Shown piece after piece: positions 1-47,512 of a stretch of 47,512 nucleotides of DNA. Position numbers and translations under genes: made by a program. The notes under the pieces are model-generated. The model was not told the origin of the DNA and made no database searches. It was given only the letters and a program-made list of their open reading frames with translations. This DNA is from Marine Group I thaumarchaeote. Lineage in GTDB: Archaea > Thermoproteota > Nitrososphaeria > Nitrososphaerales > Nitrosopumilaceae. The stretch lies in NCBI GenBank assembly GCA_013390375.1, contig JACATA010000006.1:1-47512 (forward strand). The letters are read 5' to 3'. Position 1 is the stretch's first letter, and every line of letters begins with the position of its first letter.

Positions 1-231
1 ATGAGCTGCATTATCCACATTTTCCAAAGTAACTGTACCGCCCATAGCAATTGTCACAGGATTTGGGTCAAAACATGAGTTAGTATCTTCACAACCTGGT
101 GTTGAGGAACCTAGTGCATTGTTTACTACCGCATTTGATGGAGCACCTCCAGATGAACCTCCTACAGCTGCTGCTATAATTCCTATAACTATAATCACTA
201 CAATCCCTATTCCTATCTTTTTTGGTTGCAT
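1..231 (-). CDS. Secreted cupredoxin-like protein, N-terminal part
   Basis: The ATG at 231 opens a frame that runs off the window edge (77 codons visible). It starts with two basic residues and a strong hydrophobic stretch (about residues 6-23), then a Gly/Ser/Pro-rich linker, so it is exported or membrane-anchored. The visible C-terminal part has a Cys-containing segment followed by PVTIAMGGTVTLENVDNAAH, the hallmark first strands of the plastocyanin/type 1 copper fold, whose first copper His follows 'NxDxxxH'. Such proteins are abundant in ammonia-oxidising archaea, where they are thought to replace cytochrome c in periplasmic electron transfer. The copper-binding Cys-His-Met end lies outside the window, so copper binding is inferred. 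Confidence 0.8.
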   Translation of the reverse strand, partial: MQPKKIGIGIVVIIVIGIIAAAVGGSSGGAPSNAVVNNALGSSTPGCEDTNSCFDPNPVTIAMGGTVTLENVDNAAH

Positions 232-266
232 GGTTTTAGGATCGTTTAGTTTCTGATAAATCTGAT

Positions 267-1520
267 CTAGGTTCTTTCGTATCTGAATTTTTTAATTTTG
301 ATCAAATCAAAATAAGAACCAAACTTTGAGGCATCTACATTGTCCAAATCCTCGTCGTTTGGTTCATTTTCAAACGTCCTGAGAATTTTGTATGTGGTGT
401 TTCTTTCCGCGGGAATCCTACCAACATCTCTGACAAGGCGTCTGATTTGCTTTGGCTTCAACAGTTGGCCATGCTGTGAGCCTGCAGCAGTTGAGATGCT
501 TTCATTGATCAGTGTTCCTCCAAAGTCGTTTGCGCCACAATTCAGTAGTCGCTGTGACATTTTTTCACCCGTTTTTACCCATGACATCTGTATGTTGTCG
601 ATGCAGTTGTTCAACATGATTCTGGAAACCGCATGTGTCAGCATTATATCGTCTGAATCAGCACCAGGTTGAATTCCCTTGTGCAAGCCATGTTTGTACA
701 TGGGCGCCTCTGTATGTATGAAATTGAGCGGCACAAATTCGGTAAATCCTCCAGTCTCCTTCTGTATTTTGCGAATGATCCCAATGTGGTTGGCACGATC
801 TACATAACTTTCCACGTGACCATACATCATAGTTGACGTTGACCTTAGCCCAATCCTATGAGCAGTTTTGATAACCTTAATCCAGTCCTTAACAGAAATC
901 CTGCCCGGCGAAATTTTATCACGCATTTTTTGATCTAAAATTTCAGCTGACGTACCTGGAATCGTATCCACGCCCGCATTTTTTAATCTTACAAGATAAT
1001 CTCTTATTGTAATGCCGTTTCTTGTTGCTCCATACAAAATCTCTTCAGGTGAAAATCCATGAATGTGCATCTTTGGAATTTCTTTCTTTATCTCACGACA
1101 AATTTTTTCATATAGTTCTCCATCCATGTCAGGTGGGAGACCAGCTTGTATGCAAACTTCCGTCGCACCTAATTCATGTGCCTCCTTGGCTCTCCTAACT
1201 ATTTCTTCTATTGGGAGGAGATAACCTTCCTCTTCCCTGAAATCTCTGCTGAATGCACAAAAGCCACATTGTTTTATACAGACATTTGTGAAATTGATGT
1301 TTCTGTTTACAACATATGTTACAATATTTCCTACTCTTCTTTTTCTAAGTTCGTCAGCTACGGAGCAAACAAGTTCAAGTTCAATTCCTTTTGCGGCAAA
1401 TAGCATTACAGAATCTTTTATATCGATTTCCTTTTCTGATAATGCGTTGTTTAGTATTCCAGCAATGATTGGATCAGCGTGTTTAAGTTTTGAATCCAAA
1501 TTTGTAGTTTGCAAAGTCAT
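267..1520 (-). CDS. cofH: FO synthase subunit 2 (CofH), radical SAM enzyme
   Basis: CofH joins 5-amino-6-ribitylamino-uracil to a tyrosine-derived fragment; with CofG it makes FO, the deazaflavin core of cofactor F420. The radical-SAM cluster motif Cx3Cx2C (CIKQCGFC) lies near residues 81-88 and is followed by the family's usual FSRDFREEEGY context. About 417 aa is a normal length. A TTG at 1526 is possible, but the ATG at 1520 overlaps the cofG stop as ATGA, and a GGAGGG lies 10 nt upstream of it, so I chose 1520. The overlap implies translational coupling with cofG. The product should work in the cytosol. Confidence 0.95.
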   Translation of the reverse strand: MTLQTTNLDSKLKHADPIIAGILNNALSEKEIDIKDSVMLFAAKGIELELVCSVADELRKRRVGNIVTYVVNRNINFTNVCIKQCGFCAFSRDFREEEGYLLPIEEIVRRAKEAHELGATEVCIQAGLPPDMDGELYEKICREIKKEIPKMHIHGFSPEEILYGATRNGITIRDYLVRLKNAGVDTIPGTSAEILDQKMRDKISPGRISVKDWIKVIKTAHRIGLRSTSTMMYGHVESYVDRANHIGIIRKIQKETGGFTEFVPLNFIHTEAPMYKHGLHKGIQPGADSDDIMLTHAVSRIMLNNCIDNIQMSWVKTGEKMSQRLLNCGANDFGGTLINESISTAAGSQHGQLLKPKQIRRLVRDVGRIPAERNTTYKILRTFENEPNDEDLDNVDASKFGSYFDLIKIKKFRYERT

Positions 1521-2689
1521 CTCCAAAATTCCCTCCTAACATAATTTTCGTTATCAGAAAGTTTTTCGATTTTCTCCTTTAGATTAGGATTAATCATCTT
1601 GATGAACTTTGGATATACTGGAAACCGTGCCTTTAATTCAAAACTCTGTTCAGCGCATTTATTTTCCAAGGTGTTAATTTGTGGCCAAGCGAATTCTGGG
1701 TTAACATAATCTACAGTTATGGGTGAGATCCCTCCCCAATCATTTATTCCAACGTCAAGAAAGTCATTGTAGTTAGTAGGTGAGAGGTTTGGCGGAATTT
1801 GAATATTCATTTCGGGTAAAATTATTCTTGCCATGGCTACTATTCTCTTAAAATATTGTTGAGGTGTAGATGGATGATCTTTCATCCTTGTATCCTGTTT
1901 GGGTTCAAAGTTTTGTAAGATTACTTCTTGAATGTTTTCAAATTGTTCATGAAGTTTTTTGATTGTAAAAAGAGAATCAATTATTTCACGTTCATTCTCG
2001 CCTATTCCAACCAAAATTCCCGTGGTCATTGGTATTTTTAATTCGCCCGCATTTTTTAAAATCTGAATCCTAGCTCTTGGATCCTTGCTTGGTGCATCAT
2101 GGTGCGGCATTCCTTTTTCTAAAAGTCGTTGACTAGAGTTTTCTAACATCAGTCCCATACTGACATTTGTTTTTTTCAGGTCATTCATCTCAGATTTGTT
2201 AAGATTTCCAGCATTCGTATGGGGAAAGAGTCCTTCAGCTAACACTAATTCAGAACAATGAGCCAAGTATTCGCCAGTGGATGAAAAGCCATTTTTTCTA
2301 AGCCATTTTGATGCTTCATCATATTTTTGCTCTGGACTTTCACCAGTAACAAGCAGTGCTTCTACGCACCTGAGTTTTGCCGCTGATTTTGCTAGATTTT
2401 TCACGTCATCAATATTCATCATTGAAAGCTTTGATTCGCCAATTTCAGCTTTGTATGTGCAGTAAGAACATGTATCCCTGCAAAGATTTACGATGTTGAA
2501 GAACACCTTTTTAGAAAAAGAGACAATTTTTCCCTTATGACTGTCACGAAGATTACTAGCAACTTTGAAAATTTTTTCTGAATTATATTTTGAATATGAA
2601 AATACTTCGTATGCATCATCTTTTGTGATTTCTTTTCCTTCCAAAACTTTGTTTAAAGGCTCAAAATCAAATTCTAATCTACTCAACAA
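1517..2689 (-). CDS. cofG: FO synthase subunit 1 (CofG), radical SAM enzyme
   Basis: CofG completes the deazaflavin ring of FO (7,8-didemethyl-8-hydroxy-5-deazariboflavin). The iron-sulfur motif is CRDTCSYC (Cys70, 74, 77), followed by a TIM-barrel with the family's VTGESPEQKY and GLMLENSS segments. Length (390 aa) is usual for a stand-alone CofG; in actinobacteria CofG and CofH are fused. The start is one of two adjacent TTG codons (2689 or 2686). An AT-rich TATA-like element about 22-25 bp upstream on the minus strand (near 2706-2716) suggests a leaderless message. It is the first gene of a cofG-cofH operon. Confidence 0.95.
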   Translation of the reverse strand: MLSRLEFDFEPLNKVLEGKEITKDDAYEVFSYSKYNSEKIFKVASNLRDSHKGKIVSFSKKVFFNIVNLCRDTCSYCTYKAEIGESKLSMMNIDDVKNLAKSAAKLRCVEALLVTGESPEQKYDEASKWLRKNGFSSTGEYLAHCSELVLAEGLFPHTNAGNLNKSEMNDLKKTNVSMGLMLENSSQRLLEKGMPHHDAPSKDPRARIQILKNAGELKIPMTTGILVGIGENEREIIDSLFTIKKLHEQFENIQEVILQNFEPKQDTRMKDHPSTPQQYFKRIVAMARIILPEMNIQIPPNLSPTNYNDFLDVGINDWGGISPITVDYVNPEFAWPQINTLENKCAEQSFELKARFPVYPKFIKMINPNLKEKIEKLSDNENYVRREFWR

Positions 2690-2729
2690 GAGAGATGCTT
2701 GAATCCAAGTATTTATTTTTGATTTTTAA

Positions 2730-3887
2730 TTATAGATCTGGCCTTTCAACTAATTTTAAAGTTAGATGCATAAAATCTCCATCCCTTAGAATTCCCAAAA
2801 CCATCTCATCACCTACTGATTTCTCACGCTGTAAGTGAATTAGTATATCGCTAATTTTTCTCACTTCTTTGTCATCCACCCAAATTATAATATCACCGTC
2901 TGCTGGATACTCCTCACCATTAATTATTTGGGTTTGTGACATTCCTTTCAATCCGGCTTTATCCGCCGGACTGTCATCTACAACGGTAATGACCAAAAAT
3001 CCCTTCGCTTGTTTGAGATCTAATACCCTAGCAAGATCCGGATCAATATCCTTACCCGAAATGCCAATCCATGGGTGAGGATATTTTCCTTCCTCAATTA
3101 GAGTAGGTACTATTTTTGAGACAGTATTGGATGGAACGGCAAATCCAATTCCTACAAATTCTCCAGATATAGATTGGATTGCTGTATTGATTCCTATTAC
3201 TTGCCCCCTCATATTCAATAATGGTCCACCTGAATTCCCTGGATTTATTGCAGCATCAGTTTGAATAACATCTGGAATTGAAAATCCACTGTCTTGAGCA
3301 GCAATCAATCTACCAATTTGACTTACAATTCCGGAAGTCATTGAACCTGAAAGTCCAAATGGATTTCCGATTGCAGCTACCTGTTCACCAACCTGAAGTA
3401 GTGATGAATCACCAATTTCTAATGGATGTAACAAACGTGGTTTTTCACTAACTTTAATGACTGCTATATCAGTAAACTTGTCTTTTCCTATTATTTCGGC
3501 ATTATACTGACTACCATCCAAAAATGTTACCGTTGCTTTATCAGCACCATCTACAACATGTGCGTTTGTAATAATATGACCAAGATTATCATAAACGAAG
3601 CCAGAGCCCACACCACCAATATCTCCTTGAACTGTTCCTTGCGAACCAATTCTTACAACCTTAATTTTCACAACACCCTCTTCAGATTTTTCAAATAATT
3701 CTACCAGAGTGAGGTTACTTTTTGACGAGGATGATATTTCGTCTCCCAATATTGTTGCACTATGCCCATTTGAAGTAATTAGATCAGGCGTTCCTATTTC
3801 TTGAGAGGGAACTATGATGAATGCAAAAAGCAAGATAATTGCAGTAGCGCCTACGATACCTCCAACAACAAATCCAGATTTTGCCAA
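2730..3887 (-). CDS. HtrA/DegP-type membrane-anchored serine protease with PDZ domain
   Basis: A trypsin-fold protein-quality-control protease. Residues 8-27 form a single N-terminal membrane anchor; the protease domain follows with the complete triad: His110 (ITNAHVVDGA), Asp140 (FTDIAVIKV) and Ser219 (INPGNSGGPLL). A single PDZ domain fills about residues 275-380 (GFLVITVVDDSPADKAGLKG). The active site should face outward, where it would degrade or hold misfolded exported proteins. The start is TTG at 3887, with a TATA element about 28 bp upstream, suggesting a leaderless transcript. 385 aa with one PDZ resembles bacterial DegS/HtrA and archaeal homologues. It is followed by an unrelated glycosyltransferase in the same direction. 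Confidence 0.93.
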   Translation of the reverse strand: MAKSGFVVGGIVGATAIILLFAFIIVPSQEIGTPDLITSNGHSATILGDEISSSSKSNLTLVELFEKSEEGVVKIKVVRIGSQGTVQGDIGGVGSGFVYDNLGHIITNAHVVDGADKATVTFLDGSQYNAEIIGKDKFTDIAVIKVSEKPRLLHPLEIGDSSLLQVGEQVAAIGNPFGLSGSMTSGIVSQIGRLIAAQDSGFSIPDVIQTDAAINPGNSGGPLLNMRGQVIGINTAIQSISGEFVGIGFAVPSNTVSKIVPTLIEEGKYPHPWIGISGKDIDPDLARVLDLKQAKGFLVITVVDDSPADKAGLKGMSQTQIINGEEYPADGDIIIWVDDKEVRKISDILIHLQREKSVGDEMVLGILRDGDFMHLTLKLVERPDL

Positions 3888-3910
3888 GTGCTTACAGCGT
3901 CTAATTTTTT

Positions 3911-3919
3911 ATCTATAAA
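3911..3919 (-). promoter_or_regulatory. Candidate TATA box of the HtrA-type protease gene
   Basis: On the minus strand the sequence reads ATTTATAGAT, centred about 28 bp before the TTG start at 3887. That spacing matches an archaeal TATA box with transcription starting at or next to the start codon. This is inferred from position and composition only. Confidence 0.45.
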
Positions 3920-3924
3920 TCATT

Positions 3925-5136
3925 CTACAGATTAATGGATTTTTGAATTTGGCCCTTCATATTGTATGTTCTACCTCTCCACGATACTGCTGTTTTACTT
4001 TTAGCTTGAATTAAACCGGCCAAAAAACCACTAACTACAATAAAGCTACCAACAGGTGCAAATAACGAGTATTTTATTTTCAGATCAAGCCCCTTCGTTG
4101 CATCTAATATTCCCCCGATGTACACAAGTATAGAGGCAATGCATGATATTACAAAAAGCATCAAGAACGAATCCGTACTATTGAAAAAAATTATCGAGTA
4201 TCCCAATATCGGGAACGCCATAAATAATAAAAATAAAACTCCAAAAAAACTTGCTACAGCGATTTTTGCATTTTGTAGACATAGTGATATCATAAGTCTC
4301 TTAAGCGCATTCCATAGGGTGTGCATATCTCTTGCCCATACAGCATCAACAAGATGTTCGCCCCTAACCATGCGCATTTTAAAGTCAGATTCTTTGACTT
4401 TTTTTCCAAGTGCGCCATCTTCAACAAGCTCGCCTTTCACACCTTCATGTGTTCCAACTGAATCATAAGTAGATTTTTTGATGATGAAAAAACTTCCAAA
4501 GAAATATCCAGTGCCTTTTGATGCGTCATTCACTCGTAAAGCAGAAAATCTTGTATGTAAGAATGTGGAAATCATCGGCAACGTTATTTTTGTTATTTTA
4601 TCTAAACATAGCATTCTTGGAATAACTGTTAACGCATCCAGCTCTAGTGATAACAAGTGGGATACGGCAAGAGAAATCACAGAACCTGTGTGGGTGGTAT
4701 CTGCATCAGTAAATAACAATAAATCTCCTGAAGCCTTCTTGTATCCTTCAATACATGCCCAGTTTTTTCCTATCCACCCATCTGGTTTTGGTTTCGCATC
4801 TACAGAAATAACTTTGGGAAATTTTTTCGAATATTCTTTTATTATATTTCCGGTTGAATCTGTCGATGAATCATTAATCGTTATAATCTCATAGTTATCG
4901 TAGTCCTGATTTAAGAGGGAATTAAGACATTTCTCAATAAATTTTTCTTCATTTCGTGCAGGTAAAATTATTGAGACCTTTGGTTTTTCATGTTCCTTTT
5001 TTTCGAATTTATCCAAGAACGGTGATTCGTTGAACGTCCTTAACATGGATTTAATTAAAGCAATCCATGTTGCTGAAACTCCGATTAGAATTGCAACGAG
5101 TATGTAATTGATGACATCTAGTAGTATGTTTATCAA
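3925..5136 (-). CDS. Membrane-bound family 2 glycosyltransferase
   Basis: A GT-A fold enzyme anchored in the membrane. One membrane segment lies at about residues 5-28. The catalytic domain then shows VSIILPARNEEKFIEKCLNS, the nucleotide-sugar segment ending NDSSTD (about 88-93), the metal-binding DAD (144-146), and an ED motif near 236 (GELVEDGALG). Three or so hydrophobic segments close the protein (about 290-375). It probably moves a sugar from a nucleotide donor to a lipid carrier or membrane lipid; the substrate cannot be read from sequence. The TTG start directly abuts the stop of the upstream SRPBCC gene (zero gap), so the two are co-translated. Confidence 0.88.
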   Translation of the reverse strand: MINILLDVINYILVAILIGVSATWIALIKSMLRTFNESPFLDKFEKKEHEKPKVSIILPARNEEKFIEKCLNSLLNQDYDNYEIITINDSSTDSTGNIIKEYSKKFPKVISVDAKPKPDGWIGKNWACIEGYKKASGDLLLFTDADTTHTGSVISLAVSHLLSLELDALTVIPRMLCLDKITKITLPMISTFLHTRFSALRVNDASKGTGYFFGSFFIIKKSTYDSVGTHEGVKGELVEDGALGKKVKESDFKMRMVRGEHLVDAVWARDMHTLWNALKRLMISLCLQNAKIAVASFFGVLFLLFMAFPILGYSIIFFNSTDSFLMLFVISCIASILVYIGGILDATKGLDLKIKYSLFAPVGSFIVVSGFLAGLIQAKSKTAVSWRGRTYNMKGQIQKSINL

Positions 5137-5556
5137 TTATGAACGCTCAGCGTGTTGTTTTATTGCTTCCATGGCTTGCTCCGTCCCATTGCGTATATGC
5201 TTCTTAATCATGCCTGTAAACATGCCAGCTAATCCCGACATTTTAACATCCCAATTAACCTCAAGCAACGAACCGCCATCTTTAGGTTTAAGAGTTAAAG
5301 TTTTTGAACCTTTGATTATTCCTTTGGTATGCTCCACCAAGATTTTTTCTTTTGGCTGGATAGTGATTTTTTGCATACACTTAGAATCTCTAAATGCAAT
5401 TGTTATCTCCCGAGTTACTACATTACCATCCCTAGAAATCATCCTTGTTTCTTTGATGCCCTTCCAAAATTTTGGCTCACCGTCAAGATCTGAAATTATA
5501 TCCCAAACTTTATCGACTGATGCATTAATATCAACAGATGCATCTATGATTGCCAT
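5137..5556 (-). CDS. SRPBCC/START-like small-molecule-binding protein
   Basis: 139 aa with the helix-grip pattern of the polyketide cyclase/dehydrase and lipid-transport superfamily: an N-terminal strand with IDASVDINASVDKVWDIISD, a central antiparallel sheet and a long C-terminal helix (GMIKKHIRNGTEQAMEAIKQH). Proteins of this fold bind hydrophobic ligands in a central cavity; some are enzymes, many are carriers or co-chaperones. No signal peptide or membrane segment is seen. It is the first gene of a pair with the downstream membrane glycosyltransferase, so a role in delivering or shaping a lipid or glycolipid substrate is possible, but this is inference. It starts at ATG. Confidence 0.8.
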   Translation of the reverse strand: MAIIDASVDINASVDKVWDIISDLDGEPKFWKGIKETRMISRDGNVVTREITIAFRDSKCMQKITIQPKEKILVEHTKGIIKGSKTLTLKPKDGGSLLEVNWDVKMSGLAGMFTGMIKKHIRNGTEQAMEAIKQHAERS

Positions 5557-5630
5557 ATAGACATGGTTTTTTTTAAAAATATTAGTCTTGATTCCGTAAT
5601 TAATTTTAAACCCTGAAATGAAGATGTGTT

Positions 5631-5954
5631 ATGTCCATTAGTTATGATGATTTTAAGAAATTAGATTTACGAGTTGCAAAGATACTCAAAATAGAAGAGA
5701 TTCCTGGGAAAAGCCGAATTGTTAAGGGAGAAATTGATCTTGGCGATGAAACAAGAGATGTTATTATTGGCGGTGCCGAATTTTATGAACCTGATGACTT
5801 GATTGGTAAAACTGTGATAGTTGTTGCTAATTTGGAACCTAAAAAAATGGCAGGTGTAGAATCTAATGCCATGCTTTTAGCAGCTGATATCAACGACAAA
5901 CCATTTTGGTTAACCGTTGATCCTCAAGTACCGTCTGGAACAAAAATAAAGTAA
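5631..5954 (+). CDS. tRNA-binding OB-fold protein (MetRS beta-domain/CsaA type)
   Basis: 107 aa forming one EMAP-II/tRNA-binding OB fold: YDDFKKLDLRVAKILKIEEI at the start, then the conserved VIIGGAEFY and VVVANLEPKKMAGVESNAML segments. In archaea this domain occurs either at the C-terminus of methionyl-tRNA synthetase or as a stand-alone protein that binds tRNA, like Arc1p or CsaA. Here it stands alone, diverging from the SRPBCC gene. It is often annotated as MetRS beta subunit; whether it partners MetRS here cannot be told. The ATG at 5631 gives the family's usual short N-terminus. Confidence 0.88.
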   Translation: MSISYDDFKKLDLRVAKILKIEEIPGKSRIVKGEIDLGDETRDVIIGGAEFYEPDDLIGKTVIVVANLEPKKMAGVESNAMLLAADINDKPFWLTVDPQVPSGTKIK

Positions 5955-5981
5955 TTTTGTTATATTTTGAATTTAAACATC

Positions 5982-6542
5982 TTACTCGTACATCATTAAT
6001 TTTTTTTCCTCAAGTAAACAATGAAGATTGTTAACAGATCTATATACATCTGGTTCTTTTTTTGCGCCAGTACAAACTAGTTTTCCGGATGAAAACAAAA
6101 GAATTACAGTTTTAGGATCAACCATTCTATGTATAAGACCGGGAAATTGCTCTGGCTCATACATACTTCGTGGAAGTGTTCTTGCTGCTTGCTCTAGATG
6201 TATTCTTCCTCCTAAATTAATTGAGGCTACAATATTCTGAATAGTTACAACTGCATCTTTTTTTACTTTAATTCCTCCCTTGCGCAGTTGTTGAACAACT
6301 AGCTTTACAGCTTTACGAGACATTGTTTCAGACTTGGCACCAGTACATACCATCTTACCCGATGAAAAAATTAGAGTAGCTGTCTTTGGTGATTTGATTC
6401 GAAAAACTAAACCTGGAAATTGATCAGGATGATACTCTACGTCTGCAAATTTACGTGTTATTTCGTTAAGATCCATTCTTTGGTCTACTGATGCTGATGC
6501 TACTACATTCTCAATACTTACAATAGGTTTCGTCTGAGGCAA
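5982..6542 (-). CDS. tbp: TATA-box-binding protein (TBP)
   Basis: The general transcription factor that binds and bends promoter TATA elements for TFB and RNA polymerase. The 186 aa consist of two imperfect direct repeats of the saddle fold (about 8-90 and 97-180), each containing the signature YxPxQFPGLxxR (PDQFPGLVFR and PEQFPGLIHR) and a LIFSSGKMVCTGAK-type strand pair, as in all archaeal TBPs. The start is TTG at 6542: an in-frame TAA precedes it immediately and the next ATG is at residue 23, inside the first repeat, so TTG is close to certain. It ends in a short acidic tail. Confidence 0.97.
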   Translation of the reverse strand: MPQTKPIVSIENVVASASVDQRMDLNEITRKFADVEYHPDQFPGLVFRIKSPKTATLIFSSGKMVCTGAKSETMSRKAVKLVVQQLRKGGIKVKKDAVVTIQNIVASINLGGRIHLEQAARTLPRSMYEPEQFPGLIHRMVDPKTVILLFSSGKLVCTGAKKEPDVYRSVNNLHCLLEEKKLMMYE

Positions 6543-6651
6543 TTAGATGCTTTGTAATTGTCCATAATAAAAACAATCACCATCTGCCTAGTCTTCAATA
6601 GTAGACTTTTGTTGTCGAATGGTTTAATTTGATAAATGCTTGCCTTGCTTT

Positions 6652-7776
6652 ATGGATTTTAGTAATTTAGATATACTTGACGAGTTTTTTGGCACGGGTG
6701 GCGATTCAAACCCGTTTATGATGCTCATTTGGTTCCTTCCGATTATTCTTTTTGTGTTCTATGGTCAACGAATACAGCTAATAATCACTTCGAGAGAAAT
6801 TAAAAAAAAAATGTCAGAGCTGGAACAATTTAGAAATGATTCCAGAAATGAATTAATTAATTATATTAAACAAAAACTATCTACTAACGGTGATCCAACT
6901 GAAAAACTTGACAGATTCTTTGATTACTTTACAATCATGCCGGTGGATATTGATCCAAACGGAATAATTCCTAAAATTCATCATCTTGTGCGTTCAAGAG
7001 AGGACACTACAAGAAAGCAAGTCAAGTCTATGTTCTCTGAAATTAGTACTTTAGAGATTACTAAAGTTCAAAATCTTTTGGAAATAGTCACAACATTACA
7101 ACTTTTACACAAAATTGTGAGACATTTATTTTTGACTGCAAAAAAACAAAACAACTATCCTCTAATATTGCCACTGCAGATGATGCTTCCATTTATTATG
7201 GAACAGGCTGAGGCTCTTAAAGACGCTATACCAGCATTTAAACAGGCACAGCCGATCGGCGATGGAATTGGTCCACTAGTCGTGGGCGGAATGATGCTTA
7301 ACACTAAAAAACAAAAAGCGGAATTTGAAACTGTTTACAGCGAGTCAGAATTTAACGGCAGAAAATTAATTCTGCTAAAGGCTGAGGGTCCATATGCTAC
7401 TGTTGGCAGACCAGGCGAAGCTACTGAATCACTCATTGAAAAACTCAAACCCAATATCATAATTATGGTTGATGCTGCGTTAAAACTAGAAGGAGAGGAT
7501 ACAGGAAGTATTGCACAGGGATTTGGGGCTGCAATAGGTGGAATTGGAACTGATAGATTTAAGATCGAAGCAGTAGCTGCAAAATATAATATTCCAATAC
7601 TTGCATTGGTAGTTAGACAGTCTGTTAAAGATGCAATTACACTTATGAATAAAGAAATTTCTGATCAAACTGAAAATGTCAGAAGTCAAGTTTATGAAAT
7701 GATAACTGATAATTCAAATCCTAATCAAACTGTACTTGTTATAGGTGTTGGAAACACTATGGGGGTTGCTCAGTAA
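6652..7776 (+). CDS. Membrane-anchored DUF1512-like archaeal protein
   Basis: About 374 aa. One membrane segment (about residues 20-40) is followed by a charged, helical region (DPTEKLDRFFDYFTIMP, SREDTTRKQVKSMF) and a C-terminal alpha/beta domain with several Gly-rich turns (GPLVVGGMML, AQGFGAAIGGIGTDRFKIE, VLVIGVGNTMGVAQ). This layout matches my memory of the conserved archaeal DUF1512 family; function is unknown. The ATG at 6652 is preferred to the TTG at 6640, since it places few residues before the hydrophobic anchor. Its stop overlaps the start of a 59-aa zinc-ribbon protein (TAATG), so the two are probably made together. Confidence 0.65.
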   Translation: MDFSNLDILDEFFGTGGDSNPFMMLIWFLPIILFVFYGQRIQLIITSREIKKKMSELEQFRNDSRNELINYIKQKLSTNGDPTEKLDRFFDYFTIMPVDIDPNGIIPKIHHLVRSREDTTRKQVKSMFSEISTLEITKVQNLLEIVTTLQLLHKIVRHLFLTAKKQNNYPLILPLQMMLPFIMEQAEALKDAIPAFKQAQPIGDGIGPLVVGGMMLNTKKQKAEFETVYSESEFNGRKLILLKAEGPYATVGRPGEATESLIEKLKPNIIIMVDAALKLEGEDTGSIAQGFGAAIGGIGTDRFKIEAVAAKYNIPILALVVRQSVKDAITLMNKEISDQTENVRSQVYEMITDNSNPNQTVLVIGVGNTMGVAQ

Positions 7777-7955
7777 TGTCTGATAAAAATAAAATTATAA
7801 CTGCGTACACTTTACAACAGTGTAATTCTTGCAAAGAACAATCAAAACAAAAATTTACTGAGGGAGATTATGTATTCCAAGAAATTTCAAAATGTTCCTC
7901 ATGTGATGGACAAGTAGTAGTCACAAAAATTTTTGGAGAATCTCTTACCCAATAG
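7776..7955 (+). CDS. 59-aa two-CxxC zinc-ribbon mini-protein
   Basis: ATG at 7776 overlaps the preceding stop by one base (TAATG), and the frame runs 60 codons to TAG. The product holds CNSC at residues 16-19 and CSSC at 40-43, a spacing typical of a zinc ribbon, and otherwise short strands with charged turns (EGDYVFQEISKC). I do not recognise a named family. Translational coupling suggests that it works with the DUF1512-like membrane protein. Its 3' end overlaps the convergent methionine aminopeptidase gene by 11 bases. Confidence 0.75.
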   Translation: MSDKNKIITAYTLQQCNSCKEQSKQKFTEGDYVFQEISKCSSCDGQVVVTKIFGESLTQ

Positions 7956-8844
7956 TAGTTACTGTGACACCAGTTTGAGTTGGAATAAACGTATGTTCTG
8001 CCTGTGCAACTGTTTTGCCATTGGCTTCGACAAGAATTGCATATGCTTTGACTACTTTCTTTTTAATCAAAAAATCTAATAATCTTCTGGCTTCTTTTTC
8101 TTCCCATTCCTTTACAATCCACCTTAATGCGAATGGCAGCATGTTAAAGTTATTCCAGATATATTCTAGTAATTTATCAGCCTCATCGTCTTTCGTCATT
8201 TTTCTTGAAGCTAGTGCAAAAATATTTTTAATTTTACCATTACGAACGAATCCTAGGGCATTTTTAGTTGTAACAAATGGCTCACATGCAAATGCCTCAT
8301 TTTCTGAAAACGAAAATGAGCCAATCGTCCACATGTTTGGGACTGTTTTTCCTGCATGAATTGTATATTGGTCAAGTGAGTGACCGCTTAGATTGGCAAT
8401 CGGTTTCAACCCCATATCCATTATGGTATTTTGAATTTTCCTTCCAACATCTTTTGATTTTACGCCTACTTTGATCATTGACATTGCGGCCTGTAAGGCA
8501 TTTTCTGCCGCTTGGACCAGTGAATCGTACTGGGGATCATAATTCACTGTTACAGCAGTATCAGCTATGTACCCGTTAATCTGAGCGCCAAGATCAATTT
8601 TTACCAAGTCAGAATCTGAAACTGTTTTGGGATCGTTTGGCTCCGCAGTGTAATGAGCAGCAACTTCATTCAAACTAGTATTTACAGGAAATGCACATTT
8701 TGCGCCTCGTTTGATAATTTCTGATTCCACATAATCACAGATTTCTGCTAGGGTACTGCCAATCCAGTCTTTCTGACGAACGTTTTCCCTAACTTCACCC
8801 GCAATTTTTCCAGCTTTTACGTAATCTTCAATCTGCATTAACAT
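7945..8844 (-). CDS. map: Type II methionine aminopeptidase
   Basis: Removes the initiator methionine from new proteins in the cytosol. All five dinuclear-metal ligands are visible: two Asp in KIDLGAQINGYIADTAV (about residues 84 and 95), His in SGHSLDQYTIH (about 155), Glu in ACEPFVTT (about 188) and Glu in AQAEHTF near the end. The substrate-side His of AAHYT is also present. The 60-residue helical insertion after the first catalytic His marks type II, as in other archaea. Candidate starts are ATG at 8844 or 8838; the upstream TTG is unnecessary. It is convergent with the small zinc-ribbon gene. Confidence 0.95.
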   Translation of the reverse strand: MLMQIEDYVKAGKIAGEVRENVRQKDWIGSTLAEICDYVESEIIKRGAKCAFPVNTSLNEVAAHYTAEPNDPKTVSDSDLVKIDLGAQINGYIADTAVTVNYDPQYDSLVQAAENALQAAMSMIKVGVKSKDVGRKIQNTIMDMGLKPIANLSGHSLDQYTIHAGKTVPNMWTIGSFSFSENEAFACEPFVTTKNALGFVRNGKIKNIFALASRKMTKDDEADKLLEYIWNNFNMLPFALRWIVKEWEEKEARRLLDFLIKKKVVKAYAILVEANGKTVAQAEHTFIPTQTGVTVTTIG

Positions 8845-8922
8845 CAATTGATTTTGTATATTATTAAAACCATAATCATACGTTTCCCATTCTTGGTTGT
8901 AAAGACTAGAATAGGTTTGGTT

Positions 8923-9069
8923 TTATCGAATTATTTCCTGAAGCATTGGATTTTGTTGGTATCGTGCGTTTTTTAGCATGAATTTTAAAAATCTAATTTC
9001 CGATTTTATTAATTTGACTTCAATTCTTACTAAATCCTTTCTTAATTCTTCAGAATCTTTCTCTGACAT
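8923..9069 (-). CDS. 48-aa helical mini-protein, unknown
   Basis: A small frame in the 350-bp gap between the aminopeptidase and tRNA-Pro. The ATG at 9069 gives MSEKDSEELRKDLVRIEVKL followed by a second basic amphipathic stretch and a TAA stop. Heptad-like spacing of Leu/Ile/Val suggests one long helix or coiled coil. No family recognised. Coding status rests on composition and a clean ATG-to-TAA frame; a comparison of related genomes would settle it. Confidence 0.45.
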   Translation of the reverse strand: MSEKDSEELRKDLVRIEVKLIKSEIRFLKFMLKNARYQQNPMLQEIIR

Positions 9070-9198
9070 AGGAAAATAGTAAGTCATAAAATACAAAAAT
9101 TATCAAGTTGTGAATTTCTGACTTAATTATTGTAATTTTCTGACATGTTGGAGTAGTAATCTATCACGCTTAAATTTGGGCAATTGTTTTTGTTCGCT

Positions 9199-9272
9199 GG
9201 GAGCGTGGTCTAGCTTGGTATGATTCTGCGTTTGGGACGCAGAGATCGCGCGTTCGAATCTCGCCGCTCCCA
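9199..9272 (+). tRNA. tRNA-Pro (anticodon TGG)
   Basis: Folds as a standard 74-nt cloverleaf. The acceptor stem is GGGAGCG/CGCTCCC (7 bp, perfect), the anticodon stem CTGCG/CGCAG with loop TTTGGGA gives anticodon TGG, and the T loop is TTCGAAT. The T stem has one C-T mismatch (positions 52/62) and the D stem is weak. Discriminator base A; CCA is not encoded, and no intron is present. A TTAAATTT element about 30 bp upstream looks like its TATA box. Confidence 0.95.
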
Positions 9273-9279
9273 TTTTTTT
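9273..9279 (+). terminator. Oligo-T terminator after tRNA-Pro
   Basis: Seven T residues follow the discriminator base directly, with a second T run ten bases on. Archaeal RNA polymerase stops at such U-tracts without a hairpin. Confidence 0.55.
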
Positions 9280-9343
9280 GGTTTTTAAAGAATTTAGCAG
9301 TACTTAGAATAGAATATTAATAATACCTAGAAAATTTTGACTG

Positions 9344-9850
9344 TTGCATCTTAAAGTTCTCATGTTAAAGCAGGATGATCCTAGAAAATGTAGTGCAGCA
9401 AAATTAGTAAAATTTGGTCTCGCAAAACCTGTTACACGAACTACTTCACGCACATTGATTTTAAATCCATTTTCAAAAAAAACATTATTGGAATCAGACA
9501 AAAAACTTGTTCGTTCTATTACAGGAATTGATTGCTCGTGGAATCTTGCTATTTCAGCCTTTCAAAAACCATTTACTGGTATCTCAAGAAAACTTCCACC
9601 ATTATTAGCAGGAAATCCAATCAATTATTCCAAATTAAATAAATTGACTACTGTAGAAGCATTGGCTGGTGCTGTGTACATTTTGGGTGAATCAGAACTA
9701 ACGCATACACTTCTTCAGAAATTCAAATGGGGACCCACATTCTTTGCATTAAATAAAAACCTCCTGCAGGACTACTCAAAGGCTCAGTCTGAGTCTGAGA
9801 TTCTTGAAATTTGTCATGAATATGGGCTTCCTGACTCCCAGTTTATGTAA
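9344..9850 (+). CDS. Tsr3/DUF367 rRNA aminocarboxypropyltransferase
   Basis: Tsr3 moves the aminocarboxypropyl group of SAM to a hypermodified uridine of small-subunit rRNA. The 168 aa contain the family's start (LKQDDPRKCSAAKLVKFGLA), the GIDCSWN segment, RKLPPLLAGNPINYSKLNKL and EALAGAVYILGE, all diagnostic of DUF367. The TTG at 9344 gives the first beta strand (LHLKVLMLKQDD); the ATG at 9362 would cut into it, so TTG is preferred. It lies just after tRNA-Pro and before the APC transporter. Confidence 0.92.
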   Translation: MHLKVLMLKQDDPRKCSAAKLVKFGLAKPVTRTTSRTLILNPFSKKTLLESDKKLVRSITGIDCSWNLAISAFQKPFTGISRKLPPLLAGNPINYSKLNKLTTVEALAGAVYILGESELTHTLLQKFKWGPTFFALNKNLLQDYSKAQSESEILEICHEYGLPDSQFM

Positions 9851-9910
9851 CGTTGATCAATTTTTCTAACAATTACAGATTTATTCAAGTGTAATCGCAG
9901 ACGATTCGAT

Positions 9911-12274
9911 ATGAGCGTGAAAGCCAACTCAAGTGGACTTGTTCGAAGCCTTTCCCTTTCACAGGCAATAATGATTGGCGTTGCCTCAATGATTGGTGGG
10001 GCTATCTTCGTGCTAGTAGGACCTGGTATATCTGCTGCAGGTCCTGCTTTGATAATTGCATTTCTTCTTAATGGTATCATTACTCTCTTTACTGCATTAA
10101 CTTATGCTGAACTAGGATCTGCCTTACCCGCAACTGGTGGAGGATATAAGTGGGTAAGGGAGGGGCTTCCCAGACCGAATTCATATCTAAGTGGTTGGAT
10201 GGCATGGTTTGCACATACTATCGCAGGTAGTCTATACGCTGTTGCGTTTGGAACATTTTTTGGACATTTGTTAAAGTCTGCAGAAATAATTGACGATACA
10301 TTTGGAATTCCCCTTGAAAAGTTGTTTGCGGTAATTGCAATTGTCATATTTGCTTTTGTCAACATTAGAGGCTCTTCACATACAGGAAAAGTAGGCAGCG
10401 CAATCACTTTTACACAATTAGGAATCATTGCTGCTTTGGTCATAGCTGCTCTTGTAGCCATGACGTTTACGAATCCAAACTGGCCAACTAATTTTCGAGA
10501 TTTCTTTCCTAACGGCACATCTGGTCTTATCCTGGCAATGGGTATCACATTCATAGCATTTGAGGGATATGAAATTATTGCACAGGCAGGAGATGAGATT
10601 AAAAAACCGAAGAAGAACATTCCGAAAGCGATTCTTGTCTCCTTGGGAATAGTAGTTTCTGTGTACGTTCTTTTTGCTTTTGTATTTATTGGCGGACTTG
10701 ATCCTTTGCAAATTGGACAGCCTGCATGGGAGTTTATTGGAGGTTATGGAGAGCTTGGAATAATTGAAGCTGCTGAATACTATCTTCCATTTGGCGCACT
10801 AATTGTACTGGCAGGTGGGTTTGTGTCAACATTGGCTGCATTAAACGCAACAACATTTGCTGCAAGTCGTGTCTCCTTTGCTATGGGAAGAAACTATGAT
10901 TTACCTCCAATGTTTGGTAGATTACATCAGAAATATCGAACACCTTTTGTCTCTACAATATGTTCCGCCATAGTTATGATAGTACTGGCAATGTCCTTTG
11001 ATCTAACAATGATTGCGCTTGCCGCAACTGTTATGTTTTTGTTTTTGTTTGCCCAGGTTAACGTAGCCTGTATTACAATTCGAAGAATGGCCAAAGAAAA
11101 AAAATTAGTGTATGGTTTTAAAACTCCATTTTTTCCTGCAATTCCAATAATTGGTTTTGCCGTTGTTTCTATCCTTGCCGTTTACTTGTTGTTTTCCCAA
11201 CCACTAAGCTGGGCAATTGCTCTTGTTTGGATAGGAGCAGGTTTTTTAATTTACAGGCTGTATACGTCAAAAAGAGAGAAACAAGCCATTGCTCCACTTG
11301 TATTCAACCAAGAGCCTGAAGAAAGAAAGGAGTACAGGGTTTTAGTAGTATTTTCCAAGAATACAGCCACTAAACTTGCTAAGATTGCAGCCGCAATAGC
11401 TGATCAAAAAGACGGTGAAATATCTTTTCTTAGTGTTATAACTGTACCAAAGCAAACCCCATTATCTTTTGCAAACAAAGCTGGCGAGACCGGAATTGGT
11501 GTATTTGATGAACTCAAGAAATCAATTTCTCATTCAATACGACATAGATATCTTGTCAGACTTTCCCATGATCCAACTGAGGCCATATTAGCTACGGCTG
11601 AAGACGAGGGAATTAATACTATGATAGTTGATTTCTCCTTTTTACGGAATAATAGAAAATTATTATCACTATCTACTTGCGATATAATCGGAGTAATTCC
11701 AGGAAAAAACTTTGACAAGGATATGTCAAACCTCATTGTTTCGTATGATAAAGGGCGTCACTCAAACCTTGGACTTGAAATCGCACATGCAATTTCAAAT
11801 GACTACAATAGTAAAATCAGAGTTGTTCGCGGCGTAACACAGTCTCCAGAAGTTGAAGTGGAAATTGTAAATAAAATTAATGAGGTTATGTTTGATCTAG
11901 ACCTCAAAAAAATACAATTTGAAAAGGTGTACCCAAAAACAAAAAACATGATAATATCATCTGAACTTTTGAAAAACTTTAACAAAGTTAAAACTGGTGT
12001 TCTTATTTTGGGTGCTGGAAACCAAGCTGATGCGGCATTTAGCCCAAAAACGCTGGAGCTAGCTGATAAATCAAAAAAGACAGTCTTCATAGTACGCAAT
12101 CATTTGTTCTCAGAATTTCATACTAGATCATTTTTCAATATATTATTGCAAATAATCAAAGAGAACAAGATACTATATCGTATTTACATCGAGATTTTAG
12201 CGTCAATATCCTTCATAAAATCCAAACAAAAGCTTGGAAGATACGACGAAGAGTATTTTGACTCAAAATACTAG
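9911..12274 (+). CDS. APC-family amino-acid permease with C-terminal USP-like cytosolic tail
   Basis: 787 aa. Residues 1-450 form the 12-helix APC transporter: SLSQAIMIGVASMIGGAIFV is the classic unwound first helix (GxxxGxGIF variant), and FIAFEGYEIIAQAGDEIKKP is the conserved helix 6 and loop. Residues 470 onward are soluble, with alternating strands and helices (EYRVLVVFSKNTATKLAKIA; VLILGAGNQADAAF) resembling one or two universal-stress-protein domains, probably a regulatory module. The substrate may be an amino acid or polyamine; sequence does not say which. The ATG start is clear. An 8-bp inverted repeat (12252-12259/12265-12272) overlaps the stop. Confidence 0.9.
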   Translation: MSVKANSSGLVRSLSLSQAIMIGVASMIGGAIFVLVGPGISAAGPALIIAFLLNGIITLFTALTYAELGSALPATGGGYKWVREGLPRPNSYLSGWMAWFAHTIAGSLYAVAFGTFFGHLLKSAEIIDDTFGIPLEKLFAVIAIVIFAFVNIRGSSHTGKVGSAITFTQLGIIAALVIAALVAMTFTNPNWPTNFRDFFPNGTSGLILAMGITFIAFEGYEIIAQAGDEIKKPKKNIPKAILVSLGIVVSVYVLFAFVFIGGLDPLQIGQPAWEFIGGYGELGIIEAAEYYLPFGALIVLAGGFVSTLAALNATTFAASRVSFAMGRNYDLPPMFGRLHQKYRTPFVSTICSAIVMIVLAMSFDLTMIALAATVMFLFLFAQVNVACITIRRMAKEKKLVYGFKTPFFPAIPIIGFAVVSILAVYLLFSQPLSWAIALVWIGAGFLIYRLYTSKREKQAIAPLVFNQEPEERKEYRVLVVFSKNTATKLAKIAAAIADQKDGEISFLSVITVPKQTPLSFANKAGETGIGVFDELKKSISHSIRHRYLVRLSHDPTEAILATAEDEGINTMIVDFSFLRNNRKLLSLSTCDIIGVIPGKNFDKDMSNLIVSYDKGRHSNLGLEIAHAISNDYNSKIRVVRGVTQSPEVEVEIVNKINEVMFDLDLKKIQFEKVYPKTKNMIISSELLKNFNKVKTGVLILGAGNQADAAFSPKTLELADKSKKTVFIVRNHLFSEFHTRSFFNILLQIIKENKILYRIYIEILASISFIKSKQKLGRYDEEYFDSKY

Positions 12275-12309
12275 CAATATTGAAATTACTGACTGAATTA
12301 ACATAACCA

Positions 12310-12595
12310 AGTGTGAGCTGGTGGACGACACGCTGCTACGGCAGAGGAAACTCCTCCCTTCATACAGGAAGTGTGATCTGTAGATGGATAGTCAGAGATG
12401 GCTGGCAACAGAACAGAAAAAAATCCCATCTGGAGTGTACAGTGATGGTACTGCCTGAGGTTTCCAGAGACGGAATGAAAATCTGTCCCACACGAAGCAA
12501 GGCCAAAACGAACCATATGTTCCTGTACTAGGTTCAGGTAGGCCGCAAAGCGAAATATCGTTAAAACAGAAGGAGGGTTACGGCCAGCACTCACT
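12310..12595 (+). ncRNA. rnpB: RNase P RNA, archaeal type
   Basis: The 286-nt gap between the transporter and the next gene carries RNase P hallmarks in order. P1 forms between AGTGTGAGCTGG (12310-12321) and CCAGCACTCACT (12584-12595), 10 of 12 pairs. The CR-I element GAGGAAACTCCTCCC (12344-12358) pairs through P4 with ACAGAAGGAGGGTTAC near the 3' end (12566-12580), and an internal ACAGAACAGAAA occurs around 12410. The RNA cuts 5' leaders from pre-tRNAs with its protein partners. Frames crossing it on either strand lack protein-like character. The end abuts the stop of the convergent gene, with no spacer. Confidence 0.88.
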
Positions 12596-13884
12596 TATTT
12601 TTCTGGCTTGAAACCTTTTGGCAGGGCACCACGCTTACTTGATGGTTTGTCTTCAGATTTTTCTTCAACTTGTGGTTTTTCTTCATCGTAGTAACTTCTA
12701 TGTTCATTATAATCTTCCAAACCTGTTACTTGTGCCTCTCCTCTAATAGTCTGGTATCCTCCGGAGCTTGCACTTGTCTGTACACCAGTGAGTTGTGATG
12801 GGTCAATGCCGGTTTGTTTCAAATTCTTTCCTTCCTTCTTTAGTTTTCTTTGACTTATGATCATTATAGCAACACCACCCAGAGCTGCCATGCCAGCCAT
12901 GCCATAGAGAATAAAGGCTGGAAATTCTCCAGTTGATGTTGTTGCATAACCTTCAGGTGCATTTGGGGTAACACCAAAAATTTCCGAAGTTCCTAAAGTG
13001 TCTCTGTTTGCAAATCCAAGTATGTCTATACTTGCATTGCCAGATGATTCAAAACTTGTTACTTTGTATGTTTTATCAGAAACAAATTTAGCTTCGTGGA
13101 TTTGTTCCCTTATCAATCCCTCTCGAAGACTGCTTTCTCCCATAGTAAAGGACGAAATTACAGTACCTGTCTCAAATCCATATTGTTTAGCATCTACACC
13201 TATTCCAGTTGGATCAAACAAAAAGTGCCAGTTTCCAATTGGCTGTGCTTTTATTTCATCTCCGTCCATTAGTCTGGTATAAAGAAGTTCTGCAGCATCA
13301 CTTGCCTTAAGTGACAAAGCCAATGACGGTGTAAACTTTTCAAAAGATGATATTGGCAAGTTAATTTCAACGTCACCGTATGTTGGTGTATTTATTACAA
13401 CAGGTCCGAGAGCTCCAAACCCTCTCCAGTCTGCATCTAACAAAGTTGGATCGTTTCCTGAACCATGTTTAATCACAATATTTTCAATTGTAGGTCGTAG
13501 TATGATAGTATAATCTACTGACATGCTTGTAGATCTTCCAGTTAAGGTTGATTTATACTCCAAAGAAAGGTCAGAAATGCTAGCTTGACTGCCTTGTGAA
13601 GCAAAGTAGGAATTCAATTTTGCAATCAATGATTCTATACCAGGATTTGATGCAATTGCAGTAAACGATATTTTTTCAGATTTTCCATTCATCGTTTCAG
13701 CCAGTTTTCCACCATCCGAATAGTCTATGCTAATCGACCTTTGGTATACCATCTTAGCATATGCAGTGTCAGAATTAGGGTCAATAGTAACTTCCAGCTG
13801 CGATGATGCAAAAACAGGTGATATACCGCCAACAGCAATGAAAAAAGACAAAAATGCTATAACCGTTATAGTTTTCCTTAGCAC
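12595..13884 (-). CDS. Secreted, C-terminally anchored protein of unknown function
   Basis: 429 aa with a signal peptide (residues 1-26, cleavable after VFA), a beta-rich extracellular part of about 290 residues rich in Ser/Thr, one membrane segment (AFILYGMAGMAALGGVAIMI, about 327-348) and a charged cytosolic tail of about 80 residues containing a Lys/Glu-rich end. No catalytic motif or known domain recognised. GTG start, with GATATAATA upstream as TATA candidate and GTGAG before the start. The architecture (outer domain, one helix, disordered tail) fits a cell-surface receptor or envelope-linked protein, which is inference. Confidence 0.75.
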   Translation of the reverse strand: MLRKTITVIAFLSFFIAVGGISPVFASSQLEVTIDPNSDTAYAKMVYQRSISIDYSDGGKLAETMNGKSEKISFTAIASNPGIESLIAKLNSYFASQGSQASISDLSLEYKSTLTGRSTSMSVDYTIILRPTIENIVIKHGSGNDPTLLDADWRGFGALGPVVINTPTYGDVEINLPISSFEKFTPSLALSLKASDAAELLYTRLMDGDEIKAQPIGNWHFLFDPTGIGVDAKQYGFETGTVISSFTMGESSLREGLIREQIHEAKFVSDKTYKVTSFESSGNASIDILGFANRDTLGTSEIFGVTPNAPEGYATTSTGEFPAFILYGMAGMAALGGVAIMIISQRKLKKEGKNLKQTGIDPSQLTGVQTSASSGGYQTIRGEAQVTGLEDYNEHRSYYDEEKPQVEEKSEDKPSSKRGALPKGFKPEK

Positions 13885-13994
13885 TAAATCTCACTTATTA
13901 TATCATTATTTAATTTTACCCAAAAAATTACCATAAAAATGATAAAGTAATATTGGTAGCGTTACTCTACTAAACTGGTTCTAGGAGAAAAAAA

Positions 13995-14915
13995 TTGATT
14001 ACTATACTTGCCGGTGGCTCCGGTTCAGTTAAACTCGTTAGAGGATTTGCATCTCATAGGTCAGATATTAACGTGATTGTCAATGTGGGGGATAATTATT
14101 GGCTTTATGGAATGTATATCTGTCCTGACATTGATACCATTACTTATGGACTAGCTGATTTACTGGATCATGATAAAGGCTGGGGCATAAAAAAAGATAC
14201 ATTTGGATTTTTACGACAGATGGAAATTTTTGGAGAGGAAACGTGGTTTAGGATAGGTGATAGGGATACTGCTACTCATCTTACCAGAACTAATATGTTA
14301 AAAAACGGCAAAAGTCTGAGCCATATTACAAAATGGATGTGTGAAAAATTTTCAATTGAGATTAAATTAATACCAGTTACTGATAATGCGATTGAGACTA
14401 GAATTATAACAAATAAGGGTGCAATGCACATTCAAGAGTTTTGGGTTAAGCATAGAGGCCTGGATTCAGTCGAAGGAATTGAATATAAAGGTGCAGACAA
14501 GGCTCGTCCAAACCCAGATGCTGTAAACGCAATTCATGATTCTAGTCTTGTAGTTATTGCTCCAGGCAACCCTCTCACCAGTATAGGTCCAATTTTAGCA
14601 ATCAAGGGCATACGGAAAGAGTTGGCAAAAAAGAAAAACAAAGTGGTAGCTGTAAGCCCTATAATTGGAACTTCTGCTATTAGCGGACCCACTGGAAAAT
14701 ACATGGAGGCAGCTGGAATGGAAGTTTCAGCGTTGGGCATTGCAAAGATGTATGCACATGTTTGTTCAAATTTAGTTATAGATACTAAAGATCGTATGCA
14801 AACAAAAGCAATTGAGGAATTGAACATAAATGTACATGATTCAAAAATTAGAATGACAAACAAACAATCTGAAGATGTACTTGCAGCATCCATTCTAAAA
14901 CATTTTCATCCTTAA
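13995..14915 (+). CDS. cofD: 2-phospho-L-lactate transferase (CofD)
   Basis: CofD joins the lactyl-phospho moiety carried on a guanosine donor to FO, producing F420-0. The N-terminus ITILAGGSGSVKLVRGF is the family's nucleotide-binding loop, and NVGDNYWLYGMYICPDIDT and LTRTNMLKNGKSL are also diagnostic; the end VSPIIGTSAISGPTGKYMEA is conserved. Length (306 aa) is normal. The start is TTG, preceded by GGAG at a good distance; no ATG lies before the essential loop. Its partner cofC begins one base after the stop. Confidence 0.95.
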   Translation: MITILAGGSGSVKLVRGFASHRSDINVIVNVGDNYWLYGMYICPDIDTITYGLADLLDHDKGWGIKKDTFGFLRQMEIFGEETWFRIGDRDTATHLTRTNMLKNGKSLSHITKWMCEKFSIEIKLIPVTDNAIETRIITNKGAMHIQEFWVKHRGLDSVEGIEYKGADKARPNPDAVNAIHDSSLVVIAPGNPLTSIGPILAIKGIRKELAKKKNKVVAVSPIIGTSAISGPTGKYMEAAGMEVSALGIAKMYAHVCSNLVIDTKDRMQTKAIEELNINVHDSKIRMTNKQSEDVLAASILKHFHP

Positions 14916-14916
14916 G

Positions 14917-15543
14917 TTGAAAACTTCAGCGATAATTCCAGTTAAGACATTTTCTAAGGCTAAAAAAAGACTAAACTTACAGCAAGAGTGCAAAGAAAAG
15001 ATATGCAGTCTAATGTTGCAAGAAGTTCTCAACACTATATCGAATTGCAAACTTATTAGCAAAATAGTTCTGGTGTCAAAGGATGAGACAGCATTAAAGC
15101 TTGGTAGGCAATTTGATGCCATAGAAATTTTTGATAACGAATCTGGCGTTAACGATGCTATCAGTTTAGCAGACCAGTATCTTTCTGATAAGAAATTTGA
15201 TTGCTCAGTTATCTTTCCACAGGATATACCTATAATGACATCTTCCGATATAGATAACTTGTTAGGCTTTGTAAAGTCTAAAAGATCTGTGATTATTGTT
15301 CCCTCCAGACAATTTAACGGGACAAATGCACTAGTTAGATGTCCTGCTGATATAATGGAGACGAGATATGATAGAGGCAGTTACACATTTCAAATGGACG
15401 CTGCAAGGACCAAAACAAAAAACATATCGATTGCACTGATTCGTAGAATGATGCTTGATATTGATGATGAATTTGATCTTGCATTCATGCTAAAACAAAA
15501 CGACAAGCAGGATTTTTGTAAAAAAATCGAATCATGCTTCTAG
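14917..15543 (+). CDS. cofC: 2-phospho-L-lactate guanylyltransferase (CofC)
   Basis: Makes the activated donor (lactyl-2-diphospho-5'-guanosine or its phosphoenolpyruvate analogue) used by CofD. The 208 aa start with the nucleotidyltransferase signature IIPVKTFSKAKKRL and continue with VIFPQDIPIMTSSDIDNLL, containing the metal-binding Asp, and RFxGTNAL-like RQFNGTNALVRCP. The TTG start follows the cofD stop by a single base, so both are co-translated. The 3' end overlaps the convergent CPBP protease gene by 12 bases. With cofG-cofH in this window only the glutamate ligase CofE is missing. Confidence 0.94.
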   Translation: MKTSAIIPVKTFSKAKKRLNLQQECKEKICSLMLQEVLNTISNCKLISKIVLVSKDETALKLGRQFDAIEIFDNESGVNDAISLADQYLSDKKFDCSVIFPQDIPIMTSSDIDNLLGFVKSKRSVIIVPSRQFNGTNALVRCPADIMETRYDRGSYTFQMDAARTKTKNISIALIRRMMLDIDDEFDLAFMLKQNDKQDFCKKIESCF

Positions 15544-16521
15544 CGTATGCTTTTTCGAGTATACATAATTTAACACCAAAACTGCAACTGAGATTATTCC
15601 AGTTACAACTAGCATTAACTCAAGTGTGCTTAGCAGAGAATGTGAAAATGCATCACCTATGGAAATCTGGTTGATATCAGCTACAATATATCCATAAGAG
15701 AAAACGAAATAGTTCGTTGCCCAATGAATTAAAACAGCAGGAACAAGACCGTATCTGAAATATACCCATCCAATTATAATTCCACTAGCGATTGCCTGTG
15801 CCAATTTACCAGCACTCCACGCTTCATCTGAAAAAATATGTGCTGCGCCGAAAAGTACTCCTACTATGACAATCAATAACAACACCTTTTTCATATTTAC
15901 ATTGCGAAGATTTTGCCATGGCCACCACAATGATTTTACAAGAAATTTAAAGGATGGTTTGTGCGAATATAACATAAAAAGTGGAAGTCCTATCAGTACA
16001 ACCCTAAAACCTAACTCTTCTATTATTGGTGCAAGCGATATATCAAAAAATTGAATTAGTTGGTTTGGTGCTTCCGGTTGCTCAACCGAGATACCAATAA
16101 ATTCCTGCACACCAATTATACTACCTGATACAATCACTAAAATAGAAAACCATTTGATGACAGTAACAATATAGCTGTCTTGAATTTTATATTTCCCTTC
16201 AGAAATCATTGATTGTAATACAGCAACAAAATTTTTTTTTGGACCGAATATTGCAACTGTAAAGAGAATCAAAAAAGTACACCATATTACAACAAACCCA
16301 TCTCCTAACTCAAATTTTACTGGAACTTCAAAACCTATTCCCGCAAGAAAAAGGCTTAAGCTATCCATAGGATACTTGTATGTTATATCATCTCCAATTT
16401 CTGAATTGAAAACCAGATATGCTCCAGTGGGAAATGATAAAACCATCAAACAAAAAATTACTGATATTAAGGCAGTATGCGGTATTGCTAGCCCTTGTAA
16501 AATTTTGTTTTGTGTTGGCAC
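15532..16521 (-). CDS. CPBP (CAAX/Abi) intramembrane metalloprotease
   Basis: 329 aa with about eight membrane helices. The family's catalytic motifs are in place: EELGFR (Glu168, Glu169, Arg173), then FGAAH (His228), then HWATN (His266, Asn270), which bind the metal and activate water inside the membrane. Eukaryotic Rce1 cleaves prenylated CAAX proteins; microbial members process peptides or give bacteriocin immunity. The GTG start lies 6 bp after the stop of the aIF1 gene, so the pair is likely one operon, though no functional link is apparent. Its substrate is unknown. Confidence 0.9.
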   Translation of the reverse strand: MPTQNKILQGLAIPHTALISVIFCLMVLSFPTGAYLVFNSEIGDDITYKYPMDSLSLFLAGIGFEVPVKFELGDGFVVIWCTFLILFTVAIFGPKKNFVAVLQSMISEGKYKIQDSYIVTVIKWFSILVIVSGSIIGVQEFIGISVEQPEAPNQLIQFFDISLAPIIEELGFRVVLIGLPLFMLYSHKPSFKFLVKSLWWPWQNLRNVNMKKVLLLIVIVGVLFGAAHIFSDEAWSAGKLAQAIASGIIIGWVYFRYGLVPAVLIHWATNYFVFSYGYIVADINQISIGDAFSHSLLSTLELMLVVTGIISVAVLVLNYVYSKKHTLEA

Positions 16522-16527
16522 TTTTTT

Positions 16528-16836
16528 TCAGTGTAATTCTATCGTTTCTTCAGCAAAGCCAAGCTTTACCAATGTATCTTTAATTGTATCTCTATGATCA
16601 CCCTGCAAAAATACATAGCCATCTTTTGCCGTTCCGCCACACGCATATTTGTGTTTTAGCTCTCTTGCAACATTACCTAGGTTGTTAATCTTAGGATCAA
16701 GTCCCTCAATCATTGTTCCCTTTTTCCTAAAACGTCGAGTCTCAAGACGTATTATAATATGAGTACTATCTTTGTCAAGATCACCACAGGCGCACAAGTC
16801 ATCAGGAAGTCCACATGTATTACAAATAACCGCCAT
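16528..16836 (-). CDS. Translation initiation factor aIF1 (SUI1 family)
   Basis: aIF1 checks start-codon pairing on the small ribosomal subunit. The 102 aa have an N-terminal zinc-knuckle-like segment (CNTCGLPDDLCACG, Cys5, 8, 15, 17) and the SUI1 fold with RRFRKKGTMIEGLD, and then CGGTAKDGYVFLQGDHRDTI, the family signature. The ATG start gives the usual length. It heads an operon with the membrane protease gene downstream. Confidence 0.95.
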   Translation of the reverse strand: MAVICNTCGLPDDLCACGDLDKDSTHIIIRLETRRFRKKGTMIEGLDPKINNLGNVARELKHKYACGGTAKDGYVFLQGDHRDTIKDTLVKLGFAEETIELH

Positions 16837-16943
16837 TATTTCTAAATTTGATGCTCTAACATATTATTAAGCCTTATCGATATAAAATAAAGTAAATTCA
16901 CAAGATCCCAGTATTTTTTACAAACTAATTTAACGTTATATCA

Positions 16944-17270
16944 TTGCCAAACGATTTAACACAAAAAGCAATTAAGATGATACTTAGCGGTGGCACTTTA
17001 CTAAGCGAGCCCTGTCCATACTGTAAGGGTGTAAGAGTTATGAAAGATGGCCATGCATTGTGTGTAAATTGTGGAAGAGAACCTGAACAAAAACCAACAA
17101 AAACACAGACCAAGGAAAAAAAGTCTATTTCTACTCTAAAAACACTAGAGCAGAAACTTGAAAAATTATCTACTCAACTTGAAAAGGAAAACAAGCCAGC
17201 AAAACAGCAGGAATTGATAAAATCCATTGATTTGCTAATAGATATTATAGCAAAATTAAAGTCGAATTAA
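16944..17270 (+). CDS. p27/SSSCA1-type zinc-finger protein
   Basis: 108 aa. The first 45 residues match the Sjogren/scleroderma autoantigen-1 (p27) finger: an amphipathic helix with KMILSGGTLLSEPCPYC, then CVNCG, giving four Cys ligands (two CxxC about 17 residues apart). A Lys/Gln-rich linker leads to a C-terminal coiled coil (LKTLEQKLEKLSTQLEKE) of about 50 residues. The archaeal members have no established role. The TTG start keeps the full helix before the finger. Sec61-beta follows on the same strand 40 bp later. Confidence 0.82.
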   Translation: MPNDLTQKAIKMILSGGTLLSEPCPYCKGVRVMKDGHALCVNCGREPEQKPTKTQTKEKKSISTLKTLEQKLEKLSTQLEKENKPAKQQELIKSIDLLIDIIAKLKSN

Positions 17271-17310
17271 AAAAGTTTTTATCTTTACCATTCTGTTTTC
17301 AATACTAAGT

Positions 17311-17478
17311 ATGGCTGATAAAAAGAAAAATGCACCACTGCCAGCATCTAGCGCAGGTCTGCTAAGATTCTTTGAGGATGAAACAAAAGGATTTAAGATT
17401 GATCCAAAAATCATCATTTCTATGCCAATAAGCATTATTGTAGTCTCGTGGGTTATAGATCTGCTTTTAATTCCATAA
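17311..17478 (+). CDS. Preprotein translocase subunit Sec61-beta (archaeal SecG)
   Basis: A 55-aa tail-anchored subunit of the SecYE translocon. The first 30 residues are polar and end in the diagnostic GLLRFFEDETKGFKIDPK stretch, followed by one membrane helix (about 34-53, ISMPISIIVVSWVIDLLLIP in full). It starts at ATG and is too short for common gene-length cut-offs. The stop is 5 bp before the ATG of the DUF2070 gene, so both may be read from one transcript. Confidence 0.93.
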   Translation: MADKKKNAPLPASSAGLLRFFEDETKGFKIDPKIIISMPISIIVVSWVIDLLLIP

Positions 17479-17483
17479 ATATC

Positions 17484-19226
17484 ATGTCAGATTCAAATGA
17501 TATTCAAAACATTCACAAACGGTATTCGTTCACGCTAATAAATCCATCATCATTCTACGTTTCACTGACTGCATCTATCGCTATTGCGTCTATAATTTCT
17601 TTTCTTAGTTTTAATAACTATATTCAGAATTATGAAATACTTTATCATCTGCCAGCTGTTGTAGCTGTATTACTTGCTACACAGTACTTAGATTCACGTT
17701 TTACAAAACATAAGGAGTATTCAAAATCACTGCACATGTCATTTTTTGGAAATGCGTTGTGGTTGATCACTGTAGTAGGCGGAATTATAGGATCTGCTAT
17801 ACTGTCAAAGGAACTGTCCTTGTTTTATGTTGCTGTTGGCATGTTCATATTTTCCAGCTTTAGGATTGGGATTATGACAACCACTCTTGGTATCAGCCTA
17901 AAAAAATCATGCGTGCTGTGTTTTGTTCAACCGTTAGCAATGTTTTTTCTTCTAATTCCCATCGATATGTGGTCTGTTCTTTATAATGTAGAAACATTGG
18001 CATTTGGAATTGCATTTCTAGCAGTTGCAGTTGTTTGGTCATATCTTACAAACAGAACTGGATTACCCTTGATAAAAAGTACACATAAGTTATTGCAAGC
18101 ATATTTGCGGTCAGTATCACGAAATGATCCACACGATATGGAATCAATAATACTTGAAACATCAAAACCATCAAACATTTCTACGTCTCAAATTCGTTTC
18201 TCTACAAATGATGATAAAAATGATTTTAGAATGGTACTGCCTGATCTTCACCCAGGTCCTTTCCATCCAGTTGGTGGCAGCAACATCCCATATCAAATCT
18301 ACAAAACTATGAACTCATCTGCAATGGTATTGCATAGTATTTCTGACCATTCTCTTAACTTACCATCACAACAAGATGTGCAAGATTATCTACAAGAATT
18401 ATCAAAAAGCCATGTCTCAACAAAAGGTATGGCATGTACGGAACCGGTTACTGCTCAGATAAACAAGGCACGTGTTGTTGGAATTCGCCTTGATGAGACA
18501 GCCTTATTGTTTCTATCATTATCTCCACACGGCATGGAAGACGTTCCTGTTATCCTAAAGACAGAGATTGAACAAATAGCAAAAAACAGAAATTTTCAGC
18601 GTACATTGATCGCTGATACTCACAATGCTATGGGTGGAGAGTTATCGCAAGAGGATTCACAAGATTTGATCACTGCTGCAAAAAATGTACTTGACATTCT
18701 CATCACAAAAACTAACTATCCATTGCAATATGGCTATGCAAATTCACAAGCTATGGATATTCAAACCAGTGATCTTGCTGGTGGTGGTATAGGTATGCTT
18801 TGCCTTGCTTTTGATCAAAAGAAATACTTTCTGTGTTGGGCAGATGCTAACAATATGGAAAACGGCGTACGTGAAAAAATTGTAACACATCTAAAAAACA
18901 ACGGCTGTGAATTAGTTGAAATGTTTACTTCTGATACACATTCCACAACAATGGGAGTAAGAAACAGAAATGGTTACTATGAGCTTGGCAGTGTTACCAA
19001 ACCAGAAAGATTAGCAAGCTGGTGCCTGTCTATTGCAAGGCAAGCTGAAAAAAATATCACTTCAGGTAAATTTGAAATTTTAGAAAATAGTGCAAAAGTC
19101 AGGATTATGGGCTCAGGAATTTTTGAGCATCTTTCCAGAGCACTCGATGATTCTTTGAAGATGACACAGGGATTTATGATTTTGTGCACTGGAATTTTCT
19201 TATTGTCTATTTTTCTATGGTTCTAA
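17484..19226 (+). CDS. DUF2070-family membrane protein
   Basis: About 580 aa: six or seven N-terminal membrane helices (to about residue 190), a soluble domain, and one C-terminal helix (MILCTGIFLLSIFLWF). The soluble part has metal-enzyme-like motifs: LPDLHPGPFHPVGGSNIPY, LSPHGMEDVP and DTHNAMGGELSQ, rich in Asp/His, and a later SDTHSTTMGVRNRNGY; these are the conserved segments of DUF2070, found in most archaea. A hydrolase or phosphoesterase role is plausible but untested. I start at ATG 17484; the in-frame GTG at 17448 would overlap Sec61-beta. It overlaps the convergent nuclease gene by 20 bases. Confidence 0.85.
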   Translation: MSDSNDIQNIHKRYSFTLINPSSFYVSLTASIAIASIISFLSFNNYIQNYEILYHLPAVVAVLLATQYLDSRFTKHKEYSKSLHMSFFGNALWLITVVGGIIGSAILSKELSLFYVAVGMFIFSSFRIGIMTTTLGISLKKSCVLCFVQPLAMFFLLIPIDMWSVLYNVETLAFGIAFLAVAVVWSYLTNRTGLPLIKSTHKLLQAYLRSVSRNDPHDMESIILETSKPSNISTSQIRFSTNDDKNDFRMVLPDLHPGPFHPVGGSNIPYQIYKTMNSSAMVLHSISDHSLNLPSQQDVQDYLQELSKSHVSTKGMACTEPVTAQINKARVVGIRLDETALLFLSLSPHGMEDVPVILKTEIEQIAKNRNFQRTLIADTHNAMGGELSQEDSQDLITAAKNVLDILITKTNYPLQYGYANSQAMDIQTSDLAGGGIGMLCLAFDQKKYFLCWADANNMENGVREKIVTHLKNNGCELVEMFTSDTHSTTMGVRNRNGYYELGSVTKPERLASWCLSIARQAEKNITSGKFEILENSAKVRIMGSGIFEHLSRALDDSLKMTQGFMILCTGIFLLSIFLWF

Positions 19227-19665
19227 TCTCTTCCAAGTTTCCATAAAACTCATCAATAAACGAAGAAAACTGCATTATTGGCACGATAGGGACTCTGTTG
19301 ATAAACCTAGTTTCCTCTTGATATAATGTGACAATGACTGGAGCAGCTACAACTTCATTTGTAATTGCTACATAATGTTTTACACGATCTGTTTGTCTTA
19401 GAACAATTTTTTCAAGCGCAGAATTGCTCATCCTCTTCCAGTGTTTGCAATCAATAAGTACCGCCGTACCAAGACGTATTCCAACTACATCTATTTCCAT
19501 TGTTGGCTTCTTCATCCTAAAGTTACGTACAACTTCAAAGTTTTTTGATTCTAGTATCTCAGCTACAAGACCCTCAAAGTCTTTCCAATCAACTGAACGT
19601 GAAGCCTCTTCAATCGGCACTCCAGTCTTTATAGCCAAAAGGGCGGTTTTCAGTTTGTTTTCCAT
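19207..19665 (-). CDS. Restriction-endonuclease-like (Mrr/PD-(D/E)XK) protein
   Basis: 152 aa. A short N-terminal helix is followed by a compact nuclease core: DFEGLVAEILESKNFEVVRN, then EIDVVGIRLGTAVLIDCKHW, giving the Glu/Asp...(D)xK arrangement of the PD-(D/E)XK fold (E-D-15-D-C-K). The FEGLVAEIL start resembles Mrr and related DNA-repair nucleases. No methyltransferase is adjacent, so it is more likely a housekeeping or repair nuclease than part of a restriction pair. ATG start with GGTGAT 8 bp upstream, a good ribosome site. Confidence 0.8.
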   Translation of the reverse strand: MENKLKTALLAIKTGVPIEEASRSVDWKDFEGLVAEILESKNFEVVRNFRMKKPTMEIDVVGIRLGTAVLIDCKHWKRMSNSALEKIVLRQTDRVKHYVAITNEVVAAPVIVTLYQEETRFINRVPIVPIMQFSSFIDEFYGNLEEIRTIEK

Positions 19666-19728
19666 AAAAAAATCACCGCATAGATTTTTTGTTAATGCTT
19701 AATGAACCTTAAATTATGATAACATGTC

Positions 19729-22212
19729 ATGTCTGACATGAAATTTTGCCTAGTTTTCCTAGCGGTAATAGTCCTTCTATCACCACTTATGCTTCATACT
19801 TCATTTGCAGAAAAGGGAACGTTCGTTGACCAAGTCAAGTTCATCCAGTATTTGGATGAAAACACAGCACTTGAGGAAGTTCGAAATGGCAATCTGGACA
19901 TTTACTTTTTCCGTGTGTCATCAGACAGGATAGAATCAAGCGAAGCAAGGGAGGGCATTCAGGTTTTTGAATCTACTGGAGGGTCATACAGCATGCTGGT
20001 AAACCCATCCGTCTCTGAAAGTTTCAACCCATTTTCAATTACCGAGTTAAGATTCGCGCTGAATTATCTCATAGACAGAAATCTAATTGTTAACGAACTT
20101 ATTGGCGGTTATGGCAATGCCATGATTTCAAATTATGGAATATTTTCGGCTGATTACCTTTCTATCATCGAGGAGTTAGAGTCATTTCATTTCAAATACA
20201 ATCCTGCATTAGCTGATGAAATAATTTCACACGAGCTTGAAGAAGCAGGTGCTGAAAAAATTGATGGGTATTGGTATTACGATGGTGAACAAATTGAAAT
20301 TACATTTTTTATTAGAAGTGACGACCCGGTAAGAAAATCCATCGGCGGAATTCTGTCTTCAGAACTTGAAAAGATTGGTTTCAAGGTGAACAAGGATTTT
20401 GGTGATCTAAACAAGGCGTTCGTAGTTGTTTACGGTTCAAACCCAGCAGACCAGAAATGGCACCTTTACACTGAGGGATGGGGCAGCTCTGGATTTGCAA
20501 AGTATGATTCTGTCGGACTTGCGCAAATGTACTCTCCATGGTTTTCTAATATGCCTGGAAATAACAATCTAACCTACTGGAATTACAAAAACGACTATCT
20601 AGACTCGATAACCAAAAAAATCTATGTTAGTGATTTTGCATCTGCTGAAGAAAGAACTTCGTTAATTAAACAAGCAACAAAGGAAGGTGTCAGTGAATCT
20701 GTTAGGATTTTTCTTGCCAGCAAGACAGACCAGTACGTTGTCAATGATGATATTGACGGAATCATCAACGCTCTTGGTGCAGGTGTTCCAACCAGATTTA
20801 CTACAATTAACGCAAAATCTGACAATGATTCACTGGTTATAGGTGTCAAACAAATCTATCAGGGAGCATGGAACCCAGTTGCCGGATTTAGTGATGTATA
20901 CAGTAACCAAATATGGCTAAACCTTTATGATCCTGGAGTTTTTAGTCACCCATTTACTGGGAAGATGATTCCAATTCGTACAAATTGGCAAGTTGAAAAT
21001 TTTGGCAGTGATGAAAAAATCACAGTTCCTGAAGATGCAATATCATGGGACATAGATACTCAAAGATGGAAAAAAGTGGGAAGTAACCAAGAGGCTACAA
21101 GCAAGGTTACCTATGATCTTATTCTTGGTAACTGGCACCATGAACAAAAGATGGACATGAATGACATACTGTACTCTCTGTATTTTTTACTTGAATGGGG
21201 TTCCGAAAAGCACGAAGGTGATATTACATATGATTCTGTATATTCTCCGCAGGCTGCGCAAAATGCAAAAACGCTAATTGGAATAAAGCCAATTGATGAT
21301 GACACTATTGAGGTTTATGTTGATTATTGGCATTTTGATGAAGCTGAAATAGCTTCGTGGGCAGCCCCTTGGAGCAGCATGCCTTGGGAGATTGTGGCTG
21401 CTTCGGAAGAGGCTGTTCTTGATGGTAAGGTATCTTTTTCACGTTCTGGCGGAGTTAGCAAGAGCGTAAACTGGCTTTCGCTGATTGTTCCAAACGATGC
21501 AAAAATAATTCGTGAATATCTTGCCGAATTTAAAGAATCAAGATACATTCCCCCATCATTACAAAATTCACAACATCAATGGGAATACTTTGAAGAACGC
21601 TATGATGCAGCAATTAAATGGATTGACCAAAACGAACACGCCGTAATTAGTAACGGACCATTTTATCTCGATAACTATTCCCCTGAATCAAGAACCATTA
21701 CCATAAAGTCATTTGATTCAATAGGATATCCTTTTGAGGCTGGCAAGTGGAAAAAGTTTGAGCAAATTAAATTTCCAAAAATTACTGATGTTGAGATTTC
21801 AGATGTTGTGGATTTGAAAAAACCACTTTCAATTTCAGTTCAGACAACAGATTCTTCTACAATTCATTATTTCATCTCAAATCCTAAAGGCGAAACTTCT
21901 GCATCAGGCATCATACCAGTTAACAACAATTTGTCTGAAATTGTACTAACAGAAGCAGAAACTTCACAGCTTGGTGTTGGAGCAAATACGCTGAAGATCT
22001 TTGCCTCATCAGATGAAGCATTAAGACCTGATATCTATAACACTAGTTTTCTCGTAGTTGAAGGACAAACTGAACTTCCAACCGTTCCTATTTCCGAGAT
22101 AGAAGCCAGCTCTGAGGGTACATCATACACTGGCATTGTTTTAGCAATCATTGGTGCAATAATAGTTGGAACCATTGTATATATCCGAAGAAAAAGAAAA
22201 AGAAAAGCCTAG
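19729..22212 (+). CDS. Membrane-anchored family 5 solute-binding protein
   Basis: 827 aa. A signal peptide (residues 1-27) precedes a long extracellular SBP_bac_5 region split in two: FALNYLIDRNLIVNELIGGYG and the later DILYSLYFLLEWG carry the family pattern for oligopeptide or nickel binding proteins. A C-terminal helix (GIVLAIIGAIIVGTIVYI) plus basic end RRKRKRKA anchors it to the membrane rather than by a lipid, as often in archaea. It should deliver peptides or similar ligands to an Opp/Dpp-type ABC transporter. No permease is next to it; an Opp-type ATPase end lies at the far right of the window. Confidence 0.87.
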   Translation: MSDMKFCLVFLAVIVLLSPLMLHTSFAEKGTFVDQVKFIQYLDENTALEEVRNGNLDIYFFRVSSDRIESSEAREGIQVFESTGGSYSMLVNPSVSESFNPFSITELRFALNYLIDRNLIVNELIGGYGNAMISNYGIFSADYLSIIEELESFHFKYNPALADEIISHELEEAGAEKIDGYWYYDGEQIEITFFIRSDDPVRKSIGGILSSELEKIGFKVNKDFGDLNKAFVVVYGSNPADQKWHLYTEGWGSSGFAKYDSVGLAQMYSPWFSNMPGNNNLTYWNYKNDYLDSITKKIYVSDFASAEERTSLIKQATKEGVSESVRIFLASKTDQYVVNDDIDGIINALGAGVPTRFTTINAKSDNDSLVIGVKQIYQGAWNPVAGFSDVYSNQIWLNLYDPGVFSHPFTGKMIPIRTNWQVENFGSDEKITVPEDAISWDIDTQRWKKVGSNQEATSKVTYDLILGNWHHEQKMDMNDILYSLYFLLEWGSEKHEGDITYDSVYSPQAAQNAKTLIGIKPIDDDTIEVYVDYWHFDEAEIASWAAPWSSMPWEIVAASEEAVLDGKVSFSRSGGVSKSVNWLSLIVPNDAKIIREYLAEFKESRYIPPSLQNSQHQWEYFEERYDAAIKWIDQNEHAVISNGPFYLDNYSPESRTITIKSFDSIGYPFEAGKWKKFEQIKFPKITDVEISDVVDLKKPLSISVQTTDSSTIHYFISNPKGETSASGIIPVNNNLSEIVLTEAETSQLGVGANTLKIFASSDEALRPDIYNTSFLVVEGQTELPTVPISEIEASSEGTSYTGIVLAIIGAIIVGTIVYIRRKRKRKA

Positions 22213-22832
22213 ATTTTTTTTCCGGTAACAAATAGTGTACCAAATTCCCTTTTCCATTTTGCCCTATGTTTTGTGTCTTTGATTTGCTTTGTAGTTGTCT
22301 TAAAGCCAGCTTCATTGAACATCTTTTTCCATTCAGTTTTAGAACGCAAGTCCATTGGTACTTTCATAACTTTTTTCCATCTCTTGGTGAGATGATTGTC
22401 ACTGTAAAAATCAGTCCCACAGTAAAAGAAACCGCCAGCTTTGAGCATCTTGAAAACTTTGTTTAGTGCTGGTTCCATCGGTACTGAATAGTACAAGGAT
22501 TCCATGGAAAAAACCACGTCAAACTTTCCGGCGTAGTTCCAGGATTCAAGGTTAGTACACGTGTATTTTTCCTTTTTTGAAGCCCGTTTCGATACGGCTC
22601 TTTTTATCATATTTTTGCTCTTGTCTATTCCTACTGCCTTTTTGCACTTTGGGAGTTGTGCAATTTTTCTAACAACCCAGCCGTTGCCACATCCAATGTC
22701 CAGGAACGAAAATGGCTTATCAAAGGAAATACTGCCTAGAAACTTGCCTACGGTCACTCCATGTCCTTCTTCCATCTCTTCAGCCCTTCCGGCTTTTGCC
22801 CAAATATCAAATACCTTAGATGTCTTATCCAT
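22209..22832 (-). CDS. SAM-dependent methyltransferase
   Basis: 207 aa with the class I methyltransferase core: SFLDIGCGNGWVVRKIA (motif I), KAVGIDKSKNMI (acidic strand 2 end), FDVVFSMESLYYSV (motif IV) and a C-terminal KMLKAGGFFYCGTDF (motif VI). The substrate is not recognisable. The ATG directly follows the TGA of the upstream geranylgeranyl reductase (no gap), so both are produced together, which suggests a lipid or prenylated quinone substrate. It overlaps the convergent solute-binding gene by 4 bases. Confidence 0.88.
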   Translation of the reverse strand: MDKTSKVFDIWAKAGRAEEMEEGHGVTVGKFLGSISFDKPFSFLDIGCGNGWVVRKIAQLPKCKKAVGIDKSKNMIKRAVSKRASKKEKYTCTNLESWNYAGKFDVVFSMESLYYSVPMEPALNKVFKMLKAGGFFYCGTDFYSDNHLTKRWKKVMKVPMDLRSKTEWKKMFNEAGFKTTTKQIKDTKHRAKWKREFGTLFVTGKKI

Positions 22833-24038
22833 TCAAGCACCCTTGACAATGTTGAAGAACTGCCGAACAGCCAGCATTGGATGATGTGTTGCCAACTTTA
22901 CCATTTTTGATACCGTAAAATCTGCCCTGATAAAATCCAAGAATTCGTCTGCTGTTAGGTTGCTTATGATACCAATTTCCTTGTCCCAGTCATCATCAGA
23001 TAGTTTTAGCCACTTGGCTTGAACTTTATGTGCGGATTTTATTTTTGGCCCTATCTCTTTTTTCCATGTTTCCTCATAGTGTCGTAAGGCTTTCTCTGAA
23101 GTGTCACCAGACTTGATAGCTTTGCTGGCTGTGTCTCCAGCAACTCTACCGTACTTTATCGCGTAACGAATTCCCTCCAACACCAGAGGATTTGCCATGC
23201 CAGCAGTGTCACCTACCAAAATTAAATTATCATAAACTGTCTTGCGTGAAAGTCCTTCGTTAGGGATCAACCCATAATGAAATTCCTTCTTTGTTATCTT
23301 ACCCAAGTCCTTGATTGGTCCTACCCCTTTTTCAATTAATTCGTCCAGCCTTTCAGTAGGATCCACCTCTGATTCAGGCTTTCCTATTCCAACTCCTATT
23401 CGTACTAGGTTTTTTCCAAGTGGGAATATCCAAGCATATCCAGCCGGAGAGTACATCTGACCTACCATCAGCCACCACGTATCTGCATTTACATTTTCAA
23501 CTTCTGCTTCGTATTCTGCACCCACGCCAAACCTCTTCCACTGTTTTACGAGGCCAAGTGACTTTGATACAACTGACTGGAATCCGCTGGCATCAATCAC
23601 CATCTTTGCACGAAAAACCATTTCATTGTTTGAGGATGATGCCTTTACTCCAACAATCTTTCCATTTTCTGTAATCACTTCAGTTACGTTTGTGTTGACG
23701 AAAATTTCTGCCCCATTCTTTTTTGCCTGGTCTGCCAAAAATCTGAAGGTCTTTCGTACATCTAGTACTGCTGCCTTTGGTTTGTCATCACTAATTGAGG
23801 CTATGTTGTTTGGGGAACAAAAGTTGTATGTTCTAATTGGATTGTAGCAGTCTTCCGGTATGCCAAACTCTTTTGCATAGTCAATCCATGTTACGCCGCT
23901 GGTCCTTACCGTTTGAGCAACATTCTCCTCCTTTTCCAGCAGGGCTACCTTGATGCCGTTTTTTGCAGCGGCATATGCTGCTGATGATCCTGCCGGTCCG
24001 GCTCCTACCACAATTAGATCATATTCGTGATCAGACAA
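22833..24038 (-). CDS. Geranylgeranyl reductase-family flavoprotein
   Basis: 401 aa. N-terminal FAD-binding motif VVGAGPAGSSAAYAAAKNG (GxGxxG), then the family DASGFQSVVSKSLG and the FAD-pyrophosphate segment LVGDTAGMANPLVLEGIRYA. Members saturate isoprenoid double bonds, for instance in archaeal ether lipids or menaquinone side chains. TTG start at 24038. It is coupled to a methyltransferase, which fits a quinone or lipid tailoring role; this is inferred. Several paralogues are usual in archaea, so which prenyl substrate this one uses is open. Confidence 0.9.
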   Translation of the reverse strand: MSDHEYDLIVVGAGPAGSSAAYAAAKNGIKVALLEKEENVAQTVRTSGVTWIDYAKEFGIPEDCYNPIRTYNFCSPNNIASISDDKPKAAVLDVRKTFRFLADQAKKNGAEIFVNTNVTEVITENGKIVGVKASSSNNEMVFRAKMVIDASGFQSVVSKSLGLVKQWKRFGVGAEYEAEVENVNADTWWLMVGQMYSPAGYAWIFPLGKNLVRIGVGIGKPESEVDPTERLDELIEKGVGPIKDLGKITKKEFHYGLIPNEGLSRKTVYDNLILVGDTAGMANPLVLEGIRYAIKYGRVAGDTASKAIKSGDTSEKALRHYEETWKKEIGPKIKSAHKVQAKWLKLSDDDWDKEIGIISNLTADEFLDFIRADFTVSKMVKLATHHPMLAVRQFFNIVKGA

Positions 24039-24093
24039 TTTAGTTGATGTCTTTTTGTCACTCTAATAATTTCTTAGTTTTAGTTTCAATAGA

Positions 24094-24300
24094 TTATTTT
24101 AGTATAGGGATGTCTTTCTCATCATTTGCCCTTTCAGCGTCCATAGGCTCGTCATGTTCGTCATCACGATGCATAAAGCTGTAATCTTCTCCCACTTTCT
24201 TGCGGCAGAACTTTTCGTGTATCTTTATCATCATCTTCAGTGTATCATTGTTTTCGTGAAATTCTCGCTTACCACACTCCTCACAGATAAACTCAGGCAT
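24094..24300 (-). CDS. 68-aa C2H2-like zinc-finger protein
   Basis: Residues 5-33 hold CEECGKREFHENNDTLKMMI followed by HEKFC, giving CxxC...HxxxC, a plausible single zinc finger. The rest is acidic and disordered-looking (RDDEHDEPMDAER). ATG start at 24300. No family recognised. It lies between the reductase operon and a divergent small membrane protein. Confidence 0.72.
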   Translation of the reverse strand: MPEFICEECGKREFHENNDTLKMMIKIHEKFCRKKVGEDYSFMHRDDEHDEPMDAERANDEKDIPILK

Positions 24301-24354
24301 GCAATTCAGCTAATTTCTAATGTATTTATTTTATCCCTATTGACTAGGTAAAAC

Positions 24355-24477
24355 ATGGCAGAATTTGATTTTGCTGCATTTGGAGTATGGTCTGCCATCA
24401 CTGCAGTAGTAATAGTAATCACTGGTATAGTCTACAGGTCATACCGGAGAAAACAAAATGAGGCATCTTCATCTTGA
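24355..24477 (+). CDS. 40-aa single-span membrane mini-protein
   Basis: ATG at 24355 opens 41 codons. Residues 11-29 form one hydrophobic helix (VWSAITAVVIVITGIVY), followed by a basic tail (RSYRRKQNE), so the N-terminus faces out. The stop overlaps the DUF99 gene start by 20 bases, so the two would be translationally linked. Similar short one-helix proteins are common but not classified; no function can be given. Confidence 0.6.
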   Translation: MAEFDFAAFGVWSAITAVVIVITGIVYRSYRRKQNEASSS

Positions 24478-25033
24478 GAAAAAGGGCATTCGCGGATTAG
24501 CAATTGCTGAGAGTTTTTCACAAACTTCCAAAAAGTCAGTCCTATCTGGCATCGTGATGTCAACAGATTTAGTTATTGATGGCTTTGTTTTTGGCCACTC
24601 TACAGTAGGAGGAGACGATGCAACCGACGCTATATTAGCAATGCATGAAAAACTTGACAGACCCGATGTTAGTTTTTTGCTGATATCTGGAATCGTAATT
24701 TCATTGTATAACATAGTGGATGTGAAAAGGATCTCGGAAAAGACAGGACTGCCAGTGATTGGCGTTACATATGAGGAATCGTCAGGTATTGAAGAGGCAA
24801 TCAAGCATCATTTTCCCGAATCCTACGAATCAAAACTTGCCGAATATTCTAAACTAGGATCACGTGAAAAAATTACTCTTCACACATCATACAATTTGTA
24901 CATACGAAATGAGGGTTGCACTGTATTAGAAGCGGCACAGCTACTTGATAGGATGACATTGCAGGGTTCCATACCAGAACCACTAAAAATTGCACAACTA
25001 TTAGCAAATACACTTTTGAAAGCTAAATTCTAA
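24458..25033 (+). CDS. DUF99-family (endonuclease V-like fold) protein
   Basis: 191 aa: LEKKGIRGLAIAESF at the start and GIVMSTDLVIDGFVFGHSTVGG, ISLYNIVDVKRISEKTGLPVI in the middle are the conserved DUF99 segments. The family is archaeal and shares the RNase H/endonuclease V-like fold, with the Asp at STDLVIDG near the expected active site. A nucleic-acid repair role is often suggested and not proved. The ATG start overlaps the tiny membrane protein gene. The end overlaps the convergent 61-aa zinc protein by 11 bases. Confidence 0.85.
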   Translation: MRHLHLEKKGIRGLAIAESFSQTSKKSVLSGIVMSTDLVIDGFVFGHSTVGGDDATDAILAMHEKLDRPDVSFLLISGIVISLYNIVDVKRISEKTGLPVIGVTYEESSGIEEAIKHHFPESYESKLAEYSKLGSREKITLHTSYNLYIRNEGCTVLEAAQLLDRMTLQGSIPEPLKIAQLLANTLLKAKF

Positions 25034-25208
25034 GTTTGCTTCTTGCACGGGTTCTTAGCTTCATTTTACAACAGGGACATCTGCTTTCAGGTGTAATAAA
25101 ATATGCAGCACAAAGAGTGCATCTTTTATGTCCAGTCGCATATTTTGGCTGCTTTGTAGGAACTTTTACCCTGAATTGGTCACAAATTCCCCTGCACGTA
25201 ACTCCCAT
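25023..25208 (-). CDS. 61-aa basic zinc-ribbon protein
   Basis: A short, strongly basic protein with CRGIC near the start and CTLCAAYFITPESRCPCC in the middle, giving three pairs of closely spaced Cys, so probably one or two zinc sites. The Arg/Lys-rich C-terminus (MKLRTRARSKLRI) suggests nucleic-acid binding. Proteins of this shape occur in other Nitrososphaerota; no name is available. ATG start at 25208. Confidence 0.75.
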   Translation of the reverse strand: MGVTCRGICDQFRVKVPTKQPKYATGHKRCTLCAAYFITPESRCPCCKMKLRTRARSKLRI

Positions 25209-25251
25209 TGCAGTTAATTATTTTTTGGCTTTTAATATCTTTACAATAAAA

Positions 25252-26127
25252 TCAGTCTTCAGACAATTTTTTTATGTATGCTAAAATTCCCGTATAATCA
25301 ATTTCGCCAAACCCAGCGTCTATCGCGTCCCTGTAAATTTCATTTGCACGCTCAGCCATTGGGAGCACAGCGCCAAAGTCCTTTGCAGCCTCTGTGATTA
25401 TACCCAAATCTTTTTGCAGATTTTTTAGCGTAAATGTAGGCTCGAATTCATCCCTTATCATCTTGTGCGCCTTGTTTTCGCTCATGCCTGTCTTGAAATA
25501 TGTCGAGTTTAGCACCTCCAGGAACTTCTCTGGGTCAAATCCAGCCTTCTTTGTCAGGGTAATTCCCTCAGCCAATGCTAGTGCCAAAAGTGAGATTTGA
25601 AGGTTCATTGCAATTTTAATGCTATGTGCACTGCCACTTTTGCCAAGGAAAAATGTCTTGTTGGCAATTGTGTCAAACACCTCTTTGTTTGCCTCAAAAA
25701 CATCCTTGTCACCAGATGCCATAAGCACAAGCTGTCCATGAATAGCCACATTTGGTCCGCCCATCACTGGAATCTCAAGCGAGTTTATTCCCTCCTCACC
25801 GAGCCTTTTTGAATTTTGGATTGCATTGTTGGGGTTTATTGTGGACATCTCTACAACCGTCAAGCCTTCGTGCTTTCCGGCAACTATTCCATTCTGACCA
25901 AACAGGATTTGCCCAACAGCATCAGCATCCTTGACGCATGTGATAACCAATTCCGATGATTCTGCCACATTTTTTGGCGTGTCAGCTATAGTGGCTCCGT
26001 TCTTCTCAAGGCTTGCCGTCTTTGATTTTGTCCTGTTATAGGCTGTCAGAGAATGCCCGGATTCCAGCAGATGAAGTCCAACAGCCTCACCCAACATCCC
26101 TGTTCCAACTAAACCAATTTTTACCAT
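25252..26127 (-). CDS. NAD(P)-dependent beta-hydroxyacid dehydrogenase (3-hydroxyisobutyrate dehydrogenase-like)
   Basis: 291 aa from the ATG at 26127. The Rossmann start is KIGLVGTGMLGEAVGLHLLE (GxGxxG), the substrate loop MGGPNVAIHGQLVLMASG matches the family GGxxxAxxGxL motif, and the catalytic Lys sits in HSIKIAMNLQ. The longer upstream frame lacks protein-like sequence and would pass the natural N-terminus, so I rejected it. Members oxidise 3-hydroxyisobutyrate, tartronate semialdehyde or succinic semialdehyde; the substrate here is not determined. A role in short-chain hydroxyacid metabolism is plausible. Confidence 0.9.
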   Translation of the reverse strand: MVKIGLVGTGMLGEAVGLHLLESGHSLTAYNRTKSKTASLEKNGATIADTPKNVAESSELVITCVKDADAVGQILFGQNGIVAGKHEGLTVVEMSTINPNNAIQNSKRLGEEGINSLEIPVMGGPNVAIHGQLVLMASGDKDVFEANKEVFDTIANKTFFLGKSGSAHSIKIAMNLQISLLALALAEGITLTKKAGFDPEKFLEVLNSTYFKTGMSENKAHKMIRDEFEPTFTLKNLQKDLGIITEAAKDFGAVLPMAERANEIYRDAIDAGFGEIDYTGILAYIKKLSED

Positions 26128-26257
26128 GCAAGTAACAAAGTGAATGGAAATTATGTATGTTATCTTCCTAAGAACAGATGATCGATATTCTATTTTACAA
26201 CGAGATAAAATTCTGCAGATTTGACGAATTCTTAACGGAGTAACCAAGTATTCAATT

Positions 26258-26419
26258 ATGGGGGAGATTCGGGACGTACTCCTAAAGTCATTAAAGGACA
26301 ACCCAGACATACTCAAAAAATTAGAGATGGAGGAATCTGATGACAAAACTAGGGCACTGCTACAGTTGATTCTCAAAGAAATTCAGGATGATCCTGAATA
26401 TTCTGGCATAAACCACTAG
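26258..26419 (+). CDS. 53-aa acidic helical mini-protein, unknown
   Basis: ATG at 26258, with 54 codons to TAG. The peptide is mostly helix-forming (LLKSLKDNPDILKKLEMEES and ALLQLILKEIQDD) with high acid content. It lies in a 340-bp gap between the divergent dehydrogenase and the next gene. No domain recognised; the reading frame is clean and has amphipathic periodicity. Confidence 0.55.
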   Translation: MGEIRDVLLKSLKDNPDILKKLEMEESDDKTRALLQLILKEIQDDPEYSGINH

Positions 26420-26473
26420 CATCAAATCTTCTTAATAGGATTATAATGCCGATTATTACAAAGCGATTTGAAT

Positions 26474-26860
26474 ATGGGTGGATCAGAAACATTTGGTGTT
26501 GAGTCTGGCTTTGCAGAACAAGCTATAGAATGGATGAACAGTCAGGCAAAAAAACACAAATCAAAGTTTGAGGCGAGAGCATACAACCATAAAATAACAA
26601 CCAAAAATTTTGGTACTTTTGAAATGTTCTCATGGATAGGGGATATCAAAGTTGCTAGAAGCCTAATCATAAGGGCTAGCAAGCGTTTCAAAATCAGAGT
26701 AATTGAGGGAGGTTACAGAACCAAAGAAAAAATCCTTAAAACAAAAAAAACAGATTTTGCCATGGTCAGAAAGGGTGATAGAGTTATAGGCCATCTGGAA
26801 TTTTCTTCAGCATTAATTGGTGATAGTATATGTAAGCTGGAAACCGAAGAGAGAAAATGA
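26474..26860 (+). CDS. 128-aa conserved hypothetical protein
   Basis: Starts at ATG 26474 (a TTG two codons upstream is an alternative). Mixed alpha/beta with a central FGTFEMFSWIGDIKVARSL and a basic stretch (SKRFKIRVIEGGYRTKEKIL) and VIGHLEFSSALIG near the end. No membrane segment, no catalytic motif. The basic surface could bind nucleic acid; this is a guess. Confidence 0.6.
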   Translation: MGGSETFGVESGFAEQAIEWMNSQAKKHKSKFEARAYNHKITTKNFGTFEMFSWIGDIKVARSLIIRASKRFKIRVIEGGYRTKEKILKTKKTDFAMVRKGDRVIGHLEFSSALIGDSICKLETEERK

Positions 26861-27170
26861 AGTTTTTCAAAGATCCATATCAGGTTTTGCTGTATTTTTT
26901 TGATCAGTAAGTTTACCAATAATTTTTGCAAAGTACGAGATTCGGACGATTGACTAATAAACAATCACGTTATACAGAAGGCACAAATCAAAGAAAAACC
27001 ACAAATTTGGGGAGCATCGTGGATTTTCCTCTGATCTGTGTCTAATTCGCACTAGATCTGGCTATGTATTAAATACGATCATTTTTTGCGATCGCGCCTA
27101 ATTTTTGAGGATTTTTGCTTTATAGCATGATTATATAGTTTATACATAGCATTTTTTGAGGAATCACAAT
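26861..27170. other. 310-bp gene-free stretch before the cold-shock gene
   Basis: No convincing coding frame on either strand. It contains the palindrome GCGATCGC (27088-27095) and, close to the cold-shock gene, a TATA box. A short inverted repeat (GATTG...CAATC, about 26948-26966) is weak. The length is unusual in such dense DNA and may hold cold-shock gene regulation or an unrecognised small RNA. Confidence 0.4.
27131..27138 (+). promoter_or_regulatory. Candidate TATA box of the cold-shock gene
   Basis: TTATATAG lies 33-40 bp before the ATG at 27171. Transcription would start near 27160, giving a leader of about 10 nt in which GAGG (27158-27161) could serve as ribosome site. Placement inferred from archaeal promoter spacing. 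Confidence 0.5.
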
Positions 27171-27365
27171 ATGGAAACCGGCACGGTAAAATGGTTTAAC
27201 CAAACAAAAGGATTTGGTTTCATCGAACGAGAAGGCGAGGCCAAAGACCTCTTTGTCCACAAGACTGAGGTTGAGGGTACTATCCGCGATGGAGACAAAG
27301 TCGAGTTTGAACTTGGCGAAACCGAAAAAGGCCCAAATGCAGTAAAAGTAAAACGAGTAGAGTAA
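27171..27365 (+). CDS. Cold-shock domain protein (CspA family)
   Basis: 64 aa, one OB-fold cold-shock domain with both nucleic-acid-binding motifs: [13 protein letters not shown] (RNP1) and DLFVHKTEV (RNP2-like). It binds single-stranded RNA or DNA and melts RNA structure. I start at the ATG giving METGTVKWF, which matches the family N-terminus. Csp proteins are bacterial in origin and absent from most thermophilic archaea, but occur in mesophilic Nitrososphaerota. A GAGG lies about 9 bp before the start. Confidence 0.95.
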
Positions 27366-27397
27366 GATTAGTAATTTTAGATTAATTTTCTTAATTT

Positions 27398-27781
27398 CTA
27401 TAAAGTAACTAGCTTTACAGTATCCATCCTTTTATTTTTTTGAAAGTCCCTAGTGATACTACTGACAGAATCTGCATCACCTTTTAGCATAAACAGCTCC
27501 ATGCATTTTTCACCCTCTATCTTACTATGCAAATGGGTAGTAATCAGATCCTCAAAACTGTGCTTTATTCCATTCACCTGCTCATCATATTCATCGTTGT
27601 GAACTACAAGTAAGATTGCATTGATGTTTCCAGAAAGATTTTCGTTTTGTTTTTCTTCTGCAACAAAGCTTCTGATGCCAGCCCTGATGGCATCCGACCT
27701 TCCGGAGAATCCCATCGACTTTTGGAGGTTGTCAATCTCCTTGAGAATTTCCTCAGTGAGCGAAATTGAGACGATTGGCAT
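27398..27781 (-). CDS. NikR-like ribbon-helix-helix metal-responsive regulator
   Basis: 127 aa. The N-terminal 45 residues are a CopG-type DNA-binding domain (VSISLTEEILKEIDNLQKS, then GRSDAIRAGIRSF). The C-terminal ACT-like domain aligns with NikR. Of the four nickel ligands of E. coli NikR (His76, His87, His89, Cys95), three are present as His74, His85 and Cys93, while the His89 position is Lys87; an extra His (83) lies two residues earlier. Metal choice may thus differ from nickel. It diverges from a metal-ABC transporter gene pair and very probably controls it through the shared intergenic region. Confidence 0.85.
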   Translation of the reverse strand: MPIVSISLTEEILKEIDNLQKSMGFSGRSDAIRAGIRSFVAEEKQNENLSGNINAILLVVHNDEYDEQVNGIKHSFEDLITTHLHSKIEGEKCMELFMLKGDADSVSSITRDFQKNKRMDTVKLVTL

Positions 27782-27789
27782 GACTGGAT

Positions 27790-27849
27790 TGTTATTAAGA
27801 AATATAAAAATTTTAACTAAATGTTATTAACTTTTTATATGTTTATTAA
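27790..27849. promoter_or_regulatory. Divergent promoter with repeated TGTTATTAA elements
   Basis: The 90-bp region between the regulator and transporter genes carries TGTTATTAA at 27790-27798 and 27822-27830 and TGTTTATTAA at 27840-27849. TATA boxes face both ways: TTTTTATAT near 27802-27811 on the minus strand and CTTTTTATATG at 27831-27841 on the plus strand. The repeats sit next to these boxes, so they are the best candidates for the operator of the NikR-like protein. Confidence 0.5.
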
Positions 27850-27871
27850 TAATTCAGGCGTGGATTTTACC

Positions 27872-28585
27872 ATGATAGTAGACATTCAAAAGCTGTCTGT
27901 TGATTATTCTGGAATCAAGGCATTAGACGACATAAGCTTCGGAATTGCAGAAGGTGACTTTTTGGGAATTATCGGACCGAACGGCGCAGGAAAATCTACG
28001 CTGTTTCATTGCATGCTTGGGTTGCGCACACAGTATGATGGAACAATCAAGTTCTTTGGCCAGGATATACGAGACTCCAGAAAATACCTATCACAGGTAG
28101 GATTTGTGCCACAAAAACCAGTGGTGGACAGAAATTTTCCGGCAACAATTAGAGAGGTTTTATCCATGAGCCAAAACTCCAGTGATTCAAAAAAAGTAGA
28201 TGAAGCGCTGCAAAAGGTCTGGATGCACGAGCTGGCTGACAGAAGAATTGGAGACTTGTCAGTTGGACAACAACAACGTGTCTTTATTGCAAAGGCACTG
28301 GTCAACTCGCCAAAAATTCTAGTTTTGGACGAGCCAGTTACCGGAATTGATCAATACAATCAGGATCTATTCTTTCAGATTTTAGGCGAGCTAAACACCA
28401 AGGAAAAAATTTCAATAATATGGGCATCACACGACCTGGACGCAGTGGAAAGGCTTGCCAGCAAGGTAGCCTGCCTTAACAAGACACTTTTCTTCCATGG
28501 CATTTCCGAGGAATTCTTTTCAGATGATGAGATGCTCAAGAAATATTCAGAGACTTCTATGCAGATGCATATGCATCACCATTGA
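27872..28585 (+). CDS. Metal ABC transporter ATP-binding protein (ZnuC/MntB type)
   Basis: 237 aa with all ATPase motifs: Walker A GPNGAGKST (from about residue 35), Q loop in GFVPQKP, signature LSVGQQQR, Walker B KILVLDEP and switch His in ASHDLD. The sequence groups with the zinc/manganese importer ATPases. It ends in a His/Met tail (MQMHMHHH), which could bind metal. I start at ATG 27872; the longer frame reaches back over the promoter. The permease gene begins 6 bp after the stop. Confidence 0.92.
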   Translation: MIVDIQKLSVDYSGIKALDDISFGIAEGDFLGIIGPNGAGKSTLFHCMLGLRTQYDGTIKFFGQDIRDSRKYLSQVGFVPQKPVVDRNFPATIREVLSMSQNSSDSKKVDEALQKVWMHELADRRIGDLSVGQQQRVFIAKALVNSPKILVLDEPVTGIDQYNQDLFFQILGELNTKEKISIIWASHDLDAVERLASKVACLNKTLFFHGISEEFFSDDEMLKKYSETSMQMHMHHH

Positions 28586-28591
28586 TGTACA

Positions 28592-29425
28592 ATGACTTTT
28601 GAAGCCGTATCATACGAGTCCATTCCGCATGCGCTGATATCTGGAATTGCCATTTCCCTGCTTTGCAGTGTCGTAGGGCTGTTTCTGGTTTTGAGAAAGT
28701 TTTCCCTGTTTGGGGATGCCCTGGCACACTCTGCATTTGGGGGCGTGGCATTTGGCCTTTTCATTGGAATTTACCCATTATGGATTGCATGTGCAGTAGC
28801 CATACTTAGCGCACTGGGCCTCACCAAAATCCGCCAAAAATTTGATATTTCAGGCGATGCAATAGTTGCAATCTTACTGTCAACCGGACTGGGTGCCGGA
28901 GTAATATTGGTCAGTTTAACGGAGGATTTTGAATTTCATGACATTGAGGAATTCTTGTTTGGTTCAGCGATAGTTGACACTCAAAATGTTGTTGCAATAC
29001 TTGCAATGGCCGGCATAATCCTAACCATTCTTTTCTTTACATACAAGAAAATACTATACTCTACATTTTCCGAGGAGCAGGCCAAAGCCTCTGGAATTCC
29101 CGTGGAAAAGATGAGTTATCTTCTAATCGCCATGGCTGGCGTCACCGTTGTCATATCGATGCAGCTGGTTGGGGTGCTCCTAATTTCCGCATTATTTGTA
29201 CTCCCCAACGTTTCGGCCATGCTTTACGCACGCTCCTTCAAGCAGACAGTGATTCTCTCAATGTCGTTTGCCGTATTCGCTACTGTTTCAGGCATAATCA
29301 TGTCATATCAATTTGAAATTGCACAAGCTGGATGCATCGTACTGGTTGCCGCTGCAATCTTCATTGGCTCGCTTGTTGCAAAGGGTTCCGGGCTGGTGAA
29401 GACTGCTGGGATATTGGCAAAGTAG
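28592..29425 (+). CDS. Metal ABC transporter permease (ABC-3 family)
   Basis: 277 aa, about eight membrane helices. Conserved segments: LFLVLRKFSLFGDALAHSAF near residue 40, GDAIVAILLSTGLGAGVILV and VGVLLISALFVLPNVSAMLY, diagnostic of zinc/manganese/iron ABC-3 permeases. Cotranscribed with the ATPase gene. No metal-binding SBP gene (ZnuA type) is in the window; such a protein must come from elsewhere, or its role is taken by another exported protein. Five bases beyond its stop begins the first copy of a 47-bp repeat. Confidence 0.93.
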   Translation: MTFEAVSYESIPHALISGIAISLLCSVVGLFLVLRKFSLFGDALAHSAFGGVAFGLFIGIYPLWIACAVAILSALGLTKIRQKFDISGDAIVAILLSTGLGAGVILVSLTEDFEFHDIEEFLFGSAIVDTQNVVAILAMAGIILTILFFTYKKILYSTFSEEQAKASGIPVEKMSYLLIAMAGVTVVISMQLVGVLLISALFVLPNVSAMLYARSFKQTVILSMSFAVFATVSGIIMSYQFEIAQAGCIVLVAAAIFIGSLVAKGSGLVKTAGILAK

Positions 29426-29430
29426 TATAA

Positions 29431-29477
29431 TTTCTAGGCGTAAAATGTCAGTTTTACTGACAAAACGGAACTAATTT
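29431..29477. repeat. 47-bp direct repeat, copy 1
   Basis: Runs from TTTCTAGGCGTAAAATG to ACGGAACTAATTT and recurs at 30206-30252 with one mismatch (T29448 against A). It contains a hairpin (TGTCAG-TTTTA-CTGACA) and an overlapping alternative one (GTAAAA-TGTCAG-TTTTAC). This copy overlaps the last codons of the secreted-protein gene on the minus strand and follows the permease gene, so it could end both transcripts. Confidence 0.85.
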
Positions 29478-30154
29478 AGAGACTGGATGTACTCGTGAAG
29501 CTTTTGCTTCTTTTCCTCAAGTGTCAGAGGAAGATACTCTTTGAACATCTGCTTCATGTCTGCCCTCTTTTGGGCTTTCTCGTCATCGGACATTGTGTCC
29601 CACTGCAATTTTGCCTGCATGAAATGAACAATCAACGAGGCCCTGTCTTGTATTGATAGTGATTTGTACGCCTCGCCCATCTCCTTGAATTGGTGCTTCT
29701 TTTCTGCTATCTGCTCGTCAGACATTCCCTTGAAGTAGTTTTTCATTTTATCGCTGTGTTTTTTATCTGAATGCTTTTTGTGGCTGTAATCCTTTTTTAT
29801 CATATCAGAGACATAGAGTGCCTCACCGTTTCCTGCGTCAACTAGGACTTTGTAATATCCATGATCCTCGGTAATCAGTATGACTTTGTGAACCAGGAAT
29901 CCGTTGACATCTGCAAGCTTGGCATACATTGCCTTTCCATCTGAGACAGAATTCTCACCAACTGCCATTGCAACAGATAGAGCAATTCCATTTTTTTGCT
30001 CAAAGTCATCTCCTGATGAAACTGGAACGGTTCCTTGAATTTGTGGATAGTTGAATTTGTCCCATTCTGCAAAGGCTGGAACAGTTAGAATTGATATCGA
30101 AAACACGCCAATTACTAAAATTGCTGCAATTGTAATTTTGGCTGATTGCTTCAC
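29471..30154 (-). CDS. Secreted His/Lys-rich protein next to metal transporter
   Basis: 227 aa. A signal peptide (residues 1-29, cleaved after AFA) precedes a small domain with VHKVILITEDHGYYKVLVDA, which resembles PepSY-like folds, then a basic segment with His125, His128 and His133 (HKKHSDKKHSDK), then a long helical C-terminus (FKEYLPLTLEEKKQKLHEYI) with Met/His. The His cluster suggests metal binding outside the cell. Convergent with the metal permease gene and flanked by the two 47-bp repeats. GTG start. I recognise no named family; role as metal carrier or buffer is inference. Confidence 0.72.
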   Translation of the reverse strand: MKQSAKITIAAILVIGVFSISILTVPAFAEWDKFNYPQIQGTVPVSSGDDFEQKNGIALSVAMAVGENSVSDGKAMYAKLADVNGFLVHKVILITEDHGYYKVLVDAGNGEALYVSDMIKKDYSHKKHSDKKHSDKMKNYFKGMSDEQIAEKKHQFKEMGEAYKSLSIQDRASLIVHFMQAKLQWDTMSDDEKAQKRADMKQMFKEYLPLTLEEKKQKLHEYIQSLN

Positions 30155-30205
30155 AATCTAACGGTCTTTGCACTCTATAAATAAAATACTGTCAAATCGC
30201 CCGTT

Positions 30206-30252
30206 TTTCTAGGCGTAAAATGACAGTTTTACTGACAAAACGGAACTAATTT
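30206..30252. repeat. 47-bp direct repeat, copy 2
   Basis: 46 of 47 bases match copy 1 at 29431. The A at 30223 disrupts one pair of the TGTCAG hairpin but keeps the GTAAAA/TTTTAC one. It lies 5 bp beyond the stop of the last tiny membrane gene (minus strand) and upstream of the promoter of the secreted-protein gene, whose TATA (ATTTATAG) is near 30176-30183. A partial third copy (TACTGTCAAATCG) is at about 30187-30199. Confidence 0.85.
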
Positions 30253-30257
30253 GAATT

Positions 30258-30350
30258 CTATTTTCCTTTCCATTTTTTCCTGCCAATCATGTAAATAATC
30301 CAGCCGCCGGCAAGACAGCCAATGCACAGGACAGCAATTAACTCGTTCAT
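30258..30350 (-). CDS. 30-aa membrane mini-protein C
   Basis: ATG at 30350, TAG at 30258. One hydrophobic span (ELIAVLCIGCLAGGWIIYMI) and a basic end (RKKWKGK). Third gene of a run of three similar mini-proteins. 12 bp follow the stop of the previous one. Two Cys in the span. Evidence for translation is the clustering and shared architecture. Confidence 0.55.
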   Translation of the reverse strand: MNELIAVLCIGCLAGGWIIYMIGRKKWKGK

Positions 30351-30362
30351 GATGCGACCACA

Positions 30363-30443
30363 TCAGCTCAAAAATCTAATAATAAAAATTATTGCGAGAA
30401 TGCCGACGCCAATCGAAGCTAGGAGTTGTTTTCTTGTTATCAT
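30363..30443 (-). CDS. 26-aa membrane mini-protein B
   Basis: ATG at 30443 overlaps the stop of the previous mini-gene (ATGA). Product: a basic start (MITRKQ) then one hydrophobic span (ASIGVGILAIIFII). Second of three consecutive single-span mini-proteins on the minus strand. The overlap supports real, coupled translation. Confidence 0.55.
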   Translation of the reverse strand: MITRKQLLASIGVGILAIIFIIRFLS

Positions 30444-30529
30444 TTGAAACCTAGAAAAACCAGTATTGATAAAATAATTATCACAATTGGCACAACGTAA
30501 TACTTGCGAATTGGGTTTGTTTTGTCCAT
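30440..30529 (-). CDS. 29-aa membrane mini-protein A
   Basis: ATG at 30529, TGA at 30440. A polar start with KTNPIRKYY then a 16-residue hydrophobic span (VVPIVIIILSILVFLG). It begins 15 bp after the stop of the RGG zinc-protein gene, so all four genes probably form an operon. Small one-span proteins of this kind often belong to larger membrane complexes. Confidence 0.55.
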   Translation of the reverse strand: MDKTNPIRKYYVVPIVIIILSILVFLGFK

Positions 30530-30544
30530 TATACTAGTATGATT

Positions 30545-30916
30545 CTAGTTTCTTCTATGACTTTGAAAACATTCGCTGCAATAGACTGGTTTGTCTCCTG
30601 ATGGCTCGAATGGAACTTCACATTCCTTGCCACAGTCTCCACAAGTCGCCTTGTGCATTTCTCGCGGTCTTCGGTTAAAGCCTCCACCGCCGCCAAATCT
30701 TCCGCCACCTGAGCCTCCTCTGCCACCAGAGCCTCCTCTGCCGCCAGAGCCTCCTCGACCAAATCCTGAGCCTCCTCGGCTTTCTGGTTTGTGTTTCGGA
30801 AAACATTCGTTGCAATAGACTGGCTTGTCTTGTCTTGGCTCGAATGGAACTTGACATTCATTGCCACAGTCTCCACAAGTCGCTTTGTGCATTTCTCGTT
30901 CTCCTCTGTATGACAT
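30545..30916 (-). CDS. Tandem CxxC zinc protein with RGG linker
   Basis: 123 aa. Two near-identical zinc modules (residues 9-39 and 87-117), each MHKATCGDCGxEC...KPVYCxECF with two CxxC pairs (14/17 and 35/38; 92/95 and 113/116). Between them is a Gly/Arg/Ser-rich linker of about 40 residues with repeated RGGSGG. RGG linkers bind RNA and phase-separate in other proteins; the zinc module is common in bacteria and archaea without an assigned role. RNA binding is likely but inferred. It leads an apparent operon with three mini membrane proteins. ATG start. Confidence 0.82.
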   Translation of the reverse strand: MSYRGEREMHKATCGDCGNECQVPFEPRQDKPVYCNECFPKHKPESRGGSGFGRGGSGGRGGSGGRGGSGGGRFGGGGGFNRRPREMHKATCGDCGKECEVPFEPSGDKPVYCSECFQSHRRN

Positions 30917-30990
30917 TTTACTACTTCAAATTTTTAATTTGAAGACCGTTAATATATCTACTGGAATAAAATATGTAAAATAGGATAATT

Positions 30991-31413
30991 ATGCGAAAAT
31001 CACTATCTAATTCTGATCTAAAAAAGATTCTTGAGACCACAAATGAGCGGGATCTGTTTATGGTGGGCCATATCTACATTGAAAATACAATAGATAGAAT
31101 TTTAGAAAAAAAATTCAATATTCCTTCAAAATCAATTGATAGTACATTATTCACATCAAATCTCAAAATGGACATACTGACTGAATCTGGTCTGATCAAG
31201 GGCAAAGTCAAAAAAAATGTCGAATTGATAAACAGTATCAGAAACAGATATGCGCACAAGCTAGAACCAAATGAACAAAGGATTGTAAATTACATCAGGG
31301 AGTTAGATTATCTTGGCTCTGCACCAAAATTAACAAGTGCAAATAAGAAATTTGAAAAATACAGATTGTGTGTCATAAAGACATATTCGGTTTTAGATAA
31401 AATGAAAAAATAG
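30991..31413 (+). CDS. HEPN-like alpha-helical protein (MltR/DUF4145-like)
   Basis: 140 aa, all helical. The middle holds RNRYAH (Arg84-His89), the Rx4H motif of HEPN ribonucleases and related MltR proteins, preceded by VELINSIRNR. The N-terminus has the DLFMVGHIYIENTIDRILEK helix typical of this fold. Stand-alone HEPN proteins may cut RNA as toxins or act as helpers; no minimal nucleotidyltransferase (MNT antitoxin) gene is adjacent. An RNA-targeting activity is inferred from motif alone. ATG start. Confidence 0.62.
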   Translation: MRKSLSNSDLKKILETTNERDLFMVGHIYIENTIDRILEKKFNIPSKSIDSTLFTSNLKMDILTESGLIKGKVKKNVELINSIRNRYAHKLEPNEQRIVNYIRELDYLGSAPKLTSANKKFEKYRLCVIKTYSVLDKMKK

Positions 31414-31468
31414 CCAAAATTAGCATGGCGATCAGACTTATCTAAAACGATGTTGATCCCAGATCCAC

Positions 31469-31636
31469 ATGACTTCCGAGGAATCCAATGCAGAATGTTA
31501 TCTTTGCGTAAAGGGCGCACCGCACCATCACGAAAAACCAACGGCTTGCTACCTGTGCCTAAAAAACGGAAAAACTGTTTATTTTTCTGATACTCAAAAA
31601 TACAAAAAACATCTAAAAACTGAACATTTCCTATAG
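31469..31636 (+). CDS. 55-aa zinc-finger mini-protein
   Basis: ATG at 31469, 56 codons to TAG. Two CxxC pairs (Cys10/13 and Cys27/30) with His in between (GAPHHHEKP), and a C-terminal HLKTEHFL recalling the His pair of C2H2 fingers. Probably one or two zinc sites. No name. Same strand as the following coiled-coil gene 14 bp on. Confidence 0.68.
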   Translation: MTSEESNAECYLCVKGAPHHHEKPTACYLCLKNGKTVYFSDTQKYKKHLKTEHFL

Positions 31637-31650
31637 TTATCGTAAAAAGA

Positions 31651-32049
31651 ATGGCTAGCGAATCTGAAAGAATCGAGGAGGTTAGGAAGTACATTGAGGC
31701 AACCATCGCCGAAATAGACAGCCATACCGAGGACATGGAAAAACTGTTCAAAATGGACAGGTGGAGTAAGGATAGCGCATTGTATGAAATTATTATCAAC
31801 TCGTACGAGCGCCATAGGAATACGCTAAAACGCATTCAAAAAATTGTAGAGGGCGGCAAGGTGGAAAGTGGTCTCTATACGCTCAGCGCCAAGTCGGAGA
31901 TTGACATGGTCAAAGAAAGGATTGAAAAATTGGAAAATGATTTAGTTAATTCAGAATCAAAATTAAGCGACAGCGAAATTCTAGATGGATTTAGCGAGAT
32001 AAAAAGTGGCGAAGCTGGCAGAATGTCGGAACGCAAGCCTAAAGAATAG
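31651..32049 (+). CDS. 132-aa coiled-coil protein, unknown
   Basis: Almost entirely helical and charged: SERIEEVRKYIEATIAEIDS, then a short Trp-containing stretch (KMDRWSKDS), and a long coiled coil (EIDMVKERIEKLENDLVNSE). No membrane part, no enzyme motif. Likely a structural or adaptor protein. Spaced 14 bp after a zinc mini-protein and 19 bp before a SnoaL-like gene, so the three may be one transcript. Confidence 0.65.
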   Translation: MASESERIEEVRKYIEATIAEIDSHTEDMEKLFKMDRWSKDSALYEIIINSYERHRNTLKRIQKIVEGGKVESGLYTLSAKSEIDMVKERIEKLENDLVNSESKLSDSEILDGFSEIKSGEAGRMSERKPKE

Positions 32050-32068
32050 ACCAATCGGATTGATCAAG

Positions 32069-32437
32069 ATGTCGGATTCTACTGCCTCTGAACTGTTGCA
32101 AGAATGGACCAGCGCAGTAAAAAGCGGTGACGCAAAGCAAGTTACCAGTCTTTATCGGGATGATGGGATTCTGCTGGGAACCTTTTCCAGCAAGGAAAGG
32201 GTCGGGCATGAACTGATCCTTGAATATTTTGAAAACTTGCTAAAATCTCCCGTTGAGGTTCAGATTGTATCAGAAAACCCTCATGTTTTTGAGTCGGCTG
32301 CTGTAAACACCGGTCATTACAACTTTGTGACAGGCGGCAAGACGATTAATGCAAGGTTCTCATTTGTCTATCACAAAAGTGATGCTGGATGGAGAATCAC
32401 CTCACATCATTCTTCAGTAATACCTGAGGCTGACTAG
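32069..32437 (+). CDS. SnoaL/CaMKII-association-domain-like protein (DUF4440)
   Basis: 122 aa from ATG 32069. NTF2-like cone fold: LLQEWTSAVKSGDAKQVTSLY, DGILLGTFS, and the C-terminal GWRITSHHSSVIPE that is common in SgcJ/EcaC and CaMKII association-domain proteins. Members are enzymes, isomerases or oligomerisation domains; no catalytic pair could be assigned. The frame upstream to TTG overlaps the previous gene and was rejected. Confidence 0.83.
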   Translation: MSDSTASELLQEWTSAVKSGDAKQVTSLYRDDGILLGTFSSKERVGHELILEYFENLLKSPVEVQIVSENPHVFESAAVNTGHYNFVTGGKTINARFSFVYHKSDAGWRITSHHSSVIPEAD

Positions 32438-32472
32438 ATTATACTTAAAGGAGCAAAATACCTTATTTTGCC

Positions 32473-32772
32473 ATGGGATTATTTGGAAAATCCAAAGAGC
32501 AAAAAATCGCCGAATTTAAGGAAAAACAATCCATGCTGAATGGCAGGGAGCTGAAGAAACTTCTAACGATGTTCAAGGAAAACCGGGACGAGATAGAAAA
32601 GCGCGCGGGAAAGAGGCCTGACATAGACGACACGACAAAATTATACATGCAAAAGGTTCTGAACGTCTGGCTGTCTGAGGGGAAGGACATTGACGACGAA
32701 AAGTTTTGGAATGCCGTTGACTATAACAAGCAGTTTGACTATCCAGTTGAATATTACGAAAGACGAAGATAA
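32473..32772 (+). CDS. 99-aa conserved hypothetical protein
   Basis: Small basic helical protein: KEQKIAEFKEKQSMLNGREL, then a middle TTKLYMQKVLNVWLSEGK and acidic-aromatic end (NKQFDYPVEYYERRR). ATG start. No known domain. The convergent 56-aa gene begins 5 bases past its stop. Confidence 0.65.
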   Translation: MGLFGKSKEQKIAEFKEKQSMLNGRELKKLLTMFKENRDEIEKRAGKRPDIDDTTKLYMQKVLNVWLSEGKDIDDEKFWNAVDYNKQFDYPVEYYERRR

Positions 32773-32777
32773 TATTT

Positions 32778-32948
32778 TTAGACTTGGCCGAACGCTAGAT
32801 CAGATTCCTGCATCTTGTTTTTCAAATCAAGAATCTTATTTTGCAATTTGCGAATTGGGATTATATCGTATGGTCGGTTAAACTCCATGCTGCGCAAGTC
32901 GTGCTCCAACCTGTCAAGCAGTGCGTGTGGGTCTTCCTCTTCTGCCAT
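32778..32948 (-). CDS. 56-aa helical mini-protein
   Basis: ATG at 32948. Sequence begins MAEEEDPHALLDRLEHDLRS and continues with RKLQNKILDLKNKMQ, a heptad-like coiled coil. Acidic start, no membrane span. The RPYDIIPIRKLQNKI loop gives a defined turn. No function known. It fits the frame pattern of a real gene better than the opposite frame in the same place. Confidence 0.55.
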   Translation of the reverse strand: MAEEEDPHALLDRLEHDLRSMEFNRPYDIIPIRKLQNKILDLKNKMQESDLAFGQV

Positions 32949-32986
32949 GAAAAACCTAACTAACGCTTCTATTTATACAAAATGAA

Positions 32987-33184
32987 ATGAAAAAATCTGA
33001 GCTAAGAGAACTTGTTGCTAAATGGAAGGATCTCAAAAGAAGGTCAAAGAATCATGATCTCTTTGAAAAGATAAGGCTGATAGAGCACCAATATTATCAC
33101 GAGACTGGAAGGAGGCTTGAGGACGAGTTGGACGGAAATGGTCTCCACGACTTGTACCGACACACCACAAAGCTGATAAAATAA
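32987..33184 (+). CDS. 65-aa charged helical mini-protein
   Basis: Lys/Arg/Glu-rich helix (SELRELVAKWKDLKRRSKNH) followed by a His-rich stretch (HQYYHETGRR) and HDLYRHTTKLIK at the end. ATG start, ends 2 bp before the stop of the convergent SpoIIM-like gene. No family identified. Confidence 0.55.
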   Translation: MKKSELRELVAKWKDLKRRSKNHDLFEKIRLIEHQYYHETGRRLEDELDGNGLHDLYRHTTKLIK

Positions 33185-33186
33185 TT

Positions 33187-33711
33187 CTAAATTTGCGGCA
33201 TGTCTGTAGGCAGATTTTCAATAAAGTAGTACTCAAGAAATCCGCCAGCCAGTAGCAGTCCAACCAGAATAGCCACCTCGAGCCCAATTACGCGTAAATC
33301 TGGGCGGATTGGCATTCTTTTGATCATCTTGTGGACGATCATATAGCTGCGGGACATTGCTATCGAATAGGCTGCAATTTCCATCAACCCAAAGGGTGAC
33401 ATGAATAGGATAGTCAGCGATGGAATGTTTGCTAGCATCGGGTTGGCGTCCTGCAGTACAGAAAAGGCCATTCCCGTAGAGAATGCTGCAAATGCACCCC
33501 ATGCAATGCCAAACCCTGGAATGAACATTGGAAGTGCAAGCAATGTGTTGTGGCCAAATATCCCAACAGCATCTATTTCGTCAATCAATGACTCAAGCTC
33601 TTCCAAAATTATTGCACTCTCTTCTTCAGAAACTTGAACCTCGGCACCAATTGCAAACGATGCAGAAAAAATTCCAAGAAAGACAAAGAACAGAACAATA
33701 CGGTTTAGCAT
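33187..33711 (-). CDS. SpoIIM/DUF95-family membrane protein
   Basis: 174 aa with a signal-like first helix, a short acidic exterior segment (EEESAIILEELESLIDE) and four more membrane segments. The family motifs are GHNTLLALPMFIPGFGIAWG and SPFGLMEIAAYSIAMSRSYM; they match the stage II sporulation M/DUF95 pattern, whose archaeal members have unknown function (transport or envelope remodelling suggested). ATG start. It runs in the opposite direction to the small gene that precedes it. Confidence 0.8.
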   Translation of the reverse strand: MLNRIVLFFVFLGIFSASFAIGAEVQVSEEESAIILEELESLIDEIDAVGIFGHNTLLALPMFIPGFGIAWGAFAAFSTGMAFSVLQDANPMLANIPSLTILFMSPFGLMEIAAYSIAMSRSYMIVHKMIKRMPIRPDLRVIGLEVAILVGLLLAGGFLEYYFIENLPTDMPQI

Positions 33712-33768
33712 CTATGAAACAAAAATCATCAGAACACTTGAATGTTTTCAGAGAAAAACTACCGGTTT

Positions 33769-33793
33769 GAAGACAGAAAAAAAAACTGTCTTC
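33769..33793. repeat. Perfect 8-bp inverted repeat with poly-A loop
   Basis: GAAGACAG (33769-33776), nine A, CTGTCTTC (33786-33793), about 60 bp upstream of the SpoIIM-like gene. On the minus strand the loop reads T9. It could be an RNA hairpin, an operator or a terminator for a transcript entering from the right; orientation cannot be decided. Confidence 0.6.
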
Positions 33794-33882
33794 ACGGTAT
33801 TATAGGGTTTATTCTTGGGCGCTTCATCTAGAATTTGCCCGGCGTTACCCTCAACACGCTTGATATTATTACGCGATTCCAG

Positions 33883-33915
33883 TATATAGATGCGATCTAT
33901 CAATTCTATATAGAT
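33883..33915. promoter_or_regulatory. TATATAGAT repeats and palindromes upstream of zinc mini-gene
   Basis: TATATAGAT occurs at 33883-33891 and 33907-33915, two turns of helix apart (24 bp). Overlapping palindromes: ATAGAT-GCG-ATCTAT (33886-33900) and TCTATATAGA (33905-33914). The second contains a TATA-box-like core 40-60 bp before the next ATGs. This arrangement suggests an operator overlapping a promoter for the downstream pair of genes. Confidence 0.45.
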
Positions 33916-33951
33916 TAGGCATGGGACGCATAATTTTGGTTTTTTTATGAG

Positions 33952-34080
33952 ATGATTCTATGGATAATCATGGATTCAGTCTGTCCCAAGTGTAAAAGGG
34001 ATCTAAGAAAGCATACCAGAAAAGAATTGGTAAAGTGTTCTTTGAAATATTGGGTATCAGATTGGAAAAAAAAGGATTGA
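33952..34080 (+). CDS. 42-aa zinc-binding mini-protein
   Basis: ATG at 33952 (42 aa) or in-frame ATG at 33970 (36 aa), TGA at 34078. It contains CPKC, then a His (KH), and a further Cys in KCSLKYW, so it could bind one zinc; the C-terminus is basic (WKKKD). Eight bp separate it from the split-barrel enzyme gene, suggesting an operon. Coding status inferred from frame and motif. Confidence 0.5.
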   Translation: MILWIIMDSVCPKCKRDLRKHTRKELVKCSLKYWVSDWKKKD

Positions 34081-34087
34081 GGAAGTT

Positions 34088-34555
34088 ATGAAGATTGTTC
34101 ATGGCAGTCCAGGTTTTGGTTCCCAATTGACAGAAGAACAAACCGTCAAGTTTCTCACAGATAAAAAACTAAATCTTTTACTTGGTACTGTTGACAAGAA
34201 CGGTGATCCGTTCATCCATCCTGTCTGGTTTTTGTATGAAAACGAAAAACTGTATGTTGAAACATCCAAGACATCAAAGAAGGTTCAAAACACTCGACAC
34301 AAGAATATGGTGTACTTTTGTATCGACGACGAGAATCTTCCATACATGGGCGTCAGGGGAAGGGCCTTGGTGAAAATATCAACGGACGTTGAAAACAACA
34401 TACCGATAGCTGAAAGAATTATGATAAAGTATACTGGTGACTTGGAAAACAAAGTAGCAAAAGTATTGATGGACGGAGTAAAAGCAGGTCAATCAGCCAT
34501 CTTGGAAATTAGTCCGGTATATTATTCCACGTGGGATCACAGCGAGACTCCATGA
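34088..34555 (+). CDS. Split-barrel flavin/F420-binding oxidoreductase (PNPOx-like)
   Basis: 155 aa. Signature LLLGTVDKNGDPFIHPVWFLYEN followed by KLYVETSKTSKKVQN (phosphate-binding region), GVRGRALVKISTDVENN and a C-terminal ISPVYYSTWDH. The family binds FMN or F420; the TSKTSKKVQN motif and NGDPxxxPVW core are seen in F420-dependent members as well as PNPOx-like FMN proteins. F420 biosynthesis genes occur in the same window, so F420 use is possible. ATG start. Confidence 0.85.
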   Translation: MKIVHGSPGFGSQLTEEQTVKFLTDKKLNLLLGTVDKNGDPFIHPVWFLYENEKLYVETSKTSKKVQNTRHKNMVYFCIDDENLPYMGVRGRALVKISTDVENNIPIAERIMIKYTGDLENKVAKVLMDGVKAGQSAILEISPVYYSTWDHSETP

Positions 34556-34851
34556 GATTATCCTGAATGATATTTTTCATGTAAAAGTTCTGCTTACCAA
34601 TTTTCATGTGACAAATAATCTAAGATTTAATTTCAAATGGTTTTGAATCAGGTCTATTCTTCTTCTTCTTCTTCATTAATGTTAGAAGTGCTTCTGTTAG
34701 GTCTGATTGGAATGTAGATTTTTGTCATTAACTGAAATATGGTAAAAAAACTAGTGGATATGAAACTGGGTTATCAAAGATTGGCTAAATTGTTATTTTG
34801 AATAGATCATTTGGAAATCAACAAATATTCTAATATCAAATCGGAGAATTG
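34556..34851. other. 296-bp low-coding gap
   Basis: No strong gene. A 24-aa minus-strand frame (34654-34728; begins MTKIYIPIRPNR and ends in six Glu from a TTC repeat) is too short to claim. No inverted repeats of note. The length could hold promoters for transcripts on both sides. Confidence 0.35.
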
Positions 34852-35325
34852 TTATTGAATTTTGCATTCAATGGAAATTGATTTTGCTGTAGTATAGTAA
34901 ACTAGACACAGAAGCCCAAGTGAAGCAAGGCGAAGTGGGATTTCATAATTTGTTAAAAATGCGGTTGCTGTTCCAGCTACAGTTCCAAATGTAGATATGA
35001 TTGAAAAACCGATCGGGCCACAGCTGCAAATTCCAGCTGAGGCGCCAATTATGGAACCAAGTAAACTTCCACCAATTTTTGTTGTACTTTTTTGTAGAGT
35101 TCTTATTCTGTAAATGTTCATGGGAATTACAACTGCTGACATAAAAGAAATGGCGACAAGCAATGTAAAACCAAACGTCCTGTCTTCAATTACATGAATC
35201 ACAAAAAAGGGTTCAATAAAAAGAAATTCAGACAGTATGGATAGCGGTATAAGCATACAAACAAAAATTATTCCGGCAAGAAGAACATATGAATAACTTG
35301 AAAACACCAGCTTAAAGTGATTCAA
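34852..35325 (-). CDS. Four-helix membrane protein with CxC motif, next to DsbA
   Basis: 157 aa, about four membrane segments. A Cys-Ser-Cys (residues 100 and 102) lies in a loop or helix start (GASAGICSCGPIGFS), between Gly-rich, probably close-packed helices. TTG start one base after the stop of the DsbA gene, so the two are co-translated. Redox-active CxC in membrane plus DsbA neighbour suggests an electron partner that reoxidises or reduces the thioredoxin-fold protein, but it matches no known DsbB or VKOR pattern that I can see. Function inferred. Confidence 0.72.
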   Translation of the reverse strand: MNHFKLVFSSYSYVLLAGIIFVCMLIPLSILSEFLFIEPFFVIHVIEDRTFGFTLLVAISFMSAVVIPMNIYRIRTLQKSTTKIGGSLLGSIIGASAGICSCGPIGFSIISTFGTVAGTATAFLTNYEIPLRLASLGLLCLVYYTTAKSISIECKIQ

Positions 35326-35326
35326 T

Positions 35327-35998
35327 TCAAAGCATTGATTCTATTGTTGCTGCAAATACAGAATATGGTTGTGCTCCAGCAAATTTTTTTGTTGTACCAT
35401 CCGATGAAATTATTATAAATGTTGGCGTAGATTGTACGCCATTTTTTACCGCTTCGTTATAATTTGCCTTGACACGTATTTTATACTTTGAAGAATCCAT
35501 ACAGTCGTTAAATTCATCCATGTTCATCTCCAACGTGAATGCAAATGAGTTGAGTCTGTCTTGGTTAGCCCACCCACTGTCAGGTGCTCCATCTTGAAAA
35601 GTGTAAAGCATTGTGTGGTACTCCCAATACTTTCCTTGATCCTCAGCACAGTAAGATGCTTGTGCAGCTGTTATGGAATCACGCCCCAAGAATGGCAGAT
35701 CGACAAAAACTAGTTTTGCCTTTCCTGTTTCTATATAATTATCAATTAGAGTAGATCTAGTATTGTGGAACCAGTAGTAACAAGATTCACATTGATAATC
35801 ACCAAACTCTACTATTGTTATAGGAGCGCTCTCTGAACCTAATGCAGGTGAACCGTTTTCAAGATTTATCATTGAAGTCGGTTTTATCATAGGCATATTT
35901 TGTGCCTCAAGAAGGGAAAAATAGTATGAGGAAAACCCAGCAATCACAATTATAACAATACCAAAAAATGCCGCTGCAACGATAATATTTCTGTTCAT
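35327..35998 (-). CDS. Membrane-anchored DsbA-type thioredoxin-fold protein
   Basis: 223 aa. Residues 8-30 anchor it; the exterior domain holds the active-site CESC (Cys70-Cys73) in FGDYQCESCYYW, a helical insertion, and the cis-Pro loop QSTPTFII near the end. This is the DsbA/thioredoxin_4 arrangement, so it probably forms or reshuffles disulfides in exported proteins. ATG start. It is coupled to the CxC membrane protein gene that follows. Ammonia-oxidising archaea export many cupredoxins and other Cys proteins, which would suit it. Confidence 0.92.
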   Translation of the reverse strand: MNRNIIVAAAFFGIVIIVIAGFSSYYFSLLEAQNMPMIKPTSMINLENGSPALGSESAPITIVEFGDYQCESCYYWFHNTRSTLIDNYIETGKAKLVFVDLPFLGRDSITAAQASYCAEDQGKYWEYHTMLYTFQDGAPDSGWANQDRLNSFAFTLEMNMDEFNDCMDSSKYKIRVKANYNEAVKNGVQSTPTFIIISSDGTTKKFAGAQPYSVFAATIESML

Positions 35999-36040
35999 TT
36001 CATATTAGATTTTTTTAGAATTAAAAAAGCTATGCAAGTT

Positions 36041-36223
36041 TTAATTTGTTATTTTTTTCCTAAAGATGTCTGTGATTTTCTGGACTGCTATATCAATTGG
36101 GCATGTTTCACAGTAAATGCCGTGCTGGTGTTGAAAATGCTTCTCGAGTCCTTCTTTGGTGAAAAATGAGGCACCACATTCATCGCAAAGGTGTTCTGAT
36201 TGTGAATTACTTCCCCTGGACAA
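36041..36223 (-). CDS. 60-aa C2H2 zinc-finger protein
   Basis: Carries LCDECGASFFTKEGLEKHFQ and then HxH, a classic single C2H2 finger with CxxC and Hx3-4H, followed by CETCPID. The first in-frame start candidate is TTG at 36271, but a TATA-like TTTATATTC lies at about 36246-36254 on the minus strand, so a leaderless start at TTG 36223 (60 aa) fits better. Alternative start leaves the finger unchanged. Possible transcription factor; not recognised. Confidence 0.65.
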   Translation of the reverse strand: MSRGSNSQSEHLCDECGASFFTKEGLEKHFQHQHGIYCETCPIDIAVQKITDIFRKKITN

Positions 36224-36298
36224 TGATTTACATGATGATTTTATGAATATAAACAGTCCAGTATAGAACAAATTTTTGGATAATTGGTACGATTTTGG

Positions 36299-36667
36299 CT
36301 ATAAATAATGAATTTTAACGTGGTTGTTATGCTCGACTTCATACCTAGTCACATGACCACAATGTGCACATGAAAACATCTCACCAACAGGTTTTGCTGA
36401 ACGTTCAATCTTCTTGCCAAAAATTGATTTGATTACAACATAATCTCCATTTGAGATTACGCCAAAATTACTTTTCTCCCCTATCGATTCTAAGAATTCT
36501 TTAACTGCAGTTATAACTTTAGCTTGATCAACGGGTTCATCATCCACAATGGGAGCCAATACAAACTGGTGTAATTTCATTGCAGGCATAGCTACTACCT
36601 GATCTGAGACATATATTGCAAGTTCGTGAAGTATTGATTCTACATCCTTACAGTCTACAGTAATCAT
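36299..36667 (-). CDS. Protein with C-terminal C2H2-like zinc finger
   Basis: 122 aa from ATG 36667. The N-terminal 90 residues are alpha/beta (ESILHELAIYVSDQVVAMPA); the end has CAHCGHVTRYEVEHNNHVKIH, one C2H2 motif (CxxC, HxxxxxH). A domain plus finger suggests a DNA- or RNA-binding regulator. Followed by another finger gene (36041-36223) on the same strand. No family name. The ORF from TTG 36679 was rejected in favour of the ATG. Confidence 0.68.
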   Translation of the reverse strand: MITVDCKDVESILHELAIYVSDQVVAMPAMKLHQFVLAPIVDDEPVDQAKVITAVKEFLESIGEKSNFGVISNGDYVVIKSIFGKKIERSAKPVGEMFSCAHCGHVTRYEVEHNNHVKIHYL

Positions 36668-36698
36668 GTAGATTTGCAAGTAACAGCGTCATTTATTT

Positions 36699-37955
36699 TT
36701 GCTGTTTAACATAGGCTGCTGTCAATACTTAGTCAATAATGTTCTCGACAAAGAAGATATTTTTGATGATCTTTTACAAGAGTACATGAAGATATCATCT
36801 AATTTTTCTAGTTCTGAGATAAGAAAGAGAATTCAAAGTAATTGGCAAGAATATCTGTCAAAATATGGAAATCTTTTCACGTCAGATTCAATTAGTGGTT
36901 CTAGTCCTCCTTCAGTTTTTGTTGGTTCATATGGATATCCCAAAGTTGGCGTAGGACCAATGCTGCCGCCTATACATGGAGATACTACTTTACTTGATAA
37001 TCCTGAACAGTGGCTTGGAAAAAGTCTAGAAGAGATTGTAAACTTTAGACTTAATTTAGTTAGAGGTGTTCAAAAGTTAACAGTAGAAAATACACAAGGT
37101 AGATTCATTGAAAATCTTCATGAAGTTGCTATGTCTTCACGTTCAATCGATTCTGATCTACAATTCCATAAAACTACTTTTCCAGTAACCACAATAGATG
37201 GAGAAAGTCCACCGTTTGGTCCCATCGGAGATATAAAATCAGCCAAGTTTTCAGGTGGCAGGGCAGAAAAATCAATTGAACGGGTTTACTATGATCATGA
37301 TCTAAAGGCACAGGATGCAGTACTAACATTGTATAACAGCGGTATTGAGATTTCAAAAATTCAAAAATGTTTTAGTGTTGGGATGTTTGGTAAAAAAAGA
37401 AAACTTGTTCCAACAAAATGGAGTATTACAGCTACTGATGACATCATATCAAAATCACTTGTATCCGAAGTTCTAGAATTTGATTTGATTGATTCCTGTC
37501 GCGTTTTTTCACATGATCATTTAGGAAATATGTTTTCAGTTATTTTGTTCCCTCATCGTTGGATTTTTGAGATGCTGGAAGCATGGCATGACGGAAATAA
37601 TATTGGCTTTGGTTTTGATAGTGAAGACGCAAGGGGAATTGATCACCCACCTGCAATTGCCGGTGCATATTTTGCAGCAAAGCTTGGTGTGGCAGAGTAT
37701 CTTGCGGAGAAAAAGATTCAAGCCGCTGTTCTTGTGCTGCGTGAAATTAGACCAGAATACGCAGTTCCTGTGGGCGTTTGGCAGATTAGAGAAGCTATAC
37801 GTGCAGCAATGAAAAAAGAGCCATATATTGCAGAAAGTTTTGATGACGGAACTAGTTTTGCATCAAAAAGAATGAGTGTAGGTAAATCTGAATGGCTTTC
37901 TAGGGGCAGGTTGCTTAAGATGTTAAAGCAAAAATCAATTTCTGAATTTTTTTAA
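36699..37955 (+). CDS. Nre-family DNA repair protein with PIP box
   Basis: 418 aa matching archaeal NreA/B: SPPSVFVGSYGYPKVGVGPMLPP and the C-terminal EAIRAAMKKEPY are conserved segments, and the very end QKSISEFF is a textbook PCNA-interacting peptide. The family helps repair DNA damage (mitomycin sensitivity in knock-outs). The usual N-terminal zinc knuckle is not seen; the TTG start is the earliest in-frame candidate, so the exact N-terminus is uncertain. Divergent from the zinc-finger gene at 36667. Confidence 0.88.
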   Translation: MLFNIGCCQYLVNNVLDKEDIFDDLLQEYMKISSNFSSSEIRKRIQSNWQEYLSKYGNLFTSDSISGSSPPSVFVGSYGYPKVGVGPMLPPIHGDTTLLDNPEQWLGKSLEEIVNFRLNLVRGVQKLTVENTQGRFIENLHEVAMSSRSIDSDLQFHKTTFPVTTIDGESPPFGPIGDIKSAKFSGGRAEKSIERVYYDHDLKAQDAVLTLYNSGIEISKIQKCFSVGMFGKKRKLVPTKWSITATDDIISKSLVSEVLEFDLIDSCRVFSHDHLGNMFSVILFPHRWIFEMLEAWHDGNNIGFGFDSEDARGIDHPPAIAGAYFAAKLGVAEYLAEKKIQAAVLVLREIRPEYAVPVGVWQIREAIRAAMKKEPYIAESFDDGTSFASKRMSVGKSEWLSRGRLLKMLKQKSISEFF

Positions 37956-38012
37956 TAGTATCAAGGCGATTTCTCCGGTATAGCTTATTTATTGAACTTT
38001 TTTAAATTGACA

Positions 38013-38969
38013 ATGATGCATAAAAACACAATCCTTGCTATACTGCTAATCGCAAGTCCTATTCTATTTGTATTTGTTGCATATTCAGACACGTTTAGTA
38101 TGAGCTGGAATCAAGGGCGTGGCGGATTTCTGTTTGGGCTTGCATTTATTGTAGCAGAGATCGTAGGAATAAAATTTGTAGTTTCAAAAAACCGTTTAAT
38201 TTTTGGAATTCCCCTAGCTATTGCTACAATACTTTATTTTGTTGCATTAGACTTTGGATTACACGATTACATACTGAATGCAGCACCTGCGTTTAATGTT
38301 GTGGGTTGTGAGGTGGCAAATCCTCAGGGCTGTATTTATTCTTGGGGATGGTTGTGGGATTTTGTAATAATAACAATTTTTGTAATTTCTGCTGCGGTAA
38401 TTTTGTTTGGTAAAAAATGGATTAGAATAGTTATTGCAGGTCCAGTTTTTCTTGGAGGAAGTGCGATAATCTTATCCCTAGATACATTTTTTCCATTTGA
38501 CACATTAGGTCCATTACAATATTTTGTTCCGTATTTGGTTGAAGCAAATGTCTGGATCATTAACGCACTTGAACTTGGAATTGCCACGGGAAGAGACAAT
38601 CTTATGTTTTTGAAAGGTGATCACGGTCCATTTGTATTGCAAGTCTTTTGGCCATCAGCTGGCGTACATAGCATAATTATCTATTCGCTTGTGATGATGG
38701 CATTTTTGTTGAAGATGAATATTCAGCGTAACAGGAAGGCTCTGTATTTTGGTCTAGGAATAATAGGTACAATCATAATTAATTTAATTAGAATTTTTTC
38801 ACTATCAGTATTCGCGTTAAAGGTTTCTACGAATCCAGTTGAATTTGAGGAGTATCATTCAATTGCTGGTGAAATAATGTTTTTGCCGTGGCTGTTTGTC
38901 TTTTTACTTGTTGTAACTGTAATTGAAACGAAGCGAATGAAGAAAAAAGAAACATCAGTTCAAAAATAA
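38013..38969 (+). CDS. Thaumarchaeosortase-like multispan membrane protein
   Basis: 318 aa with about eight membrane helices, of the exosortase/archaeosortase type. The conserved Asn-Arg (NLIRI, Arg260) and His (HSIAGE, His282) are placed as in that family, but the Cys position reads Ser (WPSAGVHSII, Ser215). Archaeosortases cut and re-attach C-terminal-anchored proteins. I start at ATG 38013: the TTG at 37992 lies on the TATA-like ATTTATTGA. Function as a Ser-type transpeptidase is inferred. Confidence 0.75.
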   Translation: MMHKNTILAILLIASPILFVFVAYSDTFSMSWNQGRGGFLFGLAFIVAEIVGIKFVVSKNRLIFGIPLAIATILYFVALDFGLHDYILNAAPAFNVVGCEVANPQGCIYSWGWLWDFVIITIFVISAAVILFGKKWIRIVIAGPVFLGGSAIILSLDTFFPFDTLGPLQYFVPYLVEANVWIINALELGIATGRDNLMFLKGDHGPFVLQVFWPSAGVHSIIIYSLVMMAFLLKMNIQRNRKALYFGLGIIGTIIINLIRIFSLSVFALKVSTNPVEFEEYHSIAGEIMFLPWLFVFLLVVTVIETKRMKKKETSVQK

Positions 38970-40054
38970 CTTGTTATATCACTTTGACCTTCTATATCTG
39001 ATAATTCAGATACCTTAACACCAAGCCTTCTTACCAGTGTTGATTGATCCTCAAGCACCTCCTTAAGTAACTGTCTTGAGACTTTTTTCAGCTCGTCTAG
39101 CCTGAAGGTAGGATTTCTTAACATTCTAGATCTTGTTTTAGTAGAAAGATCATCTTGTGTGAGATGTATTCCAACTGATCTGAACATCTTATTCTCCTTG
39201 AGAATAGACAAATGCAATTTTTCACATAATTCAAGAAGACTTTTTTCCAGAAATGCATAATCAACTGAATCTTCCCTTAATGTGGAAATTTTGCTTAATT
39301 GTAACGTAGGCGCTCTTATAGTTACAGGCTCATCATCGATTCCTCTTATGGCATTGTAGATGTACGTTCCAGATTTTCTACCAAACATATTGATCAATGC
39401 AAAAATGTCAAGGCTTTTTGCTTCTGAAATAGTTTCAATGTTTTCCTCTGCTAATTTTTGCTGCGTCTTTTTTCCGATACCATGTATGTCACTTAGATTT
39501 AATGTCTCCATAAATTCGGAAATGTTGTCTGGAGTAACAGTGGTTAATCCGTCAGGTTTCTTATAGCCTGATGCAATTTTTGATAATAGTTTGTTAGGTG
39601 ATATGCCAACAGAGCATGTTAGTTTAGTTTTTTCCCTAACCTCATTTTTAATCTGCTGTGCAATATGGCTAGCCTTGGTGAAATCTCGCTCAACTTTTTC
39701 TGACACATCAAGATAGGCCTCGTCCCGTCCAACATATTCAAAGACATCAGCAAATTTTTTGATTATATTCATAGATTTCTCAGACATGTCTGAATAATAT
39801 TCAAAGTCAGCAGGCAGAAAAGCGGAATCAGTTCTATTCTTTAGCTTTTGTTTTGCAGACAATATTGATAGACCTGATTTTACCCCAAATTCCCTTGCCG
39901 TATAATTTGCAGTAGCAATGGCGCCACTATCACCACCTCTATCAGAGAACATGCAGACAACTACTGGCTTTGTTTTTAGATCAGGCGTTCTAATTTCCTC
40001 ACATTGTGCATAAAAATAATCAAAATCAATATGCAGTACAATTCTTTGCTTCAT
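38960..40054 (-). CDS. dpo4: DNA polymerase IV (Y-family, DinB/Dpo4)
   Basis: A translesion DNA polymerase. 364 aa: catalytic Asp10 in HIDFDYFYAQ, and Asp111-Glu112 in GRDEAYLDVS, HhH region GIGKKTQQKLAEENI, little-finger domain and a C-terminal PCNA peptide QSDITSYF (357-364). No insertions or deletions against the family. ATG start at 40054. It shares 10 bases at its 3' end with the archaeosortase-like gene. It lies one gene away from Nre, another PCNA client. Confidence 0.96.
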   Translation of the reverse strand: MKQRIVLHIDFDYFYAQCEEIRTPDLKTKPVVVCMFSDRGGDSGAIATANYTAREFGVKSGLSILSAKQKLKNRTDSAFLPADFEYYSDMSEKSMNIIKKFADVFEYVGRDEAYLDVSEKVERDFTKASHIAQQIKNEVREKTKLTCSVGISPNKLLSKIASGYKKPDGLTTVTPDNISEFMETLNLSDIHGIGKKTQQKLAEENIETISEAKSLDIFALINMFGRKSGTYIYNAIRGIDDEPVTIRAPTLQLSKISTLREDSVDYAFLEKSLLELCEKLHLSILKENKMFRSVGIHLTQDDLSTKTRSRMLRNPTFRLDELKKVSRQLLKEVLEDQSTLVRRLGVKVSELSDIEGQSDITSYF

Positions 40055-40081
40055 AAATTAGATAATACAAAAGGGGATATT

Positions 40082-40378
40082 ATGATATCGAAAAGACAAT
40101 TAACTGGTGGTATAAAAAATAATTCAATCATGTCATATCCTCTATCATCTGGTAAAGATGGAATTAAAATCCAGCCTGACAAAATGGAACCCGAAACATT
40201 GTATCATTGTATTCATCAAAACAAAATCATGCTAGTCTACAAAGATCACAATGAAATTTTAAATTGTTATGAGATTGATGACGATGAAATTGTTTCGATG
40301 GTAAAAACATCAAACAAAGATGACATTGAAAAAATTCTAGAAGAATATATTGAAAAAGAAAATTTGAGAAAAAAGTAA
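40082..40378 (+). CDS. 98-aa conserved hypothetical protein
   Basis: ATG at 40082. Mixed alpha/beta with HCIHQNKIMLVYKDHNEILN and an acidic C-terminal helix (DDIEKILEEYIEKENL). A longer frame to 40004 overlaps the polymerase start on the other strand and was rejected. No domain recognised. Directly upstream of Alba, 45 bp apart. Confidence 0.6.
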   Translation: MISKRQLTGGIKNNSIMSYPLSSGKDGIKIQPDKMEPETLYHCIHQNKIMLVYKDHNEILNCYEIDDDEIVSMVKTSNKDDIEKILEEYIEKENLRKK

Positions 40379-40423
40379 TTGGTTCATAAACTTTTAATCA
40401 TATACTAATACAGTTATAATAAA

Positions 40424-40858
40424 ATGGATTCTGAGAATAAAAAAAGTGATGCGGAAGAAATACTTTCTGAATTTCAAAAAACTCATGTAGATGAACCTGT
40501 TGAAGAACCACAAGCAGAGGCTGAACCACAAGCAGAGGCTGAACCACAAGCAGAGAAAGAATCAAAACCAACGCATGAAACACATAACACAATTTTCATA
40601 GGAATAAAACCAATTATGTCATATGTGACTGCAACTTTGACACAACTTGCATCTTTACCGATTGTCACAATAGCAGGGCGTGGCAAGCGTATTACTCAGG
40701 CAATTGATGTTTCTCAAATGATTGTAAAACGAATGAATGAGGTTGGTTATGAGATTGGTGATGTTCGTATATCTTCTGATTCATTAGTATCTAAGGATGG
40801 TAAAAAACGCAATGTGTCAAAAATTGAAATTGATTTGAAAAATTCTTCCAGTAATTAA
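40424..40858 (+). CDS. alba: Alba-family chromatin/RNA-binding protein with acidic N-terminal repeat
   Basis: 144 aa. Residues 55-140 are the Alba domain: FIGIKPIMSYVTATLTQL, RGKRITQAIDVSQMI and ISKIEID-type ending; it dimerises and coats DNA or binds RNA. The first 54 residues are an unusual acidic extension containing a repeated six-residue unit EPQAEA. Canonical Alba proteins are about 90 aa with no such tail, so this one may tune DNA affinity or bind partners. ATG start. Confidence 0.93.
   Translation: MDSENKKSDAEEILSEFQKTHVDEPVEEPQAEAEPQAEAEPQAEKESKPTHETHNTIFIGIKPIMSYVTATLTQLASLPIVTIAGRGKRITQAIDVSQMIVKRMNEVGYEIGDVRISSDSLVSKDGKKRNVSKIEIDLKNSSSN
40505..40555 (+). repeat. 18-bp tandem repeat in the Alba gene
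   Basis: GAACCACAAGCAGAGGCT occurs at 40505-40522 and 40523-40540, and its first 15 bases again at 40541-40555. Identical at base level, so recently expanded or maintained by slippage; it encodes EPQAEA units. Copy number is likely to vary between strains. Confidence 0.9.
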
Positions 40859-40903
40859 ACAGAACTTAACTAAAAATATAATTTCAAAACATGGTAATAG
40901 TGT

Positions 40904-41611
40904 TTATCTGTACATATTATTACTAAGATCTTTACTCTCTGTTTCTACTTGCTTCATCTCTTTCTCTATTTGCCTTGCCTGCTTTTCTAATAGTGAGAGA
41001 TTACATGAAATTCCTGGTACTAACTTTGATAGGCTATCACACAGATTGTAGGTAGCTCTCAAATCAGGCGTATCACTTTCAGAGCTTACAAGTAAAACAA
41101 TTACATCCTTGCCACTAATCATTCCTTCATTTAATAGAACGCCAGGAATTCCAGGAATCGCTGCATTTTCTGCTATTTTAATTCCAGATTCTACAAGTTT
41201 ACCTCTTGCAGTTCCAGTTGATGCCACACCCATTATTTCTTGAAATGCACTTCTAATTGTGATACTACTAATAATTGTCGAACATTTTTTTTCTGCAGCC
41301 CAATTTAATATCATTCTTGCCGTATCTCTATGCAAAGAAACATCAATTGTTACATATGAAGAAAAAATTGCAGTTTTGATATTATTATTTACAAAAATCC
41401 TAGTTGGATAGTTTGGCGCACCATTTTTAATTATGGATATTGGAGGAAAATTATCCGAGTCTATATTTGCAGCAAGTTCAAACTGTGATGTGTTAATAAT
41501 TAATTCTGTTGCAATAGCGCTTGTAAGTCCGGTTGATGGAAATCCATTGATAATAGATCCACCTTCAATATTGATCGGTGACGTCTCTCTTATGTTAATT
41601 ACATTCGTCAT
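40904..41611 (-). CDS. PAC2-family protein (proteasome assembly chaperone-like)
   Basis: 235 aa: INGFPSTGLTSAIATELIIN and NYPTRIFVNNNIKTAIFSSY and later GVLLNEGMISGKDVIVLLVS match the PAC2 domain. Archaeal PAC2 proteins help assemble or act with 20S proteasomes; the C-terminal acidic coiled coil may bind the ring. ATG start. It follows deoxyhypusine synthase (33 bp apart, same strand). Confidence 0.88.
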   Translation of the reverse strand: MTNVINIRETSPINIEGGSIINGFPSTGLTSAIATELIINTSQFELAANIDSDNFPPISIIKNGAPNYPTRIFVNNNIKTAIFSSYVTIDVSLHRDTARMILNWAAEKKCSTIISSITIRSAFQEIMGVASTGTARGKLVESGIKIAENAAIPGIPGVLLNEGMISGKDVIVLLVSSESDTPDLRATYNLCDSLSKLVPGISCNLSLLEKQARQIEKEMKQVETESKDLSNNMYR

Positions 41612-41644
41612 TGCTATAATAGGAATAAACCTGTTATAATTACT

Positions 41645-42583
41645 TTATTTCAATTTTGATAATAACGCAGAGTACAAGAATGGTAAAACTGTTGTCGCTT
41701 CAGCATGTATTGTTGTTTGTCTTGCATTTTGTGTTACTTTTCCCCAGGATATTGCTTCGCGAATCAATGCACCACTCAAACTTCCATCAAATTCTTGCGC
41801 AGTAGTAATGTAGACAGCAAAATCTAGACCATCTCTGTATTGATTCCACCAAAGTGTATGATGCTTTGATATCCCACCTCCAATCATAAGTGCGCCTGAT
41901 TTTTTTGCCTTAAAGATAATGCTTGAAAGCGTATCTGCGTCTTTAATCATATTTAGTTTAAAATCTGGGTGTTTCTGTGAAAACATCCAGATCTGACTTC
42001 CTACAGCACCATCCATAATTCCCGGAACTATTACCTTTACATCATTCTTAAATGCACAGTGAAGAAACGAATCATCGCCTAGATGTTTTCCAATCATTTT
42101 ACATATATCTTCGGTTGACATTTCTCTAATTCCTTTGCTGTACTCTTCTTCTAAAAATGCCTGTAACTTTTTTTCAATGAGTGGACCGTAACTTTCCATT
42201 GGAACTAAAACATTACCTAATCTGTGAATATCTTCCTCTGCAAGTTTTACATCATCCAAAGTAAATGATCCTTCATTATAATTTGAAAAATGTCTTGCGA
42301 TATCATGATCTAGCGCGCCGCATGTTGTAATCACTACGTCAAACCATTTGTTTTTTATCATGTCTTTTATTATTCCTCTTAATCCTGTTGATATAATGGC
42401 TCCAACAAACGACAAAAATTTTAGGCAGTTCTCATCATTGATCATGTCAGTTAACACGAAAAGACCATCAGCCAAGTTGCGTGATTCAAATCCACCAGAT
42501 TTTGACATCTTTTCAAAAATTTTATCAATTGACAGGCCTTCTGTTATGGAAATATCTTGAACGGGTTTTCCTGATTGAATCAT
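41645..42583 (-). CDS. dys: Deoxyhypusine synthase
   Basis: Moves an aminobutyl group from spermidine to a Lys of aIF5A. The 312 aa have the NAD-binding core and the active-site Lys in GGGISKHHTLWWNQYRDGLD, followed by VYITTAQEFDGSLSGA and EAISWGKV, all signature segments. The archaeal version acts as a homotetramer and needs NAD. ATG start. Confidence 0.95.
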   Translation of the reverse strand: MIQSGKPVQDISITEGLSIDKIFEKMSKSGGFESRNLADGLFVLTDMINDENCLKFLSFVGAIISTGLRGIIKDMIKNKWFDVVITTCGALDHDIARHFSNYNEGSFTLDDVKLAEEDIHRLGNVLVPMESYGPLIEKKLQAFLEEEYSKGIREMSTEDICKMIGKHLGDDSFLHCAFKNDVKVIVPGIMDGAVGSQIWMFSQKHPDFKLNMIKDADTLSSIIFKAKKSGALMIGGGISKHHTLWWNQYRDGLDFAVYITTAQEFDGSLSGALIREAISWGKVTQNARQTTIHAEATTVLPFLYSALLSKLK

Positions 42584-42681
42584 AAATTGAAGCAGCCACC
42601 CATGTATAAAATTCTGACTTAAAAAAAACTATGTATAAAATCATGTAAACCTTAAAACACTCTAAAGAGGCAAGACCACAA

Positions 42682-43779
42682 ATGGTTGAAAAAATCAAAG
42701 TTGCCTTAGTTGGTATAGGCAACTGTTTTTCTGGACTAATTCAGGGAATAGAATACTACAGGCAAAATACTTCACAAATGGTAATTGGAATTATTCATGA
42801 TAAATTGCGTGATTATGGGATATATGATATTGATTTTGTGGCAGGATTCGATGTTGGTGAAAACAAAATTGGCAAATCAATCAACGAAGCAATTTATGAA
42901 TATCCAAACATGGTTGATTGGATTCCAAAGGATAAGATGCCAAAGACAGAATATTTGGTTTATGAAAGTCCTGCTCTAGACGGAGTAGGAATTTGGGTCG
43001 AAAATAAGGTCAAACCAATTAAAAGTGAAAAAAGTACAGACGAACTGGAAAAGCAAATTAAAAACATCCTAAAGGAGACTGGTGCTGAAATTATAGTATC
43101 ATATTTGCCAGTAGGATCTGAGAAGGCAACTCAATTCTGGGCACAAATTTGTCTCGATACTAATACTGCTTTTGTAAACTGTATGCCTGCATTCATTGCT
43201 TCTGACAAGGAATGGGCACAAAAATTTACGGATAAAAACATCCCCATTATTGGTGATGATATAAAAGGTCAGGTAGGTGCTACAATTGTTCACAGGACTC
43301 TTGCTAGGCTGTGTAATGATAGAGGAGCAAGTATAGAAAAAACATACCAGATTAATGTTGGCGGTAATACTGACTTTCTTAACATGAAGGAGCAGGAACG
43401 GCTTGTAAGCAAGAGGATATCTAAAACCGAAAGTGTTCAAAGTCAGCTTGATAAGCGTCTTGATGACGACCAAATTTATGTTGGCCCTTCTGACTTTATT
43501 CCATTTTTGGGCAATACCAAGCTAATGTTCATGAGGATAGAAGGAAAACAGTGGGCAAACATTCCATATAATATGGAAGTTAGGCTTGAAGTTGATGATA
43601 AGTCAAATTCTGCGGGAATAGTAATTGATGCAATCAGACTAGCAAAAATTGCCCTAGACGATGGGCTTGGCGGACCGATTATTTCCGCCAGTGCCTATCT
43701 TATGAAGCATCCTATCAAACAAATGAGTGACACAGAGGCAAAGGTTGAATGTGAAAAGTTCGTTGCCGGTAACGATTAA
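42682..43779 (+). CDS. Myo-inositol-1-phosphate synthase
   Basis: Converts glucose-6-phosphate to inositol-1-phosphate. 365 aa: KVALVGIGNCFSGLIQGIEY (NAD-binding), PVGSEKATQFW, KGQVGATIVHRTLARL and NVGGNTDFLNM are conserved; the SxxxxxLDDGLGGP end too. In archaea it feeds phosphatidylinositol-type ether lipids or compatible solutes. ATG start; the gene diverges from deoxyhypusine synthase. Confidence 0.96.
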   Translation: MVEKIKVALVGIGNCFSGLIQGIEYYRQNTSQMVIGIIHDKLRDYGIYDIDFVAGFDVGENKIGKSINEAIYEYPNMVDWIPKDKMPKTEYLVYESPALDGVGIWVENKVKPIKSEKSTDELEKQIKNILKETGAEIIVSYLPVGSEKATQFWAQICLDTNTAFVNCMPAFIASDKEWAQKFTDKNIPIIGDDIKGQVGATIVHRTLARLCNDRGASIEKTYQINVGGNTDFLNMKEQERLVSKRISKTESVQSQLDKRLDDDQIYVGPSDFIPFLGNTKLMFMRIEGKQWANIPYNMEVRLEVDDKSNSAGIVIDAIRLAKIALDDGLGGPIISASAYLMKHPIKQMSDTEAKVECEKFVAGND

Positions 43780-43876
43780 GATTATCTCATTCGTAAAATA
43801 TTCACAATAGTTGTTAGCATAGTCAACTAAACTTGTTAGAATTCGATATTCGCGATCTACACGATCAATCTATGCA

Positions 43877-46800
43877 TTGGTCCATATAAAAAAAGTAGAT
43901 ATTTTTGGTTTCAAGTCATTTGGTTTTAAAAATACCAGCGTAAACTTTGAACCAGGACTAGTATCTATTTCTGGACCAAATGGTTCTGGAAAGAGCAACA
44001 TACTAGATGCTATCGTCTTTGCAATGGGTGAGAATAAGGCCAGAGTTATGCGTCAACCAAATCTTAGGTCACTCATACACGATATTGATGGAAACAGGCA
44101 TGGACCTAAACTGACACGTGTTAGAGTTCAGTTTGACAATTCTGATAGGAAGATTCCTGTCGATTCTGATACAGTTACTATTACGCGTGAAATGAACGAT
44201 AAAGGCGAAAGCGTTTATCATATGGATAGTAAAAAGATCAACCGGAATCGAATCCTAGACATCTTTGAAGTGGCAAATGCTAATCTTAGCCCATTAAACG
44301 CAGTACAGCAGGGAACAGTGACACGTATTTCTGAAATGTCAAGCGAGGAAAAAAGAAAGACGATCGAGGATTTGGTAGGTCTCTCGTATTTTGATGAAAA
44401 AAAGACTGAATCTTTGAAACAGTTAACCGAAGCTGATCAGCGTTTGGAAGTTGCAATGGCAAAGATGGGTGAAGTAAAAAAGCAGATAGATGAGTTAGAA
44501 GTTGAGCGAAATCTGAAACTACGTTATGAATTCATTGGTCGGGAATTAGATCGATTTAGGGCTATAGATGCGGCAGAAAAACTGAGAGAAATTAAGAGTG
44601 AAAAGACGGTAAAGGAGGAGAAGTATAATAATGATTCATCTGAGACCGAAAGGCTGGAAAAATTACGATCCACGTTAAGAGATGAAATTTCCAAAATCGA
44701 TAAAGAAAAGTCAGCTTTTGCAACAAAAGTGAATGCGTTCAATCAGGCTAAATCAGATATTGACAAGGGATTGAGTACTGAACAGGAAAAATTCACCGAT
44801 GCGGATGGTCAAATAAAAACTTCGAAAAAAAGGTTCACTCTAATTGAAAAAAGACTTCCGGATATAACAAGCGAGCTTGAAAAAATGAGTCAAAATCAGG
44901 GCACAGTGGATTCAGAACTTGAAGAGGTAAAGAGATCTATTCATAAAATAAAGGGCAAACAAAACATCATAAATAAAAAAATTGAAAACAATGATTCTAA
45001 AATTAAATCTGTTTTGGATCATCAATCAGAATTAGCCTGCAAAAAAAATGTAATAGATAAAAAAATCCAAGTTCTTCAAGACGAATTACATAATGCAACA
45101 ATGGAAAAATCACAAGCTGCATCACAGACAAACACTATAGAAAATAAAATCAATGATAATACTAGAAAGCATGAGGCTACTGATAATGAATTAACAAATC
45201 TTAAACAATTTTCTGACAAACTTTCTAAAGCATCTTCTGATAAACATTCTAGAGAAATTGAATTAAAAATGTTAAAACTTTCTGAACAAAGGAAAAAGAT
45301 AGAAAACGATATAGTGGAACTAGAATTAATTTTGGATAAATCATCAAAGGCTGGTCATCGTTATAACGAAAAAATTAAACTTGTCAAGGATGTAATGCAC
45401 GAAGATTATACAATATCTCAATTAAAAGGTGATGCAAAAAAATTGGGTATTGTAGGTTTTGTATACGAAGTATTTTCTTGGAATAAACAATATGAACGTG
45501 CAGTTTTAGCTGCATGTGCTGATTGGATAAAAGCTGTAATTGTTCCAGATTTTGAAACACTAGTAAGCTTGGCACAAGTTGCCAGAAACAAAAGATTGCC
45601 CAAGCTAAAAATCATTCCACTTAATGCAATACCTGAATTTAGAATGAAGATGCCAAAAACACCTGGTCTGTTAGGTATTTTATCTGATTGTGTTAAATGC
45701 GATAGGGAATACCTTCCAATTGCCAGATTTTTATTTGGAAACATAATACTAGCACAAACAGGAAAGGATGCACACCAATTATCTAAGGCTGGTTACAAGG
45801 CGGTATCCATTAATGGCGAATTTTTTGAATCCAAAACAAACGCTGTTACCATAGATATCAATTCAAAAATATCCAAGTTTGCAAAAATTATTTCCCAGAG
45901 TTCAACGGTGGAAGGATTGTTACAAACAATTACATTGTTGCGCAATCACGTACAAAAGAAAAAATCAAATCTTAAGAAAATTGAAGAAAAACAGCGCTAT
46001 CTTATGAAGCAGCTACAAGTATCCGAAACGGAACGAGGAAATGCATCGCATAGCCATTCTACTTTACAATCCCAAATTAAATCTAGAACTAACATGTTAG
46101 ACAAACTTTCACAACGAATTTCTGAGCTAAGAATGCAGGAAAAACATTGCCATCCAAGAATTATCCGAATCTCATCAAGTATTGAATCTCTTAAGCAGCG
46201 AATTATCTTAATGAGGGAAAATTATTCTGACGTTGCACAAACGAGTGTTGCAAGCGAACTTTCTTTTCTAAACAAGAAAAAATCTTCATTGAATTCTGAA
46301 GGGAGCCAGATATTGAAGGAATTGAGCGAGACTGAGGCAAACATATCGGTGGTAGAGGACAGAAGAAGACTTAGAAAGAAGGCACTTTTGGATGAACAGA
46401 CTTCTATTACTGGTGAAAAAACCGAGTTGGAATCTAACATTACGAAATCTCAGGCGGAGAAAAATGCATCTGAGAAAAATCTAATAGAACTAAGAGGAAA
46501 AGAACAAGAATTAATTAGCACTTCAGGAACATCCGTGTCTCAGTTAGCTGGGTTTGATGAGCAGCTAGATGAAAGAAGGAATAAAGAAAAGAAAATTACA
46601 GCTGATGTCAATCGTCTTGCAATAGAGTTAGGTGAGCTTGAGCGTGATCTTAAAGAAATTAAAACTAAAGAATCATCACTCAAGAAGATTCTAAACGCAT
46701 TTGGATTTGATGAATCAATTGAAACGTTTGATGTTGAACCATCAATCGAGATACTAGAAAAGGAGGAAAGTTCGTTGGCTGCATCACTTAATGCCATAGC

Positions 46801-47386
46801 TCCTCAAAGATATGTAGAAGTATCCACTGGATACCATTCTATGTCAAGCAGAAAGAATGAACTTGAGGCAGAGCGCAATGCAGTTGTGTCATTTATTGAA
46901 GGAATAGAGAAGAATAAGCGACAAACATTCCTAGACGCATTTGATACTGTTGACAACGAAATTAGAGAGATATTTACCAAGATGAATGGTGGTAATGCAT
47001 GGCTTGAGCTAGAAAACGAAGACGACATATTCAATGCAGGCATATCTTATTTCATACAATTCCCAAACAAGCCAAAGAGGGAGTCTACCTCCATTAGTGG
47101 TGGAGAAAAAACCCTCGCCGCAGTTGTTTTTGTTCTAGCATTACAAAGACTCAAGCCTTCACCGTTTTACCTGTTTGATGAAATTGATGCACACTTGGAT
47201 GCGCCAAACGCTGAAAGCCTAGCCAAAATTGTGGAGGAGAGATCAAAAGGAAGCCAGTTTATCATGGTTTCTCTAAAAGATTCTGTTGTAGAAAAGGCGA
47301 AACTAATCTATGGTGTATATCCTAAAAATGGGGTTTCGCATGTTGTAACATACAAGGACAAAAGACTTCCTGCTATGGTCACCTAG
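43877..47386 (+). CDS. smc: SMC chromosome condensation/segregation ATPase
   Basis: 1169 aa. N-terminal ATPase half with Walker A GPNGSGKSN (33-41), then a first coiled coil (160-500), hinge (about 520-660, GIVGFVYEVFSWNKQYERA), second coiled coil and C-terminal half with signature SISGGEKTLAA and Walker B LFDEIDAHLD. The protein dimerises through the hinge and traps DNA loops. The start is TTG (MVHIKKVDIFGFKSFGF); no ATG lies close to it and this N-terminus is the family's. Convergent with an ABC ATPase gene that overlaps its stop by 3 bases. Confidence 0.97.
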   Translation: MVHIKKVDIFGFKSFGFKNTSVNFEPGLVSISGPNGSGKSNILDAIVFAMGENKARVMRQPNLRSLIHDIDGNRHGPKLTRVRVQFDNSDRKIPVDSDTVTITREMNDKGESVYHMDSKKINRNRILDIFEVANANLSPLNAVQQGTVTRISEMSSEEKRKTIEDLVGLSYFDEKKTESLKQLTEADQRLEVAMAKMGEVKKQIDELEVERNLKLRYEFIGRELDRFRAIDAAEKLREIKSEKTVKEEKYNNDSSETERLEKLRSTLRDEISKIDKEKSAFATKVNAFNQAKSDIDKGLSTEQEKFTDADGQIKTSKKRFTLIEKRLPDITSELEKMSQNQGTVDSELEEVKRSIHKIKGKQNIINKKIENNDSKIKSVLDHQSELACKKNVIDKKIQVLQDELHNATMEKSQAASQTNTIENKINDNTRKHEATDNELTNLKQFSDKLSKASSDKHSREIELKMLKLSEQRKKIENDIVELELILDKSSKAGHRYNEKIKLVKDVMHEDYTISQLKGDAKKLGIVGFVYEVFSWNKQYERAVLAACADWIKAVIVPDFETLVSLAQVARNKRLPKLKIIPLNAIPEFRMKMPKTPGLLGILSDCVKCDREYLPIARFLFGNIILAQTGKDAHQLSKAGYKAVSINGEFFESKTNAVTIDINSKISKFAKIISQSSTVEGLLQTITLLRNHVQKKKSNLKKIEEKQRYLMKQLQVSETERGNASHSHSTLQSQIKSRTNMLDKLSQRISELRMQEKHCHPRIIRISSSIESLKQRIILMRENYSDVAQTSVASELSFLNKKKSSLNSEGSQILKELSETEANISVVEDRRRLRKKALLDEQTSITGEKTELESNITKSQAEKNASEKNLIELRGKEQELISTSGTSVSQLAGFDEQLDERRNKEKKITADVNRLAIELGELERDLKEIKTKESSLKKILNAFGFDESIETFDVEPSIEILEKEESSLAASLNAIAPQRYVEVSTGYHSMSSRKNELEAERNAVVSFIEGIEKNKRQTFLDAFDTVDNEIREIFTKMNGGNAWLELENEDDIFNAGISYFIQFPNKPKRESTSISGGEKTLAAVVFVLALQRLKPSPFYLFDEIDAHLDAPNAESLAKIVEERSKGSQFIMVSLKDSVVEKAKLIYGVYPKNGVSHVVTYKDKRLPAMVT

Positions 47387-47512
47387 CCTATATCCACAAA
47401 GCACGCAACATTTCTTCCATCACGAGTTTCAAGCATTGGTACATCTTTGCATTTTTTAATTGCGTATGGACATCTAGCAAGAAATCTACAGCCAGAGTAA
47501 AAGTCTATGTCA
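47383..47512 (-). CDS. Oligopeptide ABC transporter ATP-binding protein, C-terminal end
   Basis: Only the last 43 codons are visible. They contain GCRFLARCPYAIKKC and VPMLE...VACF, the Cys-rich oligo_HPY tail of Opp/Dpp ATPases that binds an iron-sulfur or zinc ion. The rest lies beyond the window. It overlaps the SMC stop. Could power import of ligands caught by a solute-binding protein such as the one at 19729, but that gene is far away. Confidence 0.82.
   Translation of the reverse strand, partial: DIDFYSGCRFLARCPYAIKKCKDVPMLETRDGRNVACFVDIG

Follow-up and report, generated by a model that had tools for sequence, protein, structure and literature searches.

Background

The closest described counterparts of the locus analysed here are the ZnuABC and AztABC zinc importers (cluster A-I, with a permease of the ABC-3 family) and the PsaBCA and MntBC-A manganese importers; canonical ABC importers of this subgroup are said to need a substrate-binding protein (SBP) (PMC11779740, PMC8487065). 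Our locus shares with the zinc importers a homologous ATPase and permease, but differs from them in the absence of a ZnuA/AztC-type protein from both the locus and the genome, in a rewritten outer loop of the permease, and in the presence of a NikR-like regulator in place of Zur. The permease superposes on PsaB and carries the Asp-His-Asp site at the same spacing as in the manganese importers, but a counterpart of PsaA/MntA is missing and the region of the gate and the outer helix is altered. Two further systems invite comparison. ECF transporters import without a soluble binding protein, as is proposed for our locus, whereas they possess S and T components and our locus is a plain ABC-3 pair; identity with an ECF transporter was considered and rejected, since the EcfT and S-component membrane proteins are absent and the ABC-3 permease is the only transporter membrane protein encoded. 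The BtuCD-type vitamin importers share the type II fold (TM score 0.67 between the permease model and 1l7v), but in our case a natural loss has removed the binding protein, and the substrate is expected to be a metal ion. In the part of the literature covered by our searches we found no published SBP-less metal importer of the ABC-3 type and no His-rich ZnuB loop.

Organization of the locus

The window, i.e. the whole analysed stretch of 47,512 nucleotides, comes from the genome of a Marine Group I thaumarchaeote (G000; 1.05 Mb in 37 contigs, 94.7% complete), whose named near relatives are the Marine Group I thaumarchaeotes AC-665-F20 (G056), AC-661-N08 (G057) and AC-647-G13 (G058), whose names suggest that they are single-cell genomes. 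All four genes are arranged as the preliminary description had it: the gene of a ribbon-helix-helix regulator (minus strand) diverges from a ZnuC ATPase and ZnuB permease pair (plus strand), and the gene of an exported protein (minus strand) is convergent with the permease. The canonical locus of the family reads nikR|znuA-znuC-znuB. The features are as follows:

27398..27781, minus strand: NikR-like ribbon-helix-helix metal regulator (Pfam RHH_1 and NikR_C; alignment with 1q5v; adjoins znuA or znuC family-wide)
27789..27855, no strand: promoter/operator-like region between nikR and znuC with GTTATTAA repeats (conserved in the comparison of ten genomes; putative operator role)
27872..28585, plus strand: ZnuC-type ABC ATPase, 237 aa, with a His/Met C-terminal tail, at the site of the lost znuA (Pfam ABC_tran; conserved start; dN/dS ~0.06)
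28592..29425, plus strand: ZnuB-type ABC-3 permease, 277 aa, with intact D42/H46/D89 (Pfam ABC-3; AF2 model compared with PsaB, 7kyp; dN/dS 0.12-0.18)
28913..28990, plus strand: rewritten extracellular loop of the permease, approximately residues 108-133 (SLTEDFEFHDIEEFLFGSAIVDTQNV), in place of SxSGGFxxDIFSFLFGSILL (sequence comparison)
29431..29477, plus strand: first of two copies of a 47-bp direct repeat, at the 3' end of the exported gene (sequence)
29471..30154, minus strand: exported PepSY-domain protein with a helical C-terminal part, the convergent neighbour (PepSY in 20 of 24 homologues; Foldseek; His unconserved)
30206..30252, plus strand: second copy of this direct repeat, upstream of the exported gene (sequence)

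The ATPase starts at the ATG at 27872 and not at 27821, because its homologues begin with MIVDI. It matches PF00005 with 117 bits, and the Walker A (GPNGAGKST), signature (LSVGQQQR) and Walker B (LVLDEP) motifs are seen in the sequence. The His/Met tail, to which the preliminary description drew attention, is indeed present (MQMHMHHH), but it occurs throughout the family, and we rejected it as a special feature of this locus. The permease matches PF00950 with an E-value of 5.3e-64 (216.7 bits against a cut-off of 20.1), and its AlphaFold model, built from an alignment of 25 rows and with a mean pLDDT of 78, resembles PsaB of 7kyp with a TM score of 0.85. Residues D42, H46 and D89, kept in every SBP-less ZnuB sequence, correspond to Asp47, His51 and Asp94, which are essential in MntC of B. 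anthracis (PMC8487065). The pair thus exhibits the ABC-3 permease, the ZnuC-type ATPase and the Asp-His-Asp permease site of cluster A-I, and the nearest family models include ZnuC, ZnuB, AztA and AztB, all scoring below their cut-offs; a further hallmark of cluster A-I, a cognate PF01297 binding protein, was found neither in G000 nor in five other members of its clade.

The regulator shows Pfam matches to RHH_1 (E-value 2.1e-6) and NikR_C (E-value 2.9e-13) and scores below the cut-offs of the NCBIfam NikR equivalogs. In the alignment with 1q5v, the nickel ligands H76, H87 and C95 of E. coli NikR have equivalents, while the position of H89 is occupied by Lys; the full four-ligand high-affinity nickel site (H76, H87, H89, C95) is thus absent, and the protein may sense nickel or another metal.

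Loss of the binding protein

The preliminary description reported no ZnuA-type protein in the window. The profile search with PF01297 extends this result to the whole 94.7%-complete genome, with no match at E<=10, although the domain is present in 213 of the 250 genomes of the family. Six genomes of the genus lack znuA at the locus (G000, G056, G057, G059, G060 and G061), and PF01297 was not found elsewhere in the five relatives either. All six are incomplete (63-95%), which could in principle mean that ZnuA resides in their unsequenced parts. This explanation is hardly credible: the gene is missing from its normal place in 6 of 6 genomes, the chance that incompleteness hides PF01297 in all of them is about 4e-5 (assuming independence), and in a family precedent of an unlinked ZnuA, genome G084, the permease has retained the canonical outer loop. 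The suggested metal-importer module lacking an SBP is thereby strengthened: the comparison of sequences confirms a genuine absence, which is clade-specific and has lasted.

Two other arrangements were observed in the family. The G084 locus contains an 86-aa ORF in place of znuA (L097:8507-8764), and the same genome encodes a 462-aa His-rich ZnuA elsewhere (G084:C1:464840-466024). Genus g22 (0.8-Mb genomes G247-G249; L101, L102, L103) has znuC-znuB without an adjoining nikR, no PF01297 match and the canonical loop, and represents a second, different ZnuA-less case.

The comparison of ten genomes revealed that the intergenic sequence between nikR and znuC is nearly identical to the region between nikR and znuA in the ZnuA-containing relatives. 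The distance from the nikR start to znuC amounts to 89-90 bp in all six SBP-less genomes, the same as that from nikR to znuA in G058 and G073. The identical spacing and the near-identical sequence show that znuA was removed cleanly and that znuC now lies behind the znuA promoter.

The SBP-less ZnuB sequences are monophyletic (99/96), and those of ZnuC group likewise (92/94). In the NikR tree, G060 clusters with the ZnuA-containing G063 (99/89) and G061 with G052/G064 (94/81), and the G060/G061 promoter matches that of G063 up to TTTATTAATAA. The discordance of the trees together with the promoter match suggests that the znuCB allele moved between nikR backgrounds, apparently through recombination at a point downstream of nikR; the support is moderate, NikR being a short protein. 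As all SBP-less loci go back to one event, the association between the loss of ZnuA and the altered loop constitutes a single evolutionary observation. A possible scar of allele recombination was seen in G078, where the frame of the permease gene (L088:2301-3152 and after) is broken by stops near its end and followed by KTAGIVAKRT, which resembles the 3' ends of other alleles.

We also considered that the locus is a decaying remnant, i.e. that ZnuA was lost first, znuBC is on its way out, and uptake is carried out by a divergent ZIP-family protein, whose gene is present in G000 as well as in ZnuA-containing relatives. The small size of the genomes would agree with this scenario, and the ZIP-family protein could carry the main uptake, which counts against an SBP-less importer. 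Nonetheless, the reading frames are intact wherever the genes are complete, and pairwise NG86 dN/dS values within the SBP-less clade are low across a large synonymous distance (~0.06-0.07 for ZnuC, 0.12-0.18 for ZnuB) and similar to those of ZnuA-containing pairs. The catalytic and metal-binding residues are retained, and the SBP-less module is found on two nikR backgrounds. Because of the low dN/dS and the intact residues of the metal pathway, the sequences indicate that the pair is not decaying, and we regard the remnant scenario as very improbable.

The outer face of the permease

In the ZnuB model one helix ends at residue 109, a short helix spans residues 115-123 and the next helix starts at 130; the positive-inside rule and the position of the coupling helix place the segment between 109 and 130 on the predicted extracellular side. 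In the other permeases examined this segment is nearly invariant and reads SxSGGFxxDIFSFLFGSILL with small variations (short form GGFxxDIFSFLFGSIL). The corresponding short form in G000 is TEDFEFHDIEEFLFGS; the loop reads SLTEDFEFHDIEEFLFGSAIV in G000 and G057 and SMSDDLEIHDIEEFLFGSAII in G056, while G061 possesses an insert of roughly 57 residues with EESHDEESHDEESHDEESHDEESHDEHD before HAHDMEEFLFGSILQ. An insert of the same type (EESHDEESHDE) occurs in the partial gene of G060, and the His-rich insert is found only in these two genomes. The number of acidic residues in the segment rises from 2 in the canonical form to 7 in G000 (E111, D112, E114, D117, E119 and E120 among them, with a single His, H116), and G061 has 30 acidic residues and 10 His.

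All 16 genomes of the genus that have both a permease and ZnuA carry the canonical motif, which is missing from each of the 5 clade members whose permease is sequenced; the incomplete G066, with no ZnuA match, has the canonical loop. A survey of 400 genomes of the order, which did not include G057 and G060, detected the signature D(I/M)EEFLFG of the clade in three, all of them clade members (G000, G056 and G061). No universal rule that a missing ZnuA means an altered loop can be formulated, as G244 and G247-G249 have no PF01297 match yet keep the canonical motif.

Changes in the SBP-less permeases are concentrated at the outer surface. Among columns that show 95% conservation or more across the comparison set, 6 of 22 extracellular ones are changed in all SBP-less sequences and unchanged in the sisters G058/G073, compared to 1 of 60 elsewhere (p=0.0012); the six are F10, G111, G112, F119, S120 and L127. 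For the outer face of ZnuB, relative-rate counts against the same ZnuA-containing sisters gave 14-19 lineage-specific changes versus 3-6; the excess was smaller in the remainder of the protein and absent from ZnuC. The N-terminus and the I112 region of MntC have been proposed, independently, to mediate SBP binding (PMC11779740), and they are equivalent to F10 and to the beginning of the rewritten loop, respectively.

The main rival to metal capture by the loop is a change of the partner protein: ZnuA would have given way to an unrelated binding protein outside the cell, either the PepSY-domain neighbour or the product of a gene located elsewhere, and the outer face of the permease would have been refitted to it. 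A switch of this kind would likewise speed up change mainly at the outer face. On the other hand, the His/Asp/Glu-rich insert of G060 and G061 would not be expected from a mere change of docking, the locus contains no other conserved exported gene, and the highly specific SBP-permease pairing in zinc systems (PMC7731109) makes rescue by an unrelated protein less likely; on balance we consider a new partner unlikely, if worth keeping in mind. Alternatively, the pair could have been repurposed without ZnuA as a metal exporter or a sensor, given that ABC exporters work without a binding protein and that this permease evolved quickly. We find this improbable, as neither the type II importer fold nor the metal triad has changed, the NikR-side promoter region is retained, and the changes are located at the outer entrance and not in the ATPase.

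The exported protein and its surroundings

According to the preliminary description, an exported His-rich protein could capture the metal in place of ZnuA. The gene starts with GTG, and its product, which contains SHKKHSDKKHSDK, is exported and does have the His run, but the His residues are not conserved: a comparison of close homologues shows their number dropping from 8 to 2, and the stretch HKKHSDKKHSDK is a charged linker of variable sequence, with SNKKASNEKYNEK in its place in G077. The Pfam search revealed no PF01297 match in the protein. PepSY (PF03413) is matched by 20 of 24 homologues (best E-value 3.7e-8), the copy in the window itself being unmatched, and Foldseek identified YpmB, CD1622 and YpeB (prob 0.96-1.00, E-values about 0.02-0.09). 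The profile of the homologues and the predicted fold together identify it as a PepSY-domain protein with a helical C-terminal half.

The gene occurs in 84 of the 250 family genomes, many of them with ZnuA. Its proximity to the permease in G000, G056 and G057 would agree with a role as the new partner; however, the expected co-occurrence beside the transporter is largely absent among relatives, with nearby copies in G056 and G057 only, separated from the permease by 1.3-2.1 kb of other genes, and with unlinked copies in the SBP-less G060 and G061 as well as in G063, G052 and G084. On the basis of linkage, distribution and the unconserved His residues, we rejected this protein as a substitute for ZnuA, and it is unlikely to be a metal-capturing partner or any other part of the importer. 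The change in the outer loop of the permease, which the preliminary description does not mention, is, from the sequence comparisons, the better candidate for a compensating feature.

The exported gene is exactly flanked by a 47-bp direct repeat, whose copies are 98% identical and contain a core hairpin GTCAGT-TTT-ACTGAC. The 41-bp core is found exactly in G000, G056, G057 and G058 and is absent from the other 27 of the 31 genomes of the genus; G058 has a single copy together with a fragment of the 3' end of the exported gene. With two copies in G000 and a restriction to four genomes, the repeat was rejected as a genome-wide element. Between the znuB stop and the repeat, relatives contain different genes (L085:5573-7600, L086:1960-3210, L092:9870-11420), while in G000 there is nothing; by sequence reading, these are an HNH-like and a nuclease-like gene in G057, two other ORFs in G056, and a nuclease-like and a ParB-like gene in G058. 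The gap looks like an insertion hotspot. The sequence CGTGCCTAGA at the end of znuB is met a second time where the HNH ORF of G057 ends.

The gene that converges on znuB in G084 and G249 (L097:4182-6974, L102:6128-8818) appears to encode a large CopC/CopD-like exported membrane protein, a hint that the locus may be tied to copper in other members of the family. The portion of a copper-limitation study of N. viennensis available to us mentions CopC/D and ZIP permeases and not NikR; a copper link through that study was not adopted, and no metal was assigned on its basis.

Proposed function of the locus

We lean towards the view that the locus encodes a type II (ABC-3, ZnuBC/MntBC-like) importer of transition metals that lost ZnuA once and still works without it. 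That it would be a binding-protein-independent ABC importer, whose permease itself captures the ion by means of an acidic loop, His-rich in some genomes, that evolved after the loss, strikes us as an evenly balanced proposition. The sequences show that znuA is gone from between the nikR-side promoter and znuC, according to this model through one loss in the ancestor of the SBP-less allele, and that the outer face of the permease has become an acidic mouth with one His (E111, D112, E114, H116, D117, E119, E120), expanded in G060 and G061 to the long His/Asp/Glu-rich loop. The permease dimer may attract and capture a divalent metal (Zn, Mn, Cu or other) directly through the loop and hand it over to the D42/H46/D89 site, while ATP would drive the cycle in the absence of a docked binding protein, and the NikR-like protein would still repress the operon when the metal is plentiful. 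The ATPase activity of MntBC is high and not stimulated by its SBP (PMC8487065), hence the pump could keep running after losing its SBP, although the loss would be expected to cost capture at low metal concentrations. A ring of acidic and His residues at the mouth of the dimer is a plausible replacement for the binding protein; the short loop of G000, the ZnuA-less genomes with the canonical loop and the dependence on one evolutionary event all argue against capture by the loop.

Implications

If true, such an importer would contradict the rule by which no type II ABC importer can do without a substrate-binding protein. A lineage in which the SBP is gone, the pump is kept under selection and the entrance is remodelled would show the minimal change that permits the loss of the SBP, and the related permeases with and without ZnuA provide ready pairs for direct comparison. 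The finding would also bear on the metal supply in abundant marine ammonia oxidisers.
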